The translations under genes and the position numbers were made by a program. The notes beneath the pieces were generated by a model. It did not search any database. It was not told the origin of the DNA and worked only from the letters and a program-made list of their open reading frames with translations. Positions 1 to 33,344 of a stretch of DNA of 33,344 nucleotides are shown piece after piece. This stretch comes from a virus: positions 1-33,344 of the IMG/VR virus record IMGVR_UViG_3300030107_002623. One strand, given 5' to 3'. The stretch's first letter is position 1, and the number at the start of each line of letters is the position of its first letter.

Positions 1-2
1 TA

Positions 3-731
3 AACTTCAAGTATGGTTACAAGACACCAGTCTGGGGTACATATAATCAATGGAATAAAATAGGTTTACAACCAGCACCAAAAACTGGCATACCTCTATG
101 GCAACCAATGATATATAAAGAAACAGATAAGAAAACAGACAAAGAAAAAGTAATCAAAAGATTCAAGACTGTAGCTATCTTTAGTATTGATGATGTGTCT
201 GGTGATACTAAACTAATCAATGCACTAAAGATTGCGTTAGTAAAACCACCAAAGTTATGCAGTCATACAGAAATAGAACTAATTGAAATGGATATTCAAC
301 AATTAGGTGCTGGCATAACTGATGGCAGTAATCGAGCCTGTTACATACCAAGTACAGATGAGATTAAAATGCCACATAGAACACAGTTTAGAAAACGTGA
401 AGCATACTACAGTACATTATTCCATGAGATTACTCATTGGACAGGGCATAGTAGTAGATGTAATAGAAACCTAAAAGGTAGCTTTGCTTCTAATGACTAT
501 GCCTTCGAGGAACTTATAGCAGAACTTGGTGCAAGTTTTCATATGGCTCACTACAACTTGTTGCACGAAACAAGAAGTGACCACGTGCATTACTTGAAGT
601 CATGGGCTAAGGCTCTTAGAGATAAGCCAGACTCACTACGTTCTGCTTGTAAGTATGCTAGTCAATCTTTCTTCTTTGTGCGTAACAAGGCAGAAATGAT
701 TGCTAGTGATGAAGCAGTAGGTGATGTATGA
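3..731 (+). CDS. ArdC-like antirestriction protein, zincin metallopeptidase (5' partial)
   Basis: The reading frame is open from base 3, so the true start lies left of the window; the first ATG inside it is at 108. The visible N-terminal part (a Tyr-Asn-Gln-Trp patch followed by KTGIPLW) resembles the ssDNA-binding N domain of ArdC-type antirestriction proteins. The C-terminal part has a zincin signature, HEITHW at bases 423-440, followed about 25 residues on by a FEELIAELGASF helix that would supply the glutamate ligand. Proteins of this family are carried by plasmids and phages and protect incoming DNA from restriction; some cleave or bind nucleic acid. It overlaps the next small ORF by an ATGA. 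The family assignment is firm; the in vivo role is inferred. Confidence 0.8.
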   Translation, partial: NFKYGYKTPVWGTYNQWNKIGLQPAPKTGIPLWQPMIYKETDKKTDKEKVIKRFKTVAIFSIDDVSGDTKLINALKIALVKPPKLCSHTEIELIEMDIQQLGAGITDGSNRACYIPSTDEIKMPHRTQFRKREAYYSTLFHEITHWTGHSSRCNRNLKGSFASNDYAFEELIAELGASFHMAHYNLLHETRSDHVHYLKSWAKALRDKPDSLRSACKYASQSFFFVRNKAEMIASDEAVGDV

Positions 732-799
732 TTGCAATCTACTTTGTATATACAGCGATAGTAATTGTATGGGCATACATCTTTTTGTTAACATTATAG
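728..799 (+). CDS. 23-residue single-span membrane peptide
   Basis: This short ORF starts in an ATGA overlap with the stop of the ArdC-like gene, which suggests translational coupling. The peptide (MIAIYFVYTAIVIVWAYIF...) is almost wholly hydrophobic and would form one membrane helix with no soluble domain. It ends next to the Shine-Dalgarno sequence of the following gene, leaving no wasted sequence. No family is recognised. The arrangement fits a real mini-gene, but an ORF this short can occur by chance. Confidence 0.4.
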   Translation: MIAIYFVYTAIVIVWAYIFLLTL

Positions 800-809
800 G
801 AGAATGAAG

Positions 810-1001
810 ATGACTATATTTAATAAGTATCATAGTGAGGGTTGGGCAGTACTAGCTCTTACCGATAAAGGATGGGCAGAAGAAGGATTCTATTATGATA
901 AAAAAGATGCTAAACAGGCTTTAAAAGAATATCAAAATGAGTATCCCAAATGTTATATTAGAATGGCAAAAGTAAATATAAAGGAGAATGATAATGAGTG
1001 A
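810..1001 (+). CDS. Hypothetical small protein
   Basis: A 63-residue protein of no recognised family, rich in aromatic and charged residues. An ATG at 804 is also in frame, but it lies one base from the AGGAG at 798-802. The ATG at 810 has a normal 7-nt spacing and is preferred. The upstream string AGGAGAATGAAGATG is a cassette that recurs before other genes of this strand. The C-terminus overlaps the start of the next gene by 8 bases. Its place among early-arm genes suggests an early accessory function, but nothing in the sequence shows a specific role. Confidence 0.6.
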   Translation: MTIFNKYHSEGWAVLALTDKGWAEEGFYYDKKDAKQALKEYQNEYPKCYIRMAKVNIKENDNE

Positions 1002-1329
1002 AGAATGGTACAATATGGTAAGGCGAACGGATCCTGAAACAAGTAAGACTGCCGCCAAAGAAGAAGTAGGTAGAGTACGTAAAGCTAAAGACAGAGTGAT
1101 GGAACTTATCATAGATGTTGGTGGTATATCTGGTATGACAGATGAAGAACTAGCATTTCAAGATGGTGTGATAACAAGTAAGTATCGTACTGCTAGAGTA
1201 TGGCTAGAACGACAACACTACATTGGTGCAGTTGGTCAACGTAAATCCAGGCATGGTAAATACCAACGTGTTTGGTTTGCAACAGAAAAAGGTAAAGTAT
1301 TATATTGTAAAATAAAGGAGAGTAAATAA
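994..1329 (+). CDS. Winged-helix-like DNA-binding protein
   Basis: The 111-residue product opens with RRTDPETSKTAA, a motif typical of a family of small phage proteins with a winged helix-turn-helix. The segment around residues 35-90 (a LIIDVGGISGMTDEELA stretch, then a TARVWLERQHYI helix) fits a DNA-binding winged helix of the MarR/replication-protein type. The start at 994 is preferred over 988 because AGGAG at 982-986 then has 7-nt spacing. The stop overlaps the next ATG by one base (TAATG). It is probably an early regulator or replication accessory; its target is unknown. Confidence 0.55.
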   Translation: MSEEWYNMVRRTDPETSKTAAKEEVGRVRKAKDRVMELIIDVGGISGMTDEELAFQDGVITSKYRTARVWLERQHYIGAVGQRKSRHGKYQRVWFATEKGKVLYCKIKESK

Positions 1330-1592
1330 TGTATATAGGTTCAGTAAGAGAGAAGATGTTTAACAGAGCTTGTTCAAGTACAAGAGCAAAGATATTAAGT
1401 GGCAAAGATATGTTCTGGATTGTAGAAGAAACTAGTGCTGGCTTTGACCTAGTAGGTAAAGACTACTATCAAATGATAAAGTGTCTAAACAAAGGTTGGC
1501 TACATGAAAAACAGTACTGGGTATATGATAACTGGTATGATGCAAGATACAAATTAGAAGAACTAGAACTAGAAGCAGAAGCCAACATATAG
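1329..1592 (+). CDS. Hypothetical protein
   Basis: An 87-residue product of no recognised family. The start is coupled to the preceding stop by TAATG, and AGGAG lies 8 bases upstream (1316-1320). The protein is rich in Trp, Tyr and Lys and ends in an acidic helix (repeated Leu-Glu). It is the last gene before the folded intergenic region at 1603-1831. Confidence 0.55.
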   Translation: MYIGSVREKMFNRACSSTRAKILSGKDMFWIVEETSAGFDLVGKDYYQMIKCLNKGWLHEKQYWVYDNWYDARYKLEELELEAEANI

Positions 1593-1602
1593 AATTTGTC
1601 AT

Positions 1603-1831
1603 TGACAGAAGCCTCCTTTACTCTCAAAAAATGGTTGCTGTCATTGATGAATACTCAAGTAGCTATAATAAGTTTAACATGCACTTAATATTAGCTACTT
1701 GAGATATAGAATTTGTGTGCAAAAAGATGATGCTCGTGGGTACAAGACCACGCACACAATAAGTGCAGTCCTTGTGCTTGTGCTAATTTAGTCGTTAGTT
1801 AGTACAAGACCTTTTCTCAAGGATTGCACTT
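1603..1831 (+). ncRNA. Candidate structured RNA or leader, at least four stems
   Basis: This gap between genes holds a chain of inverted repeats. Stem a pairs 1603-1613 with 1633-1643, with one mismatch and one G-U. Stem b is a perfect 12-bp repeat, 1654-1665 with 1692-1703. Stem c pairs 1713-1720 with 1752-1759 and holds a small inner stem (1736-1739 with 1748-1751). Stem d pairs 1761-1774 with 1818-1831 (14 bp, one G-U) and encloses a 10-bp helix, 1777-1786 with 1799-1808. A 13-bp direct repeat (ATATAGAATTTGT) sits at 1587-1599 and 1704-1716. The ribosome-binding site of the 1852 gene (AGGAG, 1841-1845) follows stem d. It could be a non-coding RNA or a folded leader; no known class was recognised. 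Confidence 0.5.
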
Positions 1832-1851
1832 CACATAACAAGGAGAAACAA

Positions 1852-2043
1852 ATGAAGGTACGACAAAAACAAATAACTAAAATAGAAACTATACTAAACA
1901 GTATAGAAAAAAAACTAGAACAAATAAAACAACAAGATTATGTGACTTATGACGGAAGAAATTGGATGCCTTTTTGTGAGATAGACTATCCAAGTTTAAA
2001 AAATATGTTAAGACAATTAAAAAGATACAGTAAAAATCTTTAG
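1852..2043 (+). CDS. Hypothetical basic coiled-coil protein
   Basis: A 63-residue, Lys- and Gln-rich protein. Its first half reads as an amphipathic helix (repeated Ile/Leu with KIETILNSIEKKLEQIKQQ), so a short coiled coil is likely. AGGAG at 1841-1845 gives a good start. It stands directly after the folded region at 1603-1831, which may control it. No function is recognised. Confidence 0.55.
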   Translation: MKVRQKQITKIETILNSIEKKLEQIKQQDYVTYDGRNWMPFCEIDYPSLKNMLRQLKRYSKNL

Positions 2044-2085
2044 TCTGTTCTTGCATTTATGCAGTAACTATGATAGGTATATGTT

Positions 2086-2298
2086 ATGAATGAACTTAAT
2101 ACTTATATGAATCAGTTGCAGAAACTAGCTGATAAAAAAGGTATCAACTTACGTGAAGCTTTTAGAAAGTCTGGTATTCAAGATAGTACCTATCATAGAA
2201 TAAAGACAGGTGAGTTTTGTTTACGTGAATCAACTGCACAAACAGTATGGAATTATATATATGAAACCCACTTCGAAAAAATCCGTAAAGAAATCTAG
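2086..2298 (+). CDS. XRE/Cro-type HTH regulator
   Basis: The 70-residue product fits a Cro/CI-like helix-turn-helix: a first helix around LQKLADKKGINLREAFRKSG, a turn, then a recognition helix around DSTYHRIKTGEF, followed by a third helix. This size is normal for small phage repressors. The 42-nt gap upstream contains TTGCAT (2051-2056) and TATGAT (2069-2074), but their 12-nt spacing is too short for a clear sigma70 promoter. The 3' end overlaps the next gene by 38 bases in another frame. The DNA targets are unknown; the paired palindromes near 31.8 kb are one candidate (speculation). Confidence 0.65.
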   Translation: MNELNTYMNQLQKLADKKGINLREAFRKSGIQDSTYHRIKTGEFCLRESTAQTVWNYIYETHFEKIRKEI

Positions 2299-2662
2299 TG
2301 GTAGATACGAAGCATACCAAGGTAATATGGTATACTTTAACTCTACTGCAAAGGCAGATAGATACTTACAGTTAGTACAGTTTGTAGGTGATAAACTTAT
2401 AACTGATCTTGAACTAAATCCGGAATTACCTATCGTAGTAAATAATGTACGTATAACAAACTATATTGCAGACTTTAGATATGTAACTCTTGAACCTAAT
2501 AATCATAGGGGATATGCAGTAATAGAATCTGTTGTTGGTGCAACGACAGATACTTACAAGTTAAAGAAAAGATTAGCTGAAGTAACATATGGTATAAAGA
2601 TAAACACAATACCAGCAAAGGAGATTGAAGAATGGAAAGAGATTATACCTCTAAACCAATAG
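2261..2662 (+). CDS. DUF1064-like phage protein (endonuclease fold)
   Basis: The 133-residue product matches the DUF1064 layout: a Lys-rich N-terminus, GNMVYFNSTAKADRYLQL, then ISDLELQP-like LITDLELNPEL, a YIADF strand, a V-I-E-S strand and a TDTYKLKKRL helix. The family is thought to be PD-(D/E)XK nuclease-like. Where relatives usually have E-D-V-K-G, this protein reads E-S-V-V-G, so the catalytic lysine appears lost. An in-frame start at 2210 would lie deep inside the HTH gene; 2261 is preferred although its Shine-Dalgarno is weak. It sits next to replication-initiation genes. Confidence 0.6.
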   Translation: MKPTSKKSVKKSSGRYEAYQGNMVYFNSTAKADRYLQLVQFVGDKLITDLELNPELPIVVNNVRITNYIADFRYVTLEPNNHRGYAVIESVVGATTDTYKLKKRLAEVTYGIKINTIPAKEIEEWKEIIPLNQ

Positions 2663-2985
2663 CAGAAGATTGGGAGCCAAGTACCACGTTGCAGTCTTGG
2701 TTCTTTGATAAATTTAAACAAGCAACAATGGAGGATTTGAACTATGAACACGAACAATTTGTCGACTACTACCTCGCAAAAGGTAACAGAAAAAACAACT
2801 GGGATGCCGCCTTCAGATTCTGGTGTCGGTGCTCTTTCAAGTTGGGTAACAAAACACAAAAAGTTAGGAACGATTCTAAACCAGCCAGAGTTTCTGCCAG
2901 TAATGCTAACGCAGTCGGAGATTATCTTGATAGATACAATAGCGAGAGCAACGTCAGAAGCATTACTAGAACTAAAGGATCATAA
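2632..2985 (+). CDS. DnaT-like replication protein
   Basis: The 117-residue product resembles the C-terminal domain of DnaT and phage replication proteins: W-E-P-S near the N-terminus, then a FDKFKQATMEDL helix, and an F-V-D-Y-Y-L-A-K segment followed by N-N-W-D-A-A-F-R-F-W, the spaced aromatic pattern that binds ssDNA or primosome partners. AGGAG at 2619-2623 gives 8-nt spacing. It overlaps the previous gene by 31 bases and shares 242 bases with the next gene in a different frame. With the loader-like neighbour it probably recruits a replicative helicase. Confidence 0.55.
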   Translation: MERDYTSKPIAEDWEPSTTLQSWFFDKFKQATMEDLNYEHEQFVDYYLAKGNRKNNWDAAFRFWCRCSFKLGNKTQKVRNDSKPARVSASNANAVGDYLDRYNSESNVRSITRTKGS

Positions 2986-3334
2986 AGAACTAGAACCACT
3001 CAAGAAAAAACTTGATGGTGTTATACATAATCTTGAAGTACAAATGCAACCAGCACCAAATGAAACTATTGTAAAAAGTTTGCAAGTGCTGGGCAATACA
3101 TTTCAAACTGAACTACCACAACGAGAAGGTTTGAAGTATTACATAGAAGCAATCAAAGATATACCAGCTATATTCTTGAAGGATGCTATCGTATCTGTAA
3201 TGAAAACACACAAGTATAATACGTTTCCATTACCAGCTACCATACGAGAACCTGTTGACAATAAGATAAATTTCTGTCAAAGTTTCCTTGGATGGTGTAG
3301 GTCTGTCTTACACAGACTCACAACATTCACCTAG
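2744..3334 (+). CDS. Helicase-loader-like replication protein, overlapping frame
   Basis: The start at 2744 has a strong GGAGG (2730-2734) nine bases upstream, although it lies inside the DnaT-like gene. The first 80 residues are encoded by the shared 242 bases and are low in complexity. The rest, unique to this frame, has helices and a C-terminal motif (IPAIFLKDAIVSVMKTHKYNTFPLPATIREP) of the kind found in phage helicase-loader or P-like proteins, where a FPLPA motif closes the domain. An in-frame ATG at 2903 is an alternative start that would shorten the overlap. A terminator follows at 3354. Confidence 0.55.
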   Translation: MNTNNLSTTTSQKVTEKTTGMPPSDSGVGALSSWVTKHKKLGTILNQPEFLPVMLTQSEIILIDTIARATSEALLELKDHKELEPLKKKLDGVIHNLEVQMQPAPNETIVKSLQVLGNTFQTELPQREGLKYYIEAIKDIPAIFLKDAIVSVMKTHKYNTFPLPATIREPVDNKINFCQSFLGWCRSVLHRLTTFT

Positions 3335-3353
3335 TTCATTCTTCAATTTGTTC

Positions 3354-3387
3354 AAAGCCTTGTAATTAATTTTGCAAGGCTTTTTTT
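3354..3387 (+). terminator. Rho-independent terminator
   Basis: A perfect 9-bp stem (AAAGCCTTG at 3354-3362 with CAAGGCTTT at 3375-3383) with a 12-nt loop runs into a T tract ending at 3387. It closes the first early transcription unit after the loader-like gene. Confidence 0.85.
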
Positions 3388-3391
3388 ATGC

Positions 3392-3420
3392 TTGATTACA
3401 ATGCAGAAATGCATTATAAT
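3392..3420 (+). promoter_or_regulatory. Sigma70-type promoter
   Basis: TTGATT at 3392-3397 and a perfect TATAAT at 3415-3420 are separated by 17 bases. The site lies just after a terminator and 28 bases before the start codon at 3449. It should drive the exonuclease-ERF-SSB unit using host RNA polymerase. The downstream sequence resembles that of the promoter at 32714. Confidence 0.75.
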
Positions 3421-3448
3421 TATTATTAACAAATAAAGGAGAATGACT

Positions 3449-3823
3449 ATGGGTAGATATTATCATGGAGATATAGAAGGTAAGTTTTGGTTTGGTGTCC
3501 AACCAAGTGACGATCCAAAATTCTTTGGAGCAGAAGAAGAAGAACCAGATTTTATTAGTTATTATACTGAAGATTTAGAATCAATAAAAATTGGTATAGA
3601 TTCTTGTAAAGAACATCTTGGCAAATACTATAAAGATGTTCATCACTTCTATACTAAAATAGTAAGTGATCCTAATTATGCACAACGATTACATGAATGG
3701 TTAAACATATCAGAATCAAAAGCAGAAAATCTGATAGGTTGGTATGCAAGATTAGAACTTGGAGAAAAGATGTATAAACAAGTAAAAGAACATGGTTCTT
3801 GTGCAATAGAAGCGGAGATATAA
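3449..3823 (+). CDS. Conserved phage hypothetical protein, first gene of recombination operon
   Basis: A 124-residue protein starting MGRYYHGDIEGKFWFGVQ, an N-terminus I associate with an uncharacterised phage family next to replication genes. The ATG at 3443 is too close to AGGAG (3437-3441); the ATG at 3449 has correct spacing and belongs to the recurrent AGGAGAATGANNATG cassette. The protein is acidic in its middle part and has no visible membrane segment. It is co-transcribed with the exonuclease (gap of 1 base), so a role in replication or recombination is possible. Confidence 0.6.
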   Translation: MGRYYHGDIEGKFWFGVQPSDDPKFFGAEEEEPDFISYYTEDLESIKIGIDSCKEHLGKYYKDVHHFYTKIVSDPNYAQRLHEWLNISESKAENLIGWYARLELGEKMYKQVKEHGSCAIEAEI

Positions 3824-3824
3824 T

Positions 3825-4640
3825 ATGAAAGATTTTGATAGAACAGTTGGACTAGGTGGTAGTGATGCCAATAGAATATGGCACAACCAAAACCTAGTAC
3901 AACTATGGAAAGTAAAAACTAAAAAAGATATGGAAGAAGATTTATCTAATGTATTTCGTGTACAACTTGGAGTACATACTGAATCATTCCATATTGAATG
4001 GTTAGCTAAAACAGAGTTTGCTGGTAAGATAGTAACTAGACCAACTCCAGGACAAGAAGTAAAACAATTTACATTTAGAGATGTACCATTGTTTGCTCAT
4101 CTTGATGCCAAGGTAGACAATGTAATACTAGAATGTAAACACAGTAATGCAAGAGCAACTGTAGAACACAAGGCTAGATACTATGCACCACAGCTACATC
4201 ATTATATGAAAGTATACAATCAAGACTGGTGTTACCTATCTGTTATACTTGGTAATGATGATCCCAAAGTAGTAAGAGTAGATTGGAATCAAGAGTTCTA
4301 TGACAGACTATTTGCAAAGATGAAAAGGTTTTGGTTGTTCGTTAAGAATAACAAGCAACCACCAGAATCATATGGCAAAAATGGTAGTGATGTCAAAGCA
4401 GAAGAACACGTACTTGTAGATGGTATGAAAGACTATCTTGAGTTTGATAATGAATTATACAGAAGCCTTGATGGTATGATGAATCAGTATCAAGGTGCTG
4501 TTACCAGCTTCGAAGAAACGAAGAAGAAGATAAAGTTACTTGTACCAAAGGATGCTAGAAGATGTGAGTTTCCTAATAGTAACTATATAATAACACGCAA
4601 CAAGAAAGGTACACTTGTTGTTAAAACAAAAGGAGAATGA
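3825..4640 (+). CDS. YqaJ-type viral recombinase / 5'-3' exonuclease
   Basis: The 271-residue product has the YqaJ/lambda-exonuclease signature of the PD-(D/E)XK superfamily: GLGGSDA (9-15), a helix with Glu53, Asp94 in HLDAK, E103-C-K105 as the catalytic E-x-K, and Gln123 in APQLHHYM. These enzymes resect dsDNA ends to give 3' ssDNA for annealing proteins. The C-terminal 80 residues form a helical tail. The ERF and SSB genes downstream complete a phage recombination module. Its stop lies inside the start cassette of the next small gene. Confidence 0.85.
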   Translation: MKDFDRTVGLGGSDANRIWHNQNLVQLWKVKTKKDMEEDLSNVFRVQLGVHTESFHIEWLAKTEFAGKIVTRPTPGQEVKQFTFRDVPLFAHLDAKVDNVILECKHSNARATVEHKARYYAPQLHHYMKVYNQDWCYLSVILGNDDPKVVRVDWNQEFYDRLFAKMKRFWLFVKNNKQPPESYGKNGSDVKAEEHVLVDGMKDYLEFDNELYRSLDGMMNQYQGAVTSFEETKKKIKLLVPKDARRCEFPNSNYIITRNKKGTLVVKTKGE

Positions 4641-4642
4641 AG

Positions 4643-4774
4643 ATGAAGTTTACGTTAAAAGAAATAATACTTATGTGGAAAAAAACTTACAACGAAAATA
4701 TGTGTGAGCAATATTCTGGATTTATTAACAACTTAATAGTGGAGTATGACAATGCCAGAAAAGACAAAGAATAA
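4643..4774 (+). CDS. 43-residue hypothetical protein
   Basis: This ORF has a full AGGAGAATGAAGATG start cassette (AGGAG 4631-4635) identical to that at 798-812. The peptide begins MKFTLKEIILMWKKTY and ends Lys-rich. Its end overlaps the ERF gene by 23 bases, and the GGAG at 4741-4744 within it serves as the ERF ribosome-binding site. It has no recognised family, but the start signal and coupling support translation. Confidence 0.55.
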   Translation: MKFTLKEIILMWKKTYNENMCEQYSGFINNLIVEYDNARKDKE

Positions 4775-5366
4775 ACCAGACTTTGATCAAGATTTATTTA
4801 ACTTATTACATGATGTAAATAATCCATATCAAGGTTCTCAGAATCCTCACTACAAGAGTAAGTTTGCTGATCTATTGAGTTGTCTAAAGACAGTCAAGCC
4901 AGCACTCAAAGATAACAACTTTGCATTACAACAAGTAATAAAACAACTTGAAGGTGGTGGATCTGTACTACAAACTAATCTTATACATATATCTGGTAAG
5001 GTAGTTTGTGATGGTGGTATACCTCTTGTATCTAAAGATGCTAATGATCCACAAAAACTTGGTGGATCTATTACATATGCTAGACGATATGGTTTGTGTG
5101 CATTACTTGGTGTAGTAGGTGATCCTGATGATGATGGTAATGAATCTAGTAAAGCAGATACTTCACCAAAAGCATTAGAAAGATTAAAGAAAGATTTTGC
5201 TGAAACTATACACGATTCAGCAGATAAACCTATGCTTGATGAATTGTATACAACATACAAAGATGAAATATCAGCATTAAAAGATGAAGATCAGAAGTGG
5301 TTTAGACAAGCATACAAAGATCAAATTAAATTTATGAAAGAAAGAGAGGACAAAAATGCCACTTAA
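4752..5366 (+). CDS. ERF-family single-strand annealing protein
   Basis: The 204-residue product carries the ERF core: NPHYKSKFADL, a VKPALKDNNFALQQ stretch, an LQTNLIHISGK strand and GGSITYARRYGLCALLGVVGDPDDDG, whose TYARRY and acidic DDDG are the family hallmark. ERF proteins anneal complementary ssDNA in phage recombination and circularisation. The C-terminal part is a variable helical linker. An ATG at 4746 is also in frame, but GGAG at 4741-4744 fits 4752 better. It works with the upstream exonuclease and downstream SSB. Confidence 0.85.
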   Translation: MPEKTKNKPDFDQDLFNLLHDVNNPYQGSQNPHYKSKFADLLSCLKTVKPALKDNNFALQQVIKQLEGGGSVLQTNLIHISGKVVCDGGIPLVSKDANDPQKLGGSITYARRYGLCALLGVVGDPDDDGNESSKADTSPKALERLKKDFAETIHDSADKPMLDELYTTYKDEISALKDEDQKWFRQAYKDQIKFMKEREDKNAT

Positions 5367-5496
5367 ATTTTACAAAGAAATAGAGTGCACCATTAATGAA
5401 TGGTGGGATTCTTTAGACGATTCTGTTAAAGAAGCAATTAATAAAATATATAATAAGTATGAAAAAAAGGAGATAAAAGATGCAGACATTAGCTAA
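5356..5496 (+). CDS. 46-residue hypothetical acidic/basic helical protein
   Basis: A short ORF that overlaps the end of the ERF gene by 11 bases and the start of SSB by 17. An AGAGAGGA sequence stands before its ATG. The peptide (MPLKFYKEIECTINEWWDSL...) looks like two amphipathic helices with a Trp pair. The AAAAAGGAG used by SSB lies inside it. The tight coupling on both sides argues that it is translated. No family is recognised. Confidence 0.5.
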   Translation: MPLKFYKEIECTINEWWDSLDDSVKEAINKIYNKYEKKEIKDADIS

Positions 5497-5830
5497 AGTA
5501 ACTATACTAGGACACTGTGCAGTAGATCCAGAACCTATGAAGAATGAAGAATACTGCAAGTTAGTTGTAACTCACAACTCTGGTAGTAAAGAAAATCGTA
5601 AAGCACATCATCACAAGATAAGTGTATTCGATCCATACAAAAGTAAATTTGTAATGGATTACATTAAGAAAGGTATGATTGTTTATATTGAAGGTGAGTT
5701 ACAATATTCTAAACTAGATGATGGTACTTACTATACAAGTATAGTGTGTGGTAGGTTTGATAGCAGAATAGAATTATGTGAAAAGAAAGATAGTGCTGGT
5801 GTCAAAGATGACGACGCACCTCCCTTCTAA
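5480..5830 (+). CDS. ssb: Single-stranded DNA-binding protein
   Basis: The 116-residue protein has an OB-fold SSB pattern: TLAKVTILGHCAVDPEP, a central strand with HHHKISVFDPYKS, then YIKKGMIVYIEGELQYSKL and a final strand. It ends in the acidic tip DDDAPPF, which in SSBs binds partner proteins. The length is short for bacterial SSB but normal for phage. AAGGAG upstream (about 5468) gives good spacing. It completes the exonuclease-annealase-SSB set. Confidence 0.85.
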   Translation: MQTLAKVTILGHCAVDPEPMKNEEYCKLVVTHNSGSKENRKAHHHKISVFDPYKSKFVMDYIKKGMIVYIEGELQYSKLDDGTYYTSIVCGRFDSRIELCEKKDSAGVKDDDAPPF

Positions 5831-6035
5831 CATTTGTAAAATTCTCCGAAAAGCTAGAATAGATTGTTCGTATACGTATTTAGATGCGAGCAATCTAACT
5901 GGCTTATCTATATCTACTATTGTAAATGCGGAAAGAAATATACCAAGTCCAAGAACTATCAAACTGCTATCGACTTGCTATGGTATAAAAGTAAATCTTG
6001 CACACAATACTAAAGGTAATGTAGTATATCTTTAG
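5808..6035 (+). CDS. XRE-like helix-turn-helix protein
   Basis: A 75-residue product with a plausible Cro/CI-like fold: ICKILRKARIDCSY, TYLDASNLTGLSISTIVNAE as the turn and recognition helix, then a closing helix ending GIKVNL. The track-long frame opens at 5778 inside SSB; 5808 is a shorter start overlapping SSB by 23 bases. The ribosome-binding site is weak for both. This is the second small HTH protein of the early arm and may be a regulator of the recombination unit. Confidence 0.55.
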   Translation: MTTHLPSNICKILRKARIDCSYTYLDASNLTGLSISTIVNAERNIPSPRTIKLLSTCYGIKVNLAHNTKGNVVYL

Positions 6036-6044
6036 GAGGTATAG

Positions 6045-6302
6045 GTGGGTATATTTGATGATGCTTGGAGAAAAGCATGTATGAAAAAGAGGTGTAAATA
6101 TTGCACAAAGAATGCAGTAAAATGGAAAGGTGGTACATTTTATTGTAAAGATTGCTATGATAAGGCAGTTGTAAAAGGAATGAGATTAGAATTTTCGGAA
6201 CCCCCTCCACAAAAAAAGGGGGGATCTGAAAATTCTAAAGTTAAGGTTAGTAAAAAAAAACCAAGAAAGATAACAGTTGATAAATATAAAGTAGTGAGGT
6301 GA
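6045..6302 (+). CDS. Zinc-ribbon protein with basic tail
   Basis: The start is a GTG at 6045 with a very strong AGGAGGT (6034-6040) in front. The 85-residue product has two Cys pairs, C-K-Y-C and C-K-D-C, about 16 residues apart, which should bind one zinc, followed by a Pro/Lys-rich tail with KVSKKKPRK. Such ribbons often bind nucleic acid or polymerase. It lies between the HTH gene and the lysozyme. The function is not known. Confidence 0.6.
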   Translation: MGIFDDAWRKACMKKRCKYCTKNAVKWKGGTFYCKDCYDKAVVKGMRLEFSEPPPQKKGGSENSKVKVSKKKPRKITVDKYKVVR

Positions 6303-6303
6303 T

Positions 6304-6747
6304 ATGATAGAAGAACTTATAAATCAATTAGCAGAAGATGAAGGTACAGTAAGAAATGATAATGATAGACATATAGTTTATAAATGTCCAGCTGGTAAGT
6401 ATACTGTTGGATATGGAATCGAAGTAGAAGAACATGGGTTATCAGAAGATGAAGCAAGATTGTTGTTGCGACAAAGAATATTAGATGTTATTAAGGAAGT
6501 GGATAATAACTATCCGTTCATAAAAATTTCTCCTCTCCCTATAAAGCTATGTTTCTACAACATGGCTTTCAATTTAGGGATAACTAGATTAAGTAAGTTT
6601 AGAAAAATGATTGCAGCTCTCGAGGTTGGTGATTATATTACTGCTGGTAAAGAAGCACAAGACAGTCAATGGTACAATCAAGTAGGTGCAAGAGCAGAAC
6701 GTATAGTAAAAACAATAAGTCAATGTTCTGAAAAACATTTTTCTTAA
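6304..6747 (+). CDS. Phage lysozyme (GH24 endolysin)
   Basis: The 147-residue product has the lysozyme core: Glu13 in A-E-D-E-G, then Y-K-C-P-A-G-K-Y-T-V-G-Y-G (26-38), with the Cys28 and Thr34 of the E-C-T form of the active site. A C-terminal region N-M-A-F-N-L-G and W-Y-N-Q-V-G-A-R-A-E-R-I also fits. It cleaves peptidoglycan at lysis. The distance from Glu13 to Cys28 is longer than the usual eight residues, so there is a short insertion. GAGGTGAT precedes the ATG. It is the last plus-strand gene before the convergent junction; no signal peptide is seen. Confidence 0.85.
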   Translation: MIEELINQLAEDEGTVRNDNDRHIVYKCPAGKYTVGYGIEVEEHGLSEDEARLLLRQRILDVIKEVDNNYPFIKISPLPIKLCFYNMAFNLGITRLSKFRKMIAALEVGDYITAGKEAQDSQWYNQVGARAERIVKTISQCSEKHFS

Positions 6748-6755
6748 CTAGTCAC

Positions 6756-6778
6756 AAAGCCTAGAAATCAGGCATTTT
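6756..6778. terminator. Weak terminator at convergent junction
   Basis: GCCT at 6759-6762 pairs with AGGC at 6770-6773 around a 7-nt loop, and five T residues follow closely. The short stem makes it weak, but its place between the lysozyme and the oppositely oriented oxygenase fits a stop for plus-strand transcription. Confidence 0.4.
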
Positions 6779-6847
6779 TCGATCCATTTAAATGAGCACT
6801 GAGTGTAGGTAAAAAAGTTTTGCTTATGATTGTACCTTGATTTTTAT

Positions 6848-7399
6848 CTACATCAACCAAGTTATTATGCTATACCTTGTTCCTTTAGTAATTGGTTTTA
6901 CATAATGAGGAAACATAAAGTTTGCAGGAAAAATAATAGCAGAATTCTTTTTTGGTTTGTATATATTATTTGATATTACTAACTCTCCACCACCATAGTT
7001 TGTATTTAAAAAGAATAATACTGATACTTCTGGAAACCCATATTGCTGTCCATGACTATGATGAATTGCATCTGCGTGTTCAGACATAAATCCACCCTCT
7101 TGATATTTATTTACTCTAAAGTTAGTACATCTTACTGATGACATATATTTAGTATAAGGGTGCAGTAATTTGTAAGCCTTAACTACTTTAAGTGTAGCTT
7201 GAAATAAATCATTATAATATGGTGTATATTGTGTAATGTATATCTCATCCATTACAACACGTTCTTTACTGCTTTTATCTTCAAGCCTTCCTTCGTGACT
7301 AGAAAAACCAGAAGGTTTCCAATCATCTTTAATATCCATTATGTTTTTTGATAACGTTTCTGGTAAAACGTTTTCGTAATACCCAATCCATTCTTTCAT
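6848..7399 (-). CDS. 2OG-Fe(II) oxygenase (prolyl 4-hydroxylase type)
   Basis: The 183-residue product has the iron-binding His108-x-Asp110 (in SEHADAIHH) and His165 with Arg175 (FPHYVKPITKGTRYS), the double-stranded beta-helix signature of P4Hc-type 2-oxoglutarate oxygenases. Y-Q-E-G-G-F before the HxD and G-G-E-L after it are typical. Such genes are frequent in marine phages; substrates may be proteins, nucleic acid or small molecules and cannot be told here. AAGGTGG stands before the ATG. It is the most promoter-distal gene of the late strand. Confidence 0.85.
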   Translation of the reverse strand: MKEWIGYYENVLPETLSKNIMDIKDDWKPSGFSSHEGRLEDKSSKERVVMDEIYITQYTPYYNDLFQATLKVVKAYKLLHPYTKYMSSVRCTNFRVNKYQEGGFMSEHADAIHHSHGQQYGFPEVSVLFFLNTNYGGGELVISNNIYKPKKNSAIIFPANFMFPHYVKPITKGTRYSIITWLM

Positions 7400-7428
7400 C
7401 GTGCCACCTTTGAATAAATCTATTATAA

Positions 7429-7818
7429 CTATTTTTTAATAAGTTTGGTATCTGTTTTTTTTAATTTGTCAAAAGAACGTAAACCACCAAGACCAAGCAA
7501 ACCTAAAAGCAAAGGCATCATTACACTCATGTCAGCTTGTGGTATTGTTATACCAAACCCAGCACAAATTGGCGAAATCATGTAGTTAACCATTAATGAA
7601 ATACTACAAACCCAACCTACGAGAGGTCGCCACGAAGATTGAAACCAGTTACCTTTTGCTTCAGCTTTATTAATTTCAATTTGTTGAAGCATTAGTTCCT
7701 GGCTATGTTTCTCTGCCATAGTTGAAATCTCGTGTGCAAGTTGTGCTTGTTTATCTTTATCTCTAACAAACTTGCCAATCAGTTTAGTTGCAGGTCCTAT
7801 TAGTGCTGTCAATGCCAT
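7429..7818 (-). CDS. Holin, GTA_holin_3TM family
   Basis: The 129-residue product has an N-terminal amphipathic part, then S-S-W-R-P-L-V-G-W-V-C leading into a membrane helix, a second hydrophobic segment near residues 75-95 and the L-L-L-G-L-L-G-L-G-G-L-R-S segment typical of GTA_holin_3TM (PF11351). Holins permeabilise the inner membrane so the endolysin can act. Its start overlaps the upstream membrane-protein gene by 35 bases. The lysozyme is on the other strand across the convergent junction. Confidence 0.8.
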   Translation of the reverse strand: MALTALIGPATKLIGKFVRDKDKQAQLAHEISTMAEKHSQELMLQQIEINKAEAKGNWFQSSWRPLVGWVCSISLMVNYMISPICAGFGITIPQADMSVMMPLLLGLLGLGGLRSFDKLKKTDTKLIKK

Positions 7819-8446
7819 TTGGATTCTCCTTTATTATTATGTGAGTTTTTTTATATTCGATAATATCTAACTGTTGTTCTATTAAAGCAATCTCATGTCC
7901 TTCATTCATACATATCATATAATACTTAGGTTTAAAAACCATACATTCTGCTGTATCTGTTTCTTCTGCAAAGGCAACGTAAGCTATTATACTAAAAACT
8001 AGTATTAATAATACTATACTTATACCTATCGTAGCTTGTTTTGCAACATCCATCATTTCTTTTTGTTTCTCTAACTTTCTTTTTTTAATTAGTAATTTCT
8101 GTTGCTTTACTGCTTCTATCCTACGTTTACGTTCCATTAAGATCTGATCCCAAGTGTTCGGTCCGAATCTGAGATTAATCATATTCTTTACTTCTTGCAT
8201 TTGCTCATTTGCTAACTTGGCATCTATTATACTTTGTGTAACATTTGATAAACCTAACTCATTAGCTGTACTGTTTGCAACTCTGCTACGTTCTTTGTTA
8301 ATCTCTTGTTGACCAGCAAACATTTGATCTATTTGTTTTGCTATGCCAGATATATCATTTACTGTATTGATATTTTCTTTTATGAATGAGGTTGCTTGTT
8401 TTACCAGTGCTATACCAGTAAGAACTGCTGTTACTGGCTCGACCAT
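7784..8446 (-). CDS. Membrane protein with coiled coil
   Basis: The 220-residue product has a helical, charged region (about 70-135, including a long K/R/Q stretch), a single membrane span near residues 140-160 (IGISIVLLILVFSIIAYVAFA region) and a short distal domain with Cys at 168, 179 and 219. The layout could suit a lysis-associated or virion membrane protein, but no family was recognised. It overlaps its neighbours at both ends (16 and 35 bases), so it is translationally linked to the holin. Confidence 0.65.
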   Translation of the reverse strand: MVEPVTAVLTGIALVKQATSFIKENINTVNDISGIAKQIDQMFAGQQEINKERSRVANSTANELGLSNVTQSIIDAKLANEQMQEVKNMINLRFGPNTWDQILMERKRRIEAVKQQKLLIKKRKLEKQKEMMDVAKQATIGISIVLLILVFSIIAYVAFAEETDTAECMVFKPKYYMICMNEGHEIALIEQQLDIIEYKKTHIIIKENPNGIDSTNRTCN

Positions 8447-8670
8447 CTATCTGCCATCCTATCTAGTTTCTGTTCAAGTCTTATTATAGCTTCTTTTGTT
8501 TCTCTTGCTTCGTTATTTAACTCAGATTTGGTGGCATATGTTTCACGTGTATCATTAAGATGTAACTGTAACCTCTTGACTTCAGAAAACATTTTGCCAA
8601 ATGCCCAACCAAAAGGAACAACAATAAAAGATAGAACTATGTTCCATACCAAAAAAGGATCAACTGTCAT
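8431..8670 (-). CDS. Small TM plus coiled-coil protein (spanin/holin-like)
   Basis: A 79-residue protein with an N-terminal membrane helix (about residues 7-27) followed by a long amphipathic helix (KRLQLHLND to KLDRMADRW). The shape recalls i-spanin or accessory holin proteins of lysis cassettes, but no lipobox partner was found. The start shares a TAATG with the AT-hook peptide upstream. Confidence 0.65.
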   Translation of the reverse strand: MTVDPFLVWNIVLSFIVVPFGWAFGKMFSEVKRLQLHLNDTRETYATKSELNNEARETKEAIIRLEQKLDRMADRWSSQ

Positions 8671-8771
8671 TAGAATGCCCTTGTCTTTGGAGGTCTACCT
8701 CTCTTTTTTTTTTTCTTAAATAAACTTTTAATTTTGTTAAGAATATTTTTTAAATGTGTTTTAATGTTCAT
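8670..8771 (-). CDS. 33-residue AT-hook peptide
   Basis: This minus-strand ORF reads MNIKTHLKNILNKIKSLF, then five lysines and R-G-R-P-P-K-T-R-A-F. R-G-R-P with flanking basic residues is the AT-hook core that binds the minor groove of AT-rich DNA. The peptide has no acidic residue. It ends in a TAATG overlap with the next gene and starts 5 bases after the previous stop, so it sits exactly in the operon. Family and function are not known; DNA binding is inferred from the motif. Confidence 0.55.
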   Translation of the reverse strand: MNIKTHLKNILNKIKSLFKKKKKRGRPPKTRAF

Positions 8772-8776
8772 TAACT

Positions 8777-9121
8777 CTATGGTTTAGTAGGAAACTTTAC
8801 TGCTTTTAATTTATCCATAGTATCTACACCATCTGTAATATCCCTAAGTTTTTGTCTGTAAGTTTTCATATCGTCAGACATAGTTACATCTGGCAAAGCA
8901 TAAAAGTCTGTTTCTTTCAGTAATCTGTTTCTTTGTTCTCTTAACCAATCTAAGGATTCATCAAACAGTGCTTCTGGTAACTTTGCTTTGATATCTTCTT
9001 TTGATATTGGTGTTGTACCTTCATCAAAAGTAATTTCTGCTTTATCTATATCATACAAATCTCCGTTTACAGAAAACTCTGCTTTAGGATTTATTAATAG
9101 TATTGCTTTTCCTATACTCAT
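8777..9121 (-). CDS. Phage tail assembly chaperone-like protein
   Basis: The 114-residue product ends with L-R-E-Q-R-N-R-L-L-K-E-T-D, L-P-D-V, Y-R-Q-K-L-R-D-I and V-K-F-P-T-K-P, the characteristic C-terminal string of phage tail-assembly chaperones (PF16778-like/XkdW-like). The N-terminal half is a small beta domain. It directly follows the two tail-fibre genes (1-base overlap), the normal place for a fibre chaperone. Confidence 0.75.
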   Translation of the reverse strand: MSIGKAILLINPKAEFSVNGDLYDIDKAEITFDEGTTPISKEDIKAKLPEALFDESLDWLREQRNRLLKETDFYALPDVTMSDDMKTYRQKLRDITDGVDTMDKLKAVKFPTKP

Positions 9122-10218
9122 TATGCACCAATCTCCATTAAAGTAATAGTTGAAACACTACAAGGTCTTGCACTTATATTATCTGGGTTATTGTTATTAT
9201 TTATTCTGATTTCAGAACTGGCTTTAGCTCTTACATCATAAGTTATTGAACTAGTTGTACTAGGAGAATCTAAAAAAGTATAAGTGCTAGGATTCATTTG
9301 CTCATCTGCACCACTCTCTGGATTACCATTTTGATGAAAACAACCTGTTCTATTACCAAGACCAGAATCTTTTGAAGCATCAATAAGATTTGAACCATCT
9401 TTAAAAAGAGTTACATTACCTGTACCATTTTTACTAGAATATGGTGCTGTAACCATTATTAATACTTTGCTAGTTGTTAAGCTAGGAGTTATATCTGCTG
9501 TTAAACCTGTAACTGCGGCATAAGAATTGCTTGTTCTTGAAAAGGAATCATTTTTACGTACTGATACTACTTGTAAAACTTTACCACCACCAGCATCAGC
9601 AAACTGTAAATTACCAGAACCATCTGTTGTTAATAACTGATTTGCATTTCCATCTGCATTTGGAAAAGTAATACCATCTAAAACAACTTTACCAGAACCA
9701 TTAGGTGTTAAGGATATGTTTTGATTTGCACCATCTGCTATTGTGATAGTACCTGAATTAGTACCTGAGTTTGTACTAAATGTAAGATCACCTGTACCTT
9801 GCGTAGTGATTGTTGCATTAGCATTATTATCACCAACCATAACTGTATCTGTACCTAGATTTACATCTCCTGTACCATTAGGTATTAGATTTATATTACC
9901 ATTAGAAGCTGATACTATATTATTACCAGCTACACTTAAATCTCCACCAAGTTCAGGAGTAGGATCTTTTGATATATCTAATGTTGTAAATCCTATATTT
10001 GCTGAACCATCTGTTTTAAGTATTTGATCTGCTGATCCATCAGCTGTGGGTAATGATAAACCATCTACTATAACTTTACCTGAACCATTTGGGGTTATAG
10101 CAATATTACCATCAGAAGCAGAAACAATACTGTTTCCATTAACATCTAAGTTACCATCTAACTTTACTTCAGTACTAGCTGATCCCCTTATTTTATCTAC
10201 TTTTACTGTACTTGCCAT
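9121..10218 (-). CDS. Tail fibre protein, receptor-binding part
   Basis: The 365-residue product has repeated beta modules (N-G-N-S-I-V-S-A-S-D-G-N-I, I-T-P-N-G-S-G-K-V, T-A-D-G-S-A-D-Q) over residues 20-205, then a linker and a globular C-terminal domain starting K-V-L-Q-V-V-S-V and ending S-T-I-T-L-M-E-I-G-A, which is typical of phage fibre tips in marine viruses. It likely trimerises and contacts the host surface. Two or three of its modules also occur in the adjacent 583-residue fibre. Confidence 0.75.
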   Translation of the reverse strand: MASTVKVDKIRGSASTEVKLDGNLDVNGNSIVSASDGNIAITPNGSGKVIVDGLSLPTADGSADQILKTDGSANIGFTTLDISKDPTPELGGDLSVAGNNIVSASNGNINLIPNGTGDVNLGTDTVMVGDNNANATITTQGTGDLTFSTNSGTNSGTITIADGANQNISLTPNGSGKVVLDGITFPNADGNANQLLTTDGSGNLQFADAGGGKVLQVVSVRKNDSFSRTSNSYAAVTGLTADITPSLTTSKVLIMVTAPYSSKNGTGNVTLFKDGSNLIDASKDSGLGNRTGCFHQNGNPESGADEQMNPSTYTFLDSPSTTSSITYDVRAKASSEIRINNNNNPDNISARPCSVSTITLMEIGA

Positions 10219-10227
10219 TTTTACTCC

Positions 10228-11979
10228 TTAAAAAATTTCTAAACTGCCATCGCCACTTATTGTCCAAGTAGCACTACCACTTACAGTTATCGGTCCAAAG
10301 AGAAAAGCATTCTTTGTGCTGGCTGTTGTAGAAGTAGTATTACTACTTATACTATTATAATTACTAAAGTAATTTCCGACTGTTGTCAACTCACTTGCTT
10401 GAATAGTACCAAAACTTAATGTTCCGGAACCATCAGTTTTTAATACTTCATCTGCAGAACCATCAGTAGTTGGATAGCTTAAACCATCTAAAACTACTTT
10501 ACCAGATCCATTTGGTGTAATATTTATATCTCTATTAGATGTAGATACTATCGAATTAGTTTGAACATCAAGATTACCACCTAATTGTGGACTTCCATCT
10601 TGCACTATATCTGTTAAAGAACCAGCTACTATAGTTACCCAAGAAGATCCGTTATAATATTTTAATACATTAGATGTTGTATTATATGCTAAATCACCTT
10701 CATCTAATGATGATGAAGGATCAGAACTATCTACTCTATATCTATTAGCAAAATCATTTACTGTACTTAAATTACTTGCAACAGTATTTACATTTGCTAT
10801 TGATCCAGCTACTGATGTAATATTTGAATTAGCACCAGCTACTGTATTTATATTTGTAGAGTTACTAGCTACCGTTGTTATGTTACTTGAGATACCAGCA
10901 ACAGTACTTATATTACTATTGTTACCAGCAACTGTTGCTATATTTGTAACTACACCAGATGCACCTAATGTAGCCATATTTGTTATGTTTGCTGAAGTAG
11001 CAAGTAAATTTAAATCAGTTACTATATCACTGGTTGCCAATGTATTTAAGTCACTAACAATATCTGAAGTCGCTAGAGTATTTAAATCACTTACAATATC
11101 TGAAGTAGCCAAAGTATTTAAATCACTTACTATATCAGAAGTAGCTAATGTGTTTATATCTGATACTATATCACTTGTAGCTAAAGTATTTAGATCGCTT
11201 ACTACATCACTTGTTGCTAATGTATTTAAGTCACTTACTATATCAGTAGTAGCTAACATATTTATATCATTTATTACATCTGTTACTGCTAATGCATTTA
11301 AATCAGAAACAAAGTCTGAAGTAATCAAACTTGCAACTGCTGCAACAGAAGTAATTTCTGATGATTTACCAGCTACTGTAGTTACATTACTTGATATGCC
11401 AGCTACTGTAGTAACATTACTAGCTATACCACTTACTGTTGTAATATTACTAGCAATACCAGCAACTGTACTTACGTCTGTTGCTGTTATAGAAGTTTCT
11501 ACATTACCTGTACTACTAAATGTTAATACTTTATTTGCTCTACTAGCTTTAAGTGGTAATGTTAATGTTGCAGAAGTATCATCATCAGTTAGTCTTATTG
11601 ACCTTGATATTTCATCTTCTCTTTCACCCATCATAGCAACCATTTTATCAAGATCAGTATTTAAACTATCTATAACAAATGGACCAGATGTAGGAAAATC
11701 TGTTGTTCTTGCAACAGGTATATCTCTTATAAGTGTATATACATCACTAGCAGTAGCACCACCACCTAATACAATAGTGCCACCGCCTGATGTACCAGCA
11801 CCAGTTACTTTGTATTCAGTTTTATCCGAAGGACTACTTGCGTATGTTAGGAGTGTAGAACCTTGAAATACTTTAATATCGGTAACTTCAAATATTTCAA
11901 AGGAGTAAGTAAACGTAGTCTGTGCAGACGTAGCTGTGTACTGGTTTCTTGGTGTTGTATCATTTACGACTATAGCCAT
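10228..11979 (-). CDS. T7-type tail fibre, N-terminal adaptor and repetitive shaft
   Basis: Residues 1-150 match the N-terminal virion-attachment domain of T7 tail fibres (PF03906): N-Q-Y-T-A-T-S-A-Q-T-T-F-T-Y-S-F-E-I-F, then Y-K-V-T-G, and L-I-R-D-I-P-V-A-R-T-T-D-F. The shaft is repetitive: a 10-residue repeat (about 170-220), a 12-residue repeat built on D-I-V-S-D-L-N-T-L-A-T-S (221-340), and 10-residue repeats again (341-400). Residues 465-525 repeat a module of the neighbouring fibre. The short C-terminus lacks an obvious tip domain, so this may be the proximal part with the 365-residue protein distal. Confidence 0.8.
   Translation of the reverse strand: MAIVVNDTTPRNQYTATSAQTTFTYSFEIFEVTDIKVFQGSTLLTYASSPSDKTEYKVTGAGTSGGGTIVLGGGATASDVYTLIRDIPVARTTDFPTSGPFVIDSLNTDLDKMVAMMGEREDEISRSIRLTDDDTSATLTLPLKASRANKVLTFSSTGNVETSITATDVSTVAGIASNITTVSGIASNVTTVAGISSNVTTVAGKSSEITSVAAVASLITSDFVSDLNALAVTDVINDINMLATTDIVSDLNTLATSDVVSDLNTLATSDIVSDINTLATSDIVSDLNTLATSDIVSDLNTLATSDIVSDLNTLATSDIVTDLNLLATSANITNMATLGASGVVTNIATVAGNNSNISTVAGISSNITTVASNSTNINTVAGANSNITSVAGSIANVNTVASNLSTVNDFANRYRVDSSDPSSSLDEGDLAYNTTSNVLKYYNGSSWVTIVAGSLTDIVQDGSPQLGGNLDVQTNSIVSTSNRDINITPNGSGKVVLDGLSYPTTDGSADEVLKTDGSGTLSFGTIQASELTTVGNYFSNYNSISSNTTSTTASTKNAFLFGPITVSGSATWTISGDGSLEIF
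10780..11472 (-). repeat. Tandem coding repeats of tail-fibre shaft
   Basis: The shaft-coding DNA holds about ten copies of a 36-bp unit (12 residues) at 10960-11319, flanked on both sides by 30-bp units (10 residues) at 11320-11472 and 10780-10959. Copies are diverged at third positions, so the repeat is old or under selection for protein sequence rather than a recent expansion. Confidence 0.8.
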
Positions 11980-12003
11980 ATCATTATCCTTTTATCATAA
12001 TAA

Positions 12004-15000
12004 TTAATATCTGTCATCCTTTAACTGTTCTGAAATTCCTGTAGCTGCTCTATTAAATAACCATTTTAAATAAAAAATATTATTAAATGGTATTAACCTT
12101 TTTATCATATGTGCTCTTTCTCTTGTATTCATATCTTCATCTGTAAATAATTCTACTAAACTTTGTATAACAGATCCAGCTGGTCCAAAAGGTTCTGCTA
12201 GAGAATCAGCAAAATCTTCACCAAATGGATTATTAACTCCTAATACTTGTGGTCGTATACCATATTGACTTTGACTCATAATCTCTAACATATTGTTTAT
12301 ATCTAACCAGTAAGAAGTAAGACCGCTGTATTCTATTGATTTGTATATTTTTTCTTCCGTTGACATATATTGAAAAGCATTTGGATTTCTTAGCCATGTA
12401 CCTAAATAACCAGCTAAAGTCATAGCAACAATACCAGAAAATATACCTCTATGTCTGCCTTGTAGTGTACTATTTACTATTTTGTTATTTGCCGCAAATG
12501 CCCAGGTCATAAGTTGTAATGGTATTCTATACAAAACTGATTGATGTTTTTTTATTTTATCTGTAAATTTACCACCAGTAATAATACCTTCCATAAGAAA
12601 AGGTTTATCTGCCATTGTAGGTGTTACATAAGTGTTTACTACTTCCATTCTAATTGCATTCATATATTTAGTTGCTAATACAGGATCAAGATCTGCCCAT
12701 AAAAAACTATTGTCATAATACACATCTAACTTACCTTTATACTGATTGTCTGGATCAAATTGTTTATGATAATTAGCTATCTTTTTTAAATCATCTTCAT
12801 CTAATCCTATCATTTTCATTGTTTCTAAATCTAAATCAAAATACTTTTCTAAAAACTTTTGTTTTGGTTTTACACCATTTAGTGCATATCCTGTTCTAAT
12901 AATTCTATCAGTAGACATAGGAATAATCATTTTTTTACCAAGTGCAGTAAACTCATTTAAACCTGTAAATACATAAAACTTATCTACTAAAGCATCACTA
13001 AACTTTTCTATAGTATCTAATGTTTTATTAAATGCCCTTCTATATCCCATACCACCTTCACTAGCTACTTCAACTTTCATTTTAGCACCAGTATTTAATA
13101 TAGATTCTATTCCTACTCCAGCTCTTAAAGCTAATTGTTTTGCATCACCTTTCATTTTTGCAAACTGAACACCATCAGTAAACCAACTACGTGCATATCT
13201 ACCAAACACTTCTAAAAATCCTCTTGTTAAAATTACTTTTACTGTATCTGCTAAACTTGCTGGTACAACAGCACCCATCATTGTTACGTGAACACTATTC
13301 ATAGCTAATCTTCCTATTTGATTTATAGGTGTGCCAAGATCACTTGACGTAGCATTTAAATTTAATTGTAATCTATTCATAGTATTAAATTGATCAGCAT
13401 GTATTTGTAATGTATCAAGAGCTTTTTTTTGTCTTAAATTAAAATCACCTTCATACTTTTGAACAATATCATCTAACATTTCATAAACTTGCATAGTTGC
13501 AAATCTATCGCCTTTAAACATTTTTGTAGCTTCTATACTTGGTCCTACTTTATTTGCATAATTTCTAGTTACTGTTTCTGGGTGTAAAAATATTAAATCT
13601 GCAAAGCCATTATTTTCTTTTAATAACATATGGTTTGGTATGTCAAAATTTCTTGACATAGCATATTTATTTAAACCTTTACCACTAGTACCATCAATAT
13701 CTCCTAATGCACTATCCATTATATTTTTGTTTACAATTAACTGTGCTTCATAATTTGCTATAGCATCTATTTCTTCTTTTTTAGGTATAGCAGTTGTCAT
13801 TCTTTGTGGTTCTTGTTTTGCACTAGTTCTTCCTATAACTGCATTATATAATTTATTGCTATCTATAAACTCTTGATATTGTTCTTTTGACAATCTAGCT
13901 TTTAAAATGTTTGATAAATGTGTATTAATTTTTATTAGTTCTACTGGTCTTTTTACACTTGCTTCTATATGCCTTGCAGTAACATTATACAATTCTTTTA
14001 TATCATCTGTAGATTTGCTATATATGTTTTTGACTTTTTTAATATCAAACTTTTTTCTATAATCGGTTGTAATACCTATATAACTTTTAAAACGTACAAG
14101 TTCTCTTTTACCATCAACTGCTTCTATCATAGCGGCAACTCTGCCTTTTGGATTTTGTTTTATATGATTTGTAAATAAATCTATAGTAGATAATCTATAA
14201 TCTGCCATAGCTTCTGTATCCCAGTTTCTTGCAAAATAATTTGTATCTGTTTTTTTAAAGTCAATACCTTGTTTAAATACTTTGTTTGATTTTGCATAAT
14301 GTTTCATAAAAGTTCGCACATTTATATCTGATGGTGGAGCTGCAATCTTGTAAAAACTTTTTGGTATTTTTGTTTGTTCACTTTTTAATAAATACACATT
14401 ATCTTTTGGTACTGTTAATTTATATTGTTTAGGATTAAGATTATATTGTTCTTCTATATTATCTAAAGCTAACTTATTAATTCTGTTTTCATAATCTGCT
14501 ATTGACTCATTTGTACGTCTTTTATTAAAAATGTGCATAATTTCGTGCATCTTTACAAAATCAAAAAATTCCTGGGCATTTTTAAATTGATCAGCTTTTA
14601 ATGGTTCAACACCACTTAATCTTGGTTTTGTCCATGCTTTGTTTTTATACATTGTGTTTTTAATATATTCTTCATCTATTGTAATAGTTTTATCTTTTCT
14701 ATTATGTGAAGCTGCAATGTATCTATTATTAACTGTTTTATTTTTTCCTATAATTATTTTGTAACCTGTTGGTAGTTTAGGAAAATTTAAATTTTTACCA
14801 CCAGCTTTTACTTCATCAATCATATCAAGTATAGCATTTCTATAATTTACTAATACTTCATCAGGAGGAAAAAAAGATTCTCCTCCAATATATTCTGTTA
14901 AAAAATCATCTGCTTGTTTTAAATTTTGTTCGTGTATTAAATAATCTATAAATCTTAATTCTTCTAGTTCTAAATCATACTTTTCTGCTAAACTGTTTGA

Positions 15001-16689
15001 TAGTTTAGATTGTACTGTATCTCTATTTGTATCAACCTCAAATTTAGGTTTAGTTCTATCGCTATTTAATATTCTTGATATATATTCATCAGACATATTT
15101 GCAAATTTTCCATGATAATTTTTTTGACTTTGATAAATCTTTTTATAAGTAATATTGATAGATTCAAAGTCAGCTATTCTTTGCTCTAAAGTTTCGTGTG
15201 CTAGTTGTAATCTTGTATTAGTTGCAAAAGTTTCAGGTTTTGTTTTATCAGATAAACTGTCTACAGATCTATATAACTTATCAATATCTTGTATTATAAA
15301 TTGTTCTGTATTTTCAAAGTTTCTACTTCTAACAAAAAAACCAACATCTTCAGCTTTCTTTTCCATATCATTAAAAAACTTTTTAAGTTTATTTGCACTT
15401 TCAACAATGATAGGATTATCGTGAACAAATTTACCACCAGTTTTTTCTGAATTAATATAAACTCTTGCTACTGTATCTGCAAAATCTTCATATGTTATAG
15501 CACTGCTTTCTTCACCTTTTACATTAGCAATAAACTTTTTTGCTTGTTGTTGATAGTCTTTACTAGCAAAACCTAATTTAATATCTAATGGTGCAATAGG
15601 TTGTTCAATCCCATGAAATTTTTGAAAGTCATTTTGTAATCCTTGAACATACTGTGCTACTGTTCCTACGTGTTCTAGTTTATTCATTTCAACAGTACCA
15701 CCAGTATCATTTATAAAACTTTTTAAACCAGCTTTTTTTGTTAAATTTCTGTACTGCCCACCATCACCCATCATACTTATAATTAGGTTGCCAGAGTAAC
15801 TTGATTTAGGATACCTTGCTATACCACGATATACTGGTGATACTTGTGCAGTTTTACCTATAGGAGAAAAAACAGCTTTGTTTAAATCTTCTACTATAGC
15901 TTCAGCTTCTGGTGTTTTTGGTTTGTATTCAAAACCATTTTCTTCAAATAATTGTTTTGTTGTTCTTTTAGTTTTAACAGGCATCTCAATAGTGCCTTCT
16001 ATTTTATCTTGTGCGTTAGTTGGAGTTGGTTTCATTTGCTCTGTAGGCACATCAAAGTCTTTTGTCTTTCTACCTTCAACAAAATTAGAAGCATTATGAA
16101 AATCTTTGCCTACCCATTTTCTTGTTGCCGCTCCTACAGTACTACCAAGCAAACCACCAAATAATATACTAGCTCCTACATTGTAATACATTTCTTCTTT
16201 AGTAAAAAGTGGATCTGTTTTTGATCTTATTAGTTCAGTTCCTGAAGATATTGCAAAAGCACCAAATGCTCCTCTTGCTAAACCTTTTGCAAAACCTACA
16301 CCCCAAACAGTCGGCACTGGTATTAAAGTTTCAGGACTTAAAATACCAGCAGTTATCATTGGTAAAAAACCACCAGCTTGAATTTCTCGTCTTGCTCTCA
16401 CACCTTTTTCATATAAATCCATATGAAAATCTACTTCATCTTGACTCTGTGCATATGCTATATCATTTTGTATTTCTATTGGTGCATTTCTAATATGTTC
16501 TGGTCTAACTGTAAAATTAGGATCTTTTCTTCCTCGAACACTTTGCATTAATTTTTGATACATTGGTCCGTAGTTATAATACCAATTAGCTTTTACAGCT
16601 TGATAAAAAGATGGATCTGGTTGTTCTCTTGTATCTTCTCTTGTATTTAACTGTATAAGTTCTGGTAATACTCTTGAGGTTTCTACCAT
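12004..16689 (-). CDS. Large internal virion (ejection) protein with a zincin-like domain
   Basis: The 1561-residue product is in the position of T7 gp16. Residues about 105-190 contain hydrophobic, Gly-rich segments; the middle is charged and helical; the C-terminal part has hydrophobic segments such as the one near 1412-1432 and ends S-E-Q-L-K-D-D-R-Y. No N-terminal lytic transglycosylase motif was seen. Instead residues about 640-745 hold H715-E-I-M-H719 with Glu728 nine residues on, the pattern of a zinc metallopeptidase. Ejection proteins form a channel for DNA through the envelope. The zincin role, if active, might be cell-wall or protein processing (inference). Confidence 0.7.
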   Translation of the reverse strand: MVETSRVLPELIQLNTREDTREQPDPSFYQAVKANWYYNYGPMYQKLMQSVRGRKDPNFTVRPEHIRNAPIEIQNDIAYAQSQDEVDFHMDLYEKGVRARREIQAGGFLPMITAGILSPETLIPVPTVWGVGFAKGLARGAFGAFAISSGTELIRSKTDPLFTKEEMYYNVGASILFGGLLGSTVGAATRKWVGKDFHNASNFVEGRKTKDFDVPTEQMKPTPTNAQDKIEGTIEMPVKTKRTTKQLFEENGFEYKPKTPEAEAIVEDLNKAVFSPIGKTAQVSPVYRGIARYPKSSYSGNLIISMMGDGGQYRNLTKKAGLKSFINDTGGTVEMNKLEHVGTVAQYVQGLQNDFQKFHGIEQPIAPLDIKLGFASKDYQQQAKKFIANVKGEESSAITYEDFADTVARVYINSEKTGGKFVHDNPIIVESANKLKKFFNDMEKKAEDVGFFVRSRNFENTEQFIIQDIDKLYRSVDSLSDKTKPETFATNTRLQLAHETLEQRIADFESINITYKKIYQSQKNYHGKFANMSDEYISRILNSDRTKPKFEVDTNRDTVQSKLSNSLAEKYDLELEELRFIDYLIHEQNLKQADDFLTEYIGGESFFPPDEVLVNYRNAILDMIDEVKAGGKNLNFPKLPTGYKIIIGKNKTVNNRYIAASHNRKDKTITIDEEYIKNTMYKNKAWTKPRLSGVEPLKADQFKNAQEFFDFVKMHEIMHIFNKRRTNESIADYENRINKLALDNIEEQYNLNPKQYKLTVPKDNVYLLKSEQTKIPKSFYKIAAPPSDINVRTFMKHYAKSNKVFKQGIDFKKTDTNYFARNWDTEAMADYRLSTIDLFTNHIKQNPKGRVAAMIEAVDGKRELVRFKSYIGITTDYRKKFDIKKVKNIYSKSTDDIKELYNVTARHIEASVKRPVELIKINTHLSNILKARLSKEQYQEFIDSNKLYNAVIGRTSAKQEPQRMTTAIPKKEEIDAIANYEAQLIVNKNIMDSALGDIDGTSGKGLNKYAMSRNFDIPNHMLLKENNGFADLIFLHPETVTRNYANKVGPSIEATKMFKGDRFATMQVYEMLDDIVQKYEGDFNLRQKKALDTLQIHADQFNTMNRLQLNLNATSSDLGTPINQIGRLAMNSVHVTMMGAVVPASLADTVKVILTRGFLEVFGRYARSWFTDGVQFAKMKGDAKQLALRAGVGIESILNTGAKMKVEVASEGGMGYRRAFNKTLDTIEKFSDALVDKFYVFTGLNEFTALGKKMIIPMSTDRIIRTGYALNGVKPKQKFLEKYFDLDLETMKMIGLDEDDLKKIANYHKQFDPDNQYKGKLDVYYDNSFLWADLDPVLATKYMNAIRMEVVNTYVTPTMADKPFLMEGIITGGKFTDKIKKHQSVLYRIPLQLMTWAFAANNKIVNSTLQGRHRGIFSGIVAMTLAGYLGTWLRNPNAFQYMSTEEKIYKSIEYSGLTSYWLDINNMLEIMSQSQYGIRPQVLGVNNPFGEDFADSLAEPFGPAGSVIQSLVELFTDEDMNTRERAHMIKRLIPFNNIFYLKWLFNRAATGISEQLKDDRY

Positions 16690-19600
16690 TAGTTACCTGT
16701 ATATCTTTTATGTGTTTGATAATCTTTGTTTACTTGTTCTTGTATAACACCTAATCTTGTAGTAGCTTCTGATTCTGATGTGTATTTAGGATACATATTA
16801 AAATTATATTTGTTTGGTCTTATTTCCTGTTTTGCAAAAGTACCATTGGAAATAACAGGCATACTATTTGGTACTACATAAAAATTATTATTATGTTTCC
16901 TAACACTATATTTAATAGGATCATTTACTTCTTCTGCCATTGTGCTTGATAAATAATATCTATTTAAGTTTATTAAACTACCTTCTATATTATTAAAACT
17001 TTCAAGACTATCAAAAGAATTATAATACTTAGCTATTTCTCTACCAGATATTTTCATTCTTTCAGTTGGATTTCCAAAATTTTTGATCAAAGCATTGCTA
17101 TCAAATTTTTTATTTATTTTATACATATTTGCTTTTTTTAAATTATCTACTCTAGTTCTAATTAGATTATTAGAATCAAATAAAACACTTGCTGGTACTC
17201 TTACAGCTTCACCTTGTTCATTTATTAATGGAATATTTACAGCATTACTTTCATTTTCTCTATATACAAGTGCATAAGTTCCATCATCTTGAGGTAGTAA
17301 AAAAGCATTAACACCTAATAATAATGGTCTTTTACCTTCTAAAGATAACATATCTATTGCTTTTGTTTTTTTATGTAAACCTAACATATAATCAGGCACA
17401 GAATTTAACTCTATATTTAAATCTTCTACTAATGGATCTGTTTCTACTGGTAAACCATTATCTGCTAATTCTATAGCACCATAATTTTTAAATATGTTTA
17501 CTATTTGTATATTAGCTAACATATTGTTTGGTTGATATACATTATCTGTTTTATCTTGTATTGTATTGGCTAAATTATTAATTTGATTATAAACACTATT
17601 CTTAAATGGTTTAGTTAAATCTCTTTCAGGATCATATATATTTGCTTTTAATATATTAGCTGGATCTCTATGTCCTTTATTTACTCCTATAATATAAGTG
17701 CTTCCATCTTTAAATGACACCATATTTTCTATACGTTTTTTTGCATATTCTATAAAATCATTTTTTACTCTATTAGCAGTTGTCAAATTTCCTAAATCAC
17801 CATCCAGAATAAAATCTACTAACCTGTCACCTATATAACCTTCAACAAAACTATGACCAAAGTTATTTATTATATTTTCTTCTTTAGGACTTGAGAAAAC
17901 ACTATTTACTCTATTCATTAATTTTTGTGATATTTGATTAATATTTCTTGTTTTATCATTTATAGCATCTCCAGTAACATCAAATAGTTGTCCCATTCTT
18001 TGATAAAATGCTGTATCAATATTATTTTCTGGATTTGTTTTTACTTCAGCTATTCTTTTCATCATTTCTTTAGCTTCTTCATTTCCCATTCTAGGTCTAT
18101 CTTGTATTGCTTTATATAAATAATAATTGCTATCAAGTTCATCTTCTAAAATATTTAATATTCTAGTATTATCTTCTGTTTCTGTATTACCAAATATATT
18201 AAATAAATTTTGTGCATTTATAAAATCTTCTGCTGTTCCTGATAGATGTGTTTGATTTAAATAATTTATAATTTGTTTTGGCACTCTATTTGTACTTTTA
18301 ATTATGGCAAATAATTTACCTCTAGCTTCAATGCTTTCTTCTCCTTCTGAAAGTATCTTTCCTAAAAATGGTTCTTTATCATCTCCAGTAATATAATAAT
18401 TTAAAACTCTATCATATTGTCCATCTTCCATATTAAATATATTTGCTCTATTTTCAGGACTTTGATCGAATATATATTCATTTAATAAATTTACATTAGC
18501 TGCTAGTTGAGTACCACCAGCACCACTAGAACTAGCTATTCTTTTTAAATTGTCTACATGTTGTTTTAATATATTGTTTGGTATAAAAGGTTTAGTAATT
18601 TTTTGTATATCTTGATGAGTATATTCAATATCATTTATAGTAACAGTACCTTGTATACTACCATCAACCATAGCTAACACTTTATTTAAAGTTTCATCTT
18701 GTATTAATAAAGATCCATTATCAGCAGTTTTACCTAAATCTGCTATTAAAGATGCAAAATCAATAACTATTTGTTCATCAGCTACTGCTAATTCACTATA
18801 TAATGGATTGCCATTATCAGTTAGTTTTTTTGCTAATGCTTTAGTATTTGCTGGATTTTCTATATTTGCACTAGCAGAAAATGTTTCTGCTATTTGACTT
18901 TGTTCTATTTGATTAATTACATCATTTGTTCTTTTTGTTTCAATAGTTTGAATAATATTCTGTACTGTGTTTTCTGCTCTTAATAAATAATTTGTTACTG
19001 CATTATTAGTTGCTATAGAATAATCATTTTTTTCTGGATCATACTGAGCTTGCAAAGTTTGTATTTCTTTCATTAATGTTTCTGCATGAATAAGCTTATC
19101 TGCTAACGGTAATTTTCTTGTATTTCTAAAATATTCATTTTCTTTTTCTGCTATAGCATTTTTTAAATTTATAACAGTTTCATCACCAGCATTTTTTATA
19201 TTTAATACTCTACTTAATCTACCAGCTAAATTAATTCTTACAGCTTTACTTGGTATAGCTTCTATAAGTTCTTCTTTATTAAAAATTTTATTACCAATAG
19301 TTACTTCATTATCTTCTCCTAACAATATACTAGCTAGTTTTCCTATATCTTTATTACTTACATTTTGTTTTTTGCTTACAGGATCTCTTGAAAATATATC
19401 TTGTATAATTTTATTTGCTTTTAAATTTGAATCTATATCTGTCAAAATTTGATCAGTATAATATTTCATATTAGGGTTTAATTGTAATAAAGTTTCTATA
19501 TTTTTTACTACATTTTGATGTATAGGATTACTTTCATTATAATCATCAAGTGTAAGATTTTGATCTTGTATATCTTCTATTGCTTGTGATAAAGCTGTTT

Positions 19601-20162
19601 GAGTTCCTTTTACATTTGTATTGTAATTTAATGTAGCTGTTCTTTTTCTTATATCATTTAAATTTGTTGTAGCAAATTGATCAAATGTAAAGTTTGCTAT
19701 ATTAGCAAAATTACTACTTACATTTGGTACTATACTTTCTTTTAATGCTTTTAAATTTCTAGCAAATATTTCTGGTTGATTTCTTTGGTCACTAGATTCA
19801 AAAGAATTTCTACTTTCTGATATTTTTTTTCTTATATCTTGTTGTAATGTATTTAAATAAACATTTTCAGATGCAGATTTGTATGCATTTCTATAAGCTG
19901 GTCCACCTTCTATTTCAAAACTAGGTAAAATAGGTACACCATTTTCATACTCTATTGTAACATTTTTTCCATCTTCAGCACCTTGTTCTTTTGCTTGGTC
20001 TATACCTTTTTTTGTATATATATCGCCAATAGTATTAGCTAAATTTTTTGTTGCTTGTAGCATTGTGTTTATAGGTCTAGAATCTATACGACCTAAATTA
20101 GCATTTACAATATTACCACTTTGTATTTTTACTCTTGGAGCATCTGAATATCTTTTTACCAT
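16689..20162 (-). CDS. Internal virion protein, gp15-like position
   Basis: The 1157-residue product is soluble, Asn/Ile-rich and largely helical, with no membrane segment or catalytic motif that I recognise. Its place between the gp14-like and gp16-like genes, its size and its overlap with the next gene (1 base) suggest the second ejection protein (gp15-like). The N-terminus (MVKRYSDAPRVKIQSG) starts with a basic patch. The assignment rests on synteny more than on similarity. Confidence 0.6.
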   Translation of the reverse strand: MVKRYSDAPRVKIQSGNIVNANLGRIDSRPINTMLQATKNLANTIGDIYTKKGIDQAKEQGAEDGKNVTIEYENGVPILPSFEIEGGPAYRNAYKSASENVYLNTLQQDIRKKISESRNSFESSDQRNQPEIFARNLKALKESIVPNVSSNFANIANFTFDQFATTNLNDIRKRTATLNYNTNVKGTQTALSQAIEDIQDQNLTLDDYNESNPIHQNVVKNIETLLQLNPNMKYYTDQILTDIDSNLKANKIIQDIFSRDPVSKKQNVSNKDIGKLASILLGEDNEVTIGNKIFNKEELIEAIPSKAVRINLAGRLSRVLNIKNAGDETVINLKNAIAEKENEYFRNTRKLPLADKLIHAETLMKEIQTLQAQYDPEKNDYSIATNNAVTNYLLRAENTVQNIIQTIETKRTNDVINQIEQSQIAETFSASANIENPANTKALAKKLTDNGNPLYSELAVADEQIVIDFASLIADLGKTADNGSLLIQDETLNKVLAMVDGSIQGTVTINDIEYTHQDIQKITKPFIPNNILKQHVDNLKRIASSSGAGGTQLAANVNLLNEYIFDQSPENRANIFNMEDGQYDRVLNYYITGDDKEPFLGKILSEGEESIEARGKLFAIIKSTNRVPKQIINYLNQTHLSGTAEDFINAQNLFNIFGNTETEDNTRILNILEDELDSNYYLYKAIQDRPRMGNEEAKEMMKRIAEVKTNPENNIDTAFYQRMGQLFDVTGDAINDKTRNINQISQKLMNRVNSVFSSPKEENIINNFGHSFVEGYIGDRLVDFILDGDLGNLTTANRVKNDFIEYAKKRIENMVSFKDGSTYIIGVNKGHRDPANILKANIYDPERDLTKPFKNSVYNQINNLANTIQDKTDNVYQPNNMLANIQIVNIFKNYGAIELADNGLPVETDPLVEDLNIELNSVPDYMLGLHKKTKAIDMLSLEGKRPLLLGVNAFLLPQDDGTYALVYRENESNAVNIPLINEQGEAVRVPASVLFDSNNLIRTRVDNLKKANMYKINKKFDSNALIKNFGNPTERMKISGREIAKYYNSFDSLESFNNIEGSLINLNRYYLSSTMAEEVNDPIKYSVRKHNNNFYVVPNSMPVISNGTFAKQEIRPNKYNFNMYPKYTSESEATTRLGVIQEQVNKDYQTHKRYTGN

Positions 20163-20165
20163 ATT

Positions 20166-20771
20166 TTATCCTGTATATGTGTACCCACTATTACTTGGGG
20201 TTGTAACAGTGCCTTTTGAAGATGGGGTACTACTATGATAACTAGATGTTGTTGTTGTAGTTGGACTTGTTGGTTTATTTCCAGGAGTTTGTACTGCATA
20301 ATAATTTGCACCACCTTGTGCTAAACTACTTGCGGCATTTAAATATCCAGATGTTTTATAATAACCACTTAAATCAGGTAAAGCTGATTGACTTGCATTA
20401 ACTGATATTTGTGTGGCAAGTCTACTATCCCCAACTCTTGCACCCATTCTTAAATTTTCTACATCTAATCTAAAAGCATCATCTTCTGCACTTAAAAAAG
20501 CATCAAAACTTTTACTTTCTAATCCTCTTTTATATGCTCTTACACTTGATAAATTTCTTTCAAGTGCCTTTCTTCTATTTTCTTCTTCTATTTTTGCATT
20601 TATTGCATTTATTCTTCGTTCTTCTTCAAGTTGAGCATTAGCTATTTCTGCTTCTCTTTGTGCTCTTTCTCTATTCATGCGATCTATTTTAGCGGCTTGA
20701 TTGCCTTGATAAATAGATGCACCAGCAGATACTACTGCTGAACCTATGATTGCGGCTTCAATACTACACAT
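20166..20771 (-). CDS. Internal virion protein, gp14-like
   Basis: The 201-residue product begins with a short hydrophobic helix (I-I-G-S-A-V-V-S-A-G-A-S-I-Y-Q-G-N) followed by a highly charged helix (D-R-M-N-R-E-R-A-Q-R-E-A-E-I-A) and ends in a Thr/Ser-rich tail. This matches T7 gp14-like internal virion protein B proteins, which enter the outer membrane first during ejection. Its ATG shares a base with the stop of tail tube B (TAATG). Confidence 0.7.
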   Translation of the reverse strand: MCSIEAAIIGSAVVSAGASIYQGNQAAKIDRMNRERAQREAEIANAQLEEERRINAINAKIEEENRRKALERNLSSVRAYKRGLESKSFDAFLSAEDDAFRLDVENLRMGARVGDSRLATQISVNASQSALPDLSGYYKTSGYLNAASSLAQGGANYYAVQTPGNKPTSPTTTTTSSYHSSTPSSKGTVTTPSNSGYTYTG

Positions 20772-22957
20772 TAATACATATACTCCATTACTAATCCTGT
20801 TACTCTTACTGGCAATGGATCGTCTTGAGTAATTGTAACAGTTGCATCTTTGTTATAACCTAATAAATAAAAATCTCTTTTACCTGTAATTGCTGTTGGT
20901 GATAATGACAAATCATCAGTCACTTGTCGTAAAATTAATCTACTACCAGAAACACTTGTTGCTAGTGCAGAGTTTAATCCCATAACTACTTTACTAATTC
21001 GTTTTGGTTTACCTTGCATTGTGCCACTAGCTAATACAGTTTCTACTGGCATAGTTTCTACATTTACATCATAGTCATACCCAACTGTAATAGTTGTGGT
21101 ATCAAAACCAGATGATAATTCTAAAACACCACCACTTGATACTGCAAACTCACCCATATAAAAATCACCACTTCTTACCTTTACTGTTTTACTAGCATAA
21201 TTTGATAAACCTGTAAATGTTGTACCAGCACTACCAATAGTAAAAGTTGTTGAATGATCAAGTGTATTTTCTTCTGCACCCATTTCTTCTATATAATATG
21301 AACTATCTCTATATACTGTAAAGAATAATCTACTACCTACTGCTTCTATACTTTTAAAAGTTGCACCAGTTGTTGTTTTCCATTCAGTCCAACCAGCAAG
21401 TTTTTCTGATCGTACTGCATGAAATATACCAGCAGTACCATCTGAATTTATAAATATAGCATATGATTCTGGTCGTTCAGAAGTACCTTGTAATATAGTC
21501 ATATCTACTGGTGTATTAATAAGATGACTAGCTAATACACTTATATTTGTTGCAGAATAAGATAATTCTAAATCTGTAAATAATAATTCTCTTACTGCTC
21601 GCCCATGTTTTTGCACAAACAAAACACCACCTTCTAGTGTCTTTACATTTACTGTACTACATCCATGAGTTGTTTGTCGCCTTGCTGTAAAGTTTGTTGG
21701 TGTTAAAACTGCCTGATCTGCTTGTGGACAAAAGAACTCACCATTTGCTGTAAATATAAGTAAATGTCTATTGCTTGTTAAATGTCTAATATCTGCAACT
21801 TGTGATGCTCCTATACTTGATTGTATACTATCGCTATCTTGTGCTTCTCCAATGTCAAAATTAAAATACTCATCTACTTTTGATGCCCATACCCAATCTG
21901 GTAAACTAGATGTTCCACCAAACCATAATCTACCATCATGAAATGTTGATGATGCTGGATAACCTCTTACAGCACTAAAGACTTGTTCTTCCCATCTTGA
22001 ATTAGCTTGACCGCTACTAGTAAGAAATACACCTGTGCCACCACCAGCCGCAGTATTGTTTGCATTAGCACTACCACCAGCAGTAAAAGTATATGTATCT
22101 TCATTTAATACTGATATTGTTTTTGCTCCATTTATATCAGAAGCAGCTATACCTTCTATGCTATTTGATCCACTAAAAGTAACTGATGCTCCATTTGCTA
22201 AACCATGTAAAGGATCACTAACTGTAATAGTTTTTGTACCATTTTCTGTTCTAAATGGATCTGTAATAAGTTGTTTTCTTAATGTACCTTCTATTGTAGC
22301 AGTAACTTGTGTTGCACTAGTATATCCAGTAATCTCTAATGTTGTATCTTCTATTCTTAAATATGTGCCTACATAGTTTGCATTAAAATGACTAGCACTA
22401 GATGTAATTGTAACAGATCCAGTTGTGCCACTTGATGTTAATGTAACACCAGCATCAGCAAATTTGTAATATGGTTGATATACATTTTCACTATCTGTAT
22501 CAAACGTAAAAGCTGATCTTGTAAATGAAGTCAATCCTGTTCTTAATATTTTTTGTGTAGCCATACTTGGATGTGTTACTATCATAGTATCACCAGCTTG
22601 ACTAAACTGCATATCAAATAATATACTTGTTGTCCAAGGACAACTTGTTATTGATTGTGCTAATGCATCTGTTTCTAGATAGTATATATCTACTCTTTCA
22701 TTTCCAAATGCCATAATATATTGTTCATTATCATCAAAATCAAAACCTATCAGTCTAGCATTACCTGTTAAACTTGCATATCGTTTTGTACCATTACGTC
22801 TTTTAAAACCACCTTGTGAAAATAATGCTACATTTTGCATTTGTCTTGCACCATTTGCATAAGCATTTACATCACTTCTCATATCCATCAATGGATCTAA
22901 CTCACCAGCTTGAAAGGTAGTTTTTATTTGTCGTAAAATATTTCTTGATTTTGCCAC
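20771..22957 (-). CDS. Tail tubular protein B (gp12-like nozzle)
   Basis: The start is GTG at 22957, two bases after the stop of the upstream gene. The N-terminus (F-Q-A-G-E-L-D-P-L-M-D-M-R-S-D, then A-R-Q-M-Q-N-V-A-L-F-S-Q-G-G-F-K-R-R-N-G-T) is the standard opening of T7-like tail tubular protein B. The 728-residue product is mostly beta structure with W-V-W-A-S-K and L-L-I-F-T-A-N-G-E-F motifs, as in nozzle proteins that close the tail until adsorption. Confidence 0.85.
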   Translation of the reverse strand: MAKSRNILRQIKTTFQAGELDPLMDMRSDVNAYANGARQMQNVALFSQGGFKRRNGTKRYASLTGNARLIGFDFDDNEQYIMAFGNERVDIYYLETDALAQSITSCPWTTSILFDMQFSQAGDTMIVTHPSMATQKILRTGLTSFTRSAFTFDTDSENVYQPYYKFADAGVTLTSSGTTGSVTITSSASHFNANYVGTYLRIEDTTLEITGYTSATQVTATIEGTLRKQLITDPFRTENGTKTITVSDPLHGLANGASVTFSGSNSIEGIAASDINGAKTISVLNEDTYTFTAGGSANANNTAAGGGTGVFLTSSGQANSRWEEQVFSAVRGYPASSTFHDGRLWFGGTSSLPDWVWASKVDEYFNFDIGEAQDSDSIQSSIGASQVADIRHLTSNRHLLIFTANGEFFCPQADQAVLTPTNFTARRQTTHGCSTVNVKTLEGGVLFVQKHGRAVRELLFTDLELSYSATNISVLASHLINTPVDMTILQGTSERPESYAIFINSDGTAGIFHAVRSEKLAGWTEWKTTTGATFKSIEAVGSRLFFTVYRDSSYYIEEMGAEENTLDHSTTFTIGSAGTTFTGLSNYASKTVKVRSGDFYMGEFAVSSGGVLELSSGFDTTTITVGYDYDVNVETMPVETVLASGTMQGKPKRISKVVMGLNSALATSVSGSRLILRQVTDDLSLSPTAITGKRDFYLLGYNKDATVTITQDDPLPVRVTGLVMEYMY

Positions 22958-22958
22958 T

Positions 22959-23582
22959 CTACTCTACAATCCCTTCTATTTTAGAAGCTCCTGTAGAATT
23001 ACGAGTATTATTAAATCTAGTAACTCGAAGTCTACTAGATGTTCTTTGTTGTGCATCTATGTTTTTTGCTATTGCTAATTGTCTATTAGCTTTTATTTCA
23101 AGTGCATTTGATAAGTCTGTATTTTGTGCTACTGCATATGCAAAAATAGATGCTAATGATAATTCAGCACTAAATATAAAATACGGTGGAAAAAATGCTT
23201 CTGGATTTGATAGAGTAGTATCATAATAAGTATAATCTGCGTATACTTTATCAGTAGATACAGCATCATTATAAATCATATCACCATATCTTTCGAACTT
23301 AATAGGCATATCATTTACAAATACACCATGCAATCCTACAAGTTCTCCTGGTAATTGATAAGCTGAATCCCATTTATGGTCTGGTGCATCTGTTAGTTTT
23401 GAAAGTTGTGCTTGTTTACTAGCAAATCTCCAACGATAACTAGATAACATATTCTTAATTGTATCTTCATAAAGATTACTAGCTACTGTACTTTCTGTTG
23501 ATCCGTCTGAAAAAGAAGTAATAGGACTTGCTCCTATCATTACAAGTGCTCTTGCACATATATCTATTTTTGTTGTTGCCAT
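22959..23582 (-). CDS. Tail tubular protein A (gp11-like adaptor)
   Basis: The 207-residue product has the gp11 pattern: I-C-A-R-A-L-V-M-I-G-A-S-P-I-T-S-F, Y-E-D-T-I-K-N-M-L-S-S-Y-R-W-R-F-A, and Y-Q-L-P-G-E-L near the middle. It forms the ring between portal and nozzle. Its start codon stands 9 bases past the GC-rich hairpin at 23591-23610, and no clear Shine-Dalgarno is visible. Confidence 0.85.
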   Translation of the reverse strand: MATTKIDICARALVMIGASPITSFSDGSTESTVASNLYEDTIKNMLSSYRWRFASKQAQLSKLTDAPDHKWDSAYQLPGELVGLHGVFVNDMPIKFERYGDMIYNDAVSTDKVYADYTYYDTTLSNPEAFFPPYFIFSAELSLASIFAYAVAQNTDLSNALEIKANRQLAIAKNIDAQQRTSSRLRVTRFNNTRNSTGASKIEGIVE

Positions 23583-23590
23583 ATAATGTT

Positions 23591-23610
23591 AGGGGGAGTT
23601 TCCTCCCCCT
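23591..23610 (-). promoter_or_regulatory. GC-rich intercistronic hairpin
   Basis: AGGGGGAG (23591-23598) pairs with CTCCCCCT (23603-23610) around a 4-nt loop, a perfect 8-bp stem that stands out in AT-rich surroundings. There is no T tract, so it is not a classic terminator. Its place after the capsid genes suggests mRNA processing, stability or partial attenuation between capsid and tail genes. Confidence 0.55.
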
Positions 23611-23616
23611 ACTCCA

Positions 23617-23862
23617 TTAAGTTCCGTTATGTGTTGTAACAGTTGCAGCACCTGTCGCACTTGTTACACAAACAACATCTACTGTTTCAGAACCACCAGT
23701 TGCACCTACGACTATAATAACATCATGTTCTTTTAGTTCGTTAGTTACATCATTAAAGTAGCCACTTGCTACAATAGTTCCAATAGCATCCGTAGATTTG
23801 TATATCCAAAGACCAGGGTTAGCACCACCGACTTTGAACAAATTTGTTGCATCTAAAGCCAT
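23617..23862 (-). CDS. Small capsid-associated protein (decoration candidate)
   Basis: The 81-residue product (MALDATNLFKVGGANPGLWIY...) is a small beta protein ending T-S-A-T-G-A-A-T-V-T-T-H-N-G-T. Similar-sized proteins directly after the major capsid gene in T7-like marine phages are thought to decorate or cement the head. Its start is 9 bases after the capsid stop with an AGGGGG sequence upstream. The role is inferred from place and size. Confidence 0.6.
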   Translation of the reverse strand: MALDATNLFKVGGANPGLWIYKSTDAIGTIVASGYFNDVTNELKEHDVIIVVGATGGSETVDVVCVTSATGAATVTTHNGT

Positions 23863-23871
23863 GTTTACCCC

Positions 23872-24693
23872 CTATTCAGTTATCTGCACTTCAAAGACTG
23901 AATTGCCATCAATTAAGACAACACCCAAACTCATATATGCAGTTATTAAGTTAGACACTCTTTCTGGAATGTAATTGATTTCTGTTGTTACATCAGATCC
24001 CATAGCTACACCCAGACCAGTTCTGTGATATGCGAAACATTGTCGTCTACCACCTGTTGATGGTAAACCACTGTGAACCATCCACATAAAACCAAGCCAT
24101 CTTTTTGCGACCATACCACCTTTAAATGGCAGTTCATCTGGTCCAACAAAGTCAGCATCTGTGAATGCCGCTATCTGTAACAGATCCACCCAACCATCAG
24201 GTGATACAATAAAGTATCTATCACCATCATCAGGCACATCATTTTCACCCATTGAGGCAAACACAGCTTCAATTTTTGCTTGTGTTAAACCATCAGAGTC
24301 AGAGTTACCTGAAAGGTTTGATGTACCATCAAGAGCAGTAGTAATTAGTTCGTCAGTTTTTCTACCTAACGCACCAGCGGCACTCTGTGCAACAACCATT
24401 CTTTCATCAATGTTGGTTTTTAACTCGTCTAATCTATCAACATAGTCAGCACTAAAGTAATCCGATAGTGTTGCTGTTACGTTGGTATGATCAATATTCA
24501 TAATAGGCACTTGTCCATGACGAGATTTTTGGACAGCAGAGCCTTTTCCTACTTTTTGAAAAACTGTTTGGTTACCATTGACATTTGGTTTTTGTCTAAT
24601 GGTGTCCTTGAGTTTTGATCCCATTCTTTGATAAGCCATGTGAACGTCACTCTCAAACTGTTTTATAAAAGCAGTGCTTATACTTATAGACAT
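23872..24693 (-). CDS. Major capsid protein
   Basis: The 273-residue product fits HK97-fold capsid proteins of marine T7-like phages: an N-terminal helix (A-F-I-K-Q-F-E-S-D-V-H-M-A-Y-Q), a G-S-A-V-Q-K-S-R-H-G-Q-V-P loop region, an alpha helix with I-D-E-R-M-V-V-A-Q-S-A-A-G-A-L-G-R-K and a C-terminal domain with D-G-D-R-Y-F-I-V-S-P. AAGGAGG lies just before the ATG, one of the strongest ribosome-binding sites in the window, as expected for the most abundant protein. The 106-nt gap upstream shows no convincing promoter. Confidence 0.85.
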   Translation of the reverse strand: MSISISTAFIKQFESDVHMAYQRMGSKLKDTIRQKPNVNGNQTVFQKVGKGSAVQKSRHGQVPIMNIDHTNVTATLSDYFSADYVDRLDELKTNIDERMVVAQSAAGALGRKTDELITTALDGTSNLSGNSDSDGLTQAKIEAVFASMGENDVPDDGDRYFIVSPDGWVDLLQIAAFTDADFVGPDELPFKGGMVAKRWLGFMWMVHSGLPSTGGRRQCFAYHRTGLGVAMGSDVTTEINYIPERVSNLITAYMSLGVVLIDGNSVFEVQITE

Positions 24694-24799
24694 AAGTCCT
24701 CCTTATTAGTTAAAAAAAGTTTCACCGAGTTTATCTAGCTTATCTTTGTATAGTTATCCAGATGGGCAATACTCTAATATTCTAGGACTACTAATACAT

Positions 24800-25264
24800 C
24801 TATAACGATAAATGTTTGTTTTTGCAACGAGAAAATTTAACAAAGTCAAGATTTTTTCTTTTTACTACTTCATTATCAAAGCGACAATCTAAATGTTTAA
24901 GCAATTTTACTGCTTTTTCATTACCAATCCACACATAATTATACAAAATTTCATAAGGTTTATGTATTAAATCTACCCATTTTTTACTCATAAGTGCTAA
25001 TTTCATAGGTTTTTTAAAGGCTTTATCACTAGCAAGTAACCAAACTCTAGCTAATCCTATGCTTTCTCCTACAGTACCACCCATCAAAACAGGTTCTTTA
25101 TCATAAAATAATGTAAAAGTTTGAGCATTTTCGTGATTAACTGGATATAACAAAGCACTTAATGGATCTGTATCTACAGCTTCTACCTCCATTATATCTT
25201 GCTTTCTCATATTTCTAGCAAGTTTTACTGCATCCTTCTCTGTTGAAGGTTGTATACTTATCAT
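24800..25264 (-). CDS. GNAT-like protein, gp13-like internal virion protein A
   Basis: The 154-residue product has a GNAT-type layout: I-Q-P-S-T-E-K-D-A-V-K-L-A at the start, strands with F-T-L-F-Y-D-K-E-P-V-L-M-G-G-T-V-G, and W-I-G-N-E-K-A-V-K-L-L-K-H-L-D-C-R-F near the end, where acetyltransferases have N-x-x-x-x-x-L-x-x-x-G-F. In T7-like phages this slot is held by gp13 relatives that help virion assembly, often without acetylation activity. It starts in an ATGA overlap with the scaffold stop. Activity is uncertain. Confidence 0.6.
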   Translation of the reverse strand: MISIQPSTEKDAVKLARNMRKQDIMEVEAVDTDPLSALLYPVNHENAQTFTLFYDKEPVLMGGTVGESIGLARVWLLASDKAFKKPMKLALMSKKWVDLIHKPYEILYNYVWIGNEKAVKLLKHLDCRFDNEVVKRKNLDFVKFSRCKNKHLSL

Positions 25265-25983
25265 TTATAAAGTTTTTCGAAAGCCGAATCTATTTGTTTA
25301 ACAAAGTTTTCATCTCTACTTGTAGGATGCCAGTATCTTCTATCTTTCATCATTTCTTGTAAATCTTCTCTAGTTTTACCTGATGTCATTGTAGATTCTG
25401 GTGCTTGACTCATACTATTTTGTAACATACTCATTATTTTTTCTACTGTTTCTACACCAGAAGAAGTGCTACACATCATTTCAAGCATAGGTCTTTGTCC
25501 TTCATCAAAGTTTTTATTTACCCACAATGATACTGCTTCTATTCTTTGAGTAGCATTTTCACCTAATTTTTGTTTTTCTGATTCAATATTTACTTGTGGT
25601 TGTGATTGTATAAACAAATCTATTCCTTTATTAAAGGCTTCTTGTCCTAATTTATTATCATGACAATAATTTCTCCAACCATCCATCAAAGGAGTTTCTG
25701 TATTATATTGTTCTGGTATATCTGGCAGAGTGTATTTGTCTGGTGCTTCTGGTATAGATTTAACTAATTCTGCTTCCATCTGTGTTTTTATTTCAGTAGT
25801 AAGATCTTCTTTCTTTTTACCTATATAAGATTCTGCTTCTGTATAAGATTTAGCTAAACCTTCATAATCTGCTACACCATCTTTAAAAAACTTTTCTGGC
25901 AACCATTCTGGTCTTTCAGCTACTTCTCCAACTTCATCTTCAACTTCTTGTTCTGCGTTTATTAGACTCTCTTGCTCTGACAT
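25261..25983 (-). CDS. Capsid scaffolding protein
   Basis: The 240-residue product is acidic at the N-terminus (E-Q-E-V-E-D-E-V-G-E-V-A-E), helical, and carries E-W-L-P-E-K-F and Y-T-E-A-E-S-Y-I-G-K-K, typical of scaffold proteins of T7-like phages. It would shape the procapsid and leave before DNA packaging. AGGAGG precedes the ATG; the start overlaps the Bbp19-like gene by 44 bases. Its place between portal and capsid supports the call. Confidence 0.75.
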   Translation of the reverse strand: MSEQESLINAEQEVEDEVGEVAERPEWLPEKFFKDGVADYEGLAKSYTEAESYIGKKKEDLTTEIKTQMEAELVKSIPEAPDKYTLPDIPEQYNTETPLMDGWRNYCHDNKLGQEAFNKGIDLFIQSQPQVNIESEKQKLGENATQRIEAVSLWVNKNFDEGQRPMLEMMCSTSSGVETVEKIMSMLQNSMSQAPESTMTSGKTREDLQEMMKDRRYWHPTSRDENFVKQIDSAFEKLYK

Positions 25984-26233
25984 TTTTGCCCTCCTTTATT
26001 CTCTGTTCAATAATACCAACTAAAAATCTCATTCCTTCTCTTTGTCTTAATTCTTGATCTGATATATTAAATCCAGCTACACTTTCTATAGTAATACTTC
26101 GTAAGTATTTAAGAGTTTCTACACCAGCATCTGTTAAAAAACAAGATAAAACTGTTGTATTTAACTTATCTTCATTTGCTTGTGATCTTCTATATCCATC
26201 TATACTAACTTGGGGGTGTATTTTCTTGTCCAT
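25940..26233 (-). CDS. Bbp19-like phage protein
   Basis: The 97-residue product has the V-L-S-C-F-L-T-D-A-G-V-E-T-L-K-Y-L-R motif and a following R-E-G-M-R-F-L-V-G-I-I-E helix, matching the Bbp19-like family found between portal and scaffold in many podoviruses. The start overlaps the Gln-rich end of the portal gene by 29 bases. Its precise role is unknown. Confidence 0.65.
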   Translation of the reverse strand: MDKKIHPQVSIDGYRRSQANEDKLNTTVLSCFLTDAGVETLKYLRSITIESVAGFNISDQELRQREGMRFLVGIIEQRIKEGKNVRARESNKRRTRS

Positions 26234-27797
26234 TTTGTTGTGCCATTTGTTGAAGTTGTTGTTGTTGTTGTAATGCTTGTTGCATTTGCATCATCACTTG
26301 TTCCATTTCTTCTTTACTTCTAGTAAGTTTTTCTGGAATACCAAATTTATCTGCTAGATATTTAGTAGCTTCATTACTATCAACTAACAAGTTAATAAGC
26401 TGTGGTCCAAATCTTGCTCCTACTAATTCTAAAAATCTATTAAATCCATTTATATCTTGATTAGCTTGTGCTTGTGCAAGTGGTGATGTTGATTGTACTT
26501 TTATTTCTCTACCATTTACAGTAGGTATATTTATTCTTCCTTGTTTCTTTAAAATATGTATAACCCTTTGTAAAACTGGAGTTACCATTTCTGCTTGTAA
26601 TCTTCCAAATGATGAACCAATCTGTCTGGATAGATCTGCCATACGTTCTGCTACTTCTGTAGCTGACATTGGTGTTCTATTTGGATCACCAAGCATTTCA
26701 TTATATAATGCACGTTTAATATTTGTACGCATATCTTTTAATACTAAATCAGCAACATTAAAATTTCCTGCTGGTGCTATTGGTTCAAGTCCTCTTGATG
26801 ATGGACTTCTTGGTATGATAGTTCCTGGAAGTAACTGAATAGTATCTACATTTATAATACCGTCATCTTCCATTTGATACATACCAGATATTGCCATCTG
26901 TGCATTTTCTAAAATCATTTCTATAACTAGATTACAAGTTTTTATTGCTGGCATAGAATTAAGAAGTGGTCCACGACCATACACTTCACCAGCGGCTTTA
27001 CTCCAACGAAATACTACATATGGATTTGCACCTTCACCCATAAATTGTTTTTGTAAATATATATGTTGTGGATTCATACTAAAAACAAAGAAGTCATAAA
27101 TCTCAACATTTGGTTTGTTATAATTTCTTGATACACATTCTACTACCTCAACAAAAAAATCTTTACCAGCAGATAACTGCCTTAAAGTTTCTGGTGCTAA
27201 TGTTGCTTGTGGATAAACTAATTTTATATTTGATGCTTTTATTTTTCTTGTTCTATAAACAGTATCTACTATATCATTTGGTCCAGTATCTAAACATAAT
27301 CTTGATAATGGCACTGCTGTAAATCTTACTGGTTTTATTGCATCACCTTCTTCTATAAGTAATGCACCTGTACCAACAGCAAGATCTAAAAATGATTCGT
27401 GTATCTCTTGAGCAAAATTACTATTTTGTAATACTTCAAAAACATAATTAGTTACACCATCTAATGATTCATTTACTTGTGTTCGTTCATCTGGTGGTAT
27501 TTCAGATCCAGCAACCATTTCTGCCCACCTTGCATAGTTAGGAACGATACCAGCTTGTAATCGTGATGCAAATTCTTGCACACCAACCACAGCAGTTTCA
27601 TCAAATATTTTATCTGTCTTTGTTTGCCCAGCAGTTGTAGGATAAAAACTTTCTCTAGCTGGCATACTATATTCATAACATTCTTCAAAAGTTGGTCGCC
27701 ATAATTCTTTAATACTTTGAGCACGTTTGTAACGTGCTATCATGTTTTCAATATCACCCATTTCTTTTGAAATAGGTTCTGGAACTAATGCTACCAT
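26205..27797 (-). CDS. Portal (head-to-tail connector) protein
   Basis: The 530-residue product fits the T7 gp8 type connector: an N-terminal Y-K-R-A-Q-S-I-K-E-L-W-R-P-T-F-E-E-C-Y-E-Y, F-D-E-T-A-V-V-G-V-Q-E-F-A-S-R-L-Q-A-G, G-R-G-P-L-L-N-S-M-P and P-M-S-A-T-E-V-A-E-R-M. Twelve copies form the DNA channel. The C-terminus is Gln-rich and overlaps the Bbp19-like gene. It is followed by capsid genes and preceded by the terminase, the usual order. Confidence 0.85.
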   Translation of the reverse strand: MVALVPEPISKEMGDIENMIARYKRAQSIKELWRPTFEECYEYSMPARESFYPTTAGQTKTDKIFDETAVVGVQEFASRLQAGIVPNYARWAEMVAGSEIPPDERTQVNESLDGVTNYVFEVLQNSNFAQEIHESFLDLAVGTGALLIEEGDAIKPVRFTAVPLSRLCLDTGPNDIVDTVYRTRKIKASNIKLVYPQATLAPETLRQLSAGKDFFVEVVECVSRNYNKPNVEIYDFFVFSMNPQHIYLQKQFMGEGANPYVVFRWSKAAGEVYGRGPLLNSMPAIKTCNLVIEMILENAQMAISGMYQMEDDGIINVDTIQLLPGTIIPRSPSSRGLEPIAPAGNFNVADLVLKDMRTNIKRALYNEMLGDPNRTPMSATEVAERMADLSRQIGSSFGRLQAEMVTPVLQRVIHILKKQGRINIPTVNGREIKVQSTSPLAQAQANQDINGFNRFLELVGARFGPQLINLLVDSNEATKYLADKFGIPEKLTRSKEEMEQVMMQMQQALQQQQQLQQMAQQNGQENTPPS

Positions 27798-27798
27798 A

Positions 27799-28044
27799 TT
27801 ATCCTAATGTGTTACCACTAGAAGTGTTAGATAAATATCCACCACCACTTGAAGTTAATAAACTTCTTCTACCAAGACCTTCTGAAAGTTGTTTCTTTCT
27901 AGCTTTAGTTGCTTCTTGTTGATTTTGTAATCCTGTTTCACGCAACTGTGTTTCTTTTGCCTTTAAACCTGGATCTGGAGGAGGAGGAGGTGGTATATAT
28001 ACATTTGAAGGTTTACTTCCACCAAATAAATTTCCTACACACAT
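27799..28044 (-). CDS. Small proline-rich virion-type protein
   Basis: The 81-residue product begins MCVGNLFGGSKP, has a run of six prolines near residue 18, then a charged helix (L-K-A-K-E-T-Q-L-R-E-T-G) and a Gly/Ser-rich tail. Small proteins of this kind lie between terminase and portal in several marine T7-like phages and are often called adaptor-associated. It ends one base before the portal start. No function is established. Confidence 0.55.
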   Translation of the reverse strand: MCVGNLFGGSKPSNVYIPPPPPPDPGLKAKETQLRETGLQNQQEATKARKKQLSEGLGRRSLLTSSGGGYLSNTSSGNTLG

Positions 28045-28057
28045 ATATTATCCTTTC

Positions 28058-29590
28058 TTATAATCTTGTACGAATATCAAAAATATTCCATTTCTTTCTT
28101 ATAGTCCTTTTTGGTTGTTTTGTAAAGACATCAAAATCAGTTTTTGCTTGCACCACTTTTGCTGGGTTTATGGACTTGGTTATGTTTTGTCCTTCACCAG
28201 CACCCAACATCAGATATTGTAACGCATCATGCACGTGAGAATAATGATTCTTGTCTGGTTTATCGGTATACCTTTCACCAGATACTTGCATACGTTTATA
28301 CTGATACCCACCCTCAAAACCTTTGATTAGATGTTTACAGCTTTTATCTATCAGCAATCCTGATTTACCTTCTAGCAATCTAGTCAATGGTGCTGAAACA
28401 GATTCTATACGCAACGATACATCATTGGATGGTGCTGGAATGGCACGAATACCAGCACCACGTAGTATTTGGAATGGGGTAGACTCATCAGTCTGTGCTC
28501 TATAATCCCCAGCTGGATCTCCAAATATTCGTGCTACTGGGATTTGTCTAAACTTGGACTGCATTTCTTGTCTAAGCAGTTCTCCAAAACGTACCATCCC
28601 CATATCCTTTGCTACGATTTCGTGTAAGATTATCCATCTTCCTCGGACTTGTTGTGCAAATACACAAGCTGGTGTAAGACCAAAGTCTATACCTACATAG
28701 TATGGAACTTCTGCTGGTAGTATTGGTTCTTTTGCTACGTGCATATCTGCTGAAAATTGTTTGTAAACTGGTTTGCCATCTTCTATAGATCCTAATCTAT
28801 TCATTACATAAACATCAATCCACGATTTAGTTTTACCTCTTATAATAGAAGTGTAATAATCTGACATAAGATTCATTTTATTTTCTGCTACTGGATTTAT
28901 TTCATATGCTTCTACTTCACCTTGGTTGTTTGATTTTTCTACCATACCTGATGGTTGTGTAAAAAATTTCCAGTTATCAGGTTTAACTAACATCATCACT
29001 TCTTCTCTTGATAGATGTTCTGGTGGTGGTGCATCTCCACTCATAACAGACCACCAATGATCTTCATCTGGTGCATTGGTATCTGCTATAACACCATACC
29101 AACTCGGTCCACCATCTTTCATAGAAGGGTATCTGCCTACACGCATTGTACCAGCATCTATAATAGGTTTTGCTATTTCTCTACTTTCATTAAAGAAAAG
29201 AAAAGTTAATTCCAGGGAAAGTAATTTTTTTACATCTTCTGGTCTATCCAAAGCTAGAAAGATAACTTCAAGATCTATATCACCTACTTTGATTCTATGT
29301 GTGTATGGTGGTGACCAATTCATTTTACCAAACTCTTTTTCTGGAAACCAATCAAGCCACGTTTTCATTGTGGTTGTTCGTAACTGAGGATTGGTATTAC
29401 GCACAACAGCAACACGACTTCGCCTTATACCATCTGGAGATTTTTTTTGTGCTAATGCTCGTCTAAATATTTCTATACAACAAGCAACAGATTTACCAGA
29501 ACCAACTGGTCCACGTATACCACGAAAGAAACTATTGTCTTTCATAAAATTTTTAAGAATTTGTCCGTCTGGTTTATATGTAAACTGCAT
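28058..29590 (-). CDS. terL: Terminase large subunit
   Basis: The 510-residue product has a Walker A G-P-V-G-S-G-K-S (27-34) and a Walker B region L-T-F-L-F-F-N-E (128-135) in the ATPase half. The nuclease half has V-G-I-D-F-G-L, I-F-G-D-P-A-G and H-V-H-D-A-L-Q-Y-L-M, which carry the acidic residues of the RNase H-like fold. It pumps and cuts DNA at packaging. The ATG overlaps the previous stop by one base. Confidence 0.9.
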   Translation of the reverse strand: MQFTYKPDGQILKNFMKDNSFFRGIRGPVGSGKSVACCIEIFRRALAQKKSPDGIRRSRVAVVRNTNPQLRTTTMKTWLDWFPEKEFGKMNWSPPYTHRIKVGDIDLEVIFLALDRPEDVKKLLSLELTFLFFNESREIAKPIIDAGTMRVGRYPSMKDGGPSWYGVIADTNAPDEDHWWSVMSGDAPPPEHLSREEVMMLVKPDNWKFFTQPSGMVEKSNNQGEVEAYEINPVAENKMNLMSDYYTSIIRGKTKSWIDVYVMNRLGSIEDGKPVYKQFSADMHVAKEPILPAEVPYYVGIDFGLTPACVFAQQVRGRWIILHEIVAKDMGMVRFGELLRQEMQSKFRQIPVARIFGDPAGDYRAQTDESTPFQILRGAGIRAIPAPSNDVSLRIESVSAPLTRLLEGKSGLLIDKSCKHLIKGFEGGYQYKRMQVSGERYTDKPDKNHYSHVHDALQYLMLGAGEGQNITKSINPAKVVQAKTDFDVFTKQPKRTIRKKWNIFDIRTRL

Positions 29591-29778
29591 TAGTCAACTT
29601 GTCTGTTGTCTACTGCAAACTTTATCATTTTACCAGCTACATCCGGACCGAGTGAATTTATAAATTTATCTACTTCTGTATTAGTAAGATAACCATTAGG
29701 ATAAAACTTAAGATGTGTATTACGTACAATCTTACGTAACCTATTTAAATCTGTAAATGATAGTTCTCTTATAAACAT
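29590..29778 (-). CDS. Hypothetical protein upstream of TerL
   Basis: A 62-residue basic/helical protein (MFIRELSFTDLNRLRKIVRNTH...). CAGGAG stands before the ATG. It overlaps the 29769-29912 ORF by 10 bases and TerL by one base. An N-T-E-V-D-K-F-I-N-S-L-G-P stretch recalls small phage proteins next to terminases, but no named family is certain. Confidence 0.55.
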   Translation of the reverse strand: MFIRELSFTDLNRLRKIVRNTHLKFYPNGYLTNTEVDKFINSLGPDVAGKMIKFAVDNRQVD

Positions 29779-29912
29779 TTTTTCTCCTGTATATCTTTTC
29801 TTTTAACATAATCATCTTCTTCTTCTGTAGTACGCAAAGTAAAACCATCACGCAACAGATCAAACAATTTATTTTCTACATCTGCTTTTGCTGGTCTTTT
29901 ATGAAAAAACAT
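29769..29912 (-). CDS. 47-residue hypothetical protein
   Basis: The minus-strand ORF reads MFFHKRPAKADVENKLFDLL, followed by an acidic segment (T-T-E-E-E-D-D-Y-V-K-R-K-D). It fills the 154-base space between two genes and contains the ribosome-binding site of the next. No Shine-Dalgarno is seen before its own ATG, which lowers confidence, but the balanced composition and tight fit suggest a real gene. Confidence 0.5.
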   Translation of the reverse strand: MFFHKRPAKADVENKLFDLLRDGFTLRTTEEEDDYVKRKDIQEKKCL

Positions 29913-29932
29913 TTTGTAATTAATTACATACA

Positions 29933-30199
29933 TTAACAGTTCCAAGCACGTAATGATTTATTTATTCTTGAATTAGGATCGTTACGTTTCTTTGCACCAG
30001 TTAGTTTCTTCTTCATACCTTTCATCCTTGCACAAAAACTTGCACGTCTTTTATTACCAACTTTTTTTGACGGTGCTTTAAGATTTCTTTTCTTACCTGT
30101 CTTGGTACGACCTTTGTTATAACTAGCACGACCTTTTGCATTTAATCCTCCACTAGGGTTCTTTCCTTCTTTACGTTGCCATGCTGGTGATTTTGCCAT
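29933..30199 (-). CDS. DUF6321-like very basic protein
   Basis: The 88-residue product begins MAKSPAWQRKEGKNPSGGLN and carries F-C-A-R-M-K-G-M-K-K-K-L-T and N-D-P-N-S-R-I-N-K-S-L-R-A-W-N-C, which match DUF6321, an uncharacterised family frequent in viral metagenomes. It has 19 Lys and 10 Arg but only two acidic residues. It is one of five small basic proteins between TerS and TerL. Nucleic-acid binding is likely from charge, but no role is established. Confidence 0.75.
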   Translation of the reverse strand: MAKSPAWQRKEGKNPSGGLNAKGRASYNKGRTKTGKKRNLKAPSKKVGNKRRASFCARMKGMKKKLTGAKKRNDPNSRINKSLRAWNC

Positions 30200-30450
30200 T
30201 ACTTCTTTTTCTTTCTTTTAAAGGTTGCTACATTAGTTGGTTTACCACCAACACCTTGTTTGACTGCTCTCTTTCTTTTTACTGCTGAACGTATTTGTGA
30301 TGCTGACATCTTTCTTGCTTTAGCTATTGGTACACACTTTGGATACTTTCTTTTAGATCCTTTACTTCTACCACAAGGTTGATACTTACCATTCTTCTTT
30401 GGAGCTCCAATATCAACCCACTTTTCACTAACCCATTTACGTAAACTCAT
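30199..30450 (-). CDS. DUF5872-like very basic protein
   Basis: The 83-residue product (K-W-V-S-E-K-W-V-D-I-G-A-P-K-K-N-G-K-Y, then C-G-R-S-K-G-S-K-R-K-Y-P-K-C-V-P) fits DUF5872, an uncharacterised family often found beside DUF6321. The two Cys could form a metal site with other ligands. It ends in a run of Lys. Its stop overlaps the DUF6321 start by one base, and its start overlaps the next upstream gene by ATGA. Confidence 0.75.
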   Translation of the reverse strand: MSLRKWVSEKWVDIGAPKKNGKYQPCGRSKGSKRKYPKCVPIAKARKMSASQIRSAVKRKRAVKQGVGGKPTNVATFKRKKKK

Positions 30451-30608
30451 GCACGTTTCCTTTTTCGCTTGGTAGTTTTTTTCTTGGCAGACTTTGGTTT
30501 GATTCTACCAGAACAAACACCAGAAGCATACATATTAGCATAAGCACTTGGGTAGACTTTAAATTTTCTTTTAGCGGCGGCTTTACCTTTTGCACATAAT
30601 TTAGCCAT
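30447..30608 (-). CDS. 53-residue Lys/Arg-rich protein without acidic residues
   Basis: The minus-strand ORF begins MAKLCAKGKAAAKRKFKVYP, continues with S-A-Y-A-N-M-Y-A-S-G-V-C-S-G-R-I and ends in a Lys/Arg tail. I recognise its core as conserved in marine phage sequences beside DUF5872-type genes, but no named function is known. It has 14 Lys and 5 Arg and no Asp or Glu. It overlaps the DUF5872-like gene by ATGA, so the two are coupled. Confidence 0.7.
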   Translation of the reverse strand: MAKLCAKGKAAAKRKFKVYPSAYANMYASGVCSGRIKPKSAKKKTTKRKRKRA

Positions 30609-30609
30609 A

Positions 30610-30891
30610 CTACTTTAACTTAAACTTAAATTTTCCATCATAAGTAAAAGAACCCATTTTCATTTTTTTATTTAACTTATCAAGTCTACTATTCTTTTTA
30701 TCTATTCTTTGTTTGTTTTTTCTTATAGCATATAACTCAGCATCTTTGACTGTTGTATTACCAAACATACCAGCTCTAATACCAGTAGGTTTTAATATTT
30801 TAGTAAAACCAGTCTGAGTTACAAACTCTACATCTGCCATTTGTTTTTGTTGCTTTTGTTGCTTTACCTTTTTTTGATATTTATTAACCAT
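30610..30891 (-). CDS. Hypothetical basic protein
   Basis: A 93-residue product when started at 30891. A longer frame from 30933 overlaps the previous gene more and starts in its Lys-rich end, so 30891 is preferred; it lies 8 bases within the upstream gene. The protein is Gln/Lys-rich at the start (Y-Q-K-K-V-K-Q-Q-K-Q-Q-K-Q), has an F-V-T-Q-T-G-F-T-K-I-L-K-P-T-G middle and a basic helical tail (K-N-K-Q-R-I-D-K-K-N). No family is recognised. Confidence 0.55.
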   Translation of the reverse strand: MVNKYQKKVKQQKQQKQMADVEFVTQTGFTKILKPTGIRAGMFGNTTVKDAELYAIRKNKQRIDKKNSRLDKLNKKMKMGSFTYDGKFKFKLK

Positions 30892-31015
30892 ACATTGTTC
30901 CCTTACCTTTTTTCTTCTTGATCTTCTTACCAACTATGTTGGCAGACTTCTTCATTGTCTTTTTCTTGTTCGTTTTCTTATTCATAGTTCCATATGATTT
31001 CATAGATCCTGGCAT
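30884..31015 (-). CDS. 43-residue Lys-rich protein
   Basis: The start at 31015 has AAGGAG a few bases upstream; an in-frame opening at 31123 would read through the conserved leader element and is rejected. The peptide begins MPGSMKSYGTMNKKTNKKK and contains 15 Lys and no acidic residue. It is the first gene of the late arm after TerS and the leader at 31016-31181. Function unknown; the charge suggests nucleic-acid binding. Confidence 0.6.
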   Translation of the reverse strand: MPGSMKSYGTMNKKTNKKKTMKKSANIVGKKIKKKKGKGTMYG

Positions 31016-31061
31016 TGTGTTCTCCTTGTTATAAACCATACATAAAACATTGAAGGACTTT

Positions 31062-31138
31062 TGTAAAGGAAAAATACGAGAGGAAGTCCTGTGACATGTG
31101 ACAAGTCCAGAGTTTTCGACCACCCCCTACGTATACAG
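31062..31138 (-). repeat. Left copy of inverted block element (A-B-C-D)
   Basis: Read on the minus strand this leader holds block A CTGTATAC (31138-31131), 7 nt, block B GTGGTCGA (31123-31116), directly block C AAACTCTGGACTTG (31115-31102), a 32-nt insertion (31101-31070), and block D CCTTTACA (31069-31062). The same blocks in the same order occur on the plus strand at 32537-32626. Here a 7-bp stem (31054-31060 with 31084-31090) encloses block D. Confidence 0.7.
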
Positions 31139-31165
31139 GCAAAGAGGTACGGTGTTCGTGCACAT

Positions 31166-31171
31166 ATTATA
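31166..31171 (-). promoter_or_regulatory. Candidate -10 box for the late arm
   Basis: On the minus strand TATAAT is read from 31171 to 31166, about 150 bases before the first late start at 31015 and just after the end of terS. No good -35 at 16-18 bases is seen (TTGTCC lies only 13 bases away). It may be a promoter with help from an activator or chance in AT-rich DNA. Confidence 0.35.
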
Positions 31172-31181
31172 CCGAGCTAAA

Positions 31182-31571
31182 TCAGGACAAATCTATGTTC
31201 ACTTGGATTGCATTTCCTATTTGCTGGGTTTGATTTGTATCATTGGTTAAGCCAGCTCGGTCTAATATGTCTTTACTAGCTTCTAGACGTACGTATTCAG
31301 AGTTAGCATATTGTGAGAGATTTGATACAGTTTGCAATGCTGTTATTGCACGAACTCCTAGCACCTTCTTTGCTCGCTGGTGGAGCACGTGCAAAACCTT
31401 GCTGTTCTTGAGTAACCTACTTGCTTCTACTTTAGCTGAACGTTCAGAGTATCCAGCATCTATTGCACTTTGTTTTGCACTTGTGGAACCAGCTAACAGG
31501 TTATCAATGAATCGGCTCTGTCTTGTGGTCAACTGGTCGTTGGATTTGTTGTTTGTTATTTGGTTACTCAT
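31182..31571 (-). CDS. terS: Terminase small subunit
   Basis: The 129-residue product has a T-T-R-Q-S-R-F-I-D-N-L-L-A-G-S-T-S-A-K-Q-S-A-I-D-A-G-Y-S core followed by S-A-K-V-E-A-S-R-L-L-K-N, the helix-turn-helix of Terminase_2-type small subunits that bind the packaging site. The C-terminal part is helical and ends with a Gln-rich, acidic tip. The frame opens farther up at a TTG (31619), but the ATG at 31571 is preferred. Its start lies within a 10-bp inverted repeat (31513-31522 with 31597-31606), so initiation may be regulated by structure. Confidence 0.75.
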   Translation of the reverse strand: MSNQITNNKSNDQLTTRQSRFIDNLLAGSTSAKQSAIDAGYSERSAKVEASRLLKNSKVLHVLHQRAKKVLGVRAITALQTVSNLSQYANSEYVRLEASKDILDRAGLTNDTNQTQQIGNAIQVNIDLS

Positions 31572-31606
31572 CACGACATTGTTTTGTTCTATATTGGACA
31601 GAGCCG
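31513..31606 (-). repeat. 10-bp inverted repeat around the terS start
   Basis: CGGCTCTGTC at 31513-31522 and GACAGAGCCG at 31597-31606 are perfect inverse complements. In the terS mRNA this would form a stem that encloses the ATG at 31571 and about 16 codons. Confidence 0.55.
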
Positions 31607-31636
31607 TACAGGTTGTCAAGTAAATAATTTGACAGT

Positions 31637-31701
31637 CCTGAACTCCGTAGTCACGTTCAGGTTCGAGAGTCCAAGTGGCTCGAAGGGACTCGGAAGGAGT
31701 T
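31637..31701. other. Compact set of competing inverted repeats
   Basis: CCTGAAC (31637-31643) pairs with GTTCAGG (31655-31661); TTCGAG (31662-31667) with CTCGAA (31679-31684); GAGTCC (31667-31672) with GGACTC (31686-31691); AACTCC (31641-31646) with GGAGTT (31696-31701). They overlap, so not all can form together. The segment is GC-richer than its flanks and has no ORF. It may be a protein-binding region or a switchable RNA; the packaging site is another option. Confidence 0.4.
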
Positions 31702-31753
31702 GTTGATTGTATCAGATTTGGTGCAGTGATTCGTTTTTTCTACATTTTCATTG

Positions 31754-31965
31754 GTTTGTCAATGATAGGTGTAAACTCCGAAGGTTTGTTTTGTCTTATA
31801 AAAAAATAGGCATTATGCCTTTACCATATATGGTATGGGACCACACCTTGTGTGGTTCTATATTGATGTTTGTCAACAGACGGAGCTGTTGACATCCCAT
31901 ACCATATATGGTAACCCCCTTGGGATTTTTTTAACAACAAAACAAAGGAGTTTACAATGACAAAC
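31754..31965 (+). promoter_or_regulatory. Nested inverted-repeat leader sequestering RBS and start of the 31957 gene
   Basis: Outer to inner: 31754-31761 pairs with 31958-31965 (8 bp, includes part of the start codon); 31770-31779 with 31947-31956 (10 bp, covers GGAG of the ribosome-binding site); 31785-31794 with 31937-31946 (10 bp); 31800-31807 with 31925-31932 (8 bp, A run with T run). These are separated only by small bulges. Inside are a hairpin at 31808-31820 and the 20-bp stem at 31821-31914. If transcribed from upstream, the RNA would hide the start of the 31957 gene. The T run at 31926-31932 could instead act in termination. Confidence 0.65.
31821..31914. repeat. 20-bp inverted repeat enclosing two hairpins
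   Basis: Arms 31821-31840 and 31895-31914 are perfect inverse complements. Each arm holds a 14-bp palindrome, TACCATATATGGTA (31822-31835 and 31900-31913). Between the arms lie CCACAC/GTGTGG (31841-31846 with 31850-31855) and TGTCAACAG/CTGTTGACA (31871-31879 with 31886-31894), so the whole forms a three-way junction or cruciform. The palindromes could also be dimer operator sites. Confidence 0.75.
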
Positions 31966-32478
31966 GCAAAAAAATCATACGAAAAAGCAAATCAGACCAA
32001 ATCTGATACAATCATCAACAAGCTATCAAAAGCTTCAAGGGAAATTGGACTGCTCTCACCTGAACGTGAGAACGAAGTTCAGGGCATTATGTTTGTTGAC
32101 AACACTATGTACGGTCTGTTCGATTATATAGAAAGAACAAAACAAAGTCGTGATAAGTATCACGATTTGTTTCACAAATACAACGACCAGTGGGACAAGA
32201 TGAAAGAAGAAGCCGATTCACTTGGTAAACAAACTGGTGTAGTTGATTATGATGTGAAAGAGCAATCGGAACACTACGAAAATATTTATCTAGATGTTTC
32301 TGCTAGACTTGAAAGAGCAGAGCTCATTAAGAGTCATCTAGATGAAATAGTTTGTGTTCCGATTCTCGGTAGAGTATATAGTGAACAAGACTATAACTTA
32401 ACAAAGAAAAGAATTGCTGAAGCCAGAAAGAAAAATGGCTCTGGTAAAAAGACATACCAAAGAGTGAAGCTGTCATAG
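31957..32478 (+). CDS. Orphan helical protein under structured leader
   Basis: The 173-residue product is hydrophilic and helical (N-terminal basic K-K-S-Y-E-K-A-N-Q-T-K, central Y-I-E-R-T-K-Q-S-R-D-K-Y-H-D-L-F, C-terminal K-K-N-G-S-G-K-K-T-Y-Q-R-V). No membrane span, Cys pattern or enzyme motif is seen and no family is recognised. AAAGGAG lies at 31944-31950, with ATG at 31957. It is the only gene between the divergent terS and the next early unit. It is bounded by a long inverted-repeat leader and by two hairpins, so it looks like a separately regulated unit. Confidence 0.7.
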   Translation: MTNAKKSYEKANQTKSDTIINKLSKASREIGLLSPERENEVQGIMFVDNTMYGLFDYIERTKQSRDKYHDLFHKYNDQWDKMKEEADSLGKQTGVVDYDVKEQSEHYENIYLDVSARLERAELIKSHLDEIVCVPILGRVYSEQDYNLTKKRIAEARKKNGSGKKTYQRVKLS

Positions 32479-32486
32479 ACAGCTTC
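32466..32486 (+). repeat. 9-bp hairpin across the stop codon
   Basis: GAAGCTGTC (32466-32474) and GACAGCTTC (32478-32486) form a perfect stem with a 3-nt loop spanning the TAG stop of the 31957 gene. It may protect the 3' end or pause ribosomes; it precedes the terminator. Confidence 0.6.
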
Positions 32487-32494
32487 CCACAAAA

Positions 32495-32522
32495 AGCTCA
32501 GGCTAACGCCTGGGCTTTTTTT
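32495..32522 (+). terminator. Rho-independent terminator
   Basis: AGCTCAGGC (32495-32503) pairs with GCCTGGGCT (32508-32516) with a TAAC loop and one G-U pair, followed by a T run to 32522. It ends the transcript of the 31957 gene. Confidence 0.85.
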
Positions 32523-32536
32523 ATGTTTGGTATGTG

Positions 32537-32626
32537 CTGTATACTTCGGCAGTGGTCGACACAACAAAAGAGCAGTAGCTTCGCTTTGAAGCTCTTTTGT
32601 TGCGAAACTCTGGACTTGCCTTTACA
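32537..32626 (+). repeat. Right copy of inverted block element, with 45-nt hairpin insertion
   Basis: Block A CTGTATAC (32537-32544), 7 nt, block B GTGGTCGA (32552-32559), a 45-nt insertion (32560-32604), block C AAACTCTGGACTTG (32605-32618) and directly block D CCTTTACA (32619-32626). The insertion is a hairpin, CAACAAAAGAGC (32562-32573) with GCTCTTTTGTTG (32591-32602). A short ORF with AGAGGAG before it (ATG at 32636, 12 codons) follows; it is too short to call. Confidence 0.7.
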
Positions 32627-32713
32627 GAGGAGAGATGACGAGAGTATCAAGAGAATGCAATACACAACAGTAAGTGGAATAGTTTATGTTACAGCTTTAT
32701 TAAAACTTAACAC

Positions 32714-32742
32714 TTGCATTTGTGCATTGTAATAATTATACT
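32714..32742 (+). promoter_or_regulatory. Sigma70-type promoter
   Basis: TTGCAT (32714-32719) and TATACT (32737-32742) are 17 bases apart, 20 bases before the start at 32763. The stretch from TGCATT to the start resembles that at 3411-3451, including the AAAGGAGAATGA cassette. Confidence 0.65.
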
Positions 32743-32762
32743 AATAATAAAGGAGAATGAAT

Positions 32763-33008
32763 ATGAAACTAGAAGAAAATATACTTAAAGGATTAGATGA
32801 ACATATCTGGCAACAACAACAATTAGATATGGATTATCTTGATGAACTAAACAAACTTATCTTGTGTTTACAAGATTCAATTAAAGTAAACTCTAGTAAA
32901 GAACTACTAGAAATTAAGTATGCTTTTCTCAAAGAATACCAGGAGAAAGCAGAAATCATTTACAAAAGATTAGGTAAACAAGGAGTACATTATGAAGTTA
33001 TTAGCTGA
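32763..33008 (+). CDS. Hypothetical helical protein
   Basis: An 81-residue acidic, Gln/Leu-rich protein, probably a coiled coil (E-E-N-I-L-K-G-L-D-E-H-I-W-Q-Q-Q-Q-L). The in-frame ATG at 32757 is one base from AGGAG (32751-32755), so 32763 is preferred. It is the first gene of a plus-strand unit after the promoter at 32714. No family is recognised. Confidence 0.6.
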   Translation: MKLEENILKGLDEHIWQQQQLDMDYLDELNKLILCLQDSIKVNSSKELLEIKYAFLKEYQEKAEIIYKRLGKQGVHYEVIS

Positions 33009-33330
33009 ACAAACACACGAACAAATGCTTAATGAAATATTGTTAGAACATGGTTGTAGTTTTTTACGTGGTTATAGTTATAGAGTTAAACGTTTAGCTT
33101 GTGCTTACATAAACATACAACAACTACAAGCAAGACTAAATTATGTAGAAGTTTATCAAAGCGACAAGTTAGCAGATGTTCACGACATATGGATAGAACA
33201 TAAAAACTTATTAGGTGATGAGTTAAAAGTGCTGCTTAAAAGAACAGACTTAAATAGTTTTGTGTTGGCTATGAATCAAACACTTCAATCTTGGAGAAAA
33301 TATTATAGAGAGGATAGACATGTCAATTAA
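32992..33330 (+). CDS. Hypothetical protein
   Basis: The 112-residue product overlaps the previous gene by 17 bases and has AGGAG a few bases before its ATG. It is mostly helical with Tyr/Leu-rich segments (R-G-Y-S-Y-R-V-K-R-L-A-C-A-Y-I-N-I-Q-Q-L) and ends S-W-R-K-Y-Y-R-E. No motif or family is recognised. The next gene starts within its last codons. Confidence 0.55.
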   Translation: MKLLAEQTHEQMLNEILLEHGCSFLRGYSYRVKRLACAYINIQQLQARLNYVEVYQSDKLADVHDIWIEHKNLLGDELKVLLKRTDLNSFVLAMNQTLQSWRKYYREDRHVN

Positions 33331-33344
33331 ACAAATGGCACAAG
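33320..33344 (+). CDS. Start of a further gene (3' partial)
   Basis: ATG at 33320 with AGAGAGGA just upstream opens M-S-I-K-Q-M-A-Q and runs off the window. It overlaps the previous stop by 11 bases, the spacing used elsewhere in this strand. The product cannot be named from eight residues. Confidence 0.5.

Follow-up and report, generated by a model that had tools for sequence, protein, structure and literature searches.

Pairing kept by matching mutations at the early/late junction of podovirus-like phages points to a giant RNA structure

The DNA analysed in the present study (the window, W) is a single virus record of 33344 bases from a podovirus, in which the terminase, head–tail adaptor and tail genes lie on the − strand and the + strand carries early-type genes, including those for an ERF recombinase, a DnaT-like domain and a PolyVal metallopeptidase; the labels ‘early’ and ‘late’ are derived throughout from what the genes encode and which way they point. 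Among named phages, Pelagibacter phage EXVC031P Hodr has the large terminase closest to that of the window (64%), with Methylophilales phage MEP301 and Burkholderia phage BcepC6B next; other related loci or contigs carry L-numbers. A near-identical promoter-plus-RBS (ribosome-binding site) cassette, TTGCAT-17-TATACT followed by AGGAG, is present at 32714–32765 and 3410–3451, standing upstream of an early gene and repeated in the early region, and is conserved in relatives. The tail-fibre genes of the window (9601–11474) contain clustered diverged direct repeats (70–77%).

At the divergent junction of the two strands, terS, which encodes the terminase small subunit (Terminase_2; 31182–31571, − strand), faces away from the first gene of the + strand block (31957–32478), which encodes a helical protein of 173 amino acids and has homologs in L004 and L176–L179. 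The initial annotation had described this gene as an orphan, a description that does not hold, as its protein is 94% identical in L004 and its start, MTNAKKS, recurs in L176–L179. The window and L004 copies differ at 19 synonymous and 10 non-synonymous codons. The protein family (24 sequences, A4) was modelled as a helical hairpin with a pLDDT of 87 and the window's own protein model was also helical (pLDDT 74); the family gave no Pfam or PHROG match, and fold searches with these models returned no informative match.

In a minus-strand self-comparison of the whole window, the best match spanned this junction at 31501–32228 (67% over 782 columns, E 1.8e-41), with a local score of 186 against 17.3 (sd 2.8) for shuffles, a z of about 60. 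This region is the core of an imperfect inverted duplication with arms of ~364 nt. The left arm consists of a non-coding mirror (31572–31822), which in reverse complement resembles the early gene's leader and opening codons, and then the first terS codons, and the right arm of the leader and the first 90 early-gene codons. The block CATTGACAAACCAAT near 31754 in the mirror is conserved in relatives. When 31060–32660 was folded with RNAfold, either strand closed with the same outermost pairs, 31062–31069/32619–32626 and 31102–31135/32540–32618, so that the whole predicted foldback, or rod, occupies 31062–32626 and contains both terS and the first early gene. Its outer left arm (31062–31135) lies downstream of terS, its outer right arm (32540–32626) lies just past the terminator of the early gene (32491–32520), and six compensatory double changes were found in this outer stem between the window and L004. 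No comparable foldback was detected elsewhere in the window, where only scattered palindromes of 50–101 nt occur. The idea that the mirror is a second coding gene was rejected, as the mirror arm of L148 has no long ORF.

The initial annotation had singled out 31754–31965 as a 212-nt leader element of nested helices. These helices were confirmed by RNAfold at the positions described and are non-random, with an MFE of −89.5 kcal/mol compared with −45.9 (sd 3.9) for shuffles (z −11.2; none of 200 shuffles as stable); they comprise 31754–31761/31958–31965, 31770–31779/31947–31956, a helix between an A-run and a T-run, and a 20-bp stem with two hairpins. The ribosome-binding site and start codon of the early gene do lie inside them, as had been proposed: the Shine–Dalgarno sequence AGGAG (31946–31950, + strand) falls at the 10-bp helix 31770–31779/31947–31956, which covers most of it together with the bases before the ATG. 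As a leader element, the 212-nt unit was drawn too narrowly, since it is the apex of a foldback of 0.73–1.57 kb whose arms are early-gene coding sequence and its mirror. In the apex stem, 31822–31840 pairs with 31895–31913, enclosing hairpin 1 (CCACAC/GTGTGG, 31841–31856) and hairpin 2 (TGTCAACAG/CTGTTGACA, 31871–31894), and the centre of the foldback is therefore made of two separate hairpins, with no perfect palindrome as in a protelomerase telomere site. The reported pairing of the T-run with an A-run is real, and the same runs also serve as the U-tracts of two terminator-like hairpins that flank the apex, one per strand and both facing outwards. One lies at 31799–31820 on the − strand, facing terS (stem GGCAT/ATGCC in the window and GTTGC/GCAAC in L177–L179), and the other is a short, weak terminator-like hairpin at 31914–31932 on the + strand, facing the early gene (CCC/GGG in the window and CCAC/GTGG in L179); their stems change in step in L177–L179. 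The tip in L177–L179 is unlike that of the window, and GTCTAGGG/CCCTAGAC there enclose a GC-rich element that is conserved (columns 445–500 of the alignment A6 described below).

Inside the left arm, at 31614–31634 on the − strand, lies a dyad, TGTCAAATTATTTACTTGACA, with a −35-like TTGACA pointing at terS, a putative late promoter/operator that is near-invariant across six relatives and exact over ~21 nt in L180, L185, L187, L190 and L218. No plausible + strand promoter was found ahead of the early gene or left of the apex, and none was identified at the base of the rod, where the search for a late promoter gave no conserved candidate. Because a promoter-like element directed at terS is found within the left arm or immediately downstream of the rod, transcription of terS through the rod is not required.

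Local self-alignment, in which shuffles score ~17, detected a comparable foldback (250–1240 nt, with arm identities of about 60–72%) in 92 of 108 related loci, placed between terS and the first early gene. Many of these loci are near-identical, and the count thus does not represent 92 independent cases. A first test on 80 loci of large-terminase relatives also gave strong inverted matches between these two genes, a finer test gave lengths of 244–1216 nt, and the foldback occupies this position in the window, L004, L008, L012, L014, L029, L036, L042–L049, L064, L084 and Hodr. The isolate Hodr carries a foldback of 694 nt, and foldbacks are likewise present in its relatives, where they were seen by local alignment and missed by blastn. 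Most of the relatives' foldbacks do not align with that of the window, and unrelated sequences fill the same position in distant lineages. Even L008, with a large terminase 90% identical with that of the window, has an early gene and foldback unrelated in sequence, indicating that the layout persists through turnover of the sequence; the early gene and its mirror seem to be swapped together as a single module. The foldback was absent from some close relatives in the local alignment survey (L005, L181, L189 and L191–L193) and is therefore dispensable, and MEP301 and more distant phages are without it. Smaller palindromes near terS were seen in more distant relatives, one of 108 nt in BcepC6B (L087 1–98 joined to the end of L168) and one of 94 nt in Vibrio phage VA-RY-3 (L170 2997–3090), and these are possible distant counterparts. 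An origin by MDA or assembly chimera was rejected, as arm identity is only ~67% and such foldbacks are found again in separate datasets and in the complete genome of an isolate.

Covariation in relatives had been set beforehand as the refuting test of the proposed structure, and it is present. Six sequences could be aligned (the window, L004 and L176–L179; alignment A6), and in these the helix over the ribosome-binding site is 100% paired, with three of its ten pairs changed on both sides, while the apex stem (helix 17) has two-sided compensatory changes in 9 of 19 pairs. Across the A6 consensus of 191 pairs, 89.5% of cells were paired and 62 pairs showed two-sided compensatory changes, against 9–14 when the partners were slid by 1–3 columns, a contrast that is inflated because the structure was derived from A6 itself, although the two-sided count is nonetheless large and was reached by none of 500 shuffles. 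Between the window and L004, 13 of 15 double changes keep pairing (slid, 2.4 of 7), including those at the third codon positions 32082/31638 and 32076/31644. Double changes were also kept in other lineages, namely 47 of 57 in L148/L160 (slid, 6.9 of 21), 13 of 15 in L157/L159, 10 of 10 in L088/L091, 17 of 17 in L180/L182 and 26 of 35 in L177/L179, with Hodr's group as the exception, showing little compensation (3 of 6). Gap events per mismatch amounted to 0.16–0.84 between arms compared with 0.02–0.20 between orthologs, and as the bulges between arms are common to orthologs, they look like part of the structure. These alignments show that complementarity is maintained by co-evolution of the arms in the window's lineage, where the pairing is very probably under selection, and in several further lineages. 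That pairing is kept by matching mutations there and in most other lineages points to a giant RNA structure.

Given that G pairs with U and A does not pair with C, an RNA is asymmetric between strands, whereas paired DNA arms are symmetric. In a large sister clade (L134–L166), the ratio of G.U to A.C on the late strand was 57:4 (L161), 39:3 (L149) and 41:7 (L146), and mismatches tolerable to an RNA of this strand (G.U, U.U, G.G and G.A) outnumbered their complements by 556 to 113 in the coding-paired part of 11 rods, with composition-corrected p values down to 7e-10. Consensus folding of this clade gave −665 for the late strand compared with −517 for the early strand, and −251 compared with −199. 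Most of the bias comes from the coding-paired part; over much of the non-coding sequence next to the apex it is weak, missing or reversed. Strand-biased mutation was considered as the source of the G.U excess, but it should also shift the non-coding part, which is often balanced, and leaves the rarity of A.C relative to transversions unexplained. The strand signal may conceivably reflect a mutation bias from divergent transcription together with coding constraint on one arm, but such a combination yields no compensatory double changes. Selection on a terS-sense RNA is the best explanation of the bias in the sister clade. Within the window's own lineage, the evidence on strand is weak and points both ways, with 18 late against 37 early mismatches in the coding part of the window (composition-corrected p 0.08) and a consensus energy slightly favouring the late strand (−127 compared with −111), and no strand bias was seen in Hodr's group. 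From these patterns we consider the selected molecule likely to be RNA.

On balance, we lean towards reading the locus as a giant foldback at the early/late junction that gives rise to an antisense rod RNA. The 5′ part of the early gene (the whole gene in some relatives) and its leader face a mostly non-coding mirror lying between this gene and terS. An RNA of terS (late) sense, as deduced from the relatives, would form a bulged rod of 0.25–1.2 kb with a branched tip, in which the 5′ arm would be antisense to the early gene, ribosome-binding site included, and the 3′ arm would mimic the early mRNA. During transcription in the late direction, the antisense stretch would be captured in cis by the mirror, producing a stable self-contained rod and not a free antisense RNA, and control of the early gene and late (terS) transcription would share the junction by way of this rod. 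The switching elements in the window's lineage would be the pair of terminator-like hairpins together with the promoter-like dyad directed at terS. A regulatory role of this kind, probably at the early-to-late switch, is proposed tentatively and we regard it as rather doubtful. We would place slightly short of an even call the proposal that these loci define a new class of giant phage RNA, in which a terS-sense transcript of up to ~1.2 kb would form one bulged rod, its mirror having co-evolved with early-gene coding sequence by compensatory and G.U changes, so that the same DNA would be both a protein gene and half of a structural antisense RNA.

The initial annotation read the apex as a translational or transcriptional switch or an extruding cruciform, and the real structure covering the ribosome-binding site is the part of this reading that stands. 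As a local translational or attenuation switch, the leader would form the 212-nt structure, hide AGGAG and ATG, and place the weak terminator at 31914–31932 before the ribosome-binding site; the full pairing and covariation of that site's helix in six relatives (helices 13–14), the retention of the U-tract with its hairpin and a mismatch pattern in the window that leans to the + strand are all consistent with this. Occlusion would nevertheless require transcription of the + strand from a point left of ~31800, where no promoter was detected, and a local switch leaves unexplained both the co-evolving pairing that extends deep into the coding sequence and the outer arms and the strand evidence of the large sister clade, which favours the opposite, terS-sense, strand; we consider it unlikely. 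An element acting as double-stranded DNA, be it a cruciform, a replication origin or a terminase recognition site, would account for the palindrome, and would suit the position beside terS at the early/late divergence, the lack of a clear strand preference in the window's lineage and Hodr, and the 108-bp palindrome (81%) upstream of terS in BcepC6B. It predicts equal constraint on both strands, which the relatives with a strong one-strand bias do not display, and neither the 57:4 excess of G.U over A.C nor the strand-specific set of mismatches; the many bulges and mismatches of the arms are, moreover, poor for extrusion. We judge a DNA-level element to be improbable as a general account, a plain cruciform failing on the relatives' strand-biased mismatches and being conceivable in the window's own lineage.

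The arms could also be a mutational by-product, an old inverted duplication homogenized by replication template switching and without function. Template switching is known at quasi-palindromes (PMC8604942, PMC7202029) and homogenizes the arms of inverted repeats; the clustered double changes at 31117–31135/32540–32558 could be copied tracts, and the little compensation in Hodr's group fits. Homogenization should, however, erase bulges and leave no strand bias, two tests that are not decisive for the window's own lineage. Bulges persist between orthologs, several relatives have some ten times more G.U than A.C, and the same position is held by unrelated sequences in distant lineages. We therefore think a by-product quite improbable.

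Neither the window nor 13 relatives matched any Rfam family (4227 models at gathering thresholds, self-cleaving ribozymes included), and a DNA search in annotated phages was likewise negative. Papers on palindromes in pelagiphages, on imperfect palindromes close to terminase genes and on long hairpin RNAs of phages, searched mainly among open-access articles, yielded nothing relevant and no description of such a foldback. The palindromes of phage telomeres (telRL), pac sites and origins are inverted repeats near replication or packaging genes that are short and near-perfect, whereas the foldback is long, bulged and ~67% matched, with a bias to one strand in relatives. It resembles phage leader attenuators and RBS-occluding hairpins in placing the ribosome-binding site and start codon in a helix and in its terminator-like U-tracts, but is one to two orders of magnitude larger and uses coding sequence as a pairing arm. 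In plant and animal hairpin-RNA loci, a foldback of a partial protein gene and its inverted copy yields RNA antisense to the gene; the phage mirror differs in staying complementary by long-term co-evolution, and Dicer-like processing is not expected. GOLLD and ROOL are tied to phages. With OLE, they are large structured bacterial and phage RNAs (PMC12286853) and share with the proposed rod RNA the character of a large structured RNA without a coding role, but they are ornate with conserved sequence motifs, whereas the foldback forms a single long, bulged rod with a different sequence from lineage to lineage. Obelisks have a ~1-kb rod-like RNA fold with a protein gene along one arm (PMC11922315, PMC13096302), and a predicted ~1-kb rod-like RNA with an ORF in one arm likens the foldback to these and to hepatitis-delta-like rods. 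The foldback differs from Obelisks and viroid-like RNAs, which replicate as RNA free of DNA, in being a segment of a 33-kb dsDNA phage contig beside terS, and from Obelisks in that the favoured strand in phage relatives is antisense to the gene and the protein is a helical hairpin lacking a Pfam or PHROG match. As regards Oblin-1, the protein to be looked for in an Obelisk, what was observed for the early protein is a purely helical model and the absence of matches in these two databases. By the tests made, the foldback is a member of neither the Obelisk/delta-like rods nor the inverted-duplication hairpin-RNA loci.

If the antisense rod RNA is real, very large structured RNAs, absent from Rfam and with a shape not known from DNA phages, would be present in many podovirus-like marine phages, one of them a SAR11 phage isolate, and the need to pair with a non-coding mirror would constrain a protein gene there over much of its length. 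Such an RNA would raise the questions of which strand is made and when, how it escapes RNase III and whether it controls the early-to-late switch, for which the isolate Hodr offers a laboratory system. Even with a modest function, compensating foldbacks with replaced sequence provide a test case for selection on structure against replication template switching.

Two further observations concern the surroundings of terS. At 31141–31371 of the window, there is pairing between the 3′ portion of terS and the sequence directly downstream, and six double changes between the window and L004 are compensatory there, which suggests a second RNA structure. In L146–L166, a TTGACA element just upstream of terS precedes two G-runs (GGGGGACTAGGGGG or longer variants of it), which may represent a G-quadruplex or a strong leader signal.
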